Assembly: GCF_907165195.1 (NCBI RefSeq)
Contig: NZ_OU015584.1
Coordinates: 1,612,001-1,676,000, forward strand
Reading direction: 5' to 3'
Length of the DNA: 64,000 nt
Source: Parvicella tangerina
Lineage (GTDB): Bacteria; Bacteroidota; Bacteroidia; Flavobacteriales_D; Parvicellaceae
Below, in pieces: positions 1 to 64,000 of this stretch (the stretch's first letter is position 1; each line of letters opens with the position of its first letter). The notes beneath the pieces were generated by a model. The model did no database searches. It was not told where the DNA came from and saw only the letters and a list, made by a program, of their open reading frames with translations. Made by a program: the position numbers and the translations under genes.

Positions 1-707
1 CAGGAAACGTAAGTTATAACTCTGAAATCGCTTTCTCTCCAGAAGGTGTCGATGATTTGAATAAAAATATGAAAGATTTTAATGGAGGTAAGAATCATAA
101 GCCTATCTATAAGGTAAGAGTCTATGAAAAGGGTAGTGGTAGGTTTCCTCTCAGTCATAAAGGAGTGAATAAAAAGAAATATGCACAAGGCTCTCCGAAC
201 TTATATTTTACTATATACAGGAATGGAGAAAATAAGTATTATGAGACAGTTCCTTTACATGATGTAATTGCTCATCAAAAAGAGATGGCTCATTTATCTA
301 AAAATGAAAGAATAGATGTTCCTGTAAAAAGTACGATAATTAATAAAGGAAAGGAAATTGAGGTGGATTTAGCTTTGGTTCTTTCTCCCTTAGATTTAGT
401 TTATATACCGACATTGGAGGAAAGGGCAAATGGAAATAGTATTGATTTCAATAATTTAACAGATGATCAAATCAAAAGAATATATAATGTCAATGATTTT
501 TCGGGGTATACATGTTATTTTTCTCCAAATACTTTAGCAAAAGCAATTTACCCTAAAGAAGTTGACATGAAATATAATGAGAAAAAGAAGAAAACTACAG
601 GTTCTTATGATACTAAAACGGCAAGTTTAGAAGGAGACTCAATCAAAGACTGCTGCATTAAACTTAGAGTAGATAGACTTGGAAATATTTCAAGGCATTC
701 AATGTAA
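1..707 (+). CDS. cas9: Cas9, type II-C, C-terminal fragment (5' end outside window)
   Basis: The reading frame is open from base 3 at the left edge to a TAA at 705-707, giving about 234 residues of the C-terminus of a much larger protein. The sequence (SYNSEIAFSPEGVDDLNKN near the start, CCIKLRVDRLGNI near the end) resembles the PAM-interacting end of Bacteroidota Cas9 proteins. The RuvC and HNH domains would lie upstream and cannot be checked. An internal TTG at 57 is not a real start. The call rests as much on context as on sequence: cas1, cas2 and a CRISPR array follow on the same strand in type II-C order, with no csn2 or cas4. Cas9 would be the crRNA- and tracrRNA-guided DNA nuclease of this system. 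Confidence 0.88.
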   Translation, partial: GNVSYNSEIAFSPEGVDDLNKNMKDFNGGKNHKPIYKVRVYEKGSGRFPLSHKGVNKKKYAQGSPNLYFTIYRNGENKYYETVPLHDVIAHQKEMAHLSKNERIDVPVKSTIINKGKEIEVDLALVLSPLDLVYIPTLEERANGNSIDFNNLTDDQIKRIYNVNDFSGYTCYFSPNTLAKAIYPKEVDMKYNEKKKKTTGSYDTKTASLEGDSIKDCCIKLRVDRLGNISRHSM

Positions 708-780
708 ATAAATTATAAACTTTGTAACCTAAAAAAGTTAATCTACGTATTGAAATCGCTGAAAATCAATAACTACCCTT

Positions 781-1674
781 ATGATCAAGCGAACATTATG
801 CTTTACTGCGCCTGCTTATTTAAACACGAAAAATGAGCAGTTAGTCGTTAACTACCCTGATAAGGAGCAACCTGCTCGAAAGGTACCCATTGAAGACATT
901 GGCTATGTAATTCTAGAACATCCGCAAATTACCATTAGTAATCGTTTGCTCGAAAAGCTCACCTTTCAAAATACGGCAATTATCAATTGCGATCAGCAGC
1001 ATCTTCCTGTAGGATTACTGATGCCACTCGCAGGCAACTCACTTCAAAATGAGCGGTTTAGAAATCAACTGGACGCTTCTGTTCCGCTGAAAAAGAACTT
1101 GTGGCAACAGACCGTACAAATGAAAATTAAAAACCAGGCCGGATTGTTGGCAGAGAGAGGAATTAGTTACGATAAAATGCTCTACTGGGCAGGTCAGGTC
1201 ACGAGCGGTGATAAAATGAACCACGAAGCACGTGCAGCGGCTTATTACTGGAGTCAATTGTTCGAAATTCCTTTTTTTAACCGATACCGAAAAGGAGAGC
1301 CCCCCAATAATTTGCTAAACTATGGCTACGCCATACTGCGTGCAGTATGCGCCAGAGCTCTGGTAAGTAGCGGTATGCTACCAACGTTGGGAATTCACCA
1401 TGCAAATAAATACAACGCTTACTGTCTCGCTGATGACATCATGGAACCCTATCGCCCTTATGTAGACATGGTAGTATGTTATTTAGTAGATAATTACGAT
1501 GATATTACCCAATTAACCCCAGAACTCAAAAAAGAACTACTCAGCATTCCAGCTCTTGATGTCATAATTGACGGAAAGAAAAGCCCCTTAATGGTCGCCA
1601 TGAGCAGAACCACCAACAGCCTCCACGAGTGCTTCGCTGGAATAACCCGAAAACTACTATACCCAGAATATTAA
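781..1674 (+). CDS. cas1: CRISPR-associated endonuclease Cas1 (type II)
   Basis: A 297-aa protein of normal type II Cas1 length. Cas1 is the integrase that, with Cas2, inserts new spacers at the leader end of the array. The N-terminal beta domain (about 1-95) is followed by the helical catalytic domain. The metal-ligand Glu sits in NHEARAA (about 149), the His in LGIHHANKYNAY (about 205), and acidic residues follow in LADDIMEPYRPYVD. The gene starts 73 bp after the cas9 stop. Unusually, it is not followed directly by cas2: 833 bp holding a GIY-YIG gene and eight hairpin repeats separate the two. Confidence 0.95.
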   Translation: MIKRTLCFTAPAYLNTKNEQLVVNYPDKEQPARKVPIEDIGYVILEHPQITISNRLLEKLTFQNTAIINCDQQHLPVGLLMPLAGNSLQNERFRNQLDASVPLKKNLWQQTVQMKIKNQAGLLAERGISYDKMLYWAGQVTSGDKMNHEARAAAYYWSQLFEIPFFNRYRKGEPPNNLLNYGYAILRAVCARALVSSGMLPTLGIHHANKYNAYCLADDIMEPYRPYVDMVVCYLVDNYDDITQLTPELKKELLSIPALDVIIDGKKSPLMVAMSRTTNSLHECFAGITRKLLYPEY

Positions 1675-1680
1675 ACAACC

Positions 1681-1939
1681 AAAAACCAAGGAGACTGAGC
1701 TCAAACCCCGCGCAAGTATCACCTCCAAAAACACCAAAAGGAGCACCCAATAAAGGAGACTGAGTTTGCACCCCGCGCAAGTATCACTCCCAAGAACATG
1801 AAATAAAGCAATAAATAAAGCAATAAATAAAGGAGACTGAGTTTGCGCCTTGCGCAAGTATCATCTCCAAGAACATGAAATAAAGTAACAAATAAAGGCG
1901 ACTGAGTTTGCGCTCCGCGCAAGTATCGAAGTCCCGACT
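1681..1939 (+). repeat. Hairpin repeat block 1: four 65-bp tandem units upstream of the GIY-YIG gene
   Basis: Units begin GACTGAG at 1693, 1758, 1835 and 1900. Spacing is 65, 77 and 65 bp; the 77 comes from a 12-bp internal duplication (GCAATAAATAAA) near 1808-1831. Each unit has an inner hairpin (TTTGCGC, short loop, GCGCAA) followed by GTATC. The last copy continues to CGAAGTCCCGACT, so its ends pair as GACT/AGTC. The linker before each hairpin resembles the 3' end of the GIY-YIG gene (AACACCAAAAGGAG, then CCCAATAAAGGAGACTGAG). Confidence 0.93.
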
Positions 1940-1950
1940 AAAAAACACCA

Positions 1951-2271
1951 ATGTCAAACGGCTACACATACATATTACAATGCGCAGACGGAACCTATTA
2001 CACAGGAAGCACAAAAGAACTAGAACGTAGATTAGGACAACACAAAGCAGGAGAAGGAGCAAACCACACTAAAAGCAGACTGCCAGTAGAATTGGTCTAT
2101 TATGAAGAATATGATCGCATCGATGAAGCCTTTTACCGTGAAAAACAAATACAAGGATGGAGTAGAAGAAAAAAAGAAGCATTGATAAACGGTCAATTTG
2201 AAAAACTACCAGCATTAGCCAAAAAAGTATTCCGAAAAACACCAAAAGGAGTACCCAATAAAGGAGACTGA
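1951..2271 (+). CDS. Small GIY-YIG family nuclease inserted between cas1 and cas2
   Basis: A 106-aa single-domain GIY-YIG protein. The signature is GYTYIL at 4-9 and YYTGST at 16-21. The catalytic Arg is in ELERRLGQH (about 24-32) and the metal-binding Glu in REKQIQGW (about 83). GIY-YIG enzymes nick or cleave DNA; many free-standing ones in Bacteroidota have no assigned role. The last 15 or so codons (FRKTPKGVPNKGD) and the TGA stop lie inside a hairpin-repeat unit, and nearly the same DNA occurs upstream at 1728-1765 without an ORF. This suggests the gene and repeats form one unit that spread together (inference). The gene is co-oriented with cas1 and cas2 and is not a usual type II-C component. 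Confidence 0.9.
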   Translation: MSNGYTYILQCADGTYYTGSTKELERRLGQHKAGEGANHTKSRLPVELVYYEEYDRIDEAFYREKQIQGWSRRKKEALINGQFEKLPALAKKVFRKTPKGVPNKGD

Positions 2272-2500
2272 GTTTGCGCCCCGCGCAAGTATCACCCCCA
2301 AAAACACCAAAAAGAGTAATAAATAAAGGAGACTGAGTTCGTGCGCAGCACGAGTACCAGTTCCCAAAAACATGAAACAAAGCAATAAATAAAGACGCTC
2401 AGCTCACACCTCGCACAAGTATCACTCCCAAAAACACCAAAAAGAGTAACAAATAAAGGAGACTGAGTTTGCGCTCCGCGCAAGTATCGAAGTCCCGACT
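2236..2500 (+). repeat. Hairpin repeat block 2: four tandem units downstream of the GIY-YIG gene
   Basis: Units begin at 2266, 2331, 2394 (degenerate) and 2461. The first overlaps the end of the GIY-YIG ORF. The second has a changed inner stem (TTCGTGC paired with GCACGAG instead of TTTGCGC with GCGCAA), a compensated change that supports a functional hairpin. The last copy ends CGAAGTCCCGACT like the last copy of block 1, eight bases before the cas2 start. Confidence 0.92.
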
Positions 2501-2507
2501 ATAATAT

Positions 2508-2852
2508 ATGAATCATCACTATTCACGATTAAACCAATACAGAAGCATGTGGGTACTCGTATTTTTCGACCTTCCAACAGACACCAAAAAAGAAAGGCGA
2601 ATAGCATCAAAATTCAGAAAAAAACTACTGAACGATGGGTTTAGCATGTTCCAATTCTCCATTTATATGCGCTTTTGTGCCAGTAGAGAAAACGCACAAG
2701 TACACACGAAACGTGTCAAAGCCAGTTTACCCGAAAAAGGCCACGTAGGAATTCTCAATATCACCGATAAACAGTTCGGTATGATGGAGTTGTATTTTGG
2801 AACCCAAAAAACTGAAACAGAAAAACCCAGTCAACAACTCGAGTTATTCTAA
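2508..2852 (+). CDS. cas2: CRISPR-associated endoribonuclease Cas2
   Basis: A 114-aa Cas2, the structural partner of Cas1 in the spacer-integration complex. The core strand WVLVFFDLPTDTKKERR (about 15-31) carries the conserved Asp, followed by FRKKLLNDGFSMFQFSIYMR, typical of type II Cas2. The C-terminus (KPSQQLELF) resembles tails of type II-C Cas2. The start lies 7 bp after the last hairpin repeat, so its transcription must either pass through the repeats or start at their end. The CRISPR array begins within 75 bp of the stop. Confidence 0.93.
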   Translation: MNHHYSRLNQYRSMWVLVFFDLPTDTKKERRIASKFRKKLLNDGFSMFQFSIYMRFCASRENAQVHTKRVKASLPEKGHVGILNITDKQFGMMELYFGTQKTETEKPSQQLELF

Positions 2853-2854
2853 AA

Positions 2855-2899
2855 ACAAGTAAGTATTTTTTATTTCTAACATTGAAGTTAACTCACAAC
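2855..2899 (-). repeat. Degenerate terminal CRISPR repeat (trailer end), possible anti-repeat
   Basis: The 3' half (ATTGAAGTTAACTCACAAC) matches the array repeat end (ATTGAAAGCAATTCACAAC) with a few changes; the 5' half is unrecognisable. It is separated from the first perfect repeat by only 25 bp, which form a stem (CAGACC ... GGTCTG). Degeneration at the cas2-proximal end suits an array whose leader is at the right. The imperfect complementarity to a leftward crRNA (7 bp, mismatch, short pairing, mismatch, about 6 bp) also resembles a tracrRNA anti-repeat. Confidence 0.6.
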
Positions 2900-2924
2900 A
2901 AACCAGACCGTTGCGGTCGGGTCT

Positions 2925-3716
2925 GTTGTAAATCCCTACTAAAGTAAGTAATTGAAAGCAATTCACAACAGTCTTGCGTTCTGGTCTCCCACTCGCTGCG
3001 TTGTAAATCCCTACTAAAGTAAGTAATTGAAAGCAATTCACAACCCTTTCTGTGGTGGAGCTGGCTTAGAGTTGTTGTAAATCCCTACTAAAGTAAGTAA
3101 TTGAAAGCAATTCACAACTAATCTTTCATTTCTTTAGCATAAAATAATGTTGTAAATCCCTACTAAAGTAAGTAATTGAAAGCAATTCACAACTATCATC
3201 GATATTTTTATCCACACCACTTAGTTGTAAATCCCTACTAAAGTAAGTAATTGAAAGCAATTCACAACAGGATCATTCACAGCGATATAGATTTTAGGTT
3301 GTAAATCCCTACTAAAGTAAGTAATTGAAAGCAATTCACAACTCTTGACTTCTACTATCCTCAATCAATGAAGTTGTAAATCCCTACTAAAGTAAGTAAT
3401 TGAAAGCAATTCACAACGATTTTACGCCATTAAATCTATTTTGTAAAGTTGTAAATCCCTACTAAAGTAAGTAATTGAAAGCAATTCACAACTCCATTCT
3501 CCTGAATAATAAATAGCTGGAAGTTGTAAATCCCTACTAAAGTAAGTAATTGAAAGCAATTCACAACGTATTGATAGGTAAGAACATTTTTTATTCGGTT
3601 GTAAATCCCTACTAAAGTAAGTAATTGAAAGCAATTCACAACTACTAACTTCCCGTAATTCATACTGAATAGTTGTAAATCCCTACTAAAGTAAGTAATT
3701 GAAAGCAATTCACAAC
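2925..3716 (-). CRISPR. CRISPR array, 11 repeats of 45 bp, 10 spacers of 29-30 bp
   Basis: Repeats start at 2925, 3000, 3074, 3149, 3224, 3298, 3373, 3448, 3523, 3598 and 3672. All appear identical: on the + strand they begin GTTGTAAATCCCT and end GCAATTCACAAC, with terminal inverted GTTGT/ACAAC. Spacers are all different. The minus-strand form (GTTGTGAATTGCTTTCAA...) matches the usual crRNA sense of Bacteroidota type II-C repeats, and the decayed repeat lies at the left end, so transcription is probably leftward with new spacers added on the right. Only 66 bp separate the last repeat from the next gene, so the leader is short or overlaps that gene. No clear tracrRNA was found; it may lie left of the window. 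Confidence 0.97.
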
Positions 3717-3782
3717 AAGTATTCTATCAAGGATGTTTTTCACAAAACAGTTTAGATATTCAAGCCAAGGAATTTGAGTCAG

Positions 3783-4718
3783 TTATCCTTCATGGTTGAT
3801 AATCCGATTAAAAATGTCACTTACTTTACCGATACTAGGTTCATATCTTTTTGTAGTAATTTTAATATGATCATATTTTCCGTTTTTCACATCCTCTGGG
3901 CTAGAAGCGATAAATCCAATACCATTCCTATCAAAGCGATAGTCATACACCATACCATTAGATGTCCACCCAATTTTTAATTTTCCATGATGAAATAATG
4001 TTAATCGTTGCACTGTTTTGCCATTAGATAGATAGTCTACATGAACAGATCCCCAATTTTTCGCATCCTGAAAGGGGATAATACCGATTGATTTGATTGC
4101 TTCAATGGGAGGTATTGGAAACATCTTCCCCGCAGTGGACAGTATTTTCGTTTTCGCAAGGACAAATCGGTCTATATTATGATACCCCCAGGCTCCGGGG
4201 TCATTATCGTAAAACCACTTGATTTCTTGATAGGAAACAGGTTTGCCTACTTCTTGAAGTAAAACACTTTTAACTTGATCAAATGACTGATGCTCCCAAA
4301 CGTGATGCTGAAATACCTTAGAATAAATGGAATTAGATCCAAACTGAGAAAGCCAAATGAGCTCAGTGCCTCCGAGTATTGTCAACGCTTTGTGAACGTC
4401 ATTAATAAACAGGTCAAAGAGAACAGAAGGTTCTTGCTTAAATAAGAAATCCAATACTTTATTGGTGTCTATAACAGCGATTTTATCAGATATTTCTATA
4501 TGAAACATTGTTGGGCCAAAAAAACGGACTTGAAAAGGAAGAGAATCAGAATCTGGGTAGTCATCAAATTCTCCGCCACTTCCAAAGCCAATTAAGTCGT
4601 ACTCCCACTCGTATTCTGGAAAGTGTTGATTAAGGTTCTTCAACCACTCATCAAAAACAGAAGTGTCTCTACACTCATTTAAAGTAATGTCCGATATGCC
4701 TGCTAGATAGGTGGCCAT
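3783..4718 (-). CDS. Hypothetical protein next to the CRISPR array
   Basis: A 311-aa soluble protein with no signal peptide or membrane segment. I do not recognise the family. It is rich in aromatic and acidic residues (FGSGGEFDDYPDSDS about 46-60, WFYDNDPGAWGYHNIDR about 168-184). The C-terminal third reads like beta strands (VQRLTLFHHGKLKIGWTSNG, MVYDYRFDRNGIGF). It ends 66 bp from the last CRISPR repeat and points toward the array, so a transcript could run into the array in the crRNA direction. No cas function is evident and proximity alone does not make it part of the system. Confidence 0.75.
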   Translation of the reverse strand: MATYLAGISDITLNECRDTSVFDEWLKNLNQHFPEYEWEYDLIGFGSGGEFDDYPDSDSLPFQVRFFGPTMFHIEISDKIAVIDTNKVLDFLFKQEPSVLFDLFINDVHKALTILGGTELIWLSQFGSNSIYSKVFQHHVWEHQSFDQVKSVLLQEVGKPVSYQEIKWFYDNDPGAWGYHNIDRFVLAKTKILSTAGKMFPIPPIEAIKSIGIIPFQDAKNWGSVHVDYLSNGKTVQRLTLFHHGKLKIGWTSNGMVYDYRFDRNGIGFIASSPEDVKNGKYDHIKITTKRYEPSIGKVSDIFNRIINHEG

Positions 4719-4921
4719 TTGTGTTCGTCTTGAATATAATATTCAATTGTTGTTTTGATAAAAATACACGTTAACCTCGTAAGATTTTTACGATAAAGAG
4801 GATTATTGGAGTAGTTGAGTTATTTGTTTACTTAAACACCACCCCCGAAAGCCCCCTTTTCCACCTAGTCCTAAACCCAATATTCCCCCCCAATAGCTAC
4901 CCACTCACAACTCATAATTAT
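4719..4921. other. Intergenic region with a small hairpin
   Basis: No gene is evident. A perfect short stem (TCGTAA, 5-nt loop, TTACGA) lies at about 4777-4793. A C-rich stretch (CCACCCCCGAAAGCCCCC) follows at about 4840, before the tandem repeats. Confidence 0.5.
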
Positions 4922-5152
4922 CAACTGTCCACCATCAACACCCCTGGTCAGTTCGAGTGATTTATGCGACCGAAGGAGCGTAAACTGTATCGAGAACAAC
5001 TGTCCACCATCAACACCCCTCGTCAGTTCGAGTGATTTATGCGACCGAAGGAGCGTAAATTGTATCGAGAACAACTGTCAACCATCAACACCCCTCGTCA
5101 GTTCGAGTGATTTATGCGACCGAAGGAGCGTAAATTGTATCGAGAACAACTG
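4922..5152. repeat. 75-bp tandem repeat, three copies, each with a hairpin
   Basis: Hairpin cores run 4949-4997, 5024-5072 and 5099-5147, spaced exactly 75 bp. Each runs from CAGTTCGAGTG to GTATCGAGAAC, so the ends pair as GTTC/GAAC. The inner part contains TTTATGCG and CGTAAA, which also pair partly. The linker (CAACTGTC, ACCATCAACACCCCT) is built of the heptamer motif that fills the next 230 bp. Copies differ at few positions, suggesting recent amplification. Confidence 0.92.
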
Positions 5153-5380
5153 TCAACCATCAACCATCAACCATCAACTGTCAACTATCAACTATCAACT
5201 ATCAATTATCAACTATCAACTCTCAACCATCAACTGTCAACCATCAACCATCAACTGTCAACCATCAACTGTCAACTATCAAGTATCAACTGTCAATTAT
5301 CAACTATCAATTATCAACTATCAATTATCAACTGTCAACTGTCAACTATCAATTATCAACTGTCCAGCGTCCAACATCAG
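5148..5380. repeat. Heptamer tandem array (CAACNNT type, about 33 copies)
   Basis: The stretch is a run of 7-bp units such as CAACCAT, CAACTGT, CAACTAT and CAATTAT, with positions 1-3 and 7 nearly constant. Because 7 is not a multiple of 3 the array is open in several frames and encodes a heptapeptide pattern, but nothing supports translation. It resembles in form the heptameric short tandem repeats of cyanobacteria. After it, short ACTAGGTC-type repeats occur at about 5400-5445. Confidence 0.9.
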
Positions 5381-5570
5381 GCATCAAAACCCCAACCCAT
5401 CTAGGTGTCATCTAGGTCCCAACTAGGTCCGAACTAGGTCTCAACCGCTACTTTAAACGTTAGACTAACGCCTTACTGGAGGTGCTTTGTAGGCACCAGA
5501 CACGCCAGAGACACGCTAAACACACGAGAACCAGAGCCATTTTTGGAACGGTTCTTGAACTTACTACACC
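5381..5570. other. Intergenic region upstream of the 219-aa orphan gene
   Basis: It contains a short direct-repeat cluster (CTAGGTC, four times, 5400-5442) and a hairpin (GGTGC, TTTGTAG, GCACC) near 5479-5496. No promoter matching TAnnTTTG is evident close to the start codon at 5571. Confidence 0.5.
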
Positions 5571-6230
5571 ATGGCAAAAGCAACTAGCATAGTAAACCTC
5601 AACGGAAAACTAAATGACGTAGTCTTTTATCGTATCGATGGTAAAACTTTTGCACGTACCAAACGCAAGTACTTTTCAGATCAGGTAAAGACAGATCCTT
5701 CATTTGCTTCAACACGAAAGCGAACACAATTTCTTAAACTGTCTAATGCATTCGCCACCGCCATCTACCGTATGGCAAAAGCAGATGCCGATCGATTAAA
5801 CTATAAATCCCAGCACCAACTCATTAAGCTAATCTATCAAGTAGTCTGCCTAAACGAACAAGGCCAAATTGATTATGCTAGTATCCATAAAAACTTAAAA
5901 GGATTGTCATTAAACTTTCTAGATACAAATCCCCCCATAACCATCAGTCGCCTTGACAACGACCTACTCCTTGGCTGCGATAAATTGTTACAACAAAATG
6001 CAGAAATAAAACTGTTAATTGGCACACTCCCCAAAGTAAAAAAGCAAAAAGAAGAGTTCATCGCAGATGTCAACATGCGTGAAGTAGAAATGGTCAATAT
6101 TACCATCTCTCCAGATGATCACCTGCAAAATATCAGAATACCATTGGCATTAAAACCCAATCAAGTAGTAGTAGCAATACAAAATAATTTGGTTGATGAA
6201 GTCAATCGAGAGTGGGTCAGAGTAATTTAG
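5571..6230 (+). CDS. Conserved Bacteroidota-type hypothetical protein flanked by hairpin repeats
   Basis: A 219-aa protein beginning MAKATSIVNLNGKLNDVVFY. The N-terminus (short beta region, then FYRIDGKTFARTKRKYF and a DPSFASTRKRTQF segment) resembles a family of small Bacteroidota proteins that open with MAK, a KLxGxL-F strand and an R-K-rich NDPxFxRTR segment; their function is unknown to me. The middle is helical. The C-terminal third looks beta-rich. There is no signal peptide. It sits alone in a 2-kb repeat-rich island: 75-bp and heptamer repeats upstream, four or five hairpin repeats downstream. This suggests an accessory gene. Confidence 0.75.
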   Translation: MAKATSIVNLNGKLNDVVFYRIDGKTFARTKRKYFSDQVKTDPSFASTRKRTQFLKLSNAFATAIYRMAKADADRLNYKSQHQLIKLIYQVVCLNEQGQIDYASIHKNLKGLSLNFLDTNPPITISRLDNDLLLGCDKLLQQNAEIKLLIGTLPKVKKQKEEFIADVNMREVEMVNITISPDDHLQNIRIPLALKPNQVVVAIQNNLVDEVNREWVRVI

Positions 6231-6466
6231 AACCCCCATATCCCTTCCACAATAACCTGTCATGCTGAGCGCCAGTGAAGCATCTCTTGAAATAGAGTAG
6301 AGTTCCGCTGGATATTTCTAACGATCAACCACACCCATGAAATACTACCCCCAAATAGGTATGGTATCGCCCCCCAGTCCCAACTAACTAAGAACTAAGT
6401 GCTGAAAACTAATCACTAGAAACTAGTCCCCAATCCCTAGTCACCCCAACCGCCACACCCCCTGGT
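6231..6466. repeat. Intergenic region with one ATGCT/AGCAT hairpin repeat
   Basis: At 6259-6286 the sequence GTCATGCTGAGCG...AAGCATCT is a variant of a repeat that is widespread in Bacteroidota genomes. Its arms are ATGCT (6262-6266) and AGCAT (6279-6283), again enclosing GAG and GA. The rest (about 6380-6445) is low-complexity sequence of ACTAA, ACTAG and CCCTAGTC units. Confidence 0.65.
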
Positions 6467-6549
6467 CAGTTCGACCGCGTTCGCCTAAAGCTTTAGCGGT
6501 TGCGAAGTGATTACACCGACTGATAAGGAGAAGCAATCGTATCGAGAAC
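6467..6549. repeat. Hairpin repeat with a nested 32-bp palindromic insertion
   Basis: The element runs from CAGTTCGA to GTATCGAGAAC like the copies at 6651 and 6711, but 32 extra bases (6475-6506) are inserted after CAGTTCGA. The insertion is itself palindromic: TTCGC and GCGAA arms around the perfect palindrome CTAAAGCTTTAG. Sequence matching the other copies (GTGATTACACCGACTG) resumes directly after it. Confidence 0.82.
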
Positions 6550-6583
6550 AAAAAAACCCCTTCAGATTGCTCCAAAGGGGATT
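6549..6583 (-). terminator. Rho-independent terminator, probably of metK
   Basis: Read on the minus strand, an AATCCCCTTT stem pairs with AAGGGG and is followed by seven T. It lies about 190 bp beyond the metK stop, so the metK mRNA would carry the three hairpin repeats at 6599-6763 in its 3' untranslated region. Confidence 0.75.
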
Positions 6584-6598
6584 CAATTATTTAAAGTG

Positions 6599-6763
6599 TC
6601 GATCGAGTGACGAGACAATTGTCTCGTTGTATCTAGACCCTCCTCACCGCAGTTCGAGTGATTACACCGACTGATAAGGAGGAGTAATTGTATCTAGACC
6701 CTCCTCACCGCAGTTCGAGTGATTACACCGACTGATAAGGAGGAGTAATTGTATCGAGAACTG
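6599..6763. repeat. Three hairpin repeats downstream of metK
   Basis: Copies lie at about 6599-6637, 6651-6697 and 6711-6763. All have GAGTG before and GTATC after an inner hairpin. The first contains an 18-bp perfect palindrome (ACGAGACAATTGTCTCGT). The others contain GTGATTAC paired with GTAATTG around CACCGACTGATAAGGAG. The first two end TATCTAGACCC and the last TATCGAGAACTG. The conserved frame with exchanged inner stems is the same design as in the blocks around the GIY-YIG gene. Confidence 0.87.
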
Positions 6764-6774
6764 AATAACTCCAA

Positions 6775-8028
6775 TTAAACGCCAAAAGCACTTTTCACCT
6801 TATCCACATAGTTCAATTCTTCCCATGGGAACAATTTAACCTCTACAGTCTTTTCAGTTCCTTCTGGAGACTTGAACGTTTTCGTTACGGTTTCTGTCTT
6901 TCTACCCATGTGACCATAAGCAGCCGTCTCAGAATAGATCGGTGCTCTTAAGTTGAAACGCTCTTCAATGAAGTAAGGTCGCATATCAAAAATCTCCAAC
7001 AACTTCTTCGCAATTTCGCCATCAGATAGATCTACTTTAGAAGTACCGTAAGTGTCCACGAATAATCCCATAGGTTCAGCTACACCGATAGCGTAGGCTA
7101 CTTGTACCAACATTTCATCCGCTAATCCAGCTGCAACAGCATTCTTTGCAATGTGTCTGGTTGCATAAGCAGCGCTTCTGTCTACTTTACTTGGGTCTTT
7201 CCCTGAAAATGCACCACCACCGTGAGCACCTTTACCTCCATAAGTATCTACGATGATCTTTCTTCCAGTTAATCCAGTATCTCCATGAGGTCCTCCAATT
7301 ACAAATATTCCAGTAGGATTAATGTGATAAGTGATGTCATCTGTAAACAATGCTTGGATGTCTGCAGAGAATTTAGCTTTCACTCTTGGGATCAAGATAT
7401 TGATAATATCTTCCTTGATCTTTTTCAACATATTTTCTTCGCTATCGAAATCATCATGCTGCGTTGAAACAACGATGGCATCAATTCTAACAGGAGTGTT
7501 GTTGTCATCATACTCAATCGTTACCTGAGCTTTAGCATCGGGTCTTAAGTAAGTGATGTCTTTATTTTCTCTTCTCAGTGCTGCCAGTTCCTTCAAAATC
7601 TCATGAGAGATATCTAACGCCAACGGCATATAGTTCTCAGTCTCGTTGGTGGCGTAACCAAACATCATCCCCTGGTCACCTGCTCCTTGCTCTTCTTTAG
7701 AACTTCTGTCAACCCCCTGATTAATGTCTGGCGATTGCTCGTGAATGGCAGAGAATACCCCACAAGAATTTCCGTCAAACATGTATTCTCCCTTCGTATA
7801 ACCAATTCTATTGATCACATCCCTAGCAATTTTTTGAACATCAAGGTAAGCCGTTGATTTTACCTCTCCGGCTAAAACAACTTGTCCAGTGGTTACCAAG
7901 GTTTCACAAGCTACTTTTGATTCCGGATCAAACGCTAAGAAATTATCGATCAACGCATCTGAAATTTGATCTGCTACTTTGTCTGGATGCCCTTCTGACA
8001 CAGACTCTGATGTAAATAAATAAGACAT
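6775..8028 (-). CDS. metK: S-adenosylmethionine synthetase
   Basis: A 417-aa MetK that makes S-adenosylmethionine from methionine and ATP. It has the N-terminal [20 protein letters not shown] motif, [11 protein letters not shown] (ATP/methionine site) and [19 protein letters not shown] (phosphate-binding loop), all typical. The frame is open 30 codons further upstream, but those codons overlap a riboswitch, and family members start at [15 protein letters not shown], so the ATG at 8026-8028 is chosen. The SAM-II aptamer upstream implies feedback repression by SAM. Confidence 0.97.
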
Positions 8029-8063
8029 ATATATTCTTTTTATGTGGGAGATGTGGCCGTGCA

Positions 8064-8120
8064 GGGAAATTGTGCTTAGCATTTTTTCCTGTGGTTGCAA
8101 TCCTCCAAATCTTTCCACGA
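8064..8120 (-). promoter_or_regulatory. SAM-II riboswitch upstream of metK
   Basis: On the minus strand the order is: CGTGG stem arm, AAGATTTGGAGG loop, ATTGCAA, CCACAGG arm (GTGG pairs with CCAC), an A-run, ATGCTAAGCA, then TTTCC, which can pair with the GGAG of the loop to form the pseudoknot. The GATTT...TTGCAA loop and the downstream GCTAA are the hallmarks of the SAM-II class as I know it. It ends 35 nt before the metK ATG, fitting control of translation initiation. The match was made by eye, not with a covariance model. Confidence 0.78.
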
Positions 8121-8134
8121 ATTATTTCTGGGTG

Positions 8135-8142
8135 CGAATTTA
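8135..8142 (-). promoter_or_regulatory. Candidate -7 box of metK
   Basis: TAAATTCG on the minus strand is one mismatch from TAnnTTTG and lies just upstream of the riboswitch, so transcription would begin about 10 nt before the aptamer. Confidence 0.45.
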
Positions 8143-8252
8143 GAAAATTTATTGTTGATAGTTAGGAGAAGGAAAGATTTTAATCTAAACCTACTAACAC
8201 CTTTTTATTTATAACTCTAAACACTAACAATCGGAGTAGGAAGATTAGCTCC

Positions 8253-8260
8253 TAAATTTG
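8253..8260 (+). promoter_or_regulatory. -7 box of murB, leaderless arrangement
   Basis: Exact TAAATTTG. Only five bases (TTCGT) separate it from the murB ATG, so the expected transcription start falls at or next to the start codon. Confidence 0.6.
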
Positions 8261-8265
8261 TTCGT

Positions 8266-9285
8266 ATGAAAATTCTAACAGATCAATCCCTGCAAGCGTA
8301 CAATACGTTCGGAATAGACGTGTCCGCCAGATTATTTGCCAGAGCAACTTCAGTAAATGAATTAAAAGAGCTCTTAAATTCTCCTGAAGCTAAAAGCAAC
8401 AAAGTGCTATTCTTAGGAGGAGGTAGTAATATGTTGATTAAAGGAGATCTGGATTACTTTGTGATCAAACTAGAGTTAGACGGGATTGACCTGCTGGAAG
8501 AGAACGAACAACAGGTGCTTGTGAAAGCAGGAGCGGGAGTGGTGTGGCATGAATTCGTGATGCAGACACTGGATAAAGGATGGTATGGGTTAGAGAATTT
8601 ATCCTTAATTCCAGGATGTGTGGGAGCAAGCCCAATTCAGAATATTGGAGCTTATGGAGTGGAGATCAAAGACCGATTTGAATCGCTGGAAGCGTTAAAC
8701 CTGGAAACACTCAAAGTAGAAACTTTTGGTTTGTCAGACTGTCGTTTTGGCTATCGCGAAAGCGTCTTTAAGCAAGAATTGAAAGGAAAGTATGTTATTC
8801 TGAGCGTAACTTATCGATTAACCAGAGCCGCTAATATCAATACTTCGTATGGAATAATTAACCAACAGTTGGAAGAAATGGGGGTAACCAATCCAACTCC
8901 TAAGGATGTGAGCAATGCCGTAATTGCTATTCGTCAAAGTAAATTGCCAGATCCAAAAGAAATAGGGAACAGTGGCTCATTTTTTAAGAACCCAATCGTA
9001 ACAAATGAAATGGCTGAAGCGATTAAAATAATACACCCCAATATGCCTTCATATCCGGTAGATGATAATCATGTGAAGTTGGCCGCAGGCTGGTTGATCG
9101 ATCAGGCGGGTTGGAAAGGAAAGCAGATCGGTAACTATGGGGTGCACAAAAAACAGGCATTGGTTCTGGTTAATTATGGTGGCGCTTCGGGTCAGGAGAT
9201 CTATCAATTGAGCGAAGACATTATTGCAGATATTGTTGAAAAGTTTGGCGTGAAGTTAGAGCGTGAAGTCAACATCATTGAATAA
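8266..9285 (+). CDS. murB: UDP-N-acetylmuramate dehydrogenase (MurB)
   Basis: A 339-aa FAD enzyme that reduces UDP-GlcNAc-enolpyruvate to UDP-MurNAc in peptidoglycan synthesis, in the cytoplasm. Visible motifs: GGGSNMLI (FAD pyrophosphate loop, about 50-57), IPGCVGASPIQNIGAYG (FAD domain, about 122-138), FGYRESVFK, and the catalytic-serine motif GNSGSFFKNP (about 233-242). The length and the extra C-terminal region match the E. coli-like type I MurB. The next gene starts immediately after the stop codon (no gap), implying co-transcription. Confidence 0.96.
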   Translation: MKILTDQSLQAYNTFGIDVSARLFARATSVNELKELLNSPEAKSNKVLFLGGGSNMLIKGDLDYFVIKLELDGIDLLEENEQQVLVKAGAGVVWHEFVMQTLDKGWYGLENLSLIPGCVGASPIQNIGAYGVEIKDRFESLEALNLETLKVETFGLSDCRFGYRESVFKQELKGKYVILSVTYRLTRAANINTSYGIINQQLEEMGVTNPTPKDVSNAVIAIRQSKLPDPKEIGNSGSFFKNPIVTNEMAEAIKIIHPNMPSYPVDDNHVKLAAGWLIDQAGWKGKQIGNYGVHKKQALVLVNYGGASGQEIYQLSEDIIADIVEKFGVKLEREVNIIE

Positions 9286-9813
9286 ATGGATGCAGAAAGG
9301 GAGATAAGAGTTTCTCGAGATAAACTCAATATCCTTCGGGTAGGGGGATTGATCAAACGAGGAGGACTTTCTTTCATGGATGTGGTCAACTTGATTCCCA
9401 AAGATCAATACCTGCAACAACGTGCATCTCATGTCTTAATCCATACACTGGAGTACCACAAATATGAACCTTCAAAAAAGGAGATCATAGCACTTACGAA
9501 TTTGCTCAAGCAAAAAGGAATGATCGAAGGGGCCTATCGAAATATATTACGAACACTAGATGAATTAGACGCCTACCCAGAAGAAGTGGAAGGCTTTTTG
9601 TTTGACTATTGTTCTACCGCAATGACCAACTTAACAAGACCTTTGGCTATTCGAGCCTTTTCTATTCCAATAGCATTCAAGATAGGAGTAAAATACCCGG
9701 ATTTGCTCAAGGAGCTTCGTGAGTTACTTCACGGAATCGCTGAAGAAGATGGAGTGTCTGTTCAAAGCAGAAAGCGTGATTACCTGAAGCGGATTGATAA
9801 GCTGTTGCCCTAA
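9286..9813 (+). CDS. Hypothetical helical protein co-transcribed with murB
   Basis: A 175-aa cytoplasmic protein, almost entirely helical by composition, without signal peptide or membrane segments. The spacing of leucines and the RPLAIRAFSIPIAFKIGVKYPDLLKELRELL segment (about 124-155) look like HEAT/ARM-type alpha repeats, often protein-binding scaffolds. I do not recognise a named family. The ATG directly follows the murB stop codon, so it is translationally linked to murB. Confidence 0.8.
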   Translation: MDAEREIRVSRDKLNILRVGGLIKRGGLSFMDVVNLIPKDQYLQQRASHVLIHTLEYHKYEPSKKEIIALTNLLKQKGMIEGAYRNILRTLDELDAYPEEVEGFLFDYCSTAMTNLTRPLAIRAFSIPIAFKIGVKYPDLLKELRELLHGIAEEDGVSVQSRKRDYLKRIDKLLP

Positions 9814-9897
9814 AACAATAACGCTTTAGTCTCATTAACCACTCACGTTGGATATCTACCGTTTGCTAAATAAACTTCTTAAACCGATTAAAAGTGT

Positions 9898-9905
9898 TAA
9901 TTTTG
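9898..9905 (+). promoter_or_regulatory. -7 box upstream of the lipoprotein gene at 9927
   Basis: Exact TAATTTTG, 21 bases before the ATG at 9927. Confidence 0.5.
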
Positions 9906-9926
9906 AAGTCTAGAAAGTATTTGAAT

Positions 9927-11018
9927 ATGAAATTGAAGATTTATCTGGGGTTCGCAGTTGCAATTGTTTTGGCAGGGATAGCTAGTTGTAGTACAGATGT
10001 GGATATCAATGCTCCGTATGAAACGACAGCAGTGGTTTATGGATTTGTGGAGCCAATAGAAGATACGCAGTACGTAAAGATCAACAGAACTTACCTAGGA
10101 GATGGGAATAATGCGGAATATGCTGCGATCAATGATAGCACCATGTTCGAGAGTGTCGAAGGAACCGTAGATAAAATCGTTAATGGTACGGTTCAGGAGT
10201 CTTATCCTTTAGAAGAATTGTGGGTGAATGATATCGAAGAGGGAATGTTCTACACAGACTCTCAGAAAGTTTTTTACTGGGTGCCTACTAGCGGAATTGA
10301 TGATCAGGCTACTTATCAGTTAAATATAAACGTTAACGAAGGAGAGAAAGTCGTAACGGCAGAAACGGAAGTAGTTGGTTTTGTGAACTTCAAGCAGAAT
10401 TTTAGAAATAAAGTGGTGAATACCAATGGGGTTTCGTTTGCGAACACAGCTGCGGTAGGTCAAAATGTTTACAACGATTTAGGAATTGAATGGGGGGTTG
10501 CAGAGAATGGGAAAAGATATCAGGTAAAGTTGGTGTTCAATTATGAGGAACACACGGCAACGGATACAACCATGCGGTCAATATCAACAACGCTTGGATC
10601 TGTTGTTGGTCAGTCGGCTGATATAGATTTCTTTCAGAATTACAATGGAGAAAATTTCTATGCCTTTGTTGAAAATAGGTTAAAGAATGACCCGAATGAG
10701 GCAAATATCATTAAGAGAGTTGCGCATGGTCTGGAGTTCCATATTATTGTTGCAGATGAGAACTTACATACGTACATGGAAGTGAATGAACCAGCAACGG
10801 GAATTGTCAATGAACGACCAATCTTTACGAATATCTCTAATGGATTTGGACTATTTGCTTCAAGAAATACAACCATTTTGGATGAAAGAAACTTAAGCGG
10901 TGATCCCATCTTTCTTTCTTTGAACTCAGAAAGAGAATTGGTTTTTGGACCTTACACCCAAGACTTAAAGTTCTGTAGCAAGTATTTCCCAACTGATCCG
11001 GTTATCGGTTGTCAGTAA
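9927..11018 (+). CDS. Secreted lipoprotein, DUF4249-like
   Basis: A 363-aa protein with a lipoprotein signal peptide: MKLKIYLGFAVAIVLAG then lipobox IASC, lipidated Cys about residue 21. A GTG 33 bases upstream would put extra residues ahead of a perfect signal peptide, so the ATG at 9927 is chosen. The body begins ETTAVVYGFVEPIEDTQYVK, a pattern seen in DUF4249 lipoproteins of Bacteroidota, which often accompany TonB-dependent receptors; no receptor gene is adjacent here. The family call is tentative; the lipoprotein call is firm. Confidence 0.8.
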   Translation: MKLKIYLGFAVAIVLAGIASCSTDVDINAPYETTAVVYGFVEPIEDTQYVKINRTYLGDGNNAEYAAINDSTMFESVEGTVDKIVNGTVQESYPLEELWVNDIEEGMFYTDSQKVFYWVPTSGIDDQATYQLNINVNEGEKVVTAETEVVGFVNFKQNFRNKVVNTNGVSFANTAAVGQNVYNDLGIEWGVAENGKRYQVKLVFNYEEHTATDTTMRSISTTLGSVVGQSADIDFFQNYNGENFYAFVENRLKNDPNEANIIKRVAHGLEFHIIVADENLHTYMEVNEPATGIVNERPIFTNISNGFGLFASRNTTILDERNLSGDPIFLSLNSERELVFGPYTQDLKFCSKYFPTDPVIGCQ

Positions 11019-11633
11019 TTAACTCATTTTCTTAGCAACCATCCTGACTACGGCACTTTCGCCTACATGATAATTCCCCTCATTGAGGTGTGTGATGGTT
11101 TCTTCTAATTGAAGGATATTCATACCACAAAAATCCTCTTGCAATTCCTGAATAGAGAATAATAGATCAATCGCTTTAGGTCCGCCTGCTTTTGGATTCT
11201 TCGAGTTGTAATTAATATGATCTTTGTGAAAACCCTCTAAAATTAACGTCCCATTTGGCTTTAAGAGTTTGCACAGGTTCTGATGGGTTTTCCTTCTGGA
11301 TGCTGGAGGGGTGTGAACATAAATCAAAGCAATGCAGTCGAAGCTTTCATTTGGGTAATCCAACTCATTCAGATCTTGAAGCTGAAAGTTGATGGAAACA
11401 TGATTCTTTTTGGCTAATTCAAATGCCTTTTTTCTGCCTTCTTCACTTTGATCAAAGGCATGAACATCCCAACCTTTTTTAGCAGCATACACAGCATTTC
11501 TGCCTTCTCCCTCCGCGGGCAGCAAGATTTTTCCAGGAGTAAGTTGATCCAGTTCTTGTTTAAAGAATTCATTAGGACCTTCTCCATAAGCAAAGGATGG
11601 CTCAGCATAGCGCTCGTTCCAGAATGTTAGCAT
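11019..11633 (-). CDS. Class I SAM-dependent methyltransferase, TehB-like
   Basis: A 204-aa methyltransferase. It opens FWNERYAEPSFAYGEGPNEF, typical of the TehB/thiopurine-methyltransferase-like group. The SAM-binding motif I is ILLPAEGEGRNAVYAA (about 36-51), the acidic residue ending strand 2 is in VHAFDQSE, and the motif IV region is FDCIALIYVHTPP. The substrate is unknown. It is convergent with the preceding lipoprotein gene with no gap between stop codons. Confidence 0.88.
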   Translation of the reverse strand: MLTFWNERYAEPSFAYGEGPNEFFKQELDQLTPGKILLPAEGEGRNAVYAAKKGWDVHAFDQSEEGRKKAFELAKKNHVSINFQLQDLNELDYPNESFDCIALIYVHTPPASRRKTHQNLCKLLKPNGTLILEGFHKDHINYNSKNPKAGGPKAIDLLFSIQELQEDFCGMNILQLEETITHLNEGNYHVGESAVVRMVAKKMS

Positions 11634-11750
11634 AATCTCATATTTTTAGTAAAGGTATTTGATATTCATGAAAAGAAATGCAAGTAGAGCCCTCAAAATT
11701 TGCGAGAGTCATTTCATTTTTTATAATGTCTTTCGTAATATCTGCAAGCT

Positions 11751-12911
11751 ATGATCAATGCTGAAAATAAAGAAGAGGTGCTAAATGACCTTGTCACACT
11801 AAGAAGAAACTTACATCGATTTCCCGAGGTTTCAAACCAGGAGTTTCAAACGGCTGATAGAGTGATTGAATTTGTGCTAAAAACCAATCCTTCAGAGGTA
11901 ATCGATAAAGTAGGTGGTGGAAGTGTCTTGGCGATTTATCGCTGTGAGGACCCAAATGCCAAAACGGCTGTGGTACGTTGTGAGTTAGACGCCCTGCCCA
12001 TCCAGGAAATCAATGACTTCAGTTATCACTCTACGGTTGATGGCGTATCACACAAATGTGGTCATGATGGTCACATGGCAATGGTCGCAGGATTAGGGAA
12101 ACTGTTAAAGAATAGACCATTCAAAAGCCTTAACGTTGTACTTCTTTTTCAGCAGGCTGAAGAGACAGGTGAAGGAGCTCAAGCCGTATTGAATGATCAC
12201 CAATTTATAAAGTTAAAACCTGATTTCATACTTGCATTACACAACATACCTGGTTATCCTAAACATCAAATCGTCTTAAAGCCTAAGGCATTTACACCGT
12301 CTGTTACCAGTGTGATCATTACATTAAAAGGTAAGACTTCGCATGCAGCAGAACCTGAACAAGGTATTAACCCTGCTATGGCGGTAAGTGATATTTTAAA
12401 ACTTGCGCATCAGTTGGAGATCAACGAAGAGACGGATGACATGAGGTTACTTACACCAATTCAGGTAGATCTTGGCGAGGAGGCTTATGGAGTAAGTGCC
12501 GGACATGCAGTATTGCGTTTTACACTCCGGGCATGGACGGAGAATAACTTGAAAGCATTAAAAAATGAATTTTCAGGGGGAATCTTTGAAATAGCGGCTA
12601 AAGAACAGTTGGGAATAAAACTGGAGTGGACACAATCATTTGCTTCAAACAATAACGATCCTGAATTGGTTAAAGAACTTGAGCGGGCTGCTAATGAATT
12701 AGACTTGGCGGTTCACTATAAAGCTTACCCCTTTAAATGGGGCGAAGATTTTGGATTGTTTACTCAGAACTATCCGGGCGCATTGTTTGGACTGGGGGCA
12801 GGAGTAGATACACCTGCTCTTCATAATCCTGACTATGATTTTCCTGATGAGCTCATTAAAACAGGAGTAAATATGTTCTATCAAACCTTAAAACAACTGG
12901 ATAATTCATGA
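11751..12911 (+). CDS. M20-family amidohydrolase (N-acyl-amino-acid hydrolase type)
   Basis: A 386-aa zinc hydrolase of the M20/hippurate-hydrolase group. Metal-binding motifs are CGHDGH (about 103-108), the Glu pair in QQAEETGEGA (about 134-143), and ALHNIPG (about 164). There is no signal peptide, so it acts in the cytoplasm, probably removing acyl groups from amino acids or small peptides. Its stop overlaps the alanine racemase start (ATGA), so the two are translationally coupled. A joint role in amino-acid or peptidoglycan-peptide turnover is an inference. Confidence 0.93.
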   Translation: MINAENKEEVLNDLVTLRRNLHRFPEVSNQEFQTADRVIEFVLKTNPSEVIDKVGGGSVLAIYRCEDPNAKTAVVRCELDALPIQEINDFSYHSTVDGVSHKCGHDGHMAMVAGLGKLLKNRPFKSLNVVLLFQQAEETGEGAQAVLNDHQFIKLKPDFILALHNIPGYPKHQIVLKPKAFTPSVTSVIITLKGKTSHAAEPEQGINPAMAVSDILKLAHQLEINEETDDMRLLTPIQVDLGEEAYGVSAGHAVLRFTLRAWTENNLKALKNEFSGGIFEIAAKEQLGIKLEWTQSFASNNNDPELVKELERAANELDLAVHYKAYPFKWGEDFGLFTQNYPGALFGLGAGVDTPALHNPDYDFPDELIKTGVNMFYQTLKQLDNS

Positions 12912-14056
12912 TAAACTATACATCATTTATTGAAATCAGTAGAAAAGCACTGAAGAATAATATTCACTTCATTAACAGCCAGATGAATGAAGGAGTTACG
13001 CTGTCTGCAGTAGTTAAAGCAGATGCTTATGGGCATGGAATAAGCTGTTTTGTCCCAATTGCTGAAGAAGCAGGGGTTCGTCATTTTTCTGTGTTCAGTG
13101 CAGATGAAGCTATGAAAGTACTGGGAGTAGCCAGATCAAATCCCACCATCATGATCATGGGAATGATTGAGAATTCAGAACTGAACTGGGCTATCCAAAA
13201 TGACATTGAATTTTTTGTGTTTGAAGAAACTAGAGTAAAGGAAGCCTTAAAAGCAGCTAAAGAATTAGGCAAACCTGCGAAGGTTCATTTGGAGGTGGAG
13301 ACGGGGCTGAACCGAACTGGATTCACGAAAAAGGAACTTTCAAATATCATCGATGATCTGAAACATCCACTTATTGAAGTAAAAGGGTTTTGTACCCACC
13401 TTGGTGGAGCGGAATCAATCGCTAACCATTACAGGATACAGAAGCAAAAAAAGAAATATAGTCAATTGTACAAGTGGTTGGTAGTTAAAGGTGTAACACC
13501 TGAAAAGCGGCACATGGCGTGTTCTGCGGCTTTGATTCGTTACCCTGAAACACAGTTTGATATGGTTCGAGTGGGGATTTTACAGTATGGTTTTTGGCCG
13601 AATACAGAGACTTTTATTCATTATAGCGCCAAGAATAAAACACCCGACTCTCCGCTCGAAAGGGTTATTTCTTGGAAGACTAAAGTGATGAGTGTGAAGA
13701 AGGTGAAAACGGGAGAGTTTATCTCTTATGGAACATCCTTCTTAGCAGATAGAGATATGGTCATAGCGGCTGTGCCAGTGGGGTATTCGCATGGCTATGC
13801 CAGATCACTGAGTAATACCGGACGTATGTTGATTCATGGAGTGAGAACAGCAGTGGTGGGCTTGGTGAACATGAACATGATGCTTATTGATGTTACCGAT
13901 ATCCCAAATGTTAAGAAGGGAGATGAAGTGGTCTTGATAGGTACACAAGGAGAGCATGAGGTAAGCGTGGCATCCTTTGGTGAAATGAGTAACCAACTGA
14001 ACTATGAACTGCTAACCAGATTGCCCTACGAAATACCGAGGAGGGTAGTGGATTAA
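12908..14056 (+). CDS. alr: Alanine racemase
   Basis: A 382-aa PLP enzyme interconverting L- and D-alanine for peptidoglycan. The PLP lysine lies in VVKADAYGHG (Lys about 37). ETGLNRTGF, MACSAALIRYP and MVRVGILQYGFWP are family motifs, and the second catalytic residue is the Tyr in ISYGTSF. It overlaps the upstream M20 hydrolase by 4 bp, and its 3' end overlaps the convergent outer-membrane gene by 4 bp. The length is normal. Confidence 0.95.
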   Translation: MINYTSFIEISRKALKNNIHFINSQMNEGVTLSAVVKADAYGHGISCFVPIAEEAGVRHFSVFSADEAMKVLGVARSNPTIMIMGMIENSELNWAIQNDIEFFVFEETRVKEALKAAKELGKPAKVHLEVETGLNRTGFTKKELSNIIDDLKHPLIEVKGFCTHLGGAESIANHYRIQKQKKKYSQLYKWLVVKGVTPEKRHMACSAALIRYPETQFDMVRVGILQYGFWPNTETFIHYSAKNKTPDSPLERVISWKTKVMSVKKVKTGEFISYGTSFLADRDMVIAAVPVGYSHGYARSLSNTGRMLIHGVRTAVVGLVNMNMMLIDVTDIPNVKKGDEVVLIGTQGEHEVSVASFGEMSNQLNYELLTRLPYEIPRRVVD

Positions 14057-14721
14057 ACTTTAATATACCACCTAATGCAGGTCCAGAGATCATGTTTTGG
14101 TGAGTTGTTAATCAAATCGGCTAGTCGATAGTCCAGTCCTAGTTCTACCTTGTGATGAGCACTGATCAAATAACCTAGTGATGGTGTTAAACGAATTTCT
14201 AGCAAATAGGGTTGAACTGAAAAATGGTTCAGCACCTCACTGGTTATCTTAAAGTAACCCTCATGGTTGTTTATTTCTTCTCCCTGAAGAGAGAACTCTA
14301 GTCCTGCACGATACCTTAACCGAAATACAAGCGGACTGTTGCTGCCAAATGTTTGATCGAGTGCAAAGCGATGGGCAAGTCTTGTCTGTGTTAATGGTGT
14401 AACAATAGTGAGTTGTTGGATTGTTCTGTTCACAAAGGAACCGCCCGTAAAACGATGCAAATACCCGAAGTTTACTTTAGAAAAAGCACCAATACGCTTT
14501 GTAATGAGAAAGGATGCATCGGTTAGTCGGTAATTAAAGTCCCAGTTGTTCTGGTAAAGAATTGCCCTTGATTCTAATTTGAAGTTCAACTGCCAATCAT
14601 CAGTAATACTATAGTTGAGGTTGCAATTGGGTAATAGCCCAAATCTGAAGTTAGTTTGTCCCTTAACAAACGAACAGGAAAGAAAAAAAAGTAATATGGT
14701 GATCTGCTTTTTAGTACTCAA
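14053..14721 (-). CDS. DUF2490-like outer-membrane beta-barrel protein
   Basis: A 222-aa protein with a signal peptide (ITILLFFLSCSFVKGQ) and then alternating amphipathic strands rich in aromatics (FKLESRAILYQNNWDFNYRL, VNFGYLHRFTGG, AHRFALDQTF, FRLRYRAGLEFSL). This fits DUF2490-type small outer-membrane barrels of Bacteroidota, of unknown function. It overlaps the end of the upstream secreted protein gene by 11 bp, forming a two-gene unit. Confidence 0.83.
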   Translation of the reverse strand: MSTKKQITILLFFLSCSFVKGQTNFRFGLLPNCNLNYSITDDWQLNFKLESRAILYQNNWDFNYRLTDASFLITKRIGAFSKVNFGYLHRFTGGSFVNRTIQQLTIVTPLTQTRLAHRFALDQTFGSNSPLVFRLRYRAGLEFSLQGEEINNHEGYFKITSEVLNHFSVQPYLLEIRLTPSLGYLISAHHKVELGLDYRLADLINNSPKHDLWTCIRWYIKV

Positions 14722-15283
14722 GATGATCCGTATTATTTCGAACTATGATTAGTTTTTCAATCATTGTTCCATTCCTGTCGTGAGTCGTCTCATACCATTG
14801 CCAACTCTTGTCTGCTTTAGCTCTCACCACGACCTCATATTTAACGGTGATAGCAGTTTCGTCAGAAGAACCTTTGATCACTTCCAGAACGTCTGATTCA
14901 AGTCCGCTATATTGCAATTGTATTTTTACAATTTTATATTTTTGAAAAGAGCTATCCAGTTCATGAAGAATCTCATTGCTGATACTGTCAGGAAGATCTT
15001 TATGGTCGACTAGAATTTCAAGATCAATCAATTGTCCAGTCGTGTCAAATTCTACACTTAATAGCAGCCCTTTTCTATCCAATTTAGCTTCAAGGGTTGT
15101 TCCATCCTGACTCTCTTCCCGATACCATTTGATCGCATCTGTTGAAGAGATCAATTGCTTTGTAAAACCAAGTGCTTTTACAGGTACTTTTTCAGCGGAA
15201 ATCTTATACTCCTTCTCAAACTTATTTTGAGCCAATGTAGAAAGGCAGGTGACGATAAGAGAAACAAATAGTATTAGTCGCAT
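14711..15283 (-). CDS. Secreted hypothetical protein
   Basis: A 190-aa protein with an N-terminal signal peptide (LILFVSLIVTCLSTLAQ). The mature part alternates charged strands (FEKEYKISAEKVPVKALGF, TLEAKLDRKGLLLSVEFDTTG, IVKIQLQYSG, AITVKYEVVVRAK) and looks like one or two PepSY-like beta-meander units, which is only an impression. It is followed by, and overlaps, the DUF2490-like barrel gene, so they are probably made together and act in the envelope. Confidence 0.75.
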   Translation of the reverse strand: MRLILFVSLIVTCLSTLAQNKFEKEYKISAEKVPVKALGFTKQLISSTDAIKWYREESQDGTTLEAKLDRKGLLLSVEFDTTGQLIDLEILVDHKDLPDSISNEILHELDSSFQKYKIVKIQLQYSGLESDVLEVIKGSSDETAITVKYEVVVRAKADKSWQWYETTHDRNGTMIEKLIIVRNNTDHLEY

Positions 15284-15332
15284 GAAGTTCTATCTAAATC
15301 GGTTCAAAATTAAACAAAATCAACGCACTTTG

Positions 15333-16208
15333 TTAGACGTCAAAATCACATACTTCTCCATTGAGTTCCGTCTCAACAGTATAGTGCTTAAAACCGTATG
15401 TTTTGAGCGCATCTTTTACTTGCCGTTTGATATACACTACTTGATCTATGGTAAGTCCATTTTCTAACTTAAGATGAGAGGAGAAAACATGATGTTCGCC
15501 TTCAAGTGACCATATATGGGTGTGATGCATGGAAGATATGCCATTTATCGTTTGGATGTCTTTTTCTATTGCATTAAGGTCAACCCCTCTTGGAACGCCT
15601 TGAAGAAAAAGGTGAAGCGTCTCACGAAGTCGTTTGATTACACCATAAGAAATGTAGAGCATAATCGTGATGGAGAGAGCTGGGTCTAACCACCAGATGT
15701 ACTTGAATTTCAAGATAATCGCACCAATCAATATGGCGGTCCAACCCAACACATCTTCCAACAGGTGCCAGGAGACCACTTGTTCATTAAGCGATTTCCC
15801 ACTTTTCATTTTCCATGCAGCGAAGCCATTAATAGCAACCCCTAGTAGAGCGAACAGAAGCATCCCATCCACATTAGGCGCTTCAGGATGAACCAGACGA
15901 TCAATGGCTTCTCTTAACACGATCACGGCTCCAAGAACTAATACTAAACTGTTGATCAAAGCGCCTAGAAGTGAGAACCTGGCATATCCAAATGAGTATT
16001 TTTGATCTGCTTGTTGCTTTGATTTCTTGTCAAGATACCACGCAAGACCTAAGGAAAAACTATCGCCAAGATCATGAATCGCATCAGAAAGAATGGCCAC
16101 ACTGTTCACCAGCAGACCTCCAACAATCTCAATAACCGTAAAAGAGATGTTTAAAAAAAATGCAAGCTTTAGGTTTTTGCCGCTGGAATGATCATGGTCA
16201 TGAGACAT
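15333..16208 (-). CDS. Cation diffusion facilitator (CzcD/ZitB type)
   Basis: A 291-aa inner-membrane metal/proton antiporter. It has a His-rich N-terminus (MSHDHDHSSG), six membrane segments, and paired metal sites in helix 2 (SDAIHDLGDS, about 41-50) and helix 5 (HLLEDVLGW). The C-terminal cytoplasmic domain carries MHHTHIWSLEGEHHVFSSHL. Zn(II) export is the usual role; the exact metal cannot be told. The -7 box is 4 bases before the ATG, suggesting a leaderless mRNA. Confidence 0.94.
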   Translation of the reverse strand: MSHDHDHSSGKNLKLAFFLNISFTVIEIVGGLLVNSVAILSDAIHDLGDSFSLGLAWYLDKKSKQQADQKYSFGYARFSLLGALINSLVLVLGAVIVLREAIDRLVHPEAPNVDGMLLFALLGVAINGFAAWKMKSGKSLNEQVVSWHLLEDVLGWTAILIGAIILKFKYIWWLDPALSITIMLYISYGVIKRLRETLHLFLQGVPRGVDLNAIEKDIQTINGISSMHHTHIWSLEGEHHVFSSHLKLENGLTIDQVVYIKRQVKDALKTYGFKHYTVETELNGEVCDFDV

Positions 16209-16212
16209 AAAA

Positions 16213-16220
16213 CAAATGTA
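16213..16220 (-). promoter_or_regulatory. -7 box of the CDF gene, leaderless arrangement
   Basis: Exact TACATTTG on the minus strand, four bases (TTTT) before the ATG at 16206-16208. Confidence 0.6.
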
Positions 16221-16313
16221 ATTGAAATGAGAGAGTAATGTTTACAAATAGTTGATGTTTTCAATTGTTATCAATCAGTTTTTACTACTTTAGAATTGTC
16301 AATCAAGGCAATT

Positions 16314-17777
16314 ATGGAAGAAGAAAATTCAAACCCAAACTCAGAAGAGCAAAAGAATAGAGTAGAGCACGATCCTACTAAAATTGACATCGGAACGGAT
16401 GACCTCGTCAACCTACCAAGATCGATAATAAACTTCTTTAAAGATATCATTACGATCAAGGATGAAATTGAGATTGACAGTACCATAACATCGATTAAGC
16501 AGAACATGGTTTTTAGAGGTTCGGCCATCTGGATCTTGATCTGTTCGATCATTGTAGCTTCCGTAGGGCTTAACTTTAATTCCGTTGCCGTCATCGTGGG
16601 TGCCATGTTAATTTCACCACTCATGGGTCCTATTAGAGGAGTTGGACTGGCGTTAGCAACAAATGATTTTAAGACGTTGGTTTCTGGTTTGAAGAACTTC
16701 GGAGTGATGGTGGCAGTGAGTATTATTACGGCATATATCTATTTTAAGTTCACACCAATCAAAGAAGATACATCAGAGTTGCTCGGAAGAGTAAAGCCTC
16801 AGGCTTTTGATATTCTAATTGCATTTTTTGGTGGTTTAGCGGGGATTGTAGCTTCCGCTTCTAATAATAAAAGTGCTGCCATGACCATTGTGCCTGGAGT
16901 AGCCATCGCTACCGCATTGATGCCTCCGTTGTGTACCTTGAGTTACGGTTTGGCAATTAATGAGTGGAATTATGCTCTTGGGGCATTCTATCTTTTCTTG
17001 TTAAACTCTGTTTTCATTTGTTTATCAACTGTAGTCTTATTGAGAGTACTGAAATTCCCAAAAGTGGATTTCGTCAACCCAAAAACGGAACGAAAAGTGA
17101 AGATCTACACGTTTGTAGTACTTTTATTGATCATTATTCCGAGCGTTTATAAAACCGTACAGATCGTAAGAGCATCTATCTTTGAGAGTCAGGCAAACGA
17201 GTATGTTTCTCAAGTCGTTTTGGCGGATAATCCTTACTCTTATGATGTTGATGTTGATTATAATGATGGGTCTCCTATCATTACCGTTTATTCAAATGGC
17301 GCGGAGATTAGTCAGGAACTGAAAGATCAATGGAATGCTCAGTTACCTCATTATTTTGAAGATGCAAAACTAAAGTTCAAAGAAAAAACACCCGATAATT
17401 CACATATTGAAAGTATCGCTGAACTTAAAGCAAAACTGTCACTTGCTCAGGAGCAAAACTTTAAATTGAATGAAGCGAATGTTTTGCTCAATGATAAAGT
17501 GAAAAAATATGAAGATACTAAGCTCAATGTAAAAGAGCTAGGGGTAAGAGTTAAGAGTCAATATCCTGCGGTTAAGGAAGTGTTTTACGGTAAGGGGATG
17601 AATTATAACATCAATGGAAAGCTCGATACAGCCTATACCTTTACGATAGAATGGAAAGATTCGGTCAATATCAATTACATCAACTATTACGCACCAAAAC
17701 TAAAGGATATGTTGGTAACGGAATTGGAAATTGCAGATTCCACAGCAGTGGGAAAAACGATCAAAGTGATATGGTAA
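16314..17777 (+). CDS. DUF389 integral membrane protein
   Basis: A 487-aa protein starting at the ATG at 16314 (a TTG 18 bases upstream is less likely). Residues about 70-300 form membrane segments with the DUF389 core: GLNFNSVAVIVGAMLISPLMGP, AFFGGLAGIVASASNNKSAAM, PGVAIATALMPPLCTLSYGL. The roughly 190-residue C-terminal extension is soluble and contains a probable coiled coil (ELKAKLSLAQEQNFKLNEAN). DUF389 proteins are proposed transporters, without a firm substrate. Its stop overlaps the next gene's start by 7 bp. Confidence 0.9.
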   Translation: MEEENSNPNSEEQKNRVEHDPTKIDIGTDDLVNLPRSIINFFKDIITIKDEIEIDSTITSIKQNMVFRGSAIWILICSIIVASVGLNFNSVAVIVGAMLISPLMGPIRGVGLALATNDFKTLVSGLKNFGVMVAVSIITAYIYFKFTPIKEDTSELLGRVKPQAFDILIAFFGGLAGIVASASNNKSAAMTIVPGVAIATALMPPLCTLSYGLAINEWNYALGAFYLFLLNSVFICLSTVVLLRVLKFPKVDFVNPKTERKVKIYTFVVLLLIIIPSVYKTVQIVRASIFESQANEYVSQVVLADNPYSYDVDVDYNDGSPIITVYSNGAEISQELKDQWNAQLPHYFEDAKLKFKEKTPDNSHIESIAELKAKLSLAQEQNFKLNEANVLLNDKVKKYEDTKLNVKELGVRVKSQYPAVKEVFYGKGMNYNINGKLDTAYTFTIEWKDSVNINYINYYAPKLKDMLVTELEIADSTAVGKTIKVIW

Positions 17778-18454
17778 GTGAATACATCGATGAACTCAGA
17801 AAACTCTTCGAAGAAAATAAAAATAAAGAAATTGCCGTTGGTCAGAAAGCCTATTTAAAAGATCTTTTTGAGTTCTACGGAATCAAAACTCCCGTGAGAA
17901 GAGAAATGACTAAACCTTTTATGGCTAAAGCACATCTTCCGTCTAAAAAGGAGGCAATCGCTATTGTAAAAGAATGCTGGAATCAACCAGAACGAGAGTT
18001 TCAGATGTTTGGTCTTGATCTGATACTGAAGTATAGTAAAAAGTTAGACAAGGAGGATATCTCGCTGTTGGAGTGGCTGGTAACGCATAAGTCATGGTGG
18101 GATACTGTAGATATGCTGGCAACCAAAGGAGTTGGAGATTATTTTAAGAAGTTTCCTGAGGAAAGACTTAAGTATGTGGAGAAGTGGTGTGCTCAAGAGA
18201 ACATCTGGCTACGCAGAATAGCCATTCTATTTCAACTAAAATACAAGAAAGACACAGACCTCGAGCTATTGACCAATGTCATCGAAAAAAACTTGGGATC
18301 TAAAGAATTTTTTATCAATAAAGCAATTGGTTGGATGTTGAGAGAGTATAGCAGGGTAGATCCGTTATGGGTGCTCGGTTTTGTGGAAGATCACCCCAAT
18401 TTGAGTAATTTGAGTATAAAGGAAGCTACTCGTTTAATTAACGCAAATGCCTGA
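17771..18454 (+). CDS. DNA alkylation repair protein, AlkD-like
   Basis: A 227-aa HEAT-repeat protein of the AlkD family, whose characterised members excise positively charged alkylated bases. The catalytic region KSWWDTVDMLATKGVG (about 116-131) contains the family's Trp and Asp. The open frame extends 40 codons into the upstream gene; the ATG at 17771 matches family length and lies on the DUF389 stop. It overlaps the Crp-family gene by 8 bp, so DUF389, alkD-like and crp-like genes form one tight operon. Confidence 0.9.
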   Translation: MVSEYIDELRKLFEENKNKEIAVGQKAYLKDLFEFYGIKTPVRREMTKPFMAKAHLPSKKEAIAIVKECWNQPEREFQMFGLDLILKYSKKLDKEDISLLEWLVTHKSWWDTVDMLATKGVGDYFKKFPEERLKYVEKWCAQENIWLRRIAILFQLKYKKDTDLELLTNVIEKNLGSKEFFINKAIGWMLREYSRVDPLWVLGFVEDHPNLSNLSIKEATRLINANA

Positions 18455-19016
18455 GTTAATTAACCAAATAGAAAACTACTTTGATGTATCTGGTAAGCAG
18501 GCTCTTCAAATAGAGGAATTGTTCAAACCGGTCATACTTAAAGCTGGTGACTTTTACTTGAAAGAATGTCAGGTACACAAAAAGCTCGCGTTTGTAATGG
18601 AAGGTTTTTTGCGAATTCATCGGTATACAGAAAGCAAGTCGGTAACGCAATGGATCTCATCACCTGGTGAGTTTGTGACAGACTTGGCTGTGTTGTCTTT
18701 TGATTCTCCGGCAAGGTGGAATATTGAGGCTGTTACCGATGTTAAACTACTTGAAATGGATGCGAAAACCTATGCTCAAATCGATGCTTTAATTCCCAAT
18801 TGGCCTAAAATTGAGAAGCTATTTATCGCAAAATGCTTTCTGACGCTTGAAGATCGCATATTTTCATTCATTTCAATGTCCGCTGAAGAAAGATACCAGA
18901 TGTTATTTGACTATAAAAAGGAGTTACTCAATGCTGTGCCTCATCATTACATTGCGTCAATGATCGGAATGACGCCAGAAACATTAAGTAGGATTCGCAA
19001 AAAGGTCGTTTCTTGA
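18447..19016 (+). CDS. Crp/Fnr-family transcriptional regulator
   Basis: A 189-aa regulator. Residues about 25-115 form a cyclic-nucleotide-binding-like beta roll (FVMEGFLRIHRYTESKSVTQWISSPGEF). The C-terminal helix-turn-helix is short (YIASMIGMTPETLSRIRKKV). This shape is typical of Bacteroidota Crp/Fnr proteins with a reduced DNA-binding domain. It lacks the conserved phosphate-binding RExA motif of CRP, so cAMP may not be the ligand. Last gene of the overlapping DUF389-AlkD-Crp unit; targets unknown. Confidence 0.9.
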   Translation: MPELINQIENYFDVSGKQALQIEELFKPVILKAGDFYLKECQVHKKLAFVMEGFLRIHRYTESKSVTQWISSPGEFVTDLAVLSFDSPARWNIEAVTDVKLLEMDAKTYAQIDALIPNWPKIEKLFIAKCFLTLEDRIFSFISMSAEERYQMLFDYKKELLNAVPHHYIASMIGMTPETLSRIRKKVVS

Positions 19017-19079
19017 TTTATATCAATGGAAACTAAGTTTTAACTCCTGAAATTTGCTTCATCAATCATAAACAGAAAG

Positions 19080-19499
19080 ATGAAAGCAGAAATTTTAACA
19101 GAGATTCAGATTAACGCAAGTCCTGAAAGAGTCTGGGAAATACTAACAAAAACCGAAGATTACCCCAATTGGAATCCTTTTGTGAAGTCCGTAACAGGTC
19201 AATTGAAAAAAGGGGAGAAAATTACCGTCAAATTACTAGGAATGACTTTTAAGCCTGTTGTTCAAGAGGTTAATGTAAACCAGAGTTTTTCATGGATCGG
19301 AAAACTTGGAGTTAAAGGAATTTTTGACGGCCACCACCAGTTTGAGTTAGCTCCAAATAATGCGGGAACTTTGTTCATACACAAAGAATACTTTAATGGT
19401 TTATTAACGAAGTGGTTCATGAGGAAGAAAGCTGATGAAACTAAAGCGGCATTTGAAGCGATGAACAATGCATTAAAATTAAGAGCAGAGTCTAATTAG
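19080..19499 (+). CDS. SRPBCC/START-like domain protein
   Basis: A 139-aa single-domain protein of the helix-grip fold: EIQINASPERVWEILTKTEDYPNWNPFVKSV at the N-terminus is the standard opening of SRPBCC proteins. These bind hydrophobic ligands in a central cavity; nothing indicates which one. It lies 63 bp after the Crp-family gene and 38 bp before hutF, on the same strand. Confidence 0.88.
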   Translation: MKAEILTEIQINASPERVWEILTKTEDYPNWNPFVKSVTGQLKKGEKITVKLLGMTFKPVVQEVNVNQSFSWIGKLGVKGIFDGHHQFELAPNNAGTLFIHKEYFNGLLTKWFMRKKADETKAAFEAMNNALKLRAESN

Positions 19500-19513
19500 A
19501 TGCTTAATTCTCT

Positions 19514-19521
19514 TATATTTG
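19514..19521 (+). promoter_or_regulatory. -7 box of hutF
   Basis: Exact TATATTTG, 16 bases before the ATG at 19538. Confidence 0.55.
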
Positions 19522-19537
19522 AATCAAAGTTGGATTC

Positions 19538-20845
19538 ATGAACAAACACACATTTAAGGCAGTTTTACAAGCTGATGGCTGGAAAGAAAATGTAACGATT
19601 ACGTTAGATAATGATGGGATGATCTCAGCCATCGAACAAAATGCAGAAGAAAAGGGAAAAGAATGGAACAACTTTGTACTACCTGGTTTTCAGAATGCAC
19701 ATTCTCATGCTTTCCAATATGCAATGGCGGGTAAGGGTGAGCAGCACCAAAGTGCTGATTCTGGTGATGATTTTTGGACCTGGCGAGAACAAATGTATGG
19801 ATTAGCGTTAAACATTGGTCCAGACGAAGCTTATTCAATTGCCAATCGATTATATAGGAACATGCTAGCTAATGGATACACATCCGTTGCCGAGTTTCAT
19901 TATGTCCATCATCAACCAGATGGAAGTCCGTATGACAATGTAGAAGAAATGGGAGAGGCGATGCTCTATGCCGCTAAAGATGCTGGGATTAAAATAACGC
20001 TAATTCCTATCTTCTATCAGATGGGTGGTTTCGGAAAGTCACCGAATGAGCGTCAAAAAAGATTTATTTCTTCTTCAGTTGATGATTATTTGCGACTGCA
20101 CGATGCTACTGAACAAGCGGTAAGACAATATGATAACGCTAATATAGCCGTGGGTATTCATTCCATGAGAGGGGTGAAACACGAGGACATTATAGAGGTT
20201 TCAAAGGCGCTGGGAGGGGATATGCCTTTTCATATTCATATTTCCGAGCAACTTCAGGAAGTTGAAGATTGTCAGGCTTTTTTAGGTTGCCGACCGGTAG
20301 AATGGATGTTGGATAATATTGAAATGAACGAAGGATATCATTTAGTACATGCTACTCATCTGAATCAACGGGAGATTATAGGTATAGCCAAGTCAGGAGC
20401 AAATGTGGTGATCTGTCCAAGTACGGAAGGGAACCTTGGTGATGGCATCTTTCCGCTTAGAGACTTTCATCAACATGGTGGGAAATGGTCCATTGGAACA
20501 GATAGTCATGTCGGACTAAATCCTTTTGAAGAGCTAAGAATATTAGATTATGGACAAAGGTTAATTTCTCATCGGAGAAATGTTATGATCGGAAACGGTT
20601 ACACAGATAGCGGTCAGTTTGCCATTAATCAGGTAACGCTGGCAGGGAGAAAAGCCATGAATAATTTCGAAGAACACTACTTTGAAATAGGTCAGGAGTT
20701 TGACGCTTGCCTGGTGAACGCCAACTTTGCTACACTTCAAGACTTTAATTTTGACAGCTTAGCATCGCAAATTGTATACACCGCAGATCGGTCTGCAATT
20801 GATGGTGTGTTCGTAAAAGGAGAGTGGACAGCAACTATTCGTTGA
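19538..20845 (+). CDS. hutF: Formimidoylglutamate deiminase (HutF)
   Basis: A 435-aa amidohydrolase-superfamily protein. The metal-binding motif NAHSHAFQ (about 54-61), TSVAEFHYVHHQPDGSPY (about 115-132), HIHISEQ (about 231), VHATH and CPSTEGNLGDGIFPL with GTDSHVGLNPFEELR fit HutF, which converts N-formimidoyl-L-glutamate to N-formyl-L-glutamate in histidine degradation. No other hut gene is in the window. Its 3' end overlaps the convergent lipoprotein gene by 11 bp. Confidence 0.88.
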   Translation: MNKHTFKAVLQADGWKENVTITLDNDGMISAIEQNAEEKGKEWNNFVLPGFQNAHSHAFQYAMAGKGEQHQSADSGDDFWTWREQMYGLALNIGPDEAYSIANRLYRNMLANGYTSVAEFHYVHHQPDGSPYDNVEEMGEAMLYAAKDAGIKITLIPIFYQMGGFGKSPNERQKRFISSSVDDYLRLHDATEQAVRQYDNANIAVGIHSMRGVKHEDIIEVSKALGGDMPFHIHISEQLQEVEDCQAFLGCRPVEWMLDNIEMNEGYHLVHATHLNQREIIGIAKSGANVVICPSTEGNLGDGIFPLRDFHQHGGKWSIGTDSHVGLNPFEELRILDYGQRLISHRRNVMIGNGYTDSGQFAINQVTLAGRKAMNNFEEHYFEIGQEFDACLVNANFATLQDFNFDSLASQIVYTADRSAIDGVFVKGEWTATIR

Positions 20846-21776
20846 AACCGTCCTTTGAAAACGTTATGGTCGATTTGTACTTCATGGGGACAGCCATTTC
20901 TTGCCCTCCCAAAGCTGAAATGGTCAAATCATTGATTCCACTTGCACTTTGAATAATCTCACCATTAACTACCCAACCTGTTTCCGCATCCAGTTCAAAA
21001 GAAGTAGTGACATCTCCGTTCAAGTGATAAACGATTTTATTGCCATTAATGTCTATGGGTTTTGGGTCACTTAATTCGGCCAGCTCTCCTTCACCTTCAA
21101 TAAGGTAAGTATCGTCATCAATGCTTTCAAGAGTGTACGTAAACGTTTCCAGTTTACCCAAATGATTCTCTCCTATATTCTCCTTTTCCCATTCGTCTCC
21201 TTCGCGAACACTCATAGCAGGGTAAAAATTGAACATGGGTTCGTAAGCCACAATCAAAGTTCCTTCACTGTAGGTTTGTTCTAAAAAGTTCCTTACCTGA
21301 TTTTTGATCATATAATTGTCGAACTCCATGCTTTCTATTACCTTGTCCGTAAGGTCATCAAGACCAATAAATTCAATGATTTCCCCATATTTCGAGATCC
21401 GAATGGAAAAGCTGTGATCTTTCATTTTCTCAAGAGACATTGAAGCAGGGTTAGACGGGTCTGGATTCTCACTATCTATTTCAATCTCCTGACCAACACC
21501 CATATCCATGTACATTTTAACCTTTTCATACTTTACTTCCATAAGTATGTCATCTCCAGAAGTCTCTTTCACGGTGTAATTGATCAGACTCGAAGCCTTC
21601 ACATATTGGTTCATCTTCATGCCATTCAACTCTTGCTGAATATCTACAACGCCAACTACATAATAAGAGTAGGTCTCACCCTCCTCAAGGTTGAGAACAA
21701 TTTCGTGGGAATCTCCACTTGTGCAAGAGCTAAATACGAGACTAACTACCCCTAAAGCAAAAAGAAATTTTTTCAT
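20835..21776 (-). CDS. Lipoprotein, DUF6263-like
   Basis: A 313-aa lipoprotein (MKKFLFALGVVSLVFSSC, lipid Cys about 18). The body is beta-rich and acidic: NLEEGETYSYYVVGVVDIQQ, SLEKMKDHSFSIRISKYGEI, EVKYEKVKMYMDMG. The pattern of a long beta sandwich with IEFIGLDDLTDKV in the centre fits a Bacteroidota lipoprotein group (DUF6263-like) of unknown role; the family name is a guess. Convergent with hutF. Confidence 0.78.
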   Translation of the reverse strand: MKKFLFALGVVSLVFSSCTSGDSHEIVLNLEEGETYSYYVVGVVDIQQELNGMKMNQYVKASSLINYTVKETSGDDILMEVKYEKVKMYMDMGVGQEIEIDSENPDPSNPASMSLEKMKDHSFSIRISKYGEIIEFIGLDDLTDKVIESMEFDNYMIKNQVRNFLEQTYSEGTLIVAYEPMFNFYPAMSVREGDEWEKENIGENHLGKLETFTYTLESIDDDTYLIEGEGELAELSDPKPIDINGNKIVYHLNGDVTTSFELDAETGWVVNGEIIQSASGINDLTISALGGQEMAVPMKYKSTITFSKDGFNE

Positions 21777-21995
21777 CTATTGGATTTATGACGCTAAAAT
21801 AGGGAATGAATTATTATTTATGAACATTGCTTATGATTATCTATCATTGAAGAGCCTTTAGCTGTTTCATACGGAAGTTGACTATTGAAATGAGAATTGG
21901 TAATGAAGTTACTCCATTTAAGTTGTAGGATTGTCCAAGAATGAAGACAGCTAATAGTAGCAAAAGAATAAGATGGATTAGATAGGTTTGATTGT
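21777..21995. other. Intergenic region, nothing recognised
   Basis: The region lies between two minus-strand genes. It contains no convincing gene, and no remnant of a flotillin C-terminus can be read in any frame after the SPFH gene stop. Confidence 0.5.
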
Positions 21996-22568
21996 CTAAT
22001 GAGTTGCAATAATATCAATGTGTTTTAGGTTAAGACTAATGAGTCTTAACCCCAGTTTGCCTAGTTCCTGTTCACACAGCTTACTGAGCAGATCCAGAAA
22101 ATAACTTATTTTATACTTCAAAGTTTCATCCGAGTTTTGTTCAATTAATTTTCTAATTTGACCAATTGCAATATTTTTAATAGTACCAGCGATGTCTTTC
22201 TTGGATAAGTCTGTTAGATAGTTGGCTGCTAAATATATTCCTTTTTCATCTGTATCCAGACTTACCGAAATTTCACAAGACATTCGAACTCTTGATTTAT
22301 CCCTTGATAGTGCATAATCAACCGTGACCTCTTGAAATATTGTTTCCAACGATAAAAAACTATAGTCTTGAATAACTGGCCAAACAAAAGCTCTTCCACC
22401 ATTCAAGACCTTTACACCATCAGATCTCTTGAAGTCTCCAAAAATGACTAAAACTTTACCTTTCGGACACTTGACGAATCTTTTTGAAATCAGTAGTATT
22501 AGTCCTGAAATTAAGAAAATGACAAGAATTGATAGGATGATTGTGCTTATGGTGGAAATATTGAGCAT
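21996..22568 (-). CDS. SPFH (flotillin N-terminal) protein lacking the coiled-coil region
   Basis: A 190-aa protein. It has an N-terminal membrane helix (ILSILVIFLISGLILLISKR) and then the flotillin-type SPFH domain: CPKGKVLVIFGDFKR, VLNGGRAFVWPVIQDYSFLSLE, LSRDKSRVRMSCEISVSLDTDEKG, and EQELGKLGLRLISLNLKHID at the end. Flotillins are usually over 400 aa and continue with a long Glu/Ala-rich coiled coil that drives assembly; here a stop follows directly after the SPFH domain. It may be a minimal membrane-scaffold protein or a shortened gene. Confidence 0.8.
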   Translation of the reverse strand: MLNISTISTIILSILVIFLISGLILLISKRFVKCPKGKVLVIFGDFKRSDGVKVLNGGRAFVWPVIQDYSFLSLETIFQEVTVDYALSRDKSRVRMSCEISVSLDTDEKGIYLAANYLTDLSKKDIAGTIKNIAIGQIRKLIEQNSDETLKYKISYFLDLLSKLCEQELGKLGLRLISLNLKHIDIIATH

Positions 22569-22780
22569 AGCAATTTGAATTATTAACTATTGAAGAAGTA
22601 CAATTAAATTAGCGGTAAAAAATAAAAGAATCCATTAGTCGTAAATGTATGATGCAATTTCTTTTCTTAAGAAGTCAAATCAAACTAGCTTTACTCCGCT
22701 AAAGTAACTAATAAAGACTAAGGTTTCACTTTTGGATTCTTAAGCCCTTCATTTTATAAATATTAATACCTTTAAACACT

Positions 22781-23815
22781 ATGGAGTTCAATCACATTGA
22801 GTATAAAAAACCGTTTTATAAGATCAAACAACCGCTCAAAGCCCATTTGGAGCAGTATTCCCGCTTTGTTAAGTTACCTATTAGTTACGATGATTTGGTG
22901 AGATATCATGACCTGATTCCGCTAGTTGATGACGAAGGTGAGGATACACTATGGAATGCTGTGTTGTACGGGCAAAGCGATATTGAAAGTATTCAGAAAA
23001 ATCTCAAATTGGTTTATCAGATGTTGAGTGCAGATGGGGTAGAGATGCCTTATGTAAGAATAGCAAGTATTGATTTTTGTTCTTATGGAAATTCTAAGCC
23101 ATTCAGAATTAAGGTAGTGAACGAATTGAATGACAATCATGACTATTTCTATGTGAAGAAAGCGGATGCTTCTCGGGTTTACGGCTTAGAGTTGGAGGAT
23201 ACATTCTCTCCAGATAAGATTACTTATTTGGTGGATAAAGAAACTTTAGTGGAGGAGCATATTGTTGGTATTCCTGGAGATGTATTTGTAAAAAAGCATG
23301 GAGAAGAGCGAGTGGAGAATAGATTAAGACTGGCAAAGGAATTTGTGAAATTCAACGAGAGGTGCTTTACACGACTACTTGGTGATATGCGCGCCTATAA
23401 TTTTGTGGTTGAGATTACGCAGGATTTTGATAACGTTCAATACCGAATCAGAGCGATGGACTTTGATCAACAATGCTATGAAGGAAGGAAAAATATGTAC
23501 CTCCCGCAGTACTACAAGGATAATATCAAATTTGTAGAATTGGCTCAGGAATTAATGACTATCCAGGTGGCTGAACAATACCAAAAGCAAGAACGAGCGG
23601 CTATGAAAAAAAGATTTCTGGCAGCAAAGCAACGAACAAGAAGTATTTTAAGAAGACTGAAGACAGATAATATTTCAACCAGAGATAACATAAATTCTTT
23701 ACGTAATGATCTGGCGCATTTTCATAATAACAATGACTTTCTGTCTTGCAGGACAATGGGAGAAGTGCTGATTCTTCATTTGGAGTGTCAACTAGGAGTC
23801 AGAATGTTTGGGTAA
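22781..23815 (+). CDS. Hypothetical protein with kinase-like motif spacing
   Basis: A 344-aa soluble protein of no family I can name. Residues about 200-230 read GDMRAYNFVVE ... YRIRAMDFDQQ: an Asp with an Asn five positions later (D202, N207), then strand and DFD (227-229). This is the spacing of the catalytic loop and metal-binding motif of the protein-kinase-like fold. A candidate ATP-site lysine is in YFYVKKAD (about 123-130), and TYLVDKETLVEEHI could be the hinge. The C-terminal 80 residues are strongly basic and helical. A kinase-like activity is only a hypothesis. A terminator follows immediately. Confidence 0.8.
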   Translation: MEFNHIEYKKPFYKIKQPLKAHLEQYSRFVKLPISYDDLVRYHDLIPLVDDEGEDTLWNAVLYGQSDIESIQKNLKLVYQMLSADGVEMPYVRIASIDFCSYGNSKPFRIKVVNELNDNHDYFYVKKADASRVYGLELEDTFSPDKITYLVDKETLVEEHIVGIPGDVFVKKHGEERVENRLRLAKEFVKFNERCFTRLLGDMRAYNFVVEITQDFDNVQYRIRAMDFDQQCYEGRKNMYLPQYYKDNIKFVELAQELMTIQVAEQYQKQERAAMKKRFLAAKQRTRSILRRLKTDNISTRDNINSLRNDLAHFHNNNDFLSCRTMGEVLILHLECQLGVRMFG

Positions 23816-23820
23816 AAAAA

Positions 23821-23845
23821 AAGTCGCTCCCCAGCGACTTTCTTA
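23821..23845 (+). terminator. Rho-independent terminator after the 22781 gene
   Basis: AAGTCGCT, loop CCCC, AGCGACTT, then TCTT: an 8-bp perfect stem starting 5 bases after the stop codon. Confidence 0.82.
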
Positions 23846-24029
23846 AACCAATGAAACCAATAAACCAAAATATTTTGATCAATTTTTTTCGAGTTAACCC
23901 GAGCTATAAATACTTTATCAACTCTGATTAACAATGCTTGAAGTTAATAATTAACAATTGCGGTCTCGTGTTTATTTTACAAACGGACCTATTTAGTTTA
24001 CGAACTAGTGGTTTTAGCGAAGGAAAGGT

Positions 24030-25283
24030 TTAGCAGCCTCTTGAGTAAAACCCAAAATGTAAGATGTTTTTGAGTTCTCCAAAGTATAGTGGTGTCCATC
24101 CCGAAACAGATGGCTGAGGTGTTTTAATCGTGCCCTCACAAGGCACTTCCGTAAAGTAGTCGAATGTTACCTTAGCCCAAACCTGATTGTTGAAGTTGAT
24201 AACGTCTTGCACGCTAAAATATCCATCCTCATCTGTGTTAACGGTTAGTAGTTGCTTGCTATTCACATTTTTATTTTCATATACCGTTACTGAACCGTTA
24301 GGATAATATCCCAGCACCTTACCGCTTCGCTTAACTAACCAATGACCGTCACCCTCTAAATGATATCCGTATTTTTCCAGTTCCTTGATGGAGAGGTAGA
24401 ATCCAGTTGGTTCTGTATTAACAAAAACATATTCTGAGGTAGATAAGCTGAAAAACCGTAAACACTGAAATTCATACTCAAATTCCATCATGGCGTTAGA
24501 CTCCCAATTGAACAGTAGTTGCTCTTTCTTTCCATCATCAAAAATAATAGTATTGTCCTCACCAACTTTTCCTACAGGCTCTACGTAAAAGCCATCACCT
24601 CCACTATGATCGTAGATGGTGAGACCAGTTGGAAGCAAAATTGCACCAGTCATGTATTCTTCATCCGTTGGAGAATGCAGAATTACGCCCCCTCTGAGCT
24701 TCGTTTCATTATGATGAAAAAAGTGAGTGCTAAAAAAGTGATCTGCATCCTCCTGACTATCGAATAGCATTTTTGAAGATGGGTCAAGGTACTTTTCAGC
24801 ATCCTCCCTGCAAAGTACAATGTCCAAATTGGATGCGCCATCTGGGCTTTCAAAACGAGCTTTGAATACGCCATATTCCTCTTCTCTCATAAATACCCAC
24901 CGTCCAGTTAATTCACCTTGATCATTGGTTTCTTCCAGCGCATATACAGGACCACCGTACCAGTCCGTTTCCTTACCCGTTAAAGGGATTTTCTTATCAT
25001 AAGCATCATAAACATAATAACCTGTAAATGTTCCTTGATTCTCATTAAACGTTAAGTGAGCTGTGATCGGACTGTTTCCTACAAATCCTTTATATTCGTG
25101 CGTTGTCTCAGTACCTGCATTAGCGCTAATATCTTTTGTTTTTTCACTTATTTTTGTAGAATCAGCTTGGGAGTTAATGGTGTTCTCTGTTTCAGAATTA
25201 GTTGCATCCTCAGAGGTTTCTTCATTTGAACAAGAGATGAATAGTAGGATAAATGAGATGGTAATTAACGTTATTAATTTCAT
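24030..25283 (-). CDS. Secreted lipoprotein with C-terminal SH3-like region
   Basis: A 417-aa lipoprotein (LITISFILLFISC, lipid Cys about 19) followed by a 45-residue Ser/Thr/Glu/Asn linker. The first domain (GFVGNSPITAHLTFNENQGTFTGYYVY to about 170) resembles small beta domains of Bacteroidota lipoproteins. A middle domain follows. The C-terminal part (GKVLGYYPNGSVTVYENKN ... QVWAKVTFDY) looks like a bacterial SH3-type module. Function unknown; likely envelope or surface. Confidence 0.8.
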   Translation of the reverse strand: MKLITLITISFILLFISCSNEETSEDATNSETENTINSQADSTKISEKTKDISANAGTETTHEYKGFVGNSPITAHLTFNENQGTFTGYYVYDAYDKKIPLTGKETDWYGGPVYALEETNDQGELTGRWVFMREEEYGVFKARFESPDGASNLDIVLCREDAEKYLDPSSKMLFDSQEDADHFFSTHFFHHNETKLRGGVILHSPTDEEYMTGAILLPTGLTIYDHSGGDGFYVEPVGKVGEDNTIIFDDGKKEQLLFNWESNAMMEFEYEFQCLRFFSLSTSEYVFVNTEPTGFYLSIKELEKYGYHLEGDGHWLVKRSGKVLGYYPNGSVTVYENKNVNSKQLLTVNTDEDGYFSVQDVINFNNQVWAKVTFDYFTEVPCEGTIKTPQPSVSGWTPLYFGELKNILHFGFYSRGC

Positions 25284-25305
25284 TTGAAATAGATTTAATC
25301 CGTGT

Positions 25306-25313
25306 CAAAAATA
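25306..25313 (-). promoter_or_regulatory. -7 box of the lipoprotein gene ending at 24030
   Basis: Exact TATTTTTG on the minus strand, 22 bases before the ATG at 25283. Confidence 0.5.
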
Positions 25314-25400
25314 TTTGCTCCTGACCTCTTCGCCAATTTATTAAGGTACTTTTATGGCACATTGTTCAAATCTTTTAAATCAACTAGATGTCGAGGGGAG

Positions 25401-25408
25401 TATCTTTG
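25401..25408 (+). promoter_or_regulatory. -7 box of the endonuclease gene
   Basis: Exact TATCTTTG, 17 bases before the ATG at 25426. Confidence 0.55.
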
Positions 25409-25425
25409 CCAGATAAAGCAGCGTA

Positions 25426-26634
25426 ATGATTAATTTTCACAAACCTTTCCTTATTTGCGGCCTTGTCCTTTTGGTGACTTGGACTGATTTTGCCCAAACC
25501 ATAGAAGAACTTGAAGTGCAACTGGATTCGTTGGAGACCAAAGCTGAAAAAATCAGGGTCCAAATAGAAGAGGTTAAGCTTGGAAATATTATTAAAGACC
25601 TTAAAGAAGCCGGGTATCCTTTATCCGATATAGAAGTTCAGGTAATTGAACACAAAGCGATGGTTTTGGGGTATGCAGAAAAACACGAACAAGCCGCATG
25701 GGTCGCACACATCATATTGCCTGATATCGAAAAAGGTAATGTGTCTAGAACAAACGATTTTAGGCAAGATAAATTGGTCACTACTGGGAGCGCAGGAAAA
25801 TCTGATTACTGGTATAGCGGATATGACCGGGGACACCTCGCTCCTTCTGCTGATTTTAAATGGAGTCATACTGCTTTGAGTGAAACCTATTTTTACTCGA
25901 ATATGTCTCCACAGCGTCCAGAGTTAAATCGCGAAACGTGGGCTGAATTGGAGGCGCTTATACGAGATTATGTGGTGAATAATCACGAGCAATTGTACAT
26001 TGTTACAGGTGGAGTCCTCACGGAAGATCTTCCCAAGATACAGAAGGAAGACGCCAAGAATGAAGTATCCATCCCAAATATATTTTATAAGGTTATTCTC
26101 GACTACACAGGTGATGAAAAGCAAGGTATTGCTTTTTTGATGCCCAACGGTGAATGTTCAGAACCATTGCTAACTTATGCTGTGACGATAGACAGCGTAG
26201 AAGCGCTAACTGGAATTAATTTTTTTCCGAACCTGTCAATTGATGAGTTAGAGCAAGTGATCAATTTATCCGTATGGAAAACCGAAGAAATGCAAGGTGA
26301 AGTGTTGCCATTGAGTCCATCCATGCTAAAAAAAGGACAGATCAATACTTCGGCAGCAAAGTACAACATAGGTGAGAAGAGTTGCGTTTGTGGAACGGTA
26401 GTGTCCACGAAATACAGCGAAAAATCCGGAGCAACTTTTCTTAATTTAGATAAGAAATTCCCGAATCAGGTTTTTTCAGTTACCATTTGGAAAGATGACC
26501 GAACCAATTTTAGCTATTCGCCTGAAGAAGAGCTCAAAGACAAAAAAGTTTGTATATCAGGATTGATTAAGGAGAGTAAAGGAACGCCAACAATCAATGT
26601 TTCAAAGGAAGAACAGATTCAGTTATTAGATTAA
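25426..26634 (+). CDS. Secreted DNA/RNA non-specific endonuclease with C-terminal OB-fold
   Basis: A 402-aa protein with a signal peptide (LICGLVLLVTWTDFAQ), a short coiled coil (IEELEVQLDSLETKAEKIR), and a beta-beta-alpha-metal nuclease domain (about 75-275). The signature YDRGHLAPSADF holds the catalytic His (about 137), and NMSPQRPELNRETW holds the metal-binding Asn. Residues about 315-400 (EKSCVCGTVVSTKY ... KKVCISGLIKESKGTPTINV) look like an OB-fold, which may bind the substrate nucleic acid. It probably degrades extracellular or periplasmic DNA/RNA. Confidence 0.93.
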   Translation: MINFHKPFLICGLVLLVTWTDFAQTIEELEVQLDSLETKAEKIRVQIEEVKLGNIIKDLKEAGYPLSDIEVQVIEHKAMVLGYAEKHEQAAWVAHIILPDIEKGNVSRTNDFRQDKLVTTGSAGKSDYWYSGYDRGHLAPSADFKWSHTALSETYFYSNMSPQRPELNRETWAELEALIRDYVVNNHEQLYIVTGGVLTEDLPKIQKEDAKNEVSIPNIFYKVILDYTGDEKQGIAFLMPNGECSEPLLTYAVTIDSVEALTGINFFPNLSIDELEQVINLSVWKTEEMQGEVLPLSPSMLKKGQINTSAAKYNIGEKSCVCGTVVSTKYSEKSGATFLNLDKKFPNQVFSVTIWKDDRTNFSYSPEEELKDKKVCISGLIKESKGTPTINVSKEEQIQLLD

Positions 26635-26686
26635 TCGTTCAAGTTTTCGTTAAAAAACCAAATAATCATATTTCCGTTGTTATTTT

Positions 26687-26717
26687 TTTGTAAACTCGAA
26701 TTAAAAGTTTATTTTTG
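26687..26717 (+). promoter_or_regulatory. -33/-7 promoter of the large adhesin gene
   Basis: TTTG at 26687-26690, 19-bp spacer, TATTTTTG at 26710-26717: a full match to the Bacteroidota housekeeping promoter. It gives a leader of about 75 nt. Confidence 0.68.
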
Positions 26718-26797
26718 GTCGATAAGAACGATGTGTTGAGCTATTGAAAGTAATGATTAATCTTTTTTAGCTTGATGCCTCTAAACTACACACACGG

Positions 26798-27928
26798 ATG
26801 ACACTGTCTATTAAACTGCCTAATGTGATCAGAATACTTTCTGTTGTTTTGGTCCTTTTTTGTTCGAATCTTTTATTTTCACAATCCACATTGTTTTCTG
26901 AGAATTTCGAGTCTGCCTCTGAAGGAGAGCTTTCGGGAACAACTTTTAATGGTTGGAGGCAAGATACAGAGAACTCTACGAATTCGGATTGGGCGATTAC
27001 CAATAATTGTCCTATTTCGGGGTCTTATTCGATGACTTTACATTCTTATGGCAACTACTGTGAGTATGCCTGGGATGATACTGGAGAAGAGGTGGCATAT
27101 TACGCCACGACTATTGATGCCACAGCATATAATTCTGTTACTTTGTCCTTTGATTGGACGTGTGGGGGAGAGGTGAACTACGATTATGGTAGAATCTGTT
27201 ATTCAACCAATGGAACGACTTGGACTGATTTTTCAAATTCTGGAACTTACGTTAATCAAGGGTCAACACAGTCCGTTACTAATTTAGATATATCTGATGT
27301 AGATGGTTTGACGTTCTACCTTGGTTTTAGATGGATAAACGACAGTAATACTGGGTCAGACCCAGGATGGAATATTGACAATATAGTGGTAAAGGCTACA
27401 GCAAATTGTTCGGTAACTGCTGGAGCTATATCTGCTGGTACAGATCCAATTTGTAATGGAAATTCAACTACGCTTACACTAAGTGGTTATTCGGGAGGAA
27501 CAACATTTCAATGGCAATCTTCATCGGACGATGCAACATGGTCGAATATTGGAGGAGCCACGTCTCCAACTTACTCGGCATCACCGTCTTCGGATACCTA
27601 CTACAGAGTTGCTGTGACAAATGGTTGCACCGTTTATTCAGGATCATACCTATTGAATGTCTCAAATTCTACTGCTGGAACTGCTTCAGCTTCAACAAAT
27701 AGCTTGTGCTCTGGAAATTCAGTAACGATGTCTTTGTCGGGGTATAATGGCTCGATTCAATGGCAGTCTTCATCAAATGGATCTTCCTGGAGTAATATTG
27801 GAGGAGCAACTTCATCAACATATGTTGCCTCTCCAGGGAGTGATTTTATTACAGGGCAAGAGTTACTGATGCACCATGTAGTGCAGCCTTCTCAAATGTT
27901 GAATTTATTGAGGTTAACACATGTGTAA
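26798..27928 (+). pseudogene. N-terminal part of a large T9SS-secreted adhesin, frameshifted near 27844
   Basis: A 376-aa frame holding the start of a protein that continues in another frame to 30525. It has a signal peptide (VLVLFCSNLLFSQ), a jelly-roll/MAM-like domain (LFSENFES, GWRQDTEN, to about 200), then two Ig-like repeats of about 75 aa (LSGYSGGTTFQWQSSSDDATW, SNIGGATSPTYSASP, DTYYRVAVTNGC). The second repeat turns to nonsense after ASPGSDF. Adding one T to the TTTT at 27844-27847 restores DFYYRARVTDAPCSAAF, the expected repeat end, and joins the next frame. The loss may be a real mutation or a sequencing error. Confidence 0.85.
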
Positions 27929-28104
27929 ATATTTCGAATGGCTCTACTGCAAGTTGTACTGGTTATTTTTATGATGATGGAGGATCTGGTAGTGATTATA
28001 ATGCTTCTCAGGATTACATCTACACCATAAATCCAGGAGCTACGGTTACCATCACTTTCAACTCTTTTGATGTTGAAGCGCATAGTTCATGTGGATTTGA
28101 CTAT

Positions 28105-30525
28105 TTGGAGATTTATGATGGACCAAATACTTCTTCGACATTTTTGGGAAGATATTGTAATACTACGGGAAGTCCAGGTACTATTGTCTCTTCAGGAACA
28201 TCCTTGACGTTTAAATGGCATTCAGATTCCGGAGTAGAACAAGGTGGTTGGGATGCTGAATGGGCATGTTGTTCTGTTAATGCAGGAACCGCCTCTGCCA
28301 GTCCTTCAACCATGTGTGTGGCAGGAAATACGACTTTGTCTTTAGCTGGACAAGATGGAGGAACTACCATTCAGTGGCAATCTTCGGCTGATGGAGTGAC
28401 CTGGTCAAATATAGGAGGTGCTACTTCAGCGTCAGAAGTGGTTGCAGTTTCATCTTCTACTTACTATAGAGCTAAAGTAACGAATGGGTGCGATAGTTAC
28501 ACAGCTTCAACTTACGTGAGCGTTGGAGGAACACCAATACCAACAAATTACTATGTAAATGATAACTCAACCACTGGAGATGTGTTTTGCAGCAATGTTG
28601 GAAATGCGGCTAATAATGGTAGGAACCCATGCTCCCCTAAAGCTTCATTACAGGATATTTTTGATACTTATGATATTGACCCAGGTGATACCATATTTGT
28701 GGATGCAGGAACTTATACCATGGGATTGAATGTAACCTCTTCAACCGATGAGGGGTCTGCAGCTGGAGATGTCGTGATTACAGGTGCAGGATCAGCGTTA
28801 ACGCACATTACTGCCCCTGGATCGGATGATAATTTCTACTTCGATAATGTCAGTTATATCATGGTTCGCGATATGCACTTGATCAGTTCACAAGCTGCGA
28901 GATACAATTACTTTATTTTTGAAGGGAACGATCATCATTTAGATAATTGTCATTTAGAACACTCTACTAATACCAATGTTTATATGCATGAAGCTGGAGG
29001 AGCCCATGATATTGACGATAATGCCGTTTCTAATTGCGAGATCGAGAATACATCTAGCTCTGGATATAATGTATGGATTAGAGGGGATGCTGATCACGAT
29101 ACGATCAGGAATTGTGTTATTTCCAGTACAGGAACAAGTGCTAAAGCAGTGGTGTTAAATGATTATTATTCTGGTTCGCATGATGGATGGCCCACGTCAA
29201 TTCACTTCTTTGGGAATAACGTTACTGCTGATGATTACGGAATCGTTGGAGATGTGGTTGATGGAAATACGATGGAAACTTACGATATTCATGATAACGT
29301 TTTTAACATTACTTCCAGTGACAGAGCAGACGGAGCGGCTGTTTGGTTAGACGACCATGGCCTGTCTTCATCAAACATCAGTAATATTTTTAACAACATT
29401 ATCTCTGGTGGTAAATGTGGGATTTACCTATCCTCTGGAGTAGATTACTGTCACTTTTATAATAACTTTATTTGTAACGTTGAATACGGTATATATGTCA
29501 GTGCTGATAATAGTGACGATAATGATTTTAATTACAATTCCATTTATAGTTCTAAAGAATGTATGTATTTCACACAAGACTCTAAAGCGTGGTGGTATGT
29601 GAGAAATAATATCTTCTACACTACTGGGAATTCGAGTTATTCATGCATTTATGCAGGTAATACATCTTCAACCTTTGTACGAAGTGATTATAATATTTTC
29701 TATATGCCTAATGGTGCTTATGCTGCAACTGAAGGCGGTAGTAATTATTCGTTGGCAGGTTGGCAAGGAACCAACCATCATGATGGGACAGGAAACGGTG
29801 ATAATAACTCGGTAAATACAGATCCCAACTACAGAAATCCAATTTCTTGTCTTTTAGATCTTACCGGAAATTATCAAACAGGAACTTCAATTGGTGCTGT
29901 GGGCACGGATGTATATGGTACTTCTCGAACGCACCCAACTATTGGTGCGTGGGAGGAAGGATCGTCTTTACCAGTTACCTCAACTTTTGCTCATGTTGTC
30001 TGTGATGACCATGAAGTGCAAGTAAGCTGGAATACCTTGTCAGAGTTAAATAATGATTATTTTATTATTGAAGGATCAAATGATGGTCAAAGTTATACCG
30101 AAATTGGTACGGTACTCGGAGCTGGTAACTCAAGTGCAGAACAACACTATGCTTTTGCGTTTGATCAATCAGAGGCTAACTTTGATGTGTTGAGAATTGG
30201 ACAGGTAGATTTTAATGGAGACTATAACGTGATCAAGCACCTAAGTATTGATTGTAGTGATGAAAGTGTTTTTAGTTTGAGTGAATTGTACCCGAATCCA
30301 ACAAACGGAGACCTTACTTTGGTGCTGTCGTCACTAGGTAGTACCGAGGTGGTGATCAATATAGTTGACTTGGAAGGTAGAGTGGTAGGTGAAAGTCAGC
30401 ACGGACTAGTTAAAGGATCGAACTTCATTAGAAAGAATGTCGAAGCGTTGGCTAGCGGTGTTTATCTGATCAAAGTAACGAACACCTCAGGAGAAGTTGT
30501 GGTGAAACGCTTCGTAAAACACTAG
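28105..30525 (+). pseudogene. C-terminal part of the same adhesin: CUB-like, Ig-like, beta-helix and type A T9SS domains
   Basis: The ATG at 28105 is not the true start: the frame is open and coding back to about 27848, where it joins the upstream part. In order it holds a CUB-like domain (FDYLEIYDGPNTSSTFLGRY), an Ig-like repeat, a right-handed parallel beta-helix (about 28600-29950, with HHLDNCHLEHS, NNIISGGKCGIYLSSG), a fibronectin-like stretch, and the T9SS type A sorting domain (LSELYPNPTNGDLTLVLSS ... SGVYLIKVTNTSGEVVVKRF). The intact protein would be about 1242 aa and exported to the cell surface. Confidence 0.88.
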
Positions 30526-30654
30526 GCGATAGGGTTAGGTTATATCAAAGAGTACGGTTCTTTCTTGGATTGAACAAGAGGTAGGGATACAAGTTTATCC
30601 TATCGGATGAACGACTCAAAAAGTGGGTACTGCATGTCTTCCAAATAGTAAAGT

Positions 30655-32151
30655 TTAATAGGGATAGATTTCATCAAATCTCATGACTTTATTCTCTTCA
30701 ACCCTTCTAAAGATAAGATCTCTTTTCACTTCATCGGTGCTGTGTTTACCAGTTGCCTCTAAAATCTCTTTTACTGCAAACATGGTGTTTTTGTGAAAGT
30801 TAGCAACACGTTCTGTTTTTGCAGTCACATCAAGCCCTTTCATGAGTCCTTTTTGTTGAGTAGCAATCCCCGTTGGACAATGTCCGCTGTCGCATTCCAA
30901 AGCCTGAATACACCCCAAAGCAAACATCATAGCCCGTGCACTATTAACTCCGTCTGCACCAAGTGCAAGTAATTTAACAATATCAAAACCAGTCATGACT
31001 CTCCCCGAAGCGATCAATTTGATCTCATCCTTGATGCCGTGCTTAACCATGGTATTATATACAAAAGCAAGAGCATCGTACAATGGCATTCCCAATCGAT
31101 CTGAGAACTCCAACGGTGCAGCCCCTGTGCCTCCTTCCGAACCATCTATGGTTATAAAATCTGGTTTAATACCTGTCGATTTGATCGTTTCGCAAATCTC
31201 TTCAAATTCTTCTGGCTTCCCAAGACAAAGCTTAAAACCAACTGGTTTTCCACCAGACAACTCTCTTAAGTGTGCAACAAATTCCAATAAACCTTTACTA
31301 TCATTAAAAGCGGAATGTCTAGGTGGAGACAGAACAGCAGTACCAGGCTTTACGTGTCTTATTGCAGCAATTTCAGGTGTGTTTTTCTTAGCTGGAAGAA
31401 TTCCTCCATGACCAGGTTTCGCTCCTTGAGATAGTTTTACTTCTATCATTTTGACACTCGGGTGGGCTGAGTTTTTCTGGAATAACTCAGCGTTGAACGT
31501 ACCATCATCATTTCTGCAGCCAAAATACCCCGTTCCAATCTGCCAAATTAAGTCTCCTCCAGGATCTTTGTGATATTTAGAGATTCCGCCTTCACCAGTA
31601 TTGTGGGCGAAGTTTCCTTTTTTTGCCCCTCCATTCAGGGCTAAAACAGCATTCATACTTAATGACCCGAAGCTCATCGCAGATATATTCATAATACTCG
31701 AACTGTAGGGTTGTGAACATTGAGAAGAACCGATGGTAATCCGCATATCATCCTCTTCAATATGAGAGGTATATAAAGAATGCGTTACCCATTCGTAACC
31801 TGGTTCATCAGTATGCAGTTGAGTTCCAAAAGGAACAGTTTGACGAACTGCTTTCGCTCTTTGATAAACGACACTTCTATCTCTTCTGTTGAATGGTCTT
31901 CCGTTAAGGTCTGATTCAATGAAGTACTGGCTAATTTCTGGGCGAATAGATTCAAAGAAATACCTTAATCGACCAATGAGCGGATAATTCTTTCTGATCG
32001 TATGTTTCGTTTGTATGATATCAAAAAATCCCATAACGAATAGCGGGGAAATGATAGCCAATATCCACCAAAATGATGGATGAACAAAATATCCTGCACT
32101 TCCCAACCCAGCGATCAGGACAACTGAAATGATAATGAATAAATTCCTCAT
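30655..32151 (-). CDS. FMN-binding glutamate-synthase-family protein
   Basis: A 498-aa protein. Two N-terminal hydrophobic segments (IIISVVLIAGLGSAGYF, WWILAIISPLFVMGFF) precede a GltB-type FMN barrel: MNISAMSFGSLSMNAVLALNG, NTGEGGISKYHKDPGGDLIW, EVKLSQGAKPGHGG, TIDGSEGGTGAAPLEF, and CDSGHCPTGIATQ. It resembles the stand-alone FMN-domain relatives of the glutamate synthase large subunit, which lack the glutaminase domain. The true substrate is unknown. It lies 6 bp after the upstream hydrolase gene. Confidence 0.92.
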   Translation of the reverse strand: MRNLFIIISVVLIAGLGSAGYFVHPSFWWILAIISPLFVMGFFDIIQTKHTIRKNYPLIGRLRYFFESIRPEISQYFIESDLNGRPFNRRDRSVVYQRAKAVRQTVPFGTQLHTDEPGYEWVTHSLYTSHIEEDDMRITIGSSQCSQPYSSSIMNISAMSFGSLSMNAVLALNGGAKKGNFAHNTGEGGISKYHKDPGGDLIWQIGTGYFGCRNDDGTFNAELFQKNSAHPSVKMIEVKLSQGAKPGHGGILPAKKNTPEIAAIRHVKPGTAVLSPPRHSAFNDSKGLLEFVAHLRELSGGKPVGFKLCLGKPEEFEEICETIKSTGIKPDFITIDGSEGGTGAAPLEFSDRLGMPLYDALAFVYNTMVKHGIKDEIKLIASGRVMTGFDIVKLLALGADGVNSARAMMFALGCIQALECDSGHCPTGIATQQKGLMKGLDVTAKTERVANFHKNTMFAVKEILEATGKHSTDEVKRDLIFRRVEENKVMRFDEIYPY

Positions 32152-32157
32152 AATGAT

Positions 32158-33408
32158 TTATTGTTTTACGAAATGAGTAACATGAGCTTGTTTCCCTTTT
32201 AAGACTAAAGTATAATGTCCAGTACTCAATTGTTCTATGCTAACATGTTCTTGGTTCGAACTTAGTGTTGTTGAATGTACTAACCGGCCTTGATTATCAT
32301 AAATCGCTATTTCTAGCGGAAGAAGGAGGTTAGTGGTTACGAAAATATGATCACTTGTAGGGTTTGGATAAACGCTCACCTCAATTTCCTCCTGATCAAC
32401 AAACATTGGATTACTGGGTTCAACCTGTAGTTCAATGACTGGTGTGCCATCACTCCATTCACCCATAAATCGTTGCTCTGGCGTATCCCCAAAAGCGTAT
32501 TCGCAATCGGTTCCATAAAACGTACAGTTGAGCAGGGCATCGGCTAATTTCCAATAGCAGAAATAATCGACCGCATCTTGCTTGCTGGCTACATAGCCTC
32601 CTGTGATCACTGTACTTACTGTACCTCCATCATAATCATTATTCTTGCAAAGTGGTTCATTGTGCGTGGCTTCTAACACAGGAGAACCGTAATTATCTTT
32701 GAAATGAGTGATGTAATTTTTATGACTAGTTGGTATCAATGTGCTGTCCATAATCTCCCTCCCAAAAGAGTTTCCAACCACAATATCATCATCACCGACA
32801 ACGATCAATGCATTGTAATCTGTATCCATCCCTGCATAAGAAGGAATTCGCCCCCCGTTAAAACCTCCAGTACCAGGCTGACATAACATAAAGCATTGTG
32901 GTTTAGGTGTGCCGTAAGAAGCGTAGTTAGTCACTAGGTTCGAGGTAATAACACCGCCATAAGAATGACCTATCATGGCAAAATGCTCCATTCTTGGTTT
33001 TACTCTGGTTGGGTTTGTATTCAATTCATTCAAGGCATCAAGTATCCCCGTAATCGCATTCGAAGTGTATCCGCTTGGCAATGAAGCATCGTTCAATTGG
33101 TATTTCGGAAAAATAACAATATTTCCCTTTCTCACTAAGTGTTCTATCCACTGACCATAAGGCCCTGGGTTAAACACGCCATAACCATGATTGAAAACGA
33201 TCACATCAGCACTGTCTGGTTTTGGCTGGTTAGGCTCAAATAGCCAGTACCCGTCTGCACTAAGCCATGATGTGAAATCTGTGAAGATTACACCATTGTG
33301 AGAATAATCACTGCCGCCAGGTCCGTTTCCAGGTTGCAATGGTGCAGATTGACCTCGTCCTGAAAGGACAAAAAGTAAAAGACCATTAATAAGTAACGAA
33401 AATCGCAT
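32158..33408 (-). CDS. Secreted alpha/beta hydrolase with T9SS type A sorting domain
   Basis: A 416-aa protein with a signal peptide (LINGLLLFVLSGRGQS). The hydrolase core has VIVFNHGYGVF (oxyanion region, about 79-89), the nucleophile elbow MIGHSYGGV (Ser about 148), and a later Asp/His region (GDDDIVVGNSFG, EATHNEPLCKNNDY), as in chlorophyllase- or dienelactone-hydrolase-like enzymes. The last 75 residues (EVSVYPNPTSDHIFVTT ... LSTGHYTLVLKGKQAHVTHF) are a T9SS type A domain, so it is surface-exposed or released. Substrate unknown. Confidence 0.9.
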   Translation of the reverse strand: MRFSLLINGLLLFVLSGRGQSAPLQPGNGPGGSDYSHNGVIFTDFTSWLSADGYWLFEPNQPKPDSADVIVFNHGYGVFNPGPYGQWIEHLVRKGNIVIFPKYQLNDASLPSGYTSNAITGILDALNELNTNPTRVKPRMEHFAMIGHSYGGVITSNLVTNYASYGTPKPQCFMLCQPGTGGFNGGRIPSYAGMDTDYNALIVVGDDDIVVGNSFGREIMDSTLIPTSHKNYITHFKDNYGSPVLEATHNEPLCKNNDYDGGTVSTVITGGYVASKQDAVDYFCYWKLADALLNCTFYGTDCEYAFGDTPEQRFMGEWSDGTPVIELQVEPSNPMFVDQEEIEVSVYPNPTSDHIFVTTNLLLPLEIAIYDNQGRLVHSTTLSSNQEHVSIEQLSTGHYTLVLKGKQAHVTHFVKQ

Positions 33409-33524
33409 GAAAACAGGTTTAAGACTCTAATTTATGTAAAAAATATTATATCGAGGATTTAGGTGGAAAAAACCTGAAATAAGTGAATTTGTCGAATTAA
33501 AATGATAAATTTAGACTTTTAACT

Positions 33525-33532
33525 TAATTTTG
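33525..33532 (+). promoter_or_regulatory. -7 box of the SiaC-like gene
   Basis: Exact TAATTTTG, 25 bases before the ATG at 33558. Confidence 0.5.
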
Positions 33533-33557
33533 CAGTAAGCAATATTTTATAGTTCAA

Positions 33558-33980
33558 ATGGCAGTTCAGATTAATCAAACAGATAAGACACCTTTCGTTC
33601 ACTTGTGTTCTGAAAATGCTCAGTTCATTTTTGATGGGATCATTCTGCCAGAGGATGCTGTTGAATTCTTTTCTCCAATTACTAAATACATTGGGTCTTA
33701 CCTCGAAAATCCTCCAGCTGAGTCAGAGATCATTTGTAAATTGGAGTATTTTAACACTTCGGCTTCTAGAATGTTATTTGCTATGTTCAAGGCCTTTCAA
33801 GATGCTCAGCATTTAACGAAAACAAAAGTAACGTGGTATTATGATGAGGATGATGATGCCATGGAGGAAGTTGCTGAAGAGTTTCAAGAGATTCTCCCAG
33901 ATTTGAACTTTGTAAAGACCCCCAAAGCATTTGATGACCTTCCAGATCTTAGGAAGTTAGTCCCAGTAGAGGAAGGTTAA
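33558..33980 (+). CDS. DUF1987/SiaC-family regulatory phosphoprotein
   Basis: A 140-aa single-domain protein. FIFDGIILPEDAVEFFSPITKYIGSYL (about 23-49) and LEYFNTSASRMLFAMFKAF (about 62-80) fit the DUF1987/SiaC family, in which a Ser/Thr in the TSAS segment is phosphorylated by a partner kinase and dephosphorylated by a SiaA-type phosphatase (known for Pseudomonas SiaC). No such partners are adjacent here. The last 4 bases overlap the convergent maf gene. Confidence 0.85.
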   Translation: MAVQINQTDKTPFVHLCSENAQFIFDGIILPEDAVEFFSPITKYIGSYLENPPAESEIICKLEYFNTSASRMLFAMFKAFQDAQHLTKTKVTWYYDEDDDAMEEVAEEFQEILPDLNFVKTPKAFDDLPDLRKLVPVEEG

Positions 33981-34555
33981 TATTTCTTTAGTTCTCGATA
34001 AAGGCGGTGAAGCGGAAGCCCCATGACATTATAAAATTCACCTTCCATTTTTTCAATGCCCACATAACCCATCCACTCTTGAATGCCGTAGGATCCTGCT
34101 TTATCAAAGGGCTGACAAGTATGAATATAATGTTCAATCTCTGAAGCGCTCAATGGGTAAAAAGTCACCTTGGTAGCATCGTAGAAGGATACCGTTTTGT
34201 TTTGGGTCTTTATCGTTACACCTGAATAAACTACATGGGTATTTCCACTCAACTCTGACAGCATCTGAAAGGATTCCTTAAAGTCTTTTGGTTTACCTAA
34301 AACTTTATCATCTAAGCAAACGATCGTGTCTGCCGTTATTACCAGTTGATTCGTTTTCAGATCTTCAAACGCGGCAGATTTCAGTTGAGATAAATAGGGG
34401 GCGATCTCCTCCTGTTTAAGATCAGAAGGGTAGACTTCATCTACAGGCCTAACATTAATCGTAAAGTCGGGAAGAATTTCCTTTAAAAGTTGTTGCCTTC
34501 TTGGAGATTTTGACGCGAGTATAACGTCATAATGATTAGTTATATTTTTCAGCAT
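33977..34555 (-). CDS. maf: Maf-like nucleotide pyrophosphatase
   Basis: A 192-aa Maf protein. The family signature LASKSPRRQQLLKE lies at about 13-26, with ITADTIVCLDDKVLGKPKD (about 71-89) and DKAGSYGIQEWMGYV near the C-terminus. Maf proteins hydrolyse non-canonical or methylated nucleoside triphosphates (dTTP/UTP or modified forms). It lies 2 bp downstream of the UbiA-like gene on the minus strand, within a run of genes from 36730 to 33977. Confidence 0.95.
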   Translation of the reverse strand: MLKNITNHYDVILASKSPRRQQLLKEILPDFTINVRPVDEVYPSDLKQEEIAPYLSQLKSAAFEDLKTNQLVITADTIVCLDDKVLGKPKDFKESFQMLSELSGNTHVVYSGVTIKTQNKTVSFYDATKVTFYPLSASEIEHYIHTCQPFDKAGSYGIQEWMGYVGIEKMEGEFYNVMGLPLHRLYRELKKY

Positions 34556-34557
34556 AC

Positions 34558-35415
34558 CTAGATAGATATTAAGGTGGTTAAGGCTACTAGCATTCCTACT
34601 TTAAGTAGTAAACTTGATTGTTTTGCTCTATTTTTCCATGAAGTACTCCGCCAGAGAGAAACAAAACTAATTATCACTATTACAAAAGTAAAAATGCAAA
34701 ATAGGAGTGTCAACAGATTTAGTTCAGCGAGATGTTTCTTTACGGTCCCAAACCACAACAGGGCAGACCAAAATAGAAAGAATGAAGCAACATAGGCAGC
34801 CTTTTTCTCGCCCAACCTTACAGGAAGTGTTTTACAATGATATTTTTTATCTCCCTCTACATCTTCAATGTCTTTAATGATTTCACGAGCGAAAGTGATC
34901 AGAAAGATTTCTCCCAACATGAGCATTACAAACTCTGCATATAAGTCGTTTCCTAGGAGTTCTGAGGATCCGTTAACATAAAGCAGCCCAATGGGAAGCC
35001 AGAGCGCAATGAAGGCCACTATGCCATTACCGATAATTGGTAATGCCTTAAGCCAAGCAGAATAAGCCCATAGGAGCAATATTGGTAAAAGGATAAAACC
35101 AATTAAAGCGGAAATATCTAAAAAAAATAAGCCAAGTGTAATCGGTAGGATGTTAAGAAGACTATAAATGAGTATAACTTGATTTCGTTCAAAAGGAAAG
35201 GAATATTCGGGTAGATTATAACCATCAATTTTCTGGTCATAAAACCCGTTAATAAGATACCCTCCAGCTCCAATAAACAACGCAACCAATATGTAAACAA
35301 GGAATTCCGTTGTAAGTTGGAATTGACTTTGCTGAATTTTAAAGGATACTACTTGAAAAGCAATGCAGACGCAGGCGATTACCAGAAGGTTTATTGGTCT
35401 AAAAGCTCGGGTCAT
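34558..35415 (-). CDS. UbiA-family prenyltransferase
   Basis: A 285-aa integral membrane protein with about eight helices. The two Asp-rich motifs that bind Mg-prenyl diphosphate appear as NGFYDQKIDGYN (about 60-71) and KDIEDVEGDKKYHCKTLPV (about 181-199). Such enzymes in Bacteroidota are often annotated geranylgeranylglycerol-phosphate geranylgeranyltransferase-like; the acceptor cannot be told. The gene is sandwiched between kdsC-like and maf genes with gaps of 2-6 bp, so it is co-transcribed. Confidence 0.9.
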   Translation of the reverse strand: MTRAFRPINLLVIACVCIAFQVVSFKIQQSQFQLTTEFLVYILVALFIGAGGYLINGFYDQKIDGYNLPEYSFPFERNQVILIYSLLNILPITLGLFFLDISALIGFILLPILLLWAYSAWLKALPIIGNGIVAFIALWLPIGLLYVNGSSELLGNDLYAEFVMLMLGEIFLITFAREIIKDIEDVEGDKKYHCKTLPVRLGEKKAAYVASFFLFWSALLWFGTVKKHLAELNLLTLLFCIFTFVIVIISFVSLWRSTSWKNRAKQSSLLLKVGMLVALTTLISI

Positions 35416-35421
35416 CCTAGA

Positions 35422-35964
35422 TTATTTTTCAAAGCTAATTGTGGGGTTTTCTGCAAGATTAGGCCATTTTCCCTGAACCCTCAACGTTTGTTCAATCACA
35501 TCCCTTACACAGCCTTGTCCACCATCTATATGAGAGACATAATCTACCATGAATCGAATTTCTTGAACGGCATTGTTCGGACAGGTTGCCACTCCCACAT
35601 TACTCAGGCATTCATAGTCAGGAAGATCGTCACCCATGTATAAAACTTGTTCAAGTTGATAGTCATTTACTGCACAGAATCTGGATAACTCTTCATATTT
35701 CTTGTAGCAGCCCATGCGAACATGTTCAACGCCCAAATAGCGCATTCGTTCTTCTACTTTCTTTGAGGTACCAGCGCTTATGATCAAGATTTCAATTCCT
35801 GCATGAAGGGCTAGTTTCATAGCTAAACTATCTCTTACATGACAATTTCGCATCATTTCACCGTCAGCATCCAGATAGACAACACCATCGCTAATTACTC
35901 CATCAACGTCAAAAACAAATAGCTTAACATCCTTAAGTTTTATCTTATAGTTCAATTTTGTCAT
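35422..35964 (-). CDS. KdsC-like HAD phosphatase (KDO-8-phosphate phosphatase type)
   Basis: A 180-aa single-domain HAD protein without a cap. Motif I is FVFDVDGVISDG with nucleophile and acid Asp; motif III includes ISAGTSKKVEERM and motif IV is VLYMGDDLPDYECL. Size and motifs fit KdsC, which dephosphorylates KDO-8-phosphate for lipopolysaccharide. The frame is open 26 codons further upstream, but MTKLNYKIKLKDVKLFVFD fits the family; this start overlaps the upstream DUF2520 gene by 20 bp. Confidence 0.9.
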   Translation of the reverse strand: MTKLNYKIKLKDVKLFVFDVDGVISDGVVYLDADGEMMRNCHVRDSLAMKLALHAGIEILIISAGTSKKVEERMRYLGVEHVRMGCYKKYEELSRFCAVNDYQLEQVLYMGDDLPDYECLSNVGVATCPNNAVQEIRFMVDYVSHIDGGQGCVRDVIEQTLRVQGKWPNLAENPTISFEK

Positions 35965-36730
35965 CGTGATTCTCGTTATAAATAAGGTAACTAAGTGTTT
36001 TGTAAATCTCAGCAAGGTTTGGGTTACTAGAAAGTACTTCAATATGTCCTTTCATGGTCTCTACATCACCTCTCTTTGCTGGACCCGTTTGTAGGTTTTC
36101 TGGATAGTCAAGCGCAAATTTAATAGTTTGTTGTAGCAATGGCTTGAGTAGATCCTGCGAAATACCATGTTCCACACATAGGTTTTTCGTCTTGTCCAAA
36201 ATAAAATAAATGAAGTTATTCAGAAAAACTCCAGACAAATGAAGTTTCTTTCTTTCCGAACTATTGAGGTTGTGTACTGAATTACTTAAAAGGCAAGCCA
36301 ATTCTTCTATTTTCCTCAGTCCTTTTTCGCTACTCATTTCGAGAAAGAAAGGCACAAGACTCAAATCAACAGCGGCTGTTTTTCTAAACGTTTGAAAAGG
36401 ATAAAACGCACCGTAAGCATGACAATAATTTCTCATTCCTTTAGAATCATAACTGCCTGAGGTGTGAACGACATCAGAATGTTTCAGTAGTCCTGAAGAC
36501 ATCACTTCATCTATGGCATTATCTTTAACGGCTATAAGAACAAGGTCTTCCTTTCCCCAATTAGCATATTTTTTCATATTGTCAAAGGCGTCTGCTTCAA
36601 CCAGACTACCCAGAGCTTCTGCATTTTCCATCTTTCGACTAATGATTGCATCAATAGTAACTCCTTTGTGAAATAATCCTTGAGCTAGGTGAGTAGCTAC
36701 GTTTCCAGAACCGATAACAACAATGCGCAT
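35945..36730 (-). CDS. Rossmann-like and DUF2520 domain protein
   Basis: A 261-aa protein. The N-terminal NAD(P)-binding fold shows VVIGSGNVATHLAQGLF (about 4-20) and VLIAVKDNAIDEV. The C-terminal helical DUF2520 domain contains YPFQTFRKTAAVDLSLVPFF and SGVFLNNFIYFILDKTKNLC. The arrangement resembles pyrroline-5-carboxylate reductase-like oxidoreductases, without known substrate. It overlaps the KdsC-like gene by 20 bp, and this pairing supports joint expression. Confidence 0.9.
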   Translation of the reverse strand: MRIVVIGSGNVATHLAQGLFHKGVTIDAIISRKMENAEALGSLVEADAFDNMKKYANWGKEDLVLIAVKDNAIDEVMSSGLLKHSDVVHTSGSYDSKGMRNYCHAYGAFYPFQTFRKTAAVDLSLVPFFLEMSSEKGLRKIEELACLLSNSVHNLNSSERKKLHLSGVFLNNFIYFILDKTKNLCVEHGISQDLLKPLLQQTIKFALDYPENLQTGPAKRGDVETMKGHIEVLSSNPNLAEIYKTLSYLIYNENHDDKIEL

Positions 36731-36747
36731 GAATACTAATTAGGATG

Positions 36748-36755
36748 CAAATATA
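36748..36755 (-). promoter_or_regulatory. -7 box of the DUF2520-kdsC-ubiA-maf run
   Basis: Exact TATATTTG on the minus strand, 17 bases before the ATG at 36730. Confidence 0.55.
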
Positions 36756-36758
36756 AGG

Positions 36759-38324
36759 TTACGAACTGCATGAGAGCATTGAACTCCCAATTTTATTGGT
36801 TGCCCAGTCAGGACGTTTTGCAAACCATTTCTCGTGTTCAGGTTGATCAGCGTAGGGAGCTTTAAGTAATTCATAGAGTTCATCAATCAGATCAAAATCA
36901 CCCTTCTCAGCATTTTCAATAGCTAGCTGAGCCATATAGTTTCGAAGCACATATTTTGGGTTAACTTTTTTCATTTTCTCAGAGCGCTCTTGCCATAAAA
37001 CAGACTCCTGATCAAGGTGGTTTTTATAGGTTTGAAACCACTCTGTTGAATAGTTGCTAAGTGCATCTAAGGTTTCTTGGTTGAAATACGAACTTTGCGT
37101 AAGTATTGCAGAGAAGTACTTTTTATCGAGTTCATGCTCAGAAAGCAGTCTGAAAAAGATCGTGTAATCGAGTTGAAGTTTATTCAAGAATTCTTCCGTG
37201 TAAGCAATAAAACTTTTAGGGATGGACTGGTCGTAAAGCCCAAGTTTGTTCAACATCATCTTTTTGTAATCGCGATGAAAGGTAGTTTTATATTCGTCTA
37301 GAATTTCTTCTAATGGTTTTGCGTCTTCGATAAGAGGATAGATCGCATTGGCCAATTGAACTAAATTCCAGAGTCCAATATTGGGTTGATTACCAAATCG
37401 ATACCTTTTCGTATCGCGATCTGTAGTGTTGGGAGTCCAATTGTGATCGTAATCTTCTAACCAGCCGTATGGTCCATAGTCGATCGTCAGTCCATGAATG
37501 GACATGTTGTCGGTATTCATAACTCCGTGCACAAAACCAACGCGTTGCCACTGAATCATCAGGTCTTTTGTTCGTTGCACCACCTCTCTGAAAAATACGA
37601 GGTAAGTATCCTTTGAAGGTTTTCCCAACGCTGGAAAGTGATGTTTAATGGTGTAATCTACTAACTGTTTTAATACTTCATTTTCTCTTTTTGCTGCGAA
37701 GATTTCAAAGTTCCCAAATCGAATAAAGCTCTCCGCTACTCTGCAAACAATTGCTCCCTGTTCGTCTTTTGGATTCCCATCATACATGATATCTCTAGTA
37801 ACTAGATCTCCTGTTGTTACTAACGAAAGAGCTCGTGTTGTAGGGATGCCTAAATGATGCATAGCTTCACTGCATAAATACTCTCTGATGGAAGATCTCA
37901 ACACGGCAAAACCATCCGCTCTTCTGGAGTAGGGGGTAGGTCCAGCTCCTTTTAGCTGAAATTGAAACAATTGATTATTTAGTTCTGCTTCAGCAATAAT
38001 TATCGCCCGACCATCACCCAGTTGTCCGGCCCATTGACCAAATTGATGTCCTCCGTAACACATAGCAAATGGTTTGAAGTCTTCACTTTTTAGAGAGAGT
38101 TGTCCGCTCAAATAGGCTTTCACTTCCTCTTTACTAATTGTTAGTCCAAGTTCATTGGCTAATTCTTCGGAATGATGGATGTATTTTGGTGAAGTAGGTT
38201 TGATGGGATTCACAAAAGAAAAGCAAGCATTCGAAACAGGTCGAGGTCTATTGTCTGTGAGTGAATCAGTAGGCAAATGTTTACTGAAATGGGGGAATAC
38301 TTGTAGTTCGCTTAGCTTTTTCAT
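36759..38324 (-). CDS. selO: Protein adenylyltransferase SelO (YdiU family)
   Basis: A 521-aa SelO pseudokinase, which transfers AMP from ATP to protein hydroxyls. Family motifs: AMCYGGHQFGQWAGQLGDGR (about 87-106), LKGAGPTPYSRRADGFAVLRS (about 120-140), FVHGVMNTDNMSIHGLTIDYGP (about 248-269), and a CxxC-like C-terminus (SSMLSCSS, without the selenocysteine). Length is close to the usual 480-520. A TAACTTTA box lies 4 bases before the ATG. Confidence 0.95.
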   Translation of the reverse strand: MKKLSELQVFPHFSKHLPTDSLTDNRPRPVSNACFSFVNPIKPTSPKYIHHSEELANELGLTISKEEVKAYLSGQLSLKSEDFKPFAMCYGGHQFGQWAGQLGDGRAIIIAEAELNNQLFQFQLKGAGPTPYSRRADGFAVLRSSIREYLCSEAMHHLGIPTTRALSLVTTGDLVTRDIMYDGNPKDEQGAIVCRVAESFIRFGNFEIFAAKRENEVLKQLVDYTIKHHFPALGKPSKDTYLVFFREVVQRTKDLMIQWQRVGFVHGVMNTDNMSIHGLTIDYGPYGWLEDYDHNWTPNTTDRDTKRYRFGNQPNIGLWNLVQLANAIYPLIEDAKPLEEILDEYKTTFHRDYKKMMLNKLGLYDQSIPKSFIAYTEEFLNKLQLDYTIFFRLLSEHELDKKYFSAILTQSSYFNQETLDALSNYSTEWFQTYKNHLDQESVLWQERSEKMKKVNPKYVLRNYMAQLAIENAEKGDFDLIDELYELLKAPYADQPEHEKWFAKRPDWATNKIGSSMLSCSS

Positions 38325-38407
38325 GAGGTAAAGTTACTCCACCAATTTGAGTTTGACAATTGAGACTGTTTGGGGCATTACTAACGTGAATTGATTTGGT
38401 AGTTAAC

Positions 38408-39715
38408 CTAAGTATACCTACCTAACCTCATCCACAATGATCCACCTCGAAAAGCCATCCAGCTAATGAAAGCAATCCAAACACTATAAACTCCTAGTTC
38501 GAGGTAGTCAGAGAAATAGAGAACTGGTATGAATAATCCAAAAGTAGCAATGATTAATGTATTTCGAAGAAGTTTTGCCTTTCCCATTCCCTTATAAATA
38601 CCGTCCATGGTGAAAGCTATACTGTTTAAAGGTTGGGCAATAATAATCATCCAGAAGAAGGATCTAAGGTGATCATTAACCGCTAGACTATCGTTAAACC
38701 AGAGTCCGATAACATTATAGACCAACGAGTAGCAAAGTGCCAGAAATACAGCTACCATCAGATTGATCTTTAGTAAGCGATTGACCAGCTTTTTGAGGGC
38801 AACCTTATCACCTGAACCAAGCAGTTTGCCAGATAGAGCATTTCCGGCATTCGAGTACCCATCAATGAAATAGGAAGAAAATAGCCAGATCTGAATTCCA
38901 ATGGAATAAGCCGCGATAACATTCTCCCCGTAGTCGCTAACAAATCTTAGTGCTAGAATAAAGGCAAGGTTCAGAGCAACTGTTCTGATGAGCATGTTTC
39001 CTGAAATCAAGAGCATGTTCTTAAATTCAAAATGGATGGGAAATGTTAAACGTGCTTCAAAAGGTGTTTTGGTTTGCAAGAAATAGAGACAAATCAATAC
39101 CATAATGAATTGAGAGATTACGCTGGCTAAGGCAACTCCTTCTACTCCCATTGGTGGAATAAATAACCAACCATTCACTAAAATGATGTCTAATACAATG
39201 TTTACCACACCTCCAATTAGTGCAGTATACATGGCAAAGCTTGTGTTCTGATAACCTCTAAAAACACCAAAAAAACCTGCAATAAGTAGTGAAAGTGGCA
39301 GTCCAAAAGCCCTGACTTGGTAATAATCATCCGCATAGTTTAAGATGTCATCAGATTCTGTCAAAAAGACCACATCGGCAATAGATAGAAAAAAAGGAGC
39401 TGTGATCGCCCAAAAAACGATCCCAACGAGCACACTAAAATAGAGGGATTGAGGGACAAGTGTTTTGATCTTATCCAGTTGATCCTTGCCAAGATACTGA
39501 CTCACTAAACTAGATACAGCCGTACGAATCTGCGCTAACCCCCAAATCAAGGTAGATATTAAACCTGCCGCCAGCCCTATGCCTCCTTGAGCGGCTACTG
39601 TATCCCCTGACATCTGACCGATTACAGCGGTGTCTACAAGGCCTAGAAGAGGTTCCGCAATATTGTAAAGAATTGCAGGAAGTGCTAGTTTATTTATTTC
39701 TTTGAGACTTGGCAA
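38408..39715 (-). CDS. MATE-family efflux transporter (DinF-like)
   Basis: A 435-aa membrane protein with twelve predicted helices. It opens LALPAILYNIAEPLLGLVDTAVIGQM, the standard MATE N-terminus, and a matching second half begins near GNMLIRTVALNLAFILALRF. MATE proteins export cations or drugs in exchange for Na+ or H+. Its start lies directly against the stop of the aldo/keto reductase gene (no gap), so the two are co-transcribed. Confidence 0.93.
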   Translation of the reverse strand: MPSLKEINKLALPAILYNIAEPLLGLVDTAVIGQMSGDTVAAQGGIGLAAGLISTLIWGLAQIRTAVSSLVSQYLGKDQLDKIKTLVPQSLYFSVLVGIVFWAITAPFFLSIADVVFLTESDDILNYADDYYQVRAFGLPLSLLIAGFFGVFRGYQNTSFAMYTALIGGVVNIVLDIILVNGWLFIPPMGVEGVALASVISQFIMVLICLYFLQTKTPFEARLTFPIHFEFKNMLLISGNMLIRTVALNLAFILALRFVSDYGENVIAAYSIGIQIWLFSSYFIDGYSNAGNALSGKLLGSGDKVALKKLVNRLLKINLMVAVFLALCYSLVYNVIGLWFNDSLAVNDHLRSFFWMIIIAQPLNSIAFTMDGIYKGMGKAKLLRNTLIIATFGLFIPVLYFSDYLELGVYSVWIAFISWMAFRGGSLWMRLGRYT

Positions 39716-40744
39716 TTAGAATTCAATTCTATCTAGCTGATTTCCGTATAGTATTTCTTTAATTCTTGGTAGCTGAAGAAAGTCATTTGGGTTATTTGGA
39801 CCAATTGCACTGATCGCATTCAATTTTGTCATTTGCTCATCAGATAGCTCAAAATCTAACGCTTTCATGTTTTCTTGCATTTGGTTTAGGTTTCTGGCTC
39901 CAAAAATAGGAGAGGAGTTCTTAAATTGCTGCATGGTCCAACGAATAGCAACAGCCGTAGCTGGAAGGTTCCATTCTTGACATAATTCAACTAACTTTCT
40001 ACTCAGCTCAAGATTTTGCGGTGACAAGCGGTGAGACCTTCTTACATCCATTCTTCGGGGCTCATTAGATTCGTGTAAGTATTTTCCAGAAAGTAACCCA
40101 GCTCCCAGTGGACCAAAACCACAAAATGTCATGTCAAACCCTTTAGTACAAGGCATGATTTCTCTTTCTGCCGTTCTTTCCGATAAACAATATTCCACTT
40201 GTGTAGCGGCAAATGGTGTCCAGCCTCTTTGTTCAGCAATGGTGTTACACTTGCTCATGATCCAAGCAGGAGTGTCACTTAAACCTATGCTGAGAACCTT
40301 TCCTGAAGCAACGAGATACTCCAAATTACGCATCAATTCCTCAGGATGGACGGTATAGTCCCAAGCGTGAACGTAGTATAAGTCAATGTAATCAGTGTTC
40401 AGTCTCTTTAATGAAGCCTCAACACTTTGCATCATATTTTTGCGATGATTTCCAGCCTGATTACCTTCTCCAGCCTCAGAAAGTGAATATTTTGTAGCAA
40501 TGACCATTTCTTCACGATCCGTACCAATAAATTCACCTAAGTACTTTTCGGCAGTTCCTTTGGTGTAGATATTTGCGGTGTCAAAGAAGTTACCTCCTCT
40601 TTTCAAAAACTCGTCATAAATCTTTTTCGCTTCTTCCTTCTCGCTTCCCCAACCCCAATCTGTTCCAAAGGTCATCGTGCCTAAACAGAGTTCAGACACA
40701 CGGATTCCCGTTCTGCCTAATAGTTTATAGTTCATTTGCTTCAT
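39716..40744 (-). CDS. Aldo/keto reductase
   Basis: A 342-aa NADPH-dependent oxidoreductase of the YghZ/Tas-like AKR group: LLGRTGIRVSELCLGTMTFG, GGNFFDTANIYTKGTAEKYLG (catalytic Asp and Tyr), ATKYSL (Lys), DYIDLYYVHAWD (His). An open frame exists 7 codons further upstream. The ATG at 40744 is chosen because it lies 5 bases after an exact -7 box; the ATG at 40735 (MNYKLLGRTG) would also suit the family. Substrate unknown. Confidence 0.93.
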   Translation of the reverse strand: MKQMNYKLLGRTGIRVSELCLGTMTFGTDWGWGSEKEEAKKIYDEFLKRGGNFFDTANIYTKGTAEKYLGEFIGTDREEMVIATKYSLSEAGEGNQAGNHRKNMMQSVEASLKRLNTDYIDLYYVHAWDYTVHPEELMRNLEYLVASGKVLSIGLSDTPAWIMSKCNTIAEQRGWTPFAATQVEYCLSERTAEREIMPCTKGFDMTFCGFGPLGAGLLSGKYLHESNEPRRMDVRRSHRLSPQNLELSRKLVELCQEWNLPATAVAIRWTMQQFKNSSPIFGARNLNQMQENMKALDFELSDEQMTKLNAISAIGPNNPNDFLQLPRIKEILYGNQLDRIEF

Positions 40745-40749
40745 AGTGA

Positions 40750-40757
40750 CAAATGTA
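40750..40757 (-). promoter_or_regulatory. -7 box of the aldo/keto reductase gene, leaderless arrangement
   Basis: Exact TACATTTG on the minus strand, five bases (TCACT) before the ATG at 40742-40744. Confidence 0.55.
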
Positions 40758-40819
40758 ATGTTCATTGGTTAAATAGGATTAGATTAACTTCCTTATCTTC
40801 ACGTAAAATTACATTTAGG

Positions 40820-42994
40820 ATGAAATACGTTATTGTTGCCATTGGAATATTCTTGATGAGTTCTACTCAGGCTCAGATTCAATTATCACAAAAGACAATT
40901 TGGACTGTTAATGACCTTATAGAGAATCGCACAGATAAAATAGATGAAAATTGGGTAGATCATCACGCAACCTATTATCCCGTATATAAAGTCTTCGGGG
41001 AATACTCGTTGTCAATGGTCGGAATTAAGAATCAACAATTTCAAGAAAAGGACCTTCAGGGTTTAGCTTACTTAGGTAGTAGCGTAGGAGATGTGGTCAC
41101 CATTAAATTCCCAATTTCGAACCTAGATAAGATCGATCTGATCAAGAATATTAAATATTTGGAAGTTGCAGATCGAATTGCGGGTATGTCTAATAACAGG
41201 ACTGTGGTGGATACAAGAGTGGATAGTGTGTGGATGGGATATGGGCTATCTCAGCCTTTCACAGGAAAAGATGTCTTGATCGGAATCACAGACTGGGGGT
41301 TTGACTACAACCATCCTATGTTCATGGATACCACTTTAACTACGTCTAGAGTGAGAGCGGCCTGGGATCATTTCAAACATACGGGAGATCAACCCGTAGG
41401 ATATGGTTATGGAGTAGAATATGATACCCCTTCAGAATTGACTACAGCTGAATCTGATACAGCGAGTACCTATTACGATTATGCAACACATGGTTCGCAT
41501 GTTGCGGGTATTGCCGGTGGTAGTGGAGCAGGTACTGAATATAGAGGAATCGCTTTTGAAGCGGAATATTTGTTTAACTCGATCCAATTGGATGTTGGGG
41601 CAGCAATCGATGCATTTAACTGGATGAAGGATATTGCAGATGCAGATGGAAAAAGATTAGTGATTAACATGAGCTGGGGACTGTATTATTTAGGTACGAT
41701 GGATGGAACTTCGTTGGTGAGTCAGGCAATTGATAACCTCTCTTCTCAGGGGGTGGTATTTGCGACTTCAGCAGGAAATAATGGACAGCGAAATTTTCAC
41801 TTGAAAAAGACATTTAGTGGTGATACTGTTAGAAGTAGATTACAGTTTTATGATTATAATGCACACCCGAATATGTGGGGACAGAGTATTTCTTCCTGGG
41901 GTGAAGTAGGAGAGAGTTATGCCATGCAATTTGAAGTGTATGATACGGGAGGAACACGATTAGACACAACACCAACATACCATACAACTGATGTAGGTTA
42001 TCATGATTCTATTGTGGTGATTGGAACTGATACGATTTTCTATAACTTCACAATCGAGACAGCTCATTCATTGAATAACCGACCAATGATCTGGGCGAGA
42101 GTTAAGAACACGAATACTTCACTTCGAGTTATCATGAAAACCTATGCGAGTTCAGGAACGGTTCACTATTGGAATGTAGTAGAACTCGACAATGGAGTAG
42201 GGAATTGGGGACAAGATTTCATGTCGTATGGCAGTGGAGGTGTAGCTGGAGACACACATTACGGTGTGGGGGAACCAGCTTGTACGGAAAGTGCGATTAC
42301 GGTTGCTGCTCATGGCGGAGCTAATTTCAGTCAGTCTGGAACGGAGTATCCTGGGACGCTGGCAGGGTTCTCTAGTGAGGGCCCTACTTATGATGGGCGC
42401 AATAAACCTGATGTGTCAGCACCAGGGGTAGGAGTGATTTCGTCCATCAACTCTTATACTACAGCTTCTTACACGACTAATGCTTCGATAACGTTTAATG
42501 GAAGGACTTATGACTTTTCAGCCTTTTCAGGAACGTCTATGTCCTCACCTGCGGTAGCAGGAATTGTTGCGTTGATGTTAGAAGCTAATCCGGATTTAAC
42601 TACTGCACAATTAAAGGATCTCTTGAAGTCAACGGCAAGACAAGATAGTAAAACAGGAACAATTTCCTGGCCAGGTGATGCAGAGTGGGGAATGGGCAAA
42701 GCAACTGCAACAGCTGCAGTAGCGAGAGCTGAGAATACATTGGAAGTTGATCGTGCCGCAGCGGGTAACGCAATTACGATTTATCCTAATCCGACAAAAG
42801 GAGAACTGATTATTACAACTAATGATGAGGATAAACCTATTGCGTTTTCGATTTATTCACTCGATGGTAGGTTATTGAATAAACAGCAGTTAACATCTCA
42901 ACAAATTGACCTTTCAAGTTATCCTTCCGGTGTCTTAATACTGGTTTTGGAAACTGTGGGGACACAGGAAGTTTTTAGAGTGATCAAAGACTAA
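40820..42994 (+). CDS. Subtilisin-like (S8) serine protease with T9SS type A sorting domain
   Basis: A 724-aa secreted protease. Signal peptide: VIVAIGIFLMSSTQAQ. The catalytic Asp is in IGITDWGFDYNHPMF (about 156), the His in THGSHVAGIAGG (about 229), and the Ser in FSGTSMSSPAVAGIVAL (about 575). A jelly-roll-like insertion (about 340-480) lies between the His and Ser. The C-terminal 75 residues (ITIYPNPTKGELIITTNDED to FRVIKD) are a T9SS type A domain. The frame is open 28 codons upstream, but the signal peptide fixes the start at 40820. Confidence 0.93.
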   Translation: MKYVIVAIGIFLMSSTQAQIQLSQKTIWTVNDLIENRTDKIDENWVDHHATYYPVYKVFGEYSLSMVGIKNQQFQEKDLQGLAYLGSSVGDVVTIKFPISNLDKIDLIKNIKYLEVADRIAGMSNNRTVVDTRVDSVWMGYGLSQPFTGKDVLIGITDWGFDYNHPMFMDTTLTTSRVRAAWDHFKHTGDQPVGYGYGVEYDTPSELTTAESDTASTYYDYATHGSHVAGIAGGSGAGTEYRGIAFEAEYLFNSIQLDVGAAIDAFNWMKDIADADGKRLVINMSWGLYYLGTMDGTSLVSQAIDNLSSQGVVFATSAGNNGQRNFHLKKTFSGDTVRSRLQFYDYNAHPNMWGQSISSWGEVGESYAMQFEVYDTGGTRLDTTPTYHTTDVGYHDSIVVIGTDTIFYNFTIETAHSLNNRPMIWARVKNTNTSLRVIMKTYASSGTVHYWNVVELDNGVGNWGQDFMSYGSGGVAGDTHYGVGEPACTESAITVAAHGGANFSQSGTEYPGTLAGFSSEGPTYDGRNKPDVSAPGVGVISSINSYTTASYTTNASITFNGRTYDFSAFSGTSMSSPAVAGIVALMLEANPDLTTAQLKDLLKSTARQDSKTGTISWPGDAEWGMGKATATAAVARAENTLEVDRAAAGNAITIYPNPTKGELIITTNDEDKPIAFSIYSLDGRLLNKQQLTSQQIDLSSYPSGVLILVLETVGTQEVFRVIKD

Positions 42995-43685
42995 GTGCTT
43001 GAAGTTGCTGGAGACATTCTTCCCAGAAAGCTGGGAAGGGAGCATTAATGCTAATGTTCTCCTGAGTAACTGGATGACGAAATGAAGTTTCTTTGCAATG
43101 TAGAAAAAGGTTCTCAAACCCGAGTCGTTGTTCGAACATCCTGTTATGATGTCGATTACCATATTTGTGATCACCAATAATTGGATGTGAAATCTTGTTT
43201 GCGTGTATCCTAAGTTGATGTGTTCTTCCTGTAACGGGCTGCATTTCTAAGAGCGTATATCTAGCAGTAGGGTAAGGCTGAACAGGTATGTCAATTTCAA
43301 AGGTTTGTAAGGGACTGATTCTTGAAATAGCTCCCTTATAATTTCCCCTATCATTTTTTACTGGAGAATCTATTGTGTCTGGTTCAAGCACATGACCCCT
43401 AACTAATGCTTGGTATACCTTGTTGACTTCTTTGAGGTCAAATAACTCTTGAAATTGAGATACATAGGATTTTTGCTTGCTTAATAAGACGACTCCTGAT
43501 GTCTTCCTGTCCAATCTGTTAATTGGGTAGTAAGAAAGTCCATTTTGCTGTGACTTAAGCAACTGAAGTAATGAATCATCGGTGATATTTCTGGCGTAAT
43601 GCGAGTGATGAACCAAAACATTGTTGGGTTTATTTACACCGAGAATAAACTCATCCTCATACAAGATCTCAATCGTTCCAGTCAT
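42984..43685 (-). CDS. RluA-family pseudouridine synthase (TruC-like)
   Basis: A 233-aa enzyme without an S4 domain. The catalytic motif is INRLDRKTSGVVLLSK (Asp about 58). The C-terminal motifs PVTGRTHQLRIHANKISHPIIGDHKYG and HNRMFEQRLGFENLFLHC fit TruC, which modifies U65 in some tRNAs; an rRNA target cannot be excluded. It overlaps the S4-domain gene upstream by 17 bp and the subtilase gene at its 3' end by 11 bp. Confidence 0.9.
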   Translation of the reverse strand: MTGTIEILYEDEFILGVNKPNNVLVHHSHYARNITDDSLLQLLKSQQNGLSYYPINRLDRKTSGVVLLSKQKSYVSQFQELFDLKEVNKVYQALVRGHVLEPDTIDSPVKNDRGNYKGAISRISPLQTFEIDIPVQPYPTARYTLLEMQPVTGRTHQLRIHANKISHPIIGDHKYGNRHHNRMFEQRLGFENLFLHCKETSFRHPVTQENISINAPFPAFWEECLQQLQALSL

Positions 43686-44034
43686 CTAACTTTCTTCTGT
43701 CTTTTTTGGTTGGCCTTCCTTTTAGTCCTTGCATCCGGTTTTGTCGATTAGTTTCCTGAATGGACTTTAATTGTTCAAGATCCGATTCTGAGGTGGTTTC
43801 AATGATTAAAGTGTTCACCAATTTGGCTCCTACACGAGATTTTGGAATGTCGATAACCTTGAACGAACGCCAAATGGGAGTTGTTTTGAGGCTTATTTTA
43901 GCAGAAGTGTAAACGACCTTTGAAGGCTTAACCAGCTCATCATTCAGCATCACTCGGCCATTGTTACACATTCGCGTTGCTTCACTCCTCGTTTTAGCTA
44001 ATCGAATACACCACAAATATTTATCAATCCGCAT
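43669..44034 (-). CDS. S4-domain RNA-binding protein (HslR/Hsp15-like)
   Basis: A 121-aa protein. The N-terminal S4 motif MRIDKYLWCIRLAKTRSEATRMCNNGRVMLN is typical of Hsp15/HslR, which binds stalled 50S subunits carrying nascent chains. The C-terminal tail is strongly basic (NRQNRMQGLKGRPTKKDRRKL). It is transcribed with the pseudouridine synthase, another RNA-directed protein. Its -7 box is only four bases before the ATG. Confidence 0.92.
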   Translation of the reverse strand: MRIDKYLWCIRLAKTRSEATRMCNNGRVMLNDELVKPSKVVYTSAKISLKTTPIWRSFKVIDIPKSRVGAKLVNTLIIETTSESDLEQLKSIQETNRQNRMQGLKGRPTKKDRRKLDDWND

Positions 44035-44038
44035 TGAA

Positions 44039-44046
44039 CAAATATA
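44039..44046 (-). promoter_or_regulatory. -7 box of the S4-domain gene, leaderless arrangement
   Basis: Exact TATATTTG on the minus strand, four bases (TTCA) before the ATG at 44032-44034. Confidence 0.6.
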
Positions 44047-44059
44047 ACAGAGATTAACC

Positions 44060-44067
44060 TATATTTG
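44060..44067 (+). promoter_or_regulatory. -7 box of the lipoprotein gene at 44119
   Basis: Exact TATATTTG on the plus strand, 51 bases before the ATG and only 13 bases from the divergent -7 box of the S4-domain gene, so the two promoters share sequence. Confidence 0.55.
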
Positions 44068-44118
44068 TAGGCAACGGAATTAAATAAATCTCGTTTCTAT
44101 CAACAAATAACAGATAAC

Positions 44119-44826
44119 ATGAAAACTACAAAATTGGCTATTGCAACGATATTAATGATTTCAGTTGCATCGACTTCCTGTAAAAAAGGCTGTATGGACG
44201 GTGATGCAGAGAACTATTCTTCTGAGGCAAAAAAAGATGATGGTTCTTGCGTTTATGCACCAACGATTACGTTAAACGGACAATCAACTATAACTTTAAG
44301 TGTAGGTGATACCTACACAGAGCTAGGGGCAACTGCTGAAAATGCGGATGGTTCAACAGCTGAAGTCACCGTTGATAACTCAGATGTAAACACTTCTCAA
44401 GTAGGAACATACACAGTTACCTACTCAGCTGAAAATGAGCATGGAGAGGCGCTTGTTACACGGACTGTAATCGTTGAGATCAACCAAAGCTCTTATTTGG
44501 TAAACTGGGCTGTGGATTGTCCAGATTGCGGAACAACTACCTTTCCATTGGCGGATCCAACGGTAACAGCAGGAGCTACTGAAAGCGACCTCCTTTTAGA
44601 TGGGTTCTTTACGTTAGTAGGCGGAACGGCAGAAGCAACGATATCAGGTACTTCAATCACTTTTCCGCAGCAAACCATATCGATTACTGGTGGACAAATT
44701 GATTTCTCAGGTACAGGGACAATGAATTCTTCTGGAACAGCGTTTACGGTAGATTTTACTTACGACAACACCGTTCCTCTTGTTGGAGGTTCTGGAACAG
44801 CTACAGCTACTTACACGAAGCAGTAA
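44119..44826 (+). CDS. Lipoprotein with DUF5011/bacterial Ig-like domain
   Basis: A 235-aa lipoprotein (signal peptide AIATILMISVASTSC, lipid Cys about 21). Directly after it comes GCMDGDAENYSSEAKKDDGS, the 'GCxDxxAxNYxxxAxxDDGSC' module common in Bacteroidota surface proteins. A DUF5011-type Ig-like domain follows (ITLSVGDTYTELGATAENAD ... VGTYTVTYSAENEHG), then a beta-rich C-terminal domain. Role unknown; probably at the cell surface. A terminator follows. Confidence 0.87.
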   Translation: MKTTKLAIATILMISVASTSCKKGCMDGDAENYSSEAKKDDGSCVYAPTITLNGQSTITLSVGDTYTELGATAENADGSTAEVTVDNSDVNTSQVGTYTVTYSAENEHGEALVTRTVIVEINQSSYLVNWAVDCPDCGTTTFPLADPTVTAGATESDLLLDGFFTLVGGTAEATISGTSITFPQQTISITGGQIDFSGTGTMNSSGTAFTVDFTYDNTVPLVGGSGTATATYTKQ

Positions 44827-44851
44827 GCTGAAAAATGATACAAACATTTAG

Positions 44852-44879
44852 AAAGGTCCTCAAACGAGGACCTTTTTTG
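44852..44879 (+). terminator. Rho-independent terminator after the 44119 lipoprotein gene
   Basis: AAAGGTCCTC, loop AAAC, GAGGACCTTT followed by more T: an 8-bp or longer perfect stem with a T run. It ends 3 bases before the stop of the convergent gene. Confidence 0.88.
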
Positions 44880-44881
44880 TT

Positions 44882-47008
44882 TTAATACTTTTTGTAGATG
44901 CCGTTTTTCCAATTATCAACTTCGTTCGCATAGAATTTTGACCACCTCTTGTCTGAAGCGCCACCTGCTAGCGTTGAGTAAATAAACGATTCATCCATAT
45001 CGGTAATAAAGCGATATGAAGGAGTGAAACTAGTTATGCGTCCAGCTGAAGTATAAACCTGTCCTTGATGAATAGAAGACCTACCTCCTTTGAGTTCAAT
45101 TGGACCTTTGTCAAAACCAAGGAAACCGGGTAGCTTCCCTCCAAAAAACATATTCGTCATGGTTATTTGATTGATGTCTCCCCATCTCACAATGCGTTTT
45201 GACTTTACTTTATCAACAGACCGTTTGATCATTTCATCCCTTGAAATGGTTTCAAACCACTTAGCGTTTGGATTGTGAATAATCTGATCGAAGTTTAAAT
45301 AGAAATCCACCAGAATACCCGTATCGGTGATAATGTGATGGGCAACATCCTCACCCAGTGATGCACTTAACAGCTCCATGATCAGTCTTGTGTAAAGTTC
45401 TTCAAATAGGGTCGGTGCTTTTTGGTCAGGATGATAGTTGAAATCCCAGTTCTCAAGCAGTTCTTTTTGTGCACCAGTCATGTGTGGGAGAAAATAATCC
45501 ACCATTTCTTTGGCTTGTATTGCGTAAAGGTCATTTTGCATTTTTTGGAAGAGAGGAACATCATATTGCTGGTTCTCGTCAAGCAGTTGTTTTACTCTTC
45601 TAAATCGATAGTCGCCCATGGCAATGTTTATGGGGTTGGCTTCACCAAATTCATTCAGGTCTTGATTGCAGGTAATAAAATATCCTTGCGTTGGATTATA
45701 AACTCTGGGGAGATCTTCAGGACGTACAAAACCTTTCCAGTTGTTTTTTGATTGCCAGCCTGCGATTGGATAAAAACCTGACCAACTATCCTTTCTTAAA
45801 GGCATCATTCCCGACATTTGATAACCAATATTTCCAAGTGAATCTGCAAGAACCCAATTGAAGGAAACCTCTAGCTGACCGATGTGCTTCATGCCTTCTT
45901 CCACTGTTTTTGCGTAAAACATATTTCTAATTGCCCTAACACTCTGGTGACCAGCAGCCCTAGATGACCACTGTGTTGTCAGGTAAAAACCATCATCGTT
46001 TGGCGTTCCATCCAGCACACCATGTTCATTTTCATAAACTTCCAAGAGGTAATCGTCATGTTTTTTTCGTTTAATGACTTCCTGTCGTTTTGAGAAATCC
46101 AATCGCTGTTCATCAAGCAAATACTGCCCATCTTTAACATCCTCAACCCAACTATCTATGGCATCCATAAAAGTATAGGTGGCGCCCCACGAGAGGTCAT
46201 TAGTTCTGCCAATTAAACAGGCAGGTAGCCCAGGCATTGTGCAGCCTTTAAAGTAACGATTCCTCAAATGAATACTGAGTTCGTACCAAACATTAGGGAG
46301 GCGGTTCGTCTCTAAATGAGGATCATTAGCAAGGATGGGTTTACCCGATTTTGTTTTACTCCCATCAACCACCCAATTATTGGAGGCGATTGCAGCACTG
46401 ATCATGTTCATCCATTTGACGCTATCTGGAACAATTTTTTCGGAAAAGTTAACCTTTCGGAGTGTTTCAAAATCACAACCATTGAGAATTGCAGGGAATA
46501 GTTCATGGAGCTTCTCGACTGATACGCCATTTTTTACCAGTTGAAGAAAAAAACGTTCCACCTCTCCTTGAGATTGGGCAAGACTAATATATCCGGTCAT
46601 TCTAGAGATGAGCAGACTGTCTTCAATGGTCCAGGGAGTAGGATGGTAACCGATTAACTTAAAGTGGAAAGGTCGTTTCTTTAGAATGATCTGGTTAATT
46701 CCATCACAATAGGCCTGTGCTAGCTTTAGTTCTTCTTCAGAAAACTTGTCTATTTCTTTTGATAACTCAGACTTCCAATTCATTCTTCTGAAGAAAATAT
46801 CGAGTTCAAGCATCTCTTCGTTATCCATCAAGTGTTCACAAGCTTCGCCTTTTCCTAATATTCTCATGAGTAAAAGTTGTGTAGGACGATCTGTTGCATG
46901 TGCAAACCCCATTGCGTAGTAAAAATCTTTTTCAGTTTGCGTTTGAATCTCAAATGTGCCCATTTCCTGACGGACAAAGCTGATTTCTTTTTCGTAGCTT
47001 ATTTTCAT
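44882..47008 (-). CDS. Penicillin-acylase-family Ntn hydrolase
   Basis: A 708-aa precursor of the Ntn-hydrolase penicillin amidase family. The autocleavage site and N-terminal nucleophile Ser lie in AIASNNWVVDGSKTKSGKPI (Ser about 209), followed by LANDPHLETNRLPNVWYE. NLGEQS-like acyl-pocket regions are not obvious. Unlike most relatives it shows no signal peptide: it begins MKISYEKEISFVRQEMGTFE. It may act on N-acyl-homoserine lactones, acyl peptides or other amides; substrate unknown. Confidence 0.92.
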   Translation of the reverse strand: MKISYEKEISFVRQEMGTFEIQTQTEKDFYYAMGFAHATDRPTQLLLMRILGKGEACEHLMDNEEMLELDIFFRRMNWKSELSKEIDKFSEEELKLAQAYCDGINQIILKKRPFHFKLIGYHPTPWTIEDSLLISRMTGYISLAQSQGEVERFFLQLVKNGVSVEKLHELFPAILNGCDFETLRKVNFSEKIVPDSVKWMNMISAAIASNNWVVDGSKTKSGKPILANDPHLETNRLPNVWYELSIHLRNRYFKGCTMPGLPACLIGRTNDLSWGATYTFMDAIDSWVEDVKDGQYLLDEQRLDFSKRQEVIKRKKHDDYLLEVYENEHGVLDGTPNDDGFYLTTQWSSRAAGHQSVRAIRNMFYAKTVEEGMKHIGQLEVSFNWVLADSLGNIGYQMSGMMPLRKDSWSGFYPIAGWQSKNNWKGFVRPEDLPRVYNPTQGYFITCNQDLNEFGEANPINIAMGDYRFRRVKQLLDENQQYDVPLFQKMQNDLYAIQAKEMVDYFLPHMTGAQKELLENWDFNYHPDQKAPTLFEELYTRLIMELLSASLGEDVAHHIITDTGILVDFYLNFDQIIHNPNAKWFETISRDEMIKRSVDKVKSKRIVRWGDINQITMTNMFFGGKLPGFLGFDKGPIELKGGRSSIHQGQVYTSAGRITSFTPSYRFITDMDESFIYSTLAGGASDKRWSKFYANEVDNWKNGIYKKY

Positions 47009-47134
47009 GTTCTGAAAGTACGAAAACTATACTAATCTTGAATAGCATGATTTTGAATAGTTCGCCTTTATCAGACACTTTTACATTGTATGATTATCAA
47101 ATAAATAGTAACTTGCTCCCAAAACAAGCTGTCG

Positions 47135-48724
47135 GTGAAGTTTGAAAAAATCAAAATATTGTACTGGTCGTTTTGGCCCATTTTATTACTCTTTGTTTTA
47201 GGAGGTTATTACTTTGTTCCGAAAGTTAATGATCAATCACACTTAGAAGTGATTCCGGCTGATGTGGATGCCGTTATTCTGGTCAATCCTATTGCCCTTT
47301 TTGCTGCTTATGAACGTTTGCTAGAAGACAATCCTGTTGCACTAAAGGAGATGGAGTCGATTAAGGAAACGGGGGCAGAAATGGACCCAAGTATCGGTAT
47401 TAATCCGTTAAAAAAAGTAGGGATAGCTCATTACAAACGAAATGATGAAGAACAGGGATTTGTGGTGGTGGTCCAGTTAACTAACTTTAAGGAGTTTGTC
47501 AAGAATGCAAACAGAAGAGATAATAAGCCAGATCCTGTCAATTATGCTGATGGTAAATATATTTTAGTAGAGAAAGACGATCAGGTTTTTCTTAAAAAAG
47601 GGACGATTGGAATTCTTTATCAAGCCCAAAGAGGTTCTGTAAGTAAAGAGTTAGCGGAAACGCTTTACCACGAATTTTATGAGAACGAAAAAAGCCTGAT
47701 GCAGTCTGAGCCGTCATTTTTGGAAGCGGTAAATGGTAAGAGTCAATTCTCATATTGGTCGATTAATACCAGTAATCTAGCTGAAAATCTCAACCCGCAT
47801 ATTGCAGCAATTAATAATTTGTTCAACAGAAAGAAGGTAAGTTTGAATATTGCTGAAAATGGTTTAAATACCAATGGATCTATGGAACTCAAAAGTGAGT
47901 CTTCTATCCGAATTCGGGATGAGGAAGAAGTTGAATTGATAGGAAATGAGTGTTTTCGGTTTGCTGCTAGTGTCGATCCTGATGAATTCAAAGGTTTCTT
48001 TGATATTGTTTTAAGCGAGGATAAAAAGTACTTGATCTCCTCATGGAATGGTGGTGTTTGTGCATCGATTAATGGCTTTAAAGATGTAGAGCTTAAAAAG
48101 GTCAATATTACGCCAAGCAATGACCCTCTTTATCCATTCAATTATGATACGGTAGGGGTTTTGAGTGCGGGGATATCTAATTTCGCTGGTAAATTTGAAA
48201 ATCAATTCAGTTATCCTTTTTTTACAGTAGCCTGTGAACTTGATGACGTGGAAGGACTTAAGGAGCAATTAGCGGCAGACTCTACTATTACTGAGGTCAG
48301 TGGATATTACGCGTATACCCTTGATAATTACTTTGTAAAAAAGAAGATACCTTCAGGAATTTTTGGCAACGAGATCGTTCTTGAACCCCAGCGAATATGT
48401 TTTTACTTTATTGATAATTCAATTGTGTTTTCTCCAGAATTACCAGAAGTAGATTTTGTACCGCAGTATGCAACCTTTCATCTGAAGTTTGATTTTCAAA
48501 AGTTCTTCGAAACCTACACACCTAAGAATATGTTCGATGATCTCATTATGAGTCAGGTGAGTAAGTACAATTTTGGTGCTTATGAAGTAAATTTCAAAGA
48601 GATTAAAGACGGACATATCTTTCTGGAGGGGAATTTCAACCTTACCGAGACAAAAAATCACTTTATTGGATTCCCCTTGTTGATTAATAGGTTGAGATCA
48701 TTGGCTTCTTTACCATTGTTGTAG
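47135..48724 (+). CDS. Membrane-anchored hypothetical protein (DUF3352-like impression)
   Basis: A 529-aa protein beginning with GTG. One N-terminal membrane helix (WSFWPILLLFVLGGYYFVP, about 11-29) anchors a large extracytoplasmic domain. HLEVIPADVDAVILVNPIALF (about 37-57) and repeated strand patterns recall DUF3352-type proteins that measure or bind in the periplasm, but this is weak. No catalytic motif is visible. I do not recognise a named function. Confidence 0.75.
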   Translation: MKFEKIKILYWSFWPILLLFVLGGYYFVPKVNDQSHLEVIPADVDAVILVNPIALFAAYERLLEDNPVALKEMESIKETGAEMDPSIGINPLKKVGIAHYKRNDEEQGFVVVVQLTNFKEFVKNANRRDNKPDPVNYADGKYILVEKDDQVFLKKGTIGILYQAQRGSVSKELAETLYHEFYENEKSLMQSEPSFLEAVNGKSQFSYWSINTSNLAENLNPHIAAINNLFNRKKVSLNIAENGLNTNGSMELKSESSIRIRDEEEVELIGNECFRFAASVDPDEFKGFFDIVLSEDKKYLISSWNGGVCASINGFKDVELKKVNITPSNDPLYPFNYDTVGVLSAGISNFAGKFENQFSYPFFTVACELDDVEGLKEQLAADSTITEVSGYYAYTLDNYFVKKKIPSGIFGNEIVLEPQRICFYFIDNSIVFSPELPEVDFVPQYATFHLKFDFQKFFETYTPKNMFDDLIMSQVSKYNFGAYEVNFKEIKDGHIFLEGNFNLTETKNHFIGFPLLINRLRSLASLPLL

Positions 48725-48799
48725 CTTGGTAAGCCAAATTGTAACATTTAAAAGGGTTTTAAGTTATTTAATCGAATCGTTGAAAACTTTGGTAGGCTA

Positions 48800-48833
48800 T
48801 TTGCCTTGTCTTAAGTCCATCCCCTTAAATTTG
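48800..48833 (+). promoter_or_regulatory. -33/-7 promoter of the class IV aminotransferase gene, leaderless arrangement
   Basis: TTTG at 48800-48803, 22-bp spacer, exact TAAATTTG at 48826-48833. Five bases (TAGAG) then separate it from the ATG at 48839, so the transcript would start at or within a base or two of the ATG. Confidence 0.65.
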
Positions 48834-48838
48834 TAGAG

Positions 48839-49726
48839 ATGAGTGGAATGAAATTGATCAATTATCAGGGAGAATTATTAAATAGTGAAGTCCCTTTTCT
48901 GAAAGACAATAGAGCTTTTAGATACGGAGATTCGTTGTTTGAGACGATTCGCATAATCAATGGAGCTCCGCATAATTTAGGTAGTCATATCAATCGGCTT
49001 TTTTCTGGAGCAAAGATTCTGTCTTATAATATACCATCTCATTACACTGAAGACTTTTTCAGAGCTGAGATCGGTAAAATGCTTCAGGCAAATGAAGTTG
49101 AATTAGGAGCGAAAATTCGTCTCCATTTATTTAGAGCTGGTGGTGGGGCTTTTCGAAGTGAAAGCGATGAGGTAAATTATTTGATTACTGGTGAGAAGCT
49201 TCCAACAAATGAGTTTGTATTGAACAATGAAGGGTTGTCTATTGATGTTTTTAACGAAGTAAAGAAAGAGCGCAGTATTCTTTCTAACCTAAAAACAGGA
49301 AATTCTTTGCTCTATATCATGGCGATGAATGAAGCTAAAAAGAAAGGATTAGATGAGATTTGTATTATGAATCAAAATCAGGTAATTATAGAAGCTTCTC
49401 AGTCAAACATCTTTTTGGTGAGTAATGGTGTATTATATACCCCTCCTTTAAGTGATGGATGTGTTGGTGGAACCATGAGAATGAACTTGATTAACCTCGC
49501 TCTTGAGAATAAGGTCACCGTTTATGAAAGTTCCCTTTCACCTCAAAACCTCTTAGTAGCGGATGAAATTATCCTAACAAACGCTATCAAAGGTGTTCAG
49601 TGGGTTGGTGCGTTTAGAGGAAAACGCTACTACAATAAAATGGCTAGAACCTTGGTAGATTATCTGAACGGAGTAAACCTTGTTAATTCAGATTTGGGTC
49701 TTCAGGAAAATTTGAAATCATCCTAA
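48839..49726 (+). CDS. Class IV PLP aminotransferase (BCAT / D-amino acid / ADC lyase group)
   Basis: A 295-aa fold-type IV PLP enzyme. FRYGDSLFETIRIINGAPHNL (about 23-43) is the family N-terminal motif. The PLP lysine is probably that in LSNLKTGNSLLYIMA (about 157), and EASQSNIFLVSNGVLYTPP (about 186-204) with GCVGGTMRMNL are the cofactor-site strands. The motifs do not separate branched-chain aminotransferase, D-alanine aminotransferase and aminodeoxychorismate lyase. The 3' end overlaps the convergent yqgE by 44 bp. Confidence 0.9.
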   Translation: MSGMKLINYQGELLNSEVPFLKDNRAFRYGDSLFETIRIINGAPHNLGSHINRLFSGAKILSYNIPSHYTEDFFRAEIGKMLQANEVELGAKIRLHLFRAGGGAFRSESDEVNYLITGEKLPTNEFVLNNEGLSIDVFNEVKKERSILSNLKTGNSLLYIMAMNEAKKKGLDEICIMNQNQVIIEASQSNIFLVSNGVLYTPPLSDGCVGGTMRMNLINLALENKVTVYESSLSPQNLLVADEIILTNAIKGVQWVGAFRGKRYYNKMARTLVDYLNGVNLVNSDLGLQENLKSS

Positions 49727-50267
49727 ACTTTCCGCCCATTTGGTCCAAAAGAGACTTCCATAGGGACTTGTCTACATTTTTCAAGATCTCTTTCGAGTTG
49801 AAGTCAGCTACAATCCAGGCGTCATCTGCTATTTCTTCTTGCAGTTGTCCAACAGTCCATCCTGAATAACCAAGGAAAAACCGGATCTCATCTTCTTTCA
49901 GCAACCCCGTATTTATTAATGTTTTGATCTGTTCAAAATCTCCGCCCGTGTAAATACCGTCAATTACTTCAAAAGAGTTTTCAATCTTATCTCCAGCTGT
50001 GTGAAGATAGTAGAGGTTGGTTGAGTTCACCGGACCTCCAAAGCCAACTTCAAAAGGACATCCGTTCAAATCATCAATCAACTCACCAATACCTACAGTG
50101 AGAATATTATTAAGTACAAAACCAAATGAGCCTTCAGTGTTATGTTCGCACAGAAATACAACAGAGCGCTTAAAAAAGTTGTCCTCCATAAACGGTTCAG
50201 AGATCAAAAACTTACCCTTGGCAGGAGCAATCTCATTTAGTTTGGCTATGTCATATAATTCCTTCAC
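49683..50267 (-). CDS. YqgE/AlgH family protein
   Basis: A 194-aa protein of DUF179. Motifs: GKFLISEPFMEDNFFKRSVVFLCEH at the start, GSFGFVLNN, VGFGGPVNSTNLYYLH, and FFLGYSGWTVGQLQEEI near the end. Biochemical function is unsettled; it is widespread in Gram-negative bacteria. It is unusual in overlapping the converging aminotransferase gene by 44 bp, so their 3' transcripts would be antisense over that stretch. Confidence 0.94.
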   Translation of the reverse strand: MKELYDIAKLNEIAPAKGKFLISEPFMEDNFFKRSVVFLCEHNTEGSFGFVLNNILTVGIGELIDDLNGCPFEVGFGGPVNSTNLYYLHTAGDKIENSFEVIDGIYTGGDFEQIKTLINTGLLKEDEIRFFLGYSGWTVGQLQEEIADDAWIVADFNSKEILKNVDKSLWKSLLDQMGGKFRMISNFPEDPNLN

Positions 50268-50335
50268 TCATACAATAATACCAATAATATACCGCTCTTG
50301 CAAAATAAGATGTCAACCGATTGTTACTGCTCGTA

Positions 50336-50343
50336 TATTTTTG
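50336..50343 (+). promoter_or_regulatory. -7 box of the DUF58 gene
   Basis: Exact TATTTTTG, 31 bases before the TTG start at 50375. Confidence 0.5.
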
Positions 50344-50374
50344 ATAAATTGCAATAGTAACTAATGATCGATAA

Positions 50375-51295
50375 TTGAAAAGTGAAATTCAACATAGTAA
50401 AGCACGAAAATTTGGAAGTCTTGAACTTCTGGCTAAGCAAGCGGTTGAAGGTTTTATAACAGGACTTCATAAAAGTCCCTTTCACGGCTTTTCAGTTGAG
50501 TTTGCTGAGCATCGTTTATACAATCAAGGAGAGTCAACCAAACATATAGACTGGAAGCTATATGGAAGAACGGAAAAGCTGTTCGTAAAGCGATATGAAG
50601 AAGAAACTAACCTGCGGTGTCAGGTGGTTATTGACACTTCTTCTTCCATGTATTTTCCTGTAGGAGAGGAGTTAAATAAGTTGAGTTTCTCCATCGATAG
50701 TGCTGCTGCATTGATCTACTTGATGCGTAGGCAGAGAGATGCTGTTGGTATTTCCTTGTTTGATGAAGTGCTGAAACTGCATACTCCTTGCAAGTCATCC
50801 ATGACGCATCACCGTTTTTTGTTTGCCGAACTTGAGAAGTACCTAAGAGATTACGAACCTGGTAAGGTTGCCAAAACGAATGTGGTGGATGCGCTTCATG
50901 CTGTTGCTCAACAAACACATCGGAGAAGTTTGGTAGTTATCTTTAGCGATATGTTGGATAAAGCCGAAGATCTTGATGCGGTATTCGGAGCATTGCAGCA
51001 TTTGAGGCATAATAAGCATGAAGTTGTGCTTTTTCATGTGATGGATCAGCAGAAAGAGTTAAACTTTGAATTTCACAACCGGCCATACACTTTTGTAGAC
51101 ATGGAAACAGGAGAAGAGGTTAAGTTAAACCCTAACCAGTTACAAGACAAAGTGAAGGAGATTGCAAACGCCAGGCAAAAGGCGCTGAAGTTAAAGTGCG
51201 GTATGTATCGTATTGACTATGTTCCTGCAGATATACACAAAGGATTTGATAACGTGTTGTTGCAGTACCTAATCAAACGTCAAAAAATGGTTTGA
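50375..51295 (+). CDS. DUF58 domain protein (VWA-like)
   Basis: A 306-aa protein starting at TTG: an in-frame TAA lies directly upstream and no ATG is available before the conserved region. KSPFHGFSVEFAEHRLYNQGE and STKHIDWKLYGRTEKLFVKRY (about 34-75) are the DUF58 signature, and VVIDTSSSMYFP (about 86-97) is a VWA-like MIDAS motif. DUF58 proteins usually accompany MoxR AAA ATPases; none is next to it here. The next small membrane protein gene begins on its stop codon (TGATG). Confidence 0.88.
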   Translation: MKSEIQHSKARKFGSLELLAKQAVEGFITGLHKSPFHGFSVEFAEHRLYNQGESTKHIDWKLYGRTEKLFVKRYEEETNLRCQVVIDTSSSMYFPVGEELNKLSFSIDSAAALIYLMRRQRDAVGISLFDEVLKLHTPCKSSMTHHRFLFAELEKYLRDYEPGKVAKTNVVDALHAVAQQTHRRSLVVIFSDMLDKAEDLDAVFGALQHLRHNKHEVVLFHVMDQQKELNFEFHNRPYTFVDMETGEEVKLNPNQLQDKVKEIANARQKALKLKCGMYRIDYVPADIHKGFDNVLLQYLIKRQKMV

Positions 51296-51579
51296 TGGAA
51301 TGGTTTTCGGAATTCTTTAATTCACGTTCCGTGCTGCCTTTTTCCCTCGGAGTTGGCGCAATTATCTGGGGACTCTACACAAAATATATTCCAAGTAAGA
51401 CAAATGCTATTGTTGTGGCTAGCATATTGATTACCTTTGTGATTTTCACTGCTTATCTGATGATTGTCAGTAGTTTAGGTCACTATGCCATTGTATTAAT
51501 TCCCATTAACATCTTCCTGACTTATACGTTCTATTGGATTTTTATCAAAGATGATGGAGAAAATAGAAAGTTACTTTAA
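51295..51579 (+). CDS. Small membrane protein coupled to the DUF58 gene
   Basis: A 94-aa protein with about three membrane helices (VLPFSLGVGAIIWGLYTKYI, AIVVASILITFVIFTAYLM, AIVLIPINIFLTYTFYWIF). The ATG overlaps the DUF58 stop by one base, implying coupled translation. A TTG three bases earlier is a possible alternative. Its last 4 bases overlap the end of the convergent nusB. Function unknown. Confidence 0.8.
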   Translation: MEWFSEFFNSRSVLPFSLGVGAIIWGLYTKYIPSKTNAIVVASILITFVIFTAYLMIVSSLGHYAIVLIPINIFLTYTFYWIFIKDDGENRKLL

Positions 51580-52520
51580 ATCAACCCTCTACCCACTTTA
51601 CGTATTTCGCCTTCTTTGTTCAGGTCTGCAAAGGCTTTATCCAAAACCCCGTTTATGAAAACGTTACTTTTTGGAGTGCTATAGAATTTTGAAATTTCAA
51701 TGTATTCATTCAAAGAAACCTTTAGTGGAATTGTAGGGAATTCTTTTGCTTCGGTGATAGCCAAGTTCATAATGATGATATCCATTTTTGCTAAACGATC
51801 ACTTTCCCAGTTCTTCGTGTACTTATCTAGAAACTCAACATGATCTGAAAAATTAGCAATTGATCTTCTGAAGAGTTTTTTTACGAAGTCTTTTTCGTCA
51901 TCCTTGTAAAGTTCCATGATTGGCGTATCTTCATTAGCGTCTTCCTTTATCGATTTCAACGTTTTGATAAGCATACTGAAAACATGATCAAAATCGTCTT
52001 GCCAATGAATACGGATCTCTTCAAAATGATTCAGCAGGATAGTTGAATTGGCAATCTCCTTTTTAAAAAGCTGAATACAAAAGTCTTTATCAACGTTAAA
52101 ATCGGTAGATTCCAGAGCCATATACTGTTCATAAAGATCAGACTTCTCGATTTGCTGATAAAGTTTTTTTATAAGGTCTTGATTGACATCACCTACCCAG
52201 TTTAATTTCAATTCCTCAGCTTGTCGATGTAGCATTCGGTTCTCTTCCAACTTTGCTATGAATCGATTATGAACAAAATTAAGGTTCGGGTTAATATCAC
52301 CGTCTGTAGGTCTTATTTTTCTTTTTCTTTCCTCAATTTTTCGATCTGCAAATTCCCGTAACTCTTCAAATATTAGTAAATATAGAATATACAGATCATA
52401 CATCTTATCGATGCTGTGTAATAACTCCTTCTCTCCTGCCGAGTAGTTTTCGTTACTCGATTGCTTGAAAGCATACAACGCCTGCAATACTTTTATCCTT
52501 AAATGTCTTCTGTTCAGCAT
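51576..52520 (-). CDS. nusB: Transcription antitermination factor NusB, long Bacteroidota form
   Basis: A 314-aa protein about twice the length of E. coli NusB. RRHLRIKVLQALYAFKQS at the N-terminus is the NusB RNA-binding start, and the C-terminal half (KMDIIIMNLAITEAKEFPTIPLKVSLNEYIEISKFYSTPKSNVFINGVLDK) is the conserved NusB core. The intervening 150 residues are the insertion usual in Bacteroidota. NusB with S10 binds boxA RNA in rRNA antitermination. Confidence 0.95.
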   Translation of the reverse strand: MLNRRHLRIKVLQALYAFKQSSNENYSAGEKELLHSIDKMYDLYILYLLIFEELREFADRKIEERKRKIRPTDGDINPNLNFVHNRFIAKLEENRMLHRQAEELKLNWVGDVNQDLIKKLYQQIEKSDLYEQYMALESTDFNVDKDFCIQLFKKEIANSTILLNHFEEIRIHWQDDFDHVFSMLIKTLKSIKEDANEDTPIMELYKDDEKDFVKKLFRRSIANFSDHVEFLDKYTKNWESDRLAKMDIIIMNLAITEAKEFPTIPLKVSLNEYIEISKFYSTPKSNVFINGVLDKAFADLNKEGEIRKVGRGLI

Positions 52521-52558
52521 ACCTGATCGCAGTCCTCGTTTGGAACCACGTTATTTTA

Positions 52559-53653
52559 TTACATGTATTTCTTTATGTTCGCCAACTGTTGAATTCTCTC
52601 CTCAGCCTTCTGATTAGCTATCTCGTATGTTGGTCTATTAGATGATTGTGACGATTCAATAATGTCTAAGGTGGTGTTGTATATGTTTTCCGCCATCATC
52701 ATTACTTGTGGTTGAGCAACACCAGCAACCTCGCCATAGCAATTCATTACACCACCAGCATTGATCAAGAAATCAGGAGCGTAAATAATTCCCTTTTCCA
52801 TTACTTTTTTACCGTGAATGTCTTCTTTAGCTAATTGGTTATTGGCTGCACCAGCAATGATACTGCACTTCAGTCGTTCAAGCGTATCGTCATTTACCGT
52901 TGCGCCTAAGGCACATGGCGCATAGATGTCAACATCAAGGTCATAGATTTCATCTTTACCTACAATTTCTGCTTTGTATTTCTTAGCGACTTCAAGTAGG
53001 GTAGGCTCATGAATATCAGAGACGTATATTTTTGCTCCTTCTTTTGCGAGGTGTCCAACTAAGTACTCTCCAACATGTCCTACACCTTGAACAGAAACTC
53101 TTTTACCGCTCAGACTATCCGTTCCAAACCTAGCCTTTACTGCGGCTTTCATACCCATGTAAACACCATAAGCTGTCACAGGAGATGGATCACCACTTTT
53201 TCCTGGAAGTCCAGCAACATGATTCGTTTCCATAGAAACCCAGGTCATGTCTTTTGGAGATATTCCAACATCTTCAGCGGTAATGTACTTACCCGCTAGA
53301 CTATTGACGAATTTTCCAAAACGTCTGAACAACGCTTCATTCTTTTGTGATCGAGAATCACCAATGATCACCGCTTTACCCCCCCCAAGATTTAATCCAG
53401 AAATAGCATTTTTGTAAGTCATTCCTCTAGATAGTCTCAGGACATCTTTTAACGCTTCAAACTCATTATTGTAATTCCACATTCTAGTCCCTCCAAGAGC
53501 TGGTCCGCATACCGTGTTATGAACGGCAATAATCGCCTTCAGACCAACCTCTTTATCTTGACAAAAGAGAACTTGTTCGTGCTCAAGGTCAAACATTTGG
53601 GCTAAAACCCCTAATTCCTGAGTTGAACTTTCTTGTATATTCCTGACTTCCAT
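52559..53653 (-). CDS. Leucine dehydrogenase-type Glu/Leu/Phe/Val dehydrogenase
   Basis: A 364-aa NAD-dependent amino acid dehydrogenase. The catalytic Lys lies in GLNLGGGKAVIIGD (about 87-100), preceded by GTRMWNY and the LSRGMTYKNA segment. The dinucleotide-binding region is VSVQGVGHVGEYLVGHL. It would interconvert branched-chain amino acids and 2-oxo acids. Length fits leucine dehydrogenases. Confidence 0.93.
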   Translation of the reverse strand: MEVRNIQESSTQELGVLAQMFDLEHEQVLFCQDKEVGLKAIIAVHNTVCGPALGGTRMWNYNNEFEALKDVLRLSRGMTYKNAISGLNLGGGKAVIIGDSRSQKNEALFRRFGKFVNSLAGKYITAEDVGISPKDMTWVSMETNHVAGLPGKSGDPSPVTAYGVYMGMKAAVKARFGTDSLSGKRVSVQGVGHVGEYLVGHLAKEGAKIYVSDIHEPTLLEVAKKYKAEIVGKDEIYDLDVDIYAPCALGATVNDDTLERLKCSIIAGAANNQLAKEDIHGKKVMEKGIIYAPDFLINAGGVMNCYGEVAGVAQPQVMMMAENIYNTTLDIIESSQSSNRPTYEIANQKAEERIQQLANIKKYM

Positions 53654-53717
53654 AAGAACGTTTTTTTGTTAATATCGAAGTTACCATCCTCCTGATATTA
53701 TCTGTAACTTCGCCCTG

Positions 53718-53725
53718 CAAAATTA
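53718..53725 (-). promoter_or_regulatory. -7 box of the leucine dehydrogenase gene
   Basis: Exact TAATTTTG on the minus strand, 64 bases before the ATG at 53653. Confidence 0.5.
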
Positions 53726-53811
53726 AGATAAACTAAATAGGTTGGTCATTTTTAGCTACAATTTTATTGTTTTTTTGAATGAAAGGTTGCTCTTCATGAG
53801 CGATAAGTAAT

Positions 53812-55569
53812 ATGAAGCATCTCAGACATCTCAATAAGTATTTCGTTAAATACAAGTGGCTGCTGCTTCTAGGTATTCTGTTTATTGCAGCAACAAACTT
53901 CTTCAAAGTGTTGATGCCCCAAACTTTTGGAGCCATAGCTGACCTAATCGAGAACCAGATGAAAGCGGCTACCTCGAAAGACCCTGATGCTGTTTTTTAT
54001 GAAGGGCTATCCTTGTTCGGTATTTTTCTGGGCTATGCGCTCATTAACACGTTTTTTCTTTTTCTCACCAGGCAAACGATTATTGTAATGTCAAGGTTGA
54101 TTGAGTATGATCTCAAAAATGAAATTTACGACAAGTATCAGAAGTTAAGTTATTCGTTTTATAAAGTCAATAGCACAGGTGATGTAATGAACAGGATTAG
54201 CGAAGACGTTAATCATACCAGAATGTACCTCGGACCTGCTGTGATGTATACAATAAATGTATTCTTTCTCTTTCTGTTTGTTATTTATTTCATGATTGAG
54301 AAGAATGCAGAGTTGACATTGTACGTATTGGCTCCTTTACCAGTGATGTCTTACATTATTTTTAAAGTAAGTAGCAGGATCAACAAGAAAAGTGAAGCGG
54401 TTCAAAAGAAGCAGTCGGCTTTATCTACATTTGTTCAGGAAACATTTAGTGGGATTAGGGTCTTGAAAGCTTTTGGTAGAGAGCAGCATTTTGATCAGGA
54501 ATTTGATACAGAAGCGGAAAATTATAAACGAGCTTCTCTAAGTTTGGCGTGGACCAACTCATTATTTATTCCAACCATTGTTGGACTTATTGGTCTGAGT
54601 ACGATTATCACCATTTACGTAGGTGGGACTAAAGTAATAGGAGGAACACTTGATATCGGAGATATTACAGAGTTTATGATTTACGTCAATTTTCTCACAT
54701 GGCCTTTTGCATCAATCGGTTGGGTTTCTTCGCTTATCCAGCGAGCTGCGGCTTCACAGAAGCGGATTAATGAATTCTTACATACGGAAATAGAGGTTCA
54801 AGAAGTTGAGCACCCTGTAGATGAACCTATTCGTTCAATTACGTTTGATAATGTTTCGTTTACTTACCCAAATACTGGAATTCAAGCCTTGAACGGAATC
54901 TCCTTTACAATCAAACAGGGCCAAACACTTGCGATTACTGGACGAACTGGGAGCGGGAAATCGACTTGTGCAGCACTGCTCGAAAGACTTTTTGATGTTT
55001 CTGATGGACGTGTCATGATCAACGGACACGATATAAAGGACATGAGCATTGAAGGGTATAGAAAACGGATCGGCTATGTCCCTCAGGAGGTTTTTCTTTT
55101 TTCGGATACAATTAGAAATAATATTGCTTTTGGTTTAGATCATGACGTAGATGATGATGTAATCATTAAAGCAGCTACGGATGCTCATATTCACCACAAT
55201 ATTGAGCAATTCGAAAATGGATATGATACGAAGGTTGGAGAGCGCGGAATCACTTTATCAGGAGGACAGAAGCAACGAGTCTCAATAGCAAGGGCGATTA
55301 TCCGAAAGCCTGAGGTTCTAATATTTGACGATTGTTTGTCTGCTGTTGATACCGAAACGGAAGAGGTGATCTTAGGAAACCTTCAAAGTATTATGCACGG
55401 CAGAATTAATGTTATTATTGGTCATAGAATCTCTTCGCTGATGAAAGCGGATAAGATCATTGTATTGGATGAAGGTAGAGTAGTAGAGGAAGGTGATCAT
55501 TATTCTCTAATGGAGTTGAACGGATGGTATGCAGAAACCTATCAGCAACAATTGATTGAAGAGGAGTAA
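53812..55569 (+). CDS. ABC exporter, fused membrane and ATPase domains
   Basis: A 585-aa half-transporter. Six membrane helices (about 20-320) are followed by the ATPase domain: Walker A GRTGSGKST (about 379-387), Q-loop YVPQEVFLFSD, signature LSGGQKQR, and Walker B VLIFDDCLSAVD. The residue after the Walker B Asp is Asp, not the usual catalytic Glu. This substitution is known from the degenerate site of heterodimeric exporters, so it may pair with another half-transporter elsewhere. Substrate unknown. Confidence 0.94.
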   Translation: MKHLRHLNKYFVKYKWLLLLGILFIAATNFFKVLMPQTFGAIADLIENQMKAATSKDPDAVFYEGLSLFGIFLGYALINTFFLFLTRQTIIVMSRLIEYDLKNEIYDKYQKLSYSFYKVNSTGDVMNRISEDVNHTRMYLGPAVMYTINVFFLFLFVIYFMIEKNAELTLYVLAPLPVMSYIIFKVSSRINKKSEAVQKKQSALSTFVQETFSGIRVLKAFGREQHFDQEFDTEAENYKRASLSLAWTNSLFIPTIVGLIGLSTIITIYVGGTKVIGGTLDIGDITEFMIYVNFLTWPFASIGWVSSLIQRAAASQKRINEFLHTEIEVQEVEHPVDEPIRSITFDNVSFTYPNTGIQALNGISFTIKQGQTLAITGRTGSGKSTCAALLERLFDVSDGRVMINGHDIKDMSIEGYRKRIGYVPQEVFLFSDTIRNNIAFGLDHDVDDDVIIKAATDAHIHHNIEQFENGYDTKVGERGITLSGGQKQRVSIARAIIRKPEVLIFDDCLSAVDTETEEVILGNLQSIMHGRINVIIGHRISSLMKADKIIVLDEGRVVEEGDHYSLMELNGWYAETYQQQLIEEE

Positions 55570-55607
55570 AATTTCTAATATTTTTATTAACTTAATGGCA
55601 AATAATT

Positions 55608-55615
55608 TATATTTG
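55608..55615 (+). promoter_or_regulatory. -7 box of the PUR-domain gene
   Basis: Exact TATATTTG, 51 bases before the ATG at 55667. Confidence 0.55.
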
Positions 55616-55666
55616 TTATACTAATTTAAGTTAGACTACTGAACAACTGAAAAAATTACTTGTCTT

Positions 55667-56029
55667 ATGAATGATGAAAATGGTGCTGGAGGTTACAGAG
55701 ATGAAATCTATTCAAAGTCGGTGAGAGCGGGTAAAAGAACCTACTTTTTCGATATTAAATCTACCCGGGGTGGAGATCTTTATGTAACGATTACCGAGAG
55801 TAAAAAGAAATTTAATGCAGACGGAAAGTTCTATTTTGAAAAGCATAAGATTTTCTTGTACAAAGAGGATTTTGAGAAATTTTCTGATGGTTTAAATGAG
55901 GTGATTAGTGAAATTGACCGACTGAAAGCAACAGGTGATTATCCAGCAGCTAATGAGTCTTACACTGGTGGAGACAATAACTCTGATGAAGGAAGCGGTA
56001 GTGTAGATGTAAGTTTTGAAGATTTATAA
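55667..56029 (+). CDS. PUR-domain nucleic acid-binding protein (DUF3276)
   Basis: A 120-aa protein. EIYSKSVRAGKRTYFFDIKSTRGGDLYVTITESKK (about 13-47) and FEKHKIFLYKEDFEKFSDGL (about 57-76) match the bacterial PUR-repeat family (DUF3276), whose Borrelia member binds DNA/RNA as a dimer. The C-terminal 30 residues are an acidic, Gly/Ser-rich tail. Common in Bacteroidota and spirochaetes. A strong terminator follows. Confidence 0.92.
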   Translation: MNDENGAGGYRDEIYSKSVRAGKRTYFFDIKSTRGGDLYVTITESKKKFNADGKFYFEKHKIFLYKEDFEKFSDGLNEVISEIDRLKATGDYPAANESYTGGDNNSDEGSGSVDVSFEDL

Positions 56030-56050
56030 TTAAAATCAAAATACTAAGAG

Positions 56051-56078
56051 AAAAGGGAGCCATTGGCTCCCTTTTTTG
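56051..56078 (+). terminator. Rho-independent terminator between convergent genes
   Basis: AAAAGGGAGCC, loop ATT, GGCTCCCTTTTTT: a perfect 9-bp or longer stem with a T run on the plus strand. It is flanked by A residues on the other side, so it may serve both the PUR-domain gene and the minus-strand porP-like gene. Confidence 0.88.
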
Positions 56079-56107
56079 TTGCTATAATCAAGTATAAAAG
56101 TCGTTGC

Positions 56108-57076
56108 TTAAAATTTATTTTTGATAGATTCTCCCTTGTCATCGTTTTTGTTTTTTCCCTCTCCATCTTCAATGAGGCCTTCTTTTTCTTTGGCAGGAAT
56201 AACCATTTTTAACATGATTTCATGTGACCCTCCAGTGCTACTTCCGAACCCGGACTTGCCAAAATCATAAGCATAGTTAATCTGAAATTTGTCTTTGATC
56301 TTTGCTCCAACATTAGCCAACACGCCTACTCCTTCTCGATACCCCAACCCTAAGATCAGGGTTTTATTGAATTCGAAGTTGGCGAAAATATCAAATTGAC
56401 TAGAAGCTTTAGACCTTCTGTAGAACACAGTAGGTATAGCTCTAATAGATTCATTGATTTTTGAATCGTAGCTTAGGTAGATGTTCAGATGAGATTGCAG
56501 ATTATAGTTGGTCTCAAAAGAAGGTGTCTGAACTTCCATTCTTGGTTGTAACAACTGTGGTGTGTTAACCCCTAATCTAAACTCTTTAAAAGTGATCAAT
56601 GTTCCAAATTCTGCATCGAAAAGAACACCAGAAGTATTACCACTAACTAAAATCTCATCAGAATAATCATCCGCAACAATATCGTTCGGGGCAATAGTGC
56701 TTTGTTTTGCACCTACTCCAAGACCGAATGATAACTTAAAGTCTTTGGCTAATTTTAAGTGGTAAGCGTAGCTTAACTTCGCATCAACATTCTTGATGAA
56801 AGCCATCTCGTCATAAATCACAACACCACCTATTCCCATTTTTTTATTCAAGGCAGTGTACCCAGATAGCCATGAAGTCGTTGGAGTTCCAGAGATTCCA
56901 GTCCACTGTTTTCTAAAAGAAAGACTGATGTCTGTAACATTATTGTATCCAGCCTCAGCAGGGTTAACTAAAATAGGATTGTAAGGAAACAAGGAGCTTA
57001 GTTGAGTCTGTTGACCTAAATAAGCATTTGTAATTAATGCACATCCTATAAGTATGGTATGTTTAATAAATTTCAT
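56108..57076 (-). CDS. PorP/SprF-family type IX secretion membrane protein
   Basis: A 322-aa outer-membrane protein. Signal peptide LIGCALITNAYLGQQ. The opening LSSLFPYNPILVNPAEAGYN and FRKQWTGISGTPTTSWLSGY are hallmarks of PorP/SprF. Such proteins pair with specific type B T9SS cargo and help attach it at the surface. It lies 14 bp after the HYR-repeat type B cargo gene, forming the expected two-gene unit. The C-terminus has an unusual acidic/basic tail (KEKEGLIEDGEGKNKNDDKG). Confidence 0.94.
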   Translation of the reverse strand: MKFIKHTILIGCALITNAYLGQQTQLSSLFPYNPILVNPAEAGYNNVTDISLSFRKQWTGISGTPTTSWLSGYTALNKKMGIGGVVIYDEMAFIKNVDAKLSYAYHLKLAKDFKLSFGLGVGAKQSTIAPNDIVADDYSDEILVSGNTSGVLFDAEFGTLITFKEFRLGVNTPQLLQPRMEVQTPSFETNYNLQSHLNIYLSYDSKINESIRAIPTVFYRRSKASSQFDIFANFEFNKTLILGLGYREGVGVLANVGAKIKDKFQINYAYDFGKSGFGSSTGGSHEIMLKMVIPAKEKEGLIEDGEGKNKNDDKGESIKNKF

Positions 57077-57090
57077 AATCGGTTTAATGC

Positions 57091-59886
57091 TTATCTCATT
57101 AATAAAATAGATCCGTTAATGTCATCTTGTGTATCACAAGATATTTTATAGAAATAGGTCCCATCAGGCATCTCAGTGCCGTTCGAGTTCTTTCCGTCCC
57201 ACTGATTGTTGTAGGCATTAGATTTCCAGACTAGTTTACCCCACCTGTCGTAGATCGTTACATTGCAACCACTAATTAATGAAGGCTTAGACATGTTCCA
57301 GGTATCATTTTTTCCATCTCCGTTAGGAGATAAGAAGTTATTGATTGTTTGTTCTAGAATTTGATCTACAAAAACAGTTATTTCACTGGATGATGAACAA
57401 CCTTGATAGCTGATTGCTGAAAGTGTATAGGTAACCGTTGAATTCGGACTTACCCAAGGAGAAGTTGTTGTATCTCCATTCATATTATAAACTGGGCTCC
57501 AAGTGAAGATAGAGTCATTAGAAATTGCAGCCATTATTTGAACCGAATCACCTTCCTCAATAAGGATGTCATCTGGTAAGATGATTTCTGGAGTAGGGTA
57601 TACTTCTATATTAAACGAACAGGTTGTGGTGTTTCCTACATCGTCTGTCGCAGTATATTCTAGTGTCGTAATTCCTGTAGGGAAAGTATCGCCAGAAGAC
57701 AGTCCAGTTGCATCCGTTTGCGCTACTGAGACTAAACCACAATCATCAGTTGCTACTGGTGTTGTATAAGTGAATGTGCTATCACAAGAAGCTAAGTCGG
57801 TAGGACAAGAAATTGCAGGGGGGGTGACATCATCAGGTTGGGTTTGAACCGAACAAGTACTTGTATTTCCTGATGCATCTGTAACCGTAATGGCAACTGT
57901 GTTAATACCTGATACGGTTGTTCCAGAAGATGGCGTTTGTGCATAAGTTGGACTAGCATCGCACAAATCACTAAAAGTGACTAGCGAACTTAAGTCAGGA
58001 ATCGCATACTGGCAGTTCCCAGAAATCGCTACAGATTGAGTACCTGGACAAGTTACGTCTGGGCTGGTGGTGTCAGCAACCGTTATGGTAAATGAACAGG
58101 ATGATTGATTACCAGCCGCATCTTCAGCAAACAAACTAATGCTTTGCTGGGTACCAATCCCTGAAATAACGGTTCCCGCAACAGGTGTCTGACTAAAAAT
58201 TACGCTACCACAATTATCTGAAGGGTTTACAACAGTATCGTAGGAAGGAATAATATATTCACAATTTGAATTTGCAGGAACTGAAGGATTTGAGAGACAG
58301 CTGAGGTCTGGAGAAACATTATCTTCAACGGTGATATCAAAACTACACGTGCTGCTGTTTCCCGCATCATCAGATATCGTTAAGGTGATAGGGTAGGTTG
58401 CACCTGCAGGTAACAGAGTACCAACCGATTCTGATTGGGTAATAGAAAAAGACGAAGAACAATTGTCTGTAGCAAAAACACTGGAAGAAAAGTCTACTAC
58501 TTCGTAATCACAAGATGTTGAGCCTGTACTTACGGTCATGTCAGATGGACAGGTAACTACGTTTGGGCTTGTTGTATCTACAGTAATTACATTCATGATA
58601 CAAGTTTCCGAATTGCTCGAAATATCGGTAGCTGTGTAGAACACATTTGTTATTGTTTCTCCAGAAATTACACTCCCTGGTGCAGGAACTTGAGATGTTG
58701 AAATGGATGAGCAGTTTTCGCTTACACCAACAAAAGTGAATAAATTCGGCATAATTAATTCGCAATTATGATCAACATAGAGCGTGGTGTCTTTACAATT
58801 GGTGAAGACGGGAGCAAGGGTATCTATTAATGTAACTTCAAATGAACAAACGGAAGAGTTGCCCGCTACATCACTTCCTGTCATCGAAACAAAATAGGAA
58901 GTATTGAACCCAGACAATTTGCTGCCTACGGCTGGTGACTGAGAAAAACTTACACTAGGATCACAGTTGTCTACGGCACTTGCAAACGGAGCGAAGTCGG
59001 CAACTAAATAATCACAGTTAGCATCCACACCAACAATAGTATCGTTTGGACAGGTTATGGAAGGCGCTGTTATATCGTTACTAACTACAGTAAAGAGACA
59101 TGAGTCAATATTGCCGTTAACATCTTCGGCATAAATAACTACATCTTCTGAAGTTGTAAAAGTTGTTCCACTAACGGGTGATTGTGTTACAGTAGGGTTA
59201 CCATCGCAATTATCTAGTACAGAGACTAAAGCCGTATAATCCTGAAGTACAGCTTGGCATCCCGTTGTGATTGGCTCAGTTATGGTGCCAGGGCAACTGG
59301 AAATAACCGGTGCAAGTGTGTCAACAAGCGTGATGTCAAAGTTGACAGAAATAAAGTTACCAGTAGAATCATAAGCATCCAAAACAATATTGACAGTAGT
59401 ACCTACTCCACTAATTGTTGTTCCTGCAACAGGAGTTTGATAAACCGTATCCATGGTACAATTATCAAATATGGATACATAGGAGGGGTCATCTGGAAAG
59501 TAGGGAATAGCAAATTCACAATTGTTGTCGGTATATACATCAAAAGCTGAAGAGACTAAGTTTGCAGTTGGACTCTGGAAATCATTTACGTTGATCATGA
59601 AGGAGCAAGTAGAACTGTCTACACCGTTAGATATCGTATACTCAATTGTGTAACTACCAATTGGGAAAAAACTTCCAGAAGTATACCCAGAATTGTCGGA
59701 TTGATAAATAGTTGTACCCGAACAATTAGAGGCACATGTTGGAATGGTGTAGTTAATAATGGCTCCGCAATTACCGTTACTGTTGTTTGCATTAATATCT
59801 ACAGGGCAATTTAGCGTAGGAGTTTGCGCAAAAACGCCTAAATAAGCAAAAGATGCGGCAATAAAAGTTAGTAGTTGTATTTTCAT
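57091..59886 (-). CDS. HYR-repeat surface protein with gliding-motility (T9SS type B) C-terminus
   Basis: A 931-aa secreted protein. Signal peptide LLTFIAASFAYLGVFAQ. About eight HYR-type beta-sandwich repeats of 75-85 aa follow, each starting like DTLAPVISSCPG or DTTSPDVTCPGT and ending CSFxITV, with paired cysteines and DNC motifs. The last 85 residues (NNFLSPNGDGKNDTWNMS, VTIYDRWGKLVWKS, PDGTYFYKISC) are the CHU_C/type B sorting domain. With its PorP/SprF partner it is probably an adhesin or motility-related surface fibre. Confidence 0.94.
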   Translation of the reverse strand: MKIQLLTFIAASFAYLGVFAQTPTLNCPVDINANNSNGNCGAIINYTIPTCASNCSGTTIYQSDNSGYTSGSFFPIGSYTIEYTISNGVDSSTCSFMINVNDFQSPTANLVSSAFDVYTDNNCEFAIPYFPDDPSYVSIFDNCTMDTVYQTPVAGTTISGVGTTVNIVLDAYDSTGNFISVNFDITLVDTLAPVISSCPGTITEPITTGCQAVLQDYTALVSVLDNCDGNPTVTQSPVSGTTFTTSEDVVIYAEDVNGNIDSCLFTVVSNDITAPSITCPNDTIVGVDANCDYLVADFAPFASAVDNCDPSVSFSQSPAVGSKLSGFNTSYFVSMTGSDVAGNSSVCSFEVTLIDTLAPVFTNCKDTTLYVDHNCELIMPNLFTFVGVSENCSSISTSQVPAPGSVISGETITNVFYTATDISSNSETCIMNVITVDTTSPNVVTCPSDMTVSTGSTSCDYEVVDFSSSVFATDNCSSSFSITQSESVGTLLPAGATYPITLTISDDAGNSSTCSFDITVEDNVSPDLSCLSNPSVPANSNCEYIIPSYDTVVNPSDNCGSVIFSQTPVAGTVISGIGTQQSISLFAEDAAGNQSSCSFTITVADTTSPDVTCPGTQSVAISGNCQYAIPDLSSLVTFSDLCDASPTYAQTPSSGTTVSGINTVAITVTDASGNTSTCSVQTQPDDVTPPAISCPTDLASCDSTFTYTTPVATDDCGLVSVAQTDATGLSSGDTFPTGITTLEYTATDDVGNTTTCSFNIEVYPTPEIILPDDILIEEGDSVQIMAAISNDSIFTWSPVYNMNGDTTTSPWVSPNSTVTYTLSAISYQGCSSSSEITVFVDQILEQTINNFLSPNGDGKNDTWNMSKPSLISGCNVTIYDRWGKLVWKSNAYNNQWDGKNSNGTEMPDGTYFYKISCDTQDDINGSILLMR

Positions 59887-59975
59887 TAACTCAGTGTTTA
59901 ACGGGCTAAAAGTAGCTATTTTTTGACCGCAAACAAAAGAATTAATTGATGTGCAACATCAGTTCAATGATGAAC

Positions 59976-60512
59976 TTACAGAAAATCTAGCTTGATTGAC
60001 TTCAGTTTAGAGATGTAGGTTTTGCTTGTTGCGTATCCTACTTTTTTCAGAAATGTGTAGTAGTCACCCCCCTTGTATCTTTTGTCTTGCCATTTTTTGT
60101 AATATTTAACAGCTTCAACCCAATTGTTAAATTCCAGATACTTTTTCTTATAACGAAACCCAAAAATGTTGTTGTGTTCTAATGAACAATACTTGCAGCC
60201 GTACCAACCAGTTTCCAATATGGACTGTCTTAACACAATTTCAGGATGCCTGATTTCAAATTTCTCCAATTGAGCATAAACATTTTCTGGCGTTAACTCA
60301 GGCACAGCATCAACAAAAATTGGTCCAGCAGAAATAGCTGAGATCTTTACTGAAGCATTGAAAGAGGATACGGTTAGACCCAAACTAAGAAGGCCCATAA
60401 CGAAAATTGATCGTCTAATTTTAGAGATCTTTTTTCGCAATAACCTCATAGCTAAGTCATTGCTAGAAAACTCTTCCTTTCGATTTATTTTTCGTTTGGC
60501 TGTCTTTCTCAT
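59976..60512 (-). CDS. Glucosaminidase-domain protein (FlgJ/LytD-like)
   Basis: A 178-aa protein with a basic N-terminus, one membrane helix (SIFVMGLLSLGLTVSSF, about 36-52) and a glucosaminidase domain (about 75-178): PEIVLRQSILETGWYGC contains the catalytic Glu, and NNIFGFRYKKKYLEFNNWVEAVKYY follows. It would cut N-acetylglucosaminyl bonds in peptidoglycan. The domain is the short Bacteroidota form. It is probably anchored in the inner membrane with the enzyme outside. Confidence 0.9.
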   Translation of the reverse strand: MRKTAKRKINRKEEFSSNDLAMRLLRKKISKIRRSIFVMGLLSLGLTVSSFNASVKISAISAGPIFVDAVPELTPENVYAQLEKFEIRHPEIVLRQSILETGWYGCKYCSLEHNNIFGFRYKKKYLEFNNWVEAVKYYKKWQDKRYKGGDYYTFLKKVGYATSKTYISKLKSIKLDFL

Positions 60513-60532
60513 TAGTTTTGAAAAATGGGCTG

Positions 60533-60540
60533 CAAAGGTA
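60533..60540 (-). promoter_or_regulatory. -7 box of the glucosaminidase gene
   Basis: Exact TACCTTTG on the minus strand, 20 bases before the ATG at 60512. Confidence 0.55.
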
Positions 60541-60644
60541 CGTCTTTTTTTAAAAATGGAGTTTTTTTTAGTGGTTTTTGACGAATGGTATGTTTTTCAA
60601 GATTAAAATTGATTCAGATCAGATTAATTGGCTCAATTATTGGT

Positions 60645-60652
60645 TACTTTTG
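60645..60652 (+). promoter_or_regulatory. -7 box of the secreted protein gene at 60677
   Basis: Exact TACTTTTG, 24 bases before the ATG. An A-rich leader (ATTAAAAAAAAATTAAA) precedes the start codon, a favourable context in Bacteroidota. Confidence 0.6.
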
Positions 60653-60676
60653 TAAAACCATTAAAAAAAAATTAAA

Positions 60677-61480
60677 ATGAAAACGCTTATACTTTCTGGA
60701 ATGGCTGCGATAGGTATCCTAGCTACTGGATTTGTGGCAACGTATACTCCACCTGTTGCAGATAACTATACAGTCATCAAAGTCGATGGAAAAATTACGT
60801 ATGTTAAGAACGGCAAAGACCTGATTACGGGAGATTTGTTTGAGAGTAATGAAAAACTTAAGTTCGCCACTCAAGAGTCAAGAGCAGCGGTGATTAGTTC
60901 GATTAGTGGTCGTTTTGTGTTGACTCCAGACCCGAAAGGAGGTGAGGCTGCCAACTTATTACCAGCTATGAGCAACGTGGCAACTAGAAGCGGAGCTTTG
61001 ATTAATGCACTGGATTTGAAGAATCATTTTTCTGAGAATTATTTGTTGTTAGACGAGATGGAGCTGAAGATCAACAGTGAAGTCTATCCAATGAATAATA
61101 ATAACTTCTTCTACCTACAATATGAGATGAATGGAGAAGTAATTCCTAAAAAACTAGATTTTACAGAGGACAGACTAGAATTGACAGCTGCTGAAATTTA
61201 TACAATAGACGGAAAGCCGCAACCGATTCCCGCAGAGAAAGAAATGTCTCTGTATTACAGAGATAACGCAAACAAGAAAAGCACTAAAATTAGTGAGTTT
61301 ACGCTGGTTGTTCCAAAATCAGATGTGCTTAAAGTAGAATTGGAAGTGATCTTAGGGGAGCTTAAGTCTAAGAGTGATGAGCAAATCCGTTCAGAAATTA
61401 CTGCTTACATGTACGAGTTTTACGGTAAACCTCAAAAAGAGAATCTTGAAGATTGGCTTTCCAAAAATATGTCTCTTTAA
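60677..61480 (+). CDS. Secreted hypothetical protein
   Basis: A 267-aa protein with a signal peptide (LILSGMAAIGILATGFVA). The first part (YTVIKVDGKITYVKNGKDLITGDLFESNEKLKFA, about 31-64) resembles a FecR-like or SH3-like strand pattern with a 'K-V-x-G-K-I' opening, as in proteins that read or bind polymers. The C-terminal part is helical (VELEVILGELKSKSDEQIRSEITAYMYEFYG). I do not recognise a family. The next gene starts 41 bp later on the same strand. Confidence 0.75.
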   Translation: MKTLILSGMAAIGILATGFVATYTPPVADNYTVIKVDGKITYVKNGKDLITGDLFESNEKLKFATQESRAAVISSISGRFVLTPDPKGGEAANLLPAMSNVATRSGALINALDLKNHFSENYLLLDEMELKINSEVYPMNNNNFFYLQYEMNGEVIPKKLDFTEDRLELTAAEIYTIDGKPQPIPAEKEMSLYYRDNANKKSTKISEFTLVVPKSDVLKVELEVILGELKSKSDEQIRSEITAYMYEFYGKPQKENLEDWLSKNMSL

Positions 61481-61521
61481 GGTGGCATGACCTTTGCGGT
61501 TGTTTTGTAAAAGCAACCCTT

Positions 61522-61761
61522 ATGGAACTCGTTAGAACTAAATTACAGCATTACAATATTGAATGGGATGGTCCAATTATCTTTTTGAAAGATGATACGG
61601 TAACCATCCTTTCTCCTTTTAGAATTCTACAACTGATTGAAAACACTTCAAGCAAAGTAAGAGCAAAAGTCTATCAGACTTTAACTAATCTTACTTCTCG
61701 AGAGGAGGTATTGTCTTATCTTGAAAAACTTGGAAATAGATTATTAACGATCAAGCTATAG
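61522..61761 (+). CDS. Small hypothetical protein
   Basis: A 79-aa protein beginning MELVRTKLQHYNIEWDGPII. The frame is open 23 codons upstream across the previous gene's end, but the ATG at 61522 gives a compact soluble protein and no overlap. It is a mixed strand/helix domain of unknown function. Its last 11 bases overlap the convergent VOC gene. Confidence 0.68.
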   Translation: MELVRTKLQHYNIEWDGPIIFLKDDTVTILSPFRILQLIENTSSKVRAKVYQTLTNLTSREEVLSYLEKLGNRLLTIKL

Positions 61762-62134
61762 GTCGTTTATCCATTCGGGCAATAGCTATTCTGTTTCCAG
61801 CAGGGTCTCTAAAGAGTATGCCCATTTTATTCCAATATGGATTTACAGCCGACTCTAGTTGGATATTTTCGGAGTAGAGTTTCTTTTTTAGGTTTTGAAT
61901 CTCATCGTCACTCAAGTAAAAAACCAATAAATCATCTTCATCATACTGGCTTCTTGACTTCCTGTCGGAAGTGGTGAATTCTAACTCCCAATCGTTTTCT
62001 GGTTTTCCTAGGAATACACCATCATAACCGTCATGGTTTTCAAATTCTCCAATTACTTCTAAACCTAAAATTTCGTGATAAAATTTTGTAATGATTTCAA
62101 GACTATGGGTGTGTCTGGCTACTCTCAATTTCAT
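61751..62134 (-). CDS. VOC-family (glyoxalase-like) protein
   Basis: A 127-aa single VOC domain. RVARHTHSLEIITKFYHEILGLEVIGEF opens the first beta-alpha-beta-beta-beta unit, and KMGILFRDPAGNRIAIAR closes the second (metal-ligand positions His about 8 and the C-terminal strand). VOC proteins include glyoxalases, dioxygenases and resistance proteins; this one cannot be assigned further. Confidence 0.9.
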   Translation of the reverse strand: MKLRVARHTHSLEIITKFYHEILGLEVIGEFENHDGYDGVFLGKPENDWELEFTTSDRKSRSQYDEDDLLVFYLSDDEIQNLKKKLYSENIQLESAVNPYWNKMGILFRDPAGNRIAIARMDKRPIA

Positions 62135-62192
62135 TGAAACAGTGATTGCTCTGGTAAATTGTTAACTAATTCATTGAATGTTTAAAACGAAT

Positions 62193-62200
62193 CAAATGTA
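62193..62200 (-). promoter_or_regulatory. -7 box of the VOC-family gene
   Basis: Exact TACATTTG on the minus strand, 58 bases before the ATG at 62134. Confidence 0.5.
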
Positions 62201-62225
62201 AGTAATACTAACCTAAAACTTTGGC

Positions 62226-62233
62226 TAATTTTG
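62226..62233 (+). promoter_or_regulatory. -7 box of the nrnA-gldI cluster
   Basis: Exact TAATTTTG, 16 bases before the ATG at 62250. Confidence 0.55.
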
Positions 62234-62249
62234 TGTGAAAATAAGATCA

Positions 62250-63251
62250 ATGAAGAATACTTTCGAAGAGGTGGAGAGAAAACTAGTGAATGCTAGTTCG
62301 GTCGTAATTACAAGTCACCAGTCTCCCGATGGAGATGCCGTTGGCTCTAGTTTAGCACTTTACCACTACCTGTTGAAAAAAGGGATAAAGGTAGCGGTAA
62401 TTCTTCCAGATAAATTTCCGCCATTTTTGAAGTGGATGGGTGGAACTGAGCAAATTAAAACATTTGATGAGGATCCAGCGTCTTGCAATCATCTAATTGA
62501 TCAGGCAGATGTTCTTTTCATTTTAGACTATAATGATCCGAAAAGAGTAGGTGAAGATATGGGCAGGTCAATAACAAATAGCAGCGCATATAAAGTAATG
62601 ATTGATCACCATTTGAATCCAACCGATATGGCTAATTGGATGATGTCTGACACCAATTCCTGCAGTACGGCTCAGCTAATTTACGAGTTTGTCTGTGGTT
62701 TGCGAGATGAAGAGAAAATGGACAGTCAAATAGGTGAAGGGATTTATACGGGGTTGGTAACGGATTCAGGTTCGTTTAGATTTCCTTCGGTAGATGCCAG
62801 AACACATGAAATTGCTGCTGCCTTGATTCGTAAAGGGTTAAATCATAGTAGAATTCATGAAAGCTTGTTTGATGTTAACTCGTTAAATAGATTGAAACTC
62901 CTTGGTTATTCTCTTAGTGAAAAACTGAAAGTGTTACCGAATATCCCTGTTGCAGTTATATATTTATCTAAGAAAGAACTGGACGAGTTAGATAATCAAA
63001 AAGGGAGTACTGAAGGCTTAGTTAATTATGCTTTAAGTGTTGAAGGTATACAGATGGCAGCATTCATTAAAGAAGACGTGAATAAAGTTAAATTAAGCTT
63101 CAGGAGCAAAGGAGATGTTGCCGTGAACGAGTTTAGTGCAAAACATTTTAGTGGTGGAGGACATAAGAATGCAGCTGGAGGTGTCAGCTTTGATTCATTT
63201 GACGAAACCATAAAGAAATTTGAAAATGTGATCTATGAGTTTTGGAAGTAA
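62250..63251 (+). CDS. nrnA: DHH/DHHA1 phosphoesterase, NrnA-like
   Basis: A 333-aa enzyme of the bifunctional oligoribonuclease / pAp phosphatase family. N-terminal DHH motifs: ITSHQSPDGDAVGSSLAL (about 21-38), LFILDYNDPKRVG, MIDHHLNP (about 127-134). The C-terminal DHHA1 motif is SGGGHKNAAGG. It would degrade short RNA oligonucleotides and convert pAp to AMP. A GTG 15 bases upstream is less likely than the ATG at 62250. The FKBP lipoprotein gene overlaps its 3' end by 17 bp, a linkage known for gldI in flavobacteria. Confidence 0.93.
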   Translation: MKNTFEEVERKLVNASSVVITSHQSPDGDAVGSSLALYHYLLKKGIKVAVILPDKFPPFLKWMGGTEQIKTFDEDPASCNHLIDQADVLFILDYNDPKRVGEDMGRSITNSSAYKVMIDHHLNPTDMANWMMSDTNSCSTAQLIYEFVCGLRDEEKMDSQIGEGIYTGLVTDSGSFRFPSVDARTHEIAAALIRKGLNHSRIHESLFDVNSLNRLKLLGYSLSEKLKVLPNIPVAVIYLSKKELDELDNQKGSTEGLVNYALSVEGIQMAAFIKEDVNKVKLSFRSKGDVAVNEFSAKHFSGGGHKNAAGGVSFDSFDETIKKFENVIYEFWK

Positions 63252-63783
63252 GTACATATTTGGATGTATTATCGGTATTTTTTTTCTATCATGTAAAGAA
63301 GAAAGACCTGATACTGTAGTTCCTGAAACAGAAGAACCAGTATTGACTACTGAACAAAGTATTGAAATGAGTCAACACTGGTCTAAAGATGAATCTTACC
63401 TCATCGATCAATTTGTGAAACGCAATAATTGGCCAGTTACCATTTCTGGTACTGGAGTACGGTATTATATTTATGAAAGTGGGACTGGTATGCCAGCAAA
63501 ACCAGGGCAAGTTGCCGTTGTGAATTTTGAAATTAGACTATTGGATGCCGATACTACACTTTGCTATTCAAGTAATCCGGAGAAACCCTCTGAGTTTCTA
63601 ATTGAAATGGATAACGTTGAATCGGGTCTCCATGAAGCAATCACCTATTTACGAGAAGGAGATAAAGCATATATTATTTTGCCTCATTATTTAGCTCATG
63701 GTCTCTTAGGTGACATGGATAAAATACCACCTTTGTCTCCAGTGTTGTATGATATTGAACTCATAAAATTGAAAGATGTATAG
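63235..63783 (+). CDS. gldI: GldI-like FKBP-type peptidyl-prolyl isomerase lipoprotein
   Basis: A 182-aa lipoprotein (FGCIIGIFFLSC, lipid Cys about 20). The FKBP domain covers about 75-180: GTGVRYYIYESGTGMPAKPGQ, VAVVNFEIRLLDADTTLCYS, PSEFLIEMDNVESGLHEAI, YLREGDKAYIILPHYLAHG. GldI is a flavobacterial lipoprotein needed for gliding and T9SS function. The family match and position after the DHH gene support the name; whether this organism glides is not shown. It overlaps the next FKBP gene by 8 bp. Confidence 0.85.
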   Translation: MSFGSKYIFGCIIGIFFLSCKEERPDTVVPETEEPVLTTEQSIEMSQHWSKDESYLIDQFVKRNNWPVTISGTGVRYYIYESGTGMPAKPGQVAVVNFEIRLLDADTTLCYSSNPEKPSEFLIEMDNVESGLHEAITYLREGDKAYIILPHYLAHGLLGDMDKIPPLSPVLYDIELIKLKDV

Positions 63784-64000
63784 AATTTTGATTGTTTTAG
63801 GTGTTGTACTTGGACTGCATGCTTGCGACAATCAAACACCAGATTATTACTACACTAAAGGAGGTCTCAAGTACGAATATCATGACATCGTAGAGGATGG
63901 AGAAACCCCCGCTGTTGGAGATTACCTTACTGTTTACATTAAATACAAAACATCGGACGGCAGGGTGATTTATGATTCTGAAAAGAGCACCTACAATGGA
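63776..64000 (+). CDS. Second FKBP-type lipoprotein, partial (3' end outside window)
   Basis: The first 75 codons of a lipoprotein. Signal peptide ILIVLGVVLGLHAC puts the lipid Cys at about 17. GLKYEYHDIVEDGETPAVGDYLTVYIKYKTSDG is the opening of an FKBP domain, and VIYDSEK matches the conserved strand that follows. It overlaps the gldI-like gene by 8 bp and is the tandem FKBP partner often seen after gldI in Bacteroidota. The reading frame is still open at base 64000. Confidence 0.85.
   Translation, partial: MYRILIVLGVVLGLHACDNQTPDYYYTKGGLKYEYHDIVEDGETPAVGDYLTVYIKYKTSDGRVIYDSEKSTYNG

Follow-up and report, generated by a model that had tools for sequence, protein, structure and literature searches.

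A GIY-YIG nuclease gene with flanking hairpin repeats in the cas1-cas2 junction of Parvicella tangerina, a probable member of a REP/RAYT-like nuclease-repeat system

Introduction

In REP/REPIN systems, short hairpins flank the gene of an enzyme, the RAYT, and are dispersed in intergenic DNA, often as inverted doublets (PMC3116915). The RAYT gene is usually low-copy, can be vertically inherited and appears to co-evolve with the repeats (PMC3116915). The CGTC-tagged REPs were reported in 2013 to be without a dedicated transposase (PMC3733652). GIY-YIG is a fold of homing endonucleases (PMC1564403).

This work deals with a window of 64 kb (the whole stretch of DNA that was analysed) from the closed 3.98-Mb genome of Parvicella tangerina, in which a GIY-YIG nuclease gene and two blocks of hairpin repeats separate cas1 from cas2. 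Repeats of the CTGAGCTTGTCGAAG and TTCGAG...GTATCGAGAA types are scattered in many bacterial genomes, and we know of no agent that produces them. In the literature searched, which left preprints and most subscription papers outside, no earlier description was found of GIY-YIG proteins with REPs, RAYTs or dispersed or hairpin repeats, of the repeat sequences themselves, or of insertions between cas1 and cas2.

The GIY-YIG system described below shares with REP/RAYT the flanking hairpins, their dispersal, the inverted doublets, an apparent co-evolution with the enzyme, and an enzyme gene that is mostly low-copy and can be vertically inherited; dispersal and inverted doublets are seen in other genomes, but only weakly in the genome of the window itself. 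The two systems differ in their enzyme, which is a GIY-YIG protein (PF01541 only) here and an HUH/Y1 transposase in REP/RAYT, and in their hairpin, which has a GAG-X..X'-T/C-CGA core here in place of the GTAG-tagged palindrome of REPs. Unlike CGTC REPs, the window repeat is not CGTC-tagged. With a probability that we put at roughly three in four, the insert is a member of a widespread, REP/RAYT-like nuclease-repeat system in which a GIY-YIG nuclease is kept with its own, presumably mobile, hairpins.

Results

The insert between cas1 and cas2

The features of the window to which the text refers are the following.

3-707, + strand: reading frame 5' of cas1, entering as an open frame from the window edge; probably the end of cas9 (type II)
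781-1674, + strand: cas1, type II (PF01867, E 2.9e-29; TIGR03639 cas1_NMENI, E 6e-88)
1681-1940, + strand: left block of four repeat units (1681-1751, 1752-1828, 1829-1893, 1894-1940)
1900-1933, + strand: complete core hairpin, T class, from the hairpin scan (GACT-GAG-T.TTGCGC.TCC.GCGCAA.GTAT-CGA-AGTC)
1951-2271, + strand: GIY-YIG nuclease, 106 aa, UPF0213-like, C-terminal motif LAKKVFRK (PF01541, E 2.3e-19)
2260-2501, + strand: right block of four repeat units (2260-2324, 2325-2390, 2391-2454, 2455-2501)
2461-2494, + strand: complete core hairpin, T class, from the hairpin scan, with a loop identical to that at 1900-1933
2508-2852, + strand: cas2 (PF09827, E 2.6e-18; TIGR01573)
2925-3717, + strand: CRISPR array (tandem repeat finder, period 75; sequence)
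4951-5147, + strand: 75-bp tandem array with three orphan T-class hairpins (4951-4997, 5026-5072, 5101-5147) and no nuclease gene
6711-6763, + strand: orphan T-class hairpin in a 61-bp tandem repeat (hairpin scan, tandem repeat finder)

The frame at 3-707 had no match in Pfam; it is read as the end of cas9 because it lies before a type II cas1 and resembles, by eye, the frames upstream of cas1 in loci L072 and L075. Cas1, the GIY-YIG protein and Cas2 were identified by Pfam with rounded E values of 3e-29 (PF01867), 2e-19 (PF01541) and 3e-18 (PF09827), respectively. From the end of cas1 (1674) to the start of cas2 (2508) the gap measures exactly 833 bp. Coordinates and Pfam thereby confirm what an earlier reading of the letters alone (hereafter the original prediction) had described, namely an 833-bp gap that contains a 106-aa GIY-YIG gene and two blocks of four units.

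Most inner units are 64-66 bp long; two exceed this (71 and 77 bp with the boundaries chosen here), and the final unit of each block is shortened to 46-47 bp. The alignment of the left with the right block covers 255 bp at about 80%. Both terminate in GTATCGAAGTCCCGACT, directly 5' of the ATG of the GIY-YIG gene and of the ATG of cas2, and the right block starts within the 3' end of the nuclease gene, so that 11-12 C-terminal codons and the TGA belong to the repeat; both features had been predicted and hold true. A 17-mer of the unit had seven matches in the window at ≤3 mismatches (0.34 expected). In the 3.98-Mb genome the 65-bp unit occurs solely at the cas1-cas2 locus, and it was dropped as a candidate mobile unit because it is not dispersed. 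Nor could the repeats be assigned to a known RNA family, as Rfam gave only tRNAs (10 loci).

A complete hairpin is present only in the last unit of each block (1900-1933 and 2461-2494). A scan of the whole 64 kb for this core hairpin gave six matches compared with a mean of 0.5 in shuffled sequence: two of them close the repeat blocks, one each, and the other four belong to two tandem arrays approximately 2.5-4.5 kb downstream. The window hairpin, GACT-GAGT-(inner hairpin)-GTAT-CGA-AGTC, fits the general core form derived below from other genomes. All six hairpins belong to the T class, as does the window nuclease (LAKKVF), and about three further T-class hairpins were detected in 0.8 Mb of the same genome sampled outside the window. 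Thus, the 65-bp unit of the original prediction exists at this locus but is confined to it, and the conserved feature is the core hairpin.

Directly 3' of the orphan hairpin array, positions 5147-5361 hold about 31 copies of the 7-bp sequence CAACTAT, which create a repetitive open frame of 96 aa (5114-5404).

Properties of the nuclease

In the 106-aa protein Pfam found no domain besides GIY-YIG (PF01541), and there was no matching model in NCBIfam or PADLOC. The catalytic residues Y7, Y17 and E64 are invariant among 32 sequences, and R27 is conserved in at least 90% of them. Close homologues occur in Bacteroidota (e.g. at locus L046). A profile search of PDB returned UPF0213 proteins first (1zg2, E 6e-23; 1ywl, E 9e-18) and Slx1 next, and the same order, UPF0213 before Slx1, was obtained by structure comparison of an AlphaFold model (mean pLDDT 82, with a less certain tail).

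UPF0213 (YhbQ/YazA-type) proteins are therefore nearest to the window nuclease in both fold and sequence. Unlike them, the hairpin-associated nucleases have an extra C-terminal tail; 13 of 21 short-tail homologues were without hairpins. Slx1 proteins, the second-nearest structural neighbours, act on branched DNA. Slx1 is a eukaryotic, larger protein that partners with Slx4 and, to our knowledge, is not associated with repeats.

Hairpins accompany nuclease genes in other genomes

Close GIY-YIG homologues were collected from many genomes, and simple ORF calls served as control ORFs. Direct repeats bracketed the gene in 22 of 38 homologues and in 9 of 342 control ORFs from the same regions, and at first the repeat sequences around different homologues seemed unrelated. 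In a hairpin scan that allowed a two-base internal mismatch, GA opposite GA was the single outlier (11.8 per 10 kb near the nuclease, 0.82 at distances >2 kb), corresponding to a 14-fold higher density near the nuclease that no other mismatch combination approached. Tandem G.A mismatches of the Y-GA-R type are stable in DNA hairpins. The general form of the core is stem(4+ bp)-GAG-X...X'-T/C-CGA-stem, where X pairs with X'.

Within approximately 400 bp of the gene, this core was found at 35 of 36 previously unseen GIY-YIG homologues and at 19 of 263 control ORFs (7%), with means of 3.1 and 0.11 core matches, respectively. The T-class pattern TTCGAGT..GTATCGAGAA was present in 28 of 197 genomes, in up to 89 copies; the reversed control pattern was present in none. 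Genomes with the T-class repeat had a T-class nuclease match in 21 of 28 cases, those without it in 43 of 169 (p 7e-7, kinship ignored), and seven of the 28 had no nuclease match at E 1e-12. Neither related nucleases that consistently lack repeats nor repeats that are equally common without the nuclease, the two cases which the original prediction had held against a pairing, were found in these comparisons.

The number of repeats can be high, as in Microbacterium, where the repeat flanking the nuclease had 182 genomic matches. Neighbouring hairpins ≤60 bp apart were inverted with respect to each other in 130 of 171 cases. In Actinobacteria, 4 of the 149 genomes searched had matches. The species of one genus carry the nuclease at a constant locus, and hence it can be vertically inherited.

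These counts also bear on the idea that the nuclease gene is located by chance in repeats of an ordinary kind, be it a minisatellite or a family of intergenic hairpins. The 65-bp units are indeed tandem and confined to one locus of the genome, and other tandem arrays lie nearby; chance, however, explains neither the frequency of the core at unseen homologues relative to control ORFs nor the match between loop class and protein tail (see below), and we regard this explanation as very improbable.

The genome of the window has two further GIY-YIG genes (L003:1166-2124 and L004:1431-1855), which are bracketed by different repeats: units of about 111 bp (GTCATCTCGACC..CGAAATGACA), and a 40-bp hairpin present to either side (AAAAGGTCTAGTTTTGCTAGACCTTTT).

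The C-terminal tail predicts the loop class

The loop class of the hairpins tracks the C-terminal motif of the nuclease. A three-class rule, written by inspection after the first set had been viewed, fits all 68 nonredundant loci (68/68) in two sequence clades. Detector and rule were then applied unchanged to 40 fresh loci, where 27 of 28 classifiable nonredundant loci agreed; these unseen loci share the phylum and partly the species with the first set. A four-class version, in which (i) KKx[FW] goes with T...TAT, (ii) CxN with CGnAG, (iii) SK[SN] with CYTGY, and (iv) AYRD with GNNCT, agreed at 65 of 68 loci of the first set and 27 of 30 of the second. Since this refinement followed sight of the unseen result, only the three-class figure represents a test on unseen data. 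On a tree built without the tail, of which few branches are supported, there were 37 changes of either label, and 90 of 94 agreed.

Homologues beside CGTC-tagged REPs

GIY-YIG homologues with an NPxW tail were found on alpha- and gammaproteobacterial plasmids (Azospirillum, Shinella, Neorhizobium, Rhizobium, Photobacterium and Aeromonas). CGTC-tagged REPs flank 6 of 12 of these loci, with copies on both sides in four, and reach a density of 1.9 as compared with 0.27 per kb. They carry the tag CGTC or TGTC, a stem starting with AT and the tail CCA, none of which was seen in the window hairpins. A link between GIY-YIG proteins and CGTC REPs is proposed on this basis.

The cas1-cas2 junction as insertion site

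In relatives from the family there is no space between cas1 and cas2, which touch or overlap. Among 67 distinct type II junctions (69 rows, two junctions being counted twice) the gap is <60 nt in 57, in line with the predicted near-seamless state of this junction. The window operon is unlike these 57 in that both genes are present but not directly adjacent. In all seven junctions with a gap >300 bp the space contains a small gene for a nuclease or a transposase: GIY-YIG in the window, G680, G150 and G462; an IS200-like Y1 transposase with palindromes at L289 (G643); and a DUF559 nuclease gene flanked by CCCCTCTCTTAAAAGAGAGGGG / GGGGATGAGTTC-type repeats at L290 (G283) and L292 (G722), with a remnant at L293 (G080). 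Elements of this kind have repeatedly come to occupy the cas1-cas2 junction (four with GIY-YIG, one with Y1, two with DUF559). Leaving aside the window, which was the starting point, and G462, to which the nuclease search had led, the GIY-YIG count free of selection is 2 of 65. The DUF559 gene and its flanking repeats are possibly a third nuclease-repeat pairing. Among the cas1-cas2 junctions compared, none was close enough to fix the element ends or a target duplication.

A restriction of the nuclease to CRISPR loci was rejected, as it occurs in many operons; comparable elements sit between murG and murC, between type I restriction genes, and between sufB and sufC.

Recruitment of the element for control of CRISPR adaptation was considered, either by hairpins in the mRNA that set the Cas1:Cas2 ratio or by a nuclease that aids spacer acquisition. 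In favour of this model are the exact position of the insert between cas1 and cas2, in the direction of coding, and the recurrence of such elements at the junction in other families (G680, G150, G462). Against it stand the like elements in the operons named above and the unrelated Y1 and DUF559 genes that occupy the same junction. Moreover, hairpins near the nuclease are found on both strands, and the mismatches in their stems, read on the folded strand, are not biased towards G-T relative to A-C (21 vs 54), so that there is no pointer to an RNA role. Two of the three other junction nucleases look decayed from their sequences, which argues against a conserved CRISPR role: in G680 one glycine and one arginine of the conserved motifs are changed, and in G462 the reading frame is broken, possibly by a sequencing error. 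With such elements in unrelated operons and decayed-looking copies at the junction, the regulation of Cas1/Cas2 dosage suggested in the original prediction found no support, and recruitment for CRISPR control appears unlikely.

Still less probable in our view is a free-standing homing endonuclease with incidental repeats, whose cleavage of an unoccupied cas1-cas2 junction would lead to its copying into that site by recombination. Its appeal lies in the GIY-YIG fold, as I-TevI-type homing endonucleases share their catalytic domain with the window nuclease, and in the occupation of the junction on at least four occasions. The window nuclease differs from the I-TevI type, however, in that no further domain was found and no intron is involved, and in that it is the flanks that vary with the enzyme, and not the target. 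Enzymes at the junction fall into different tail classes, with correspondingly different repeats around them, which leaves them without a common target, and homologues occur at many unrelated sites. A homing enzyme does not recognise the DNA at its own flanks (PMC1564403); in the present case, by contrast, the hairpin at the flank varies with the enzyme.

Judged by eye from their neighbours, the GIY-YIG elements at L092, L047, L018, L021 and L020 apparently lie between type I restriction-modification genes. Further GIY-YIG genes are located between sufB and sufC (L337, Azospirillum) and between an MmeI-type restriction gene and drmA of DISARM (L338, Planktothrix).

Discussion

The flanking hairpins and the tail-loop match give good support to a REP/RAYT-like pair built on a GIY-YIG enzyme, as put forward in the original prediction; transposition, and the autonomous/non-autonomous relation of the two partners that it had also proposed, are inferred rather than observed. 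In such a nuclease-repeat system the C-terminal tail would read the hairpin, and the catalytic domain would nick or cut it, either as single-stranded DNA or as a hairpin extruded during replication. Repair of the cut might then copy or move hairpins and, at times, the gene. RAYTs are thought to act similarly for REPINs. At the locus studied here, the element probably landed between cas1 and cas2, a junction that is tolerant of such insertions, and the hairpin unit would afterwards have been amplified in tandem. Most likely, the CRISPR operon carries the element along as a selfish or neutral passenger.

Taking a wider view, we lean towards the idea that single-domain GIY-YIG nucleases constitute a second, independently evolved REP-maintaining class. 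Their tail would be a code for at least four loop classes, a fifth class would serve CGTC REPs, these enzymes would have produced much of the widespread intergenic DNA that consists of TGAG...TCGA repeats, and cas1-cas2 junctions would be a preferred landing place. With a GIY-YIG partner and a tail that predicts the class, binding and cutting are directly testable. If true, this would amount to a compact, apparently modular code for the recognition of DNA hairpins, and the tightly packed cas1-cas2 operon would be one that repeatedly accepts such elements.

In a family relative (G030), a RAYT-like gene is located between cas9 and cas1 (L071:859-1434). Its match to REP_Tyr_transpos (E 8e-13) is under the curated cut-off, and it is flanked by GATACGATGACTCCAAGTCATCGTATC palindromes near positions 276, 800, 1449 and 2768. 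Gene and palindromes together represent a REP/RAYT element in the same type of operon as the window insert.
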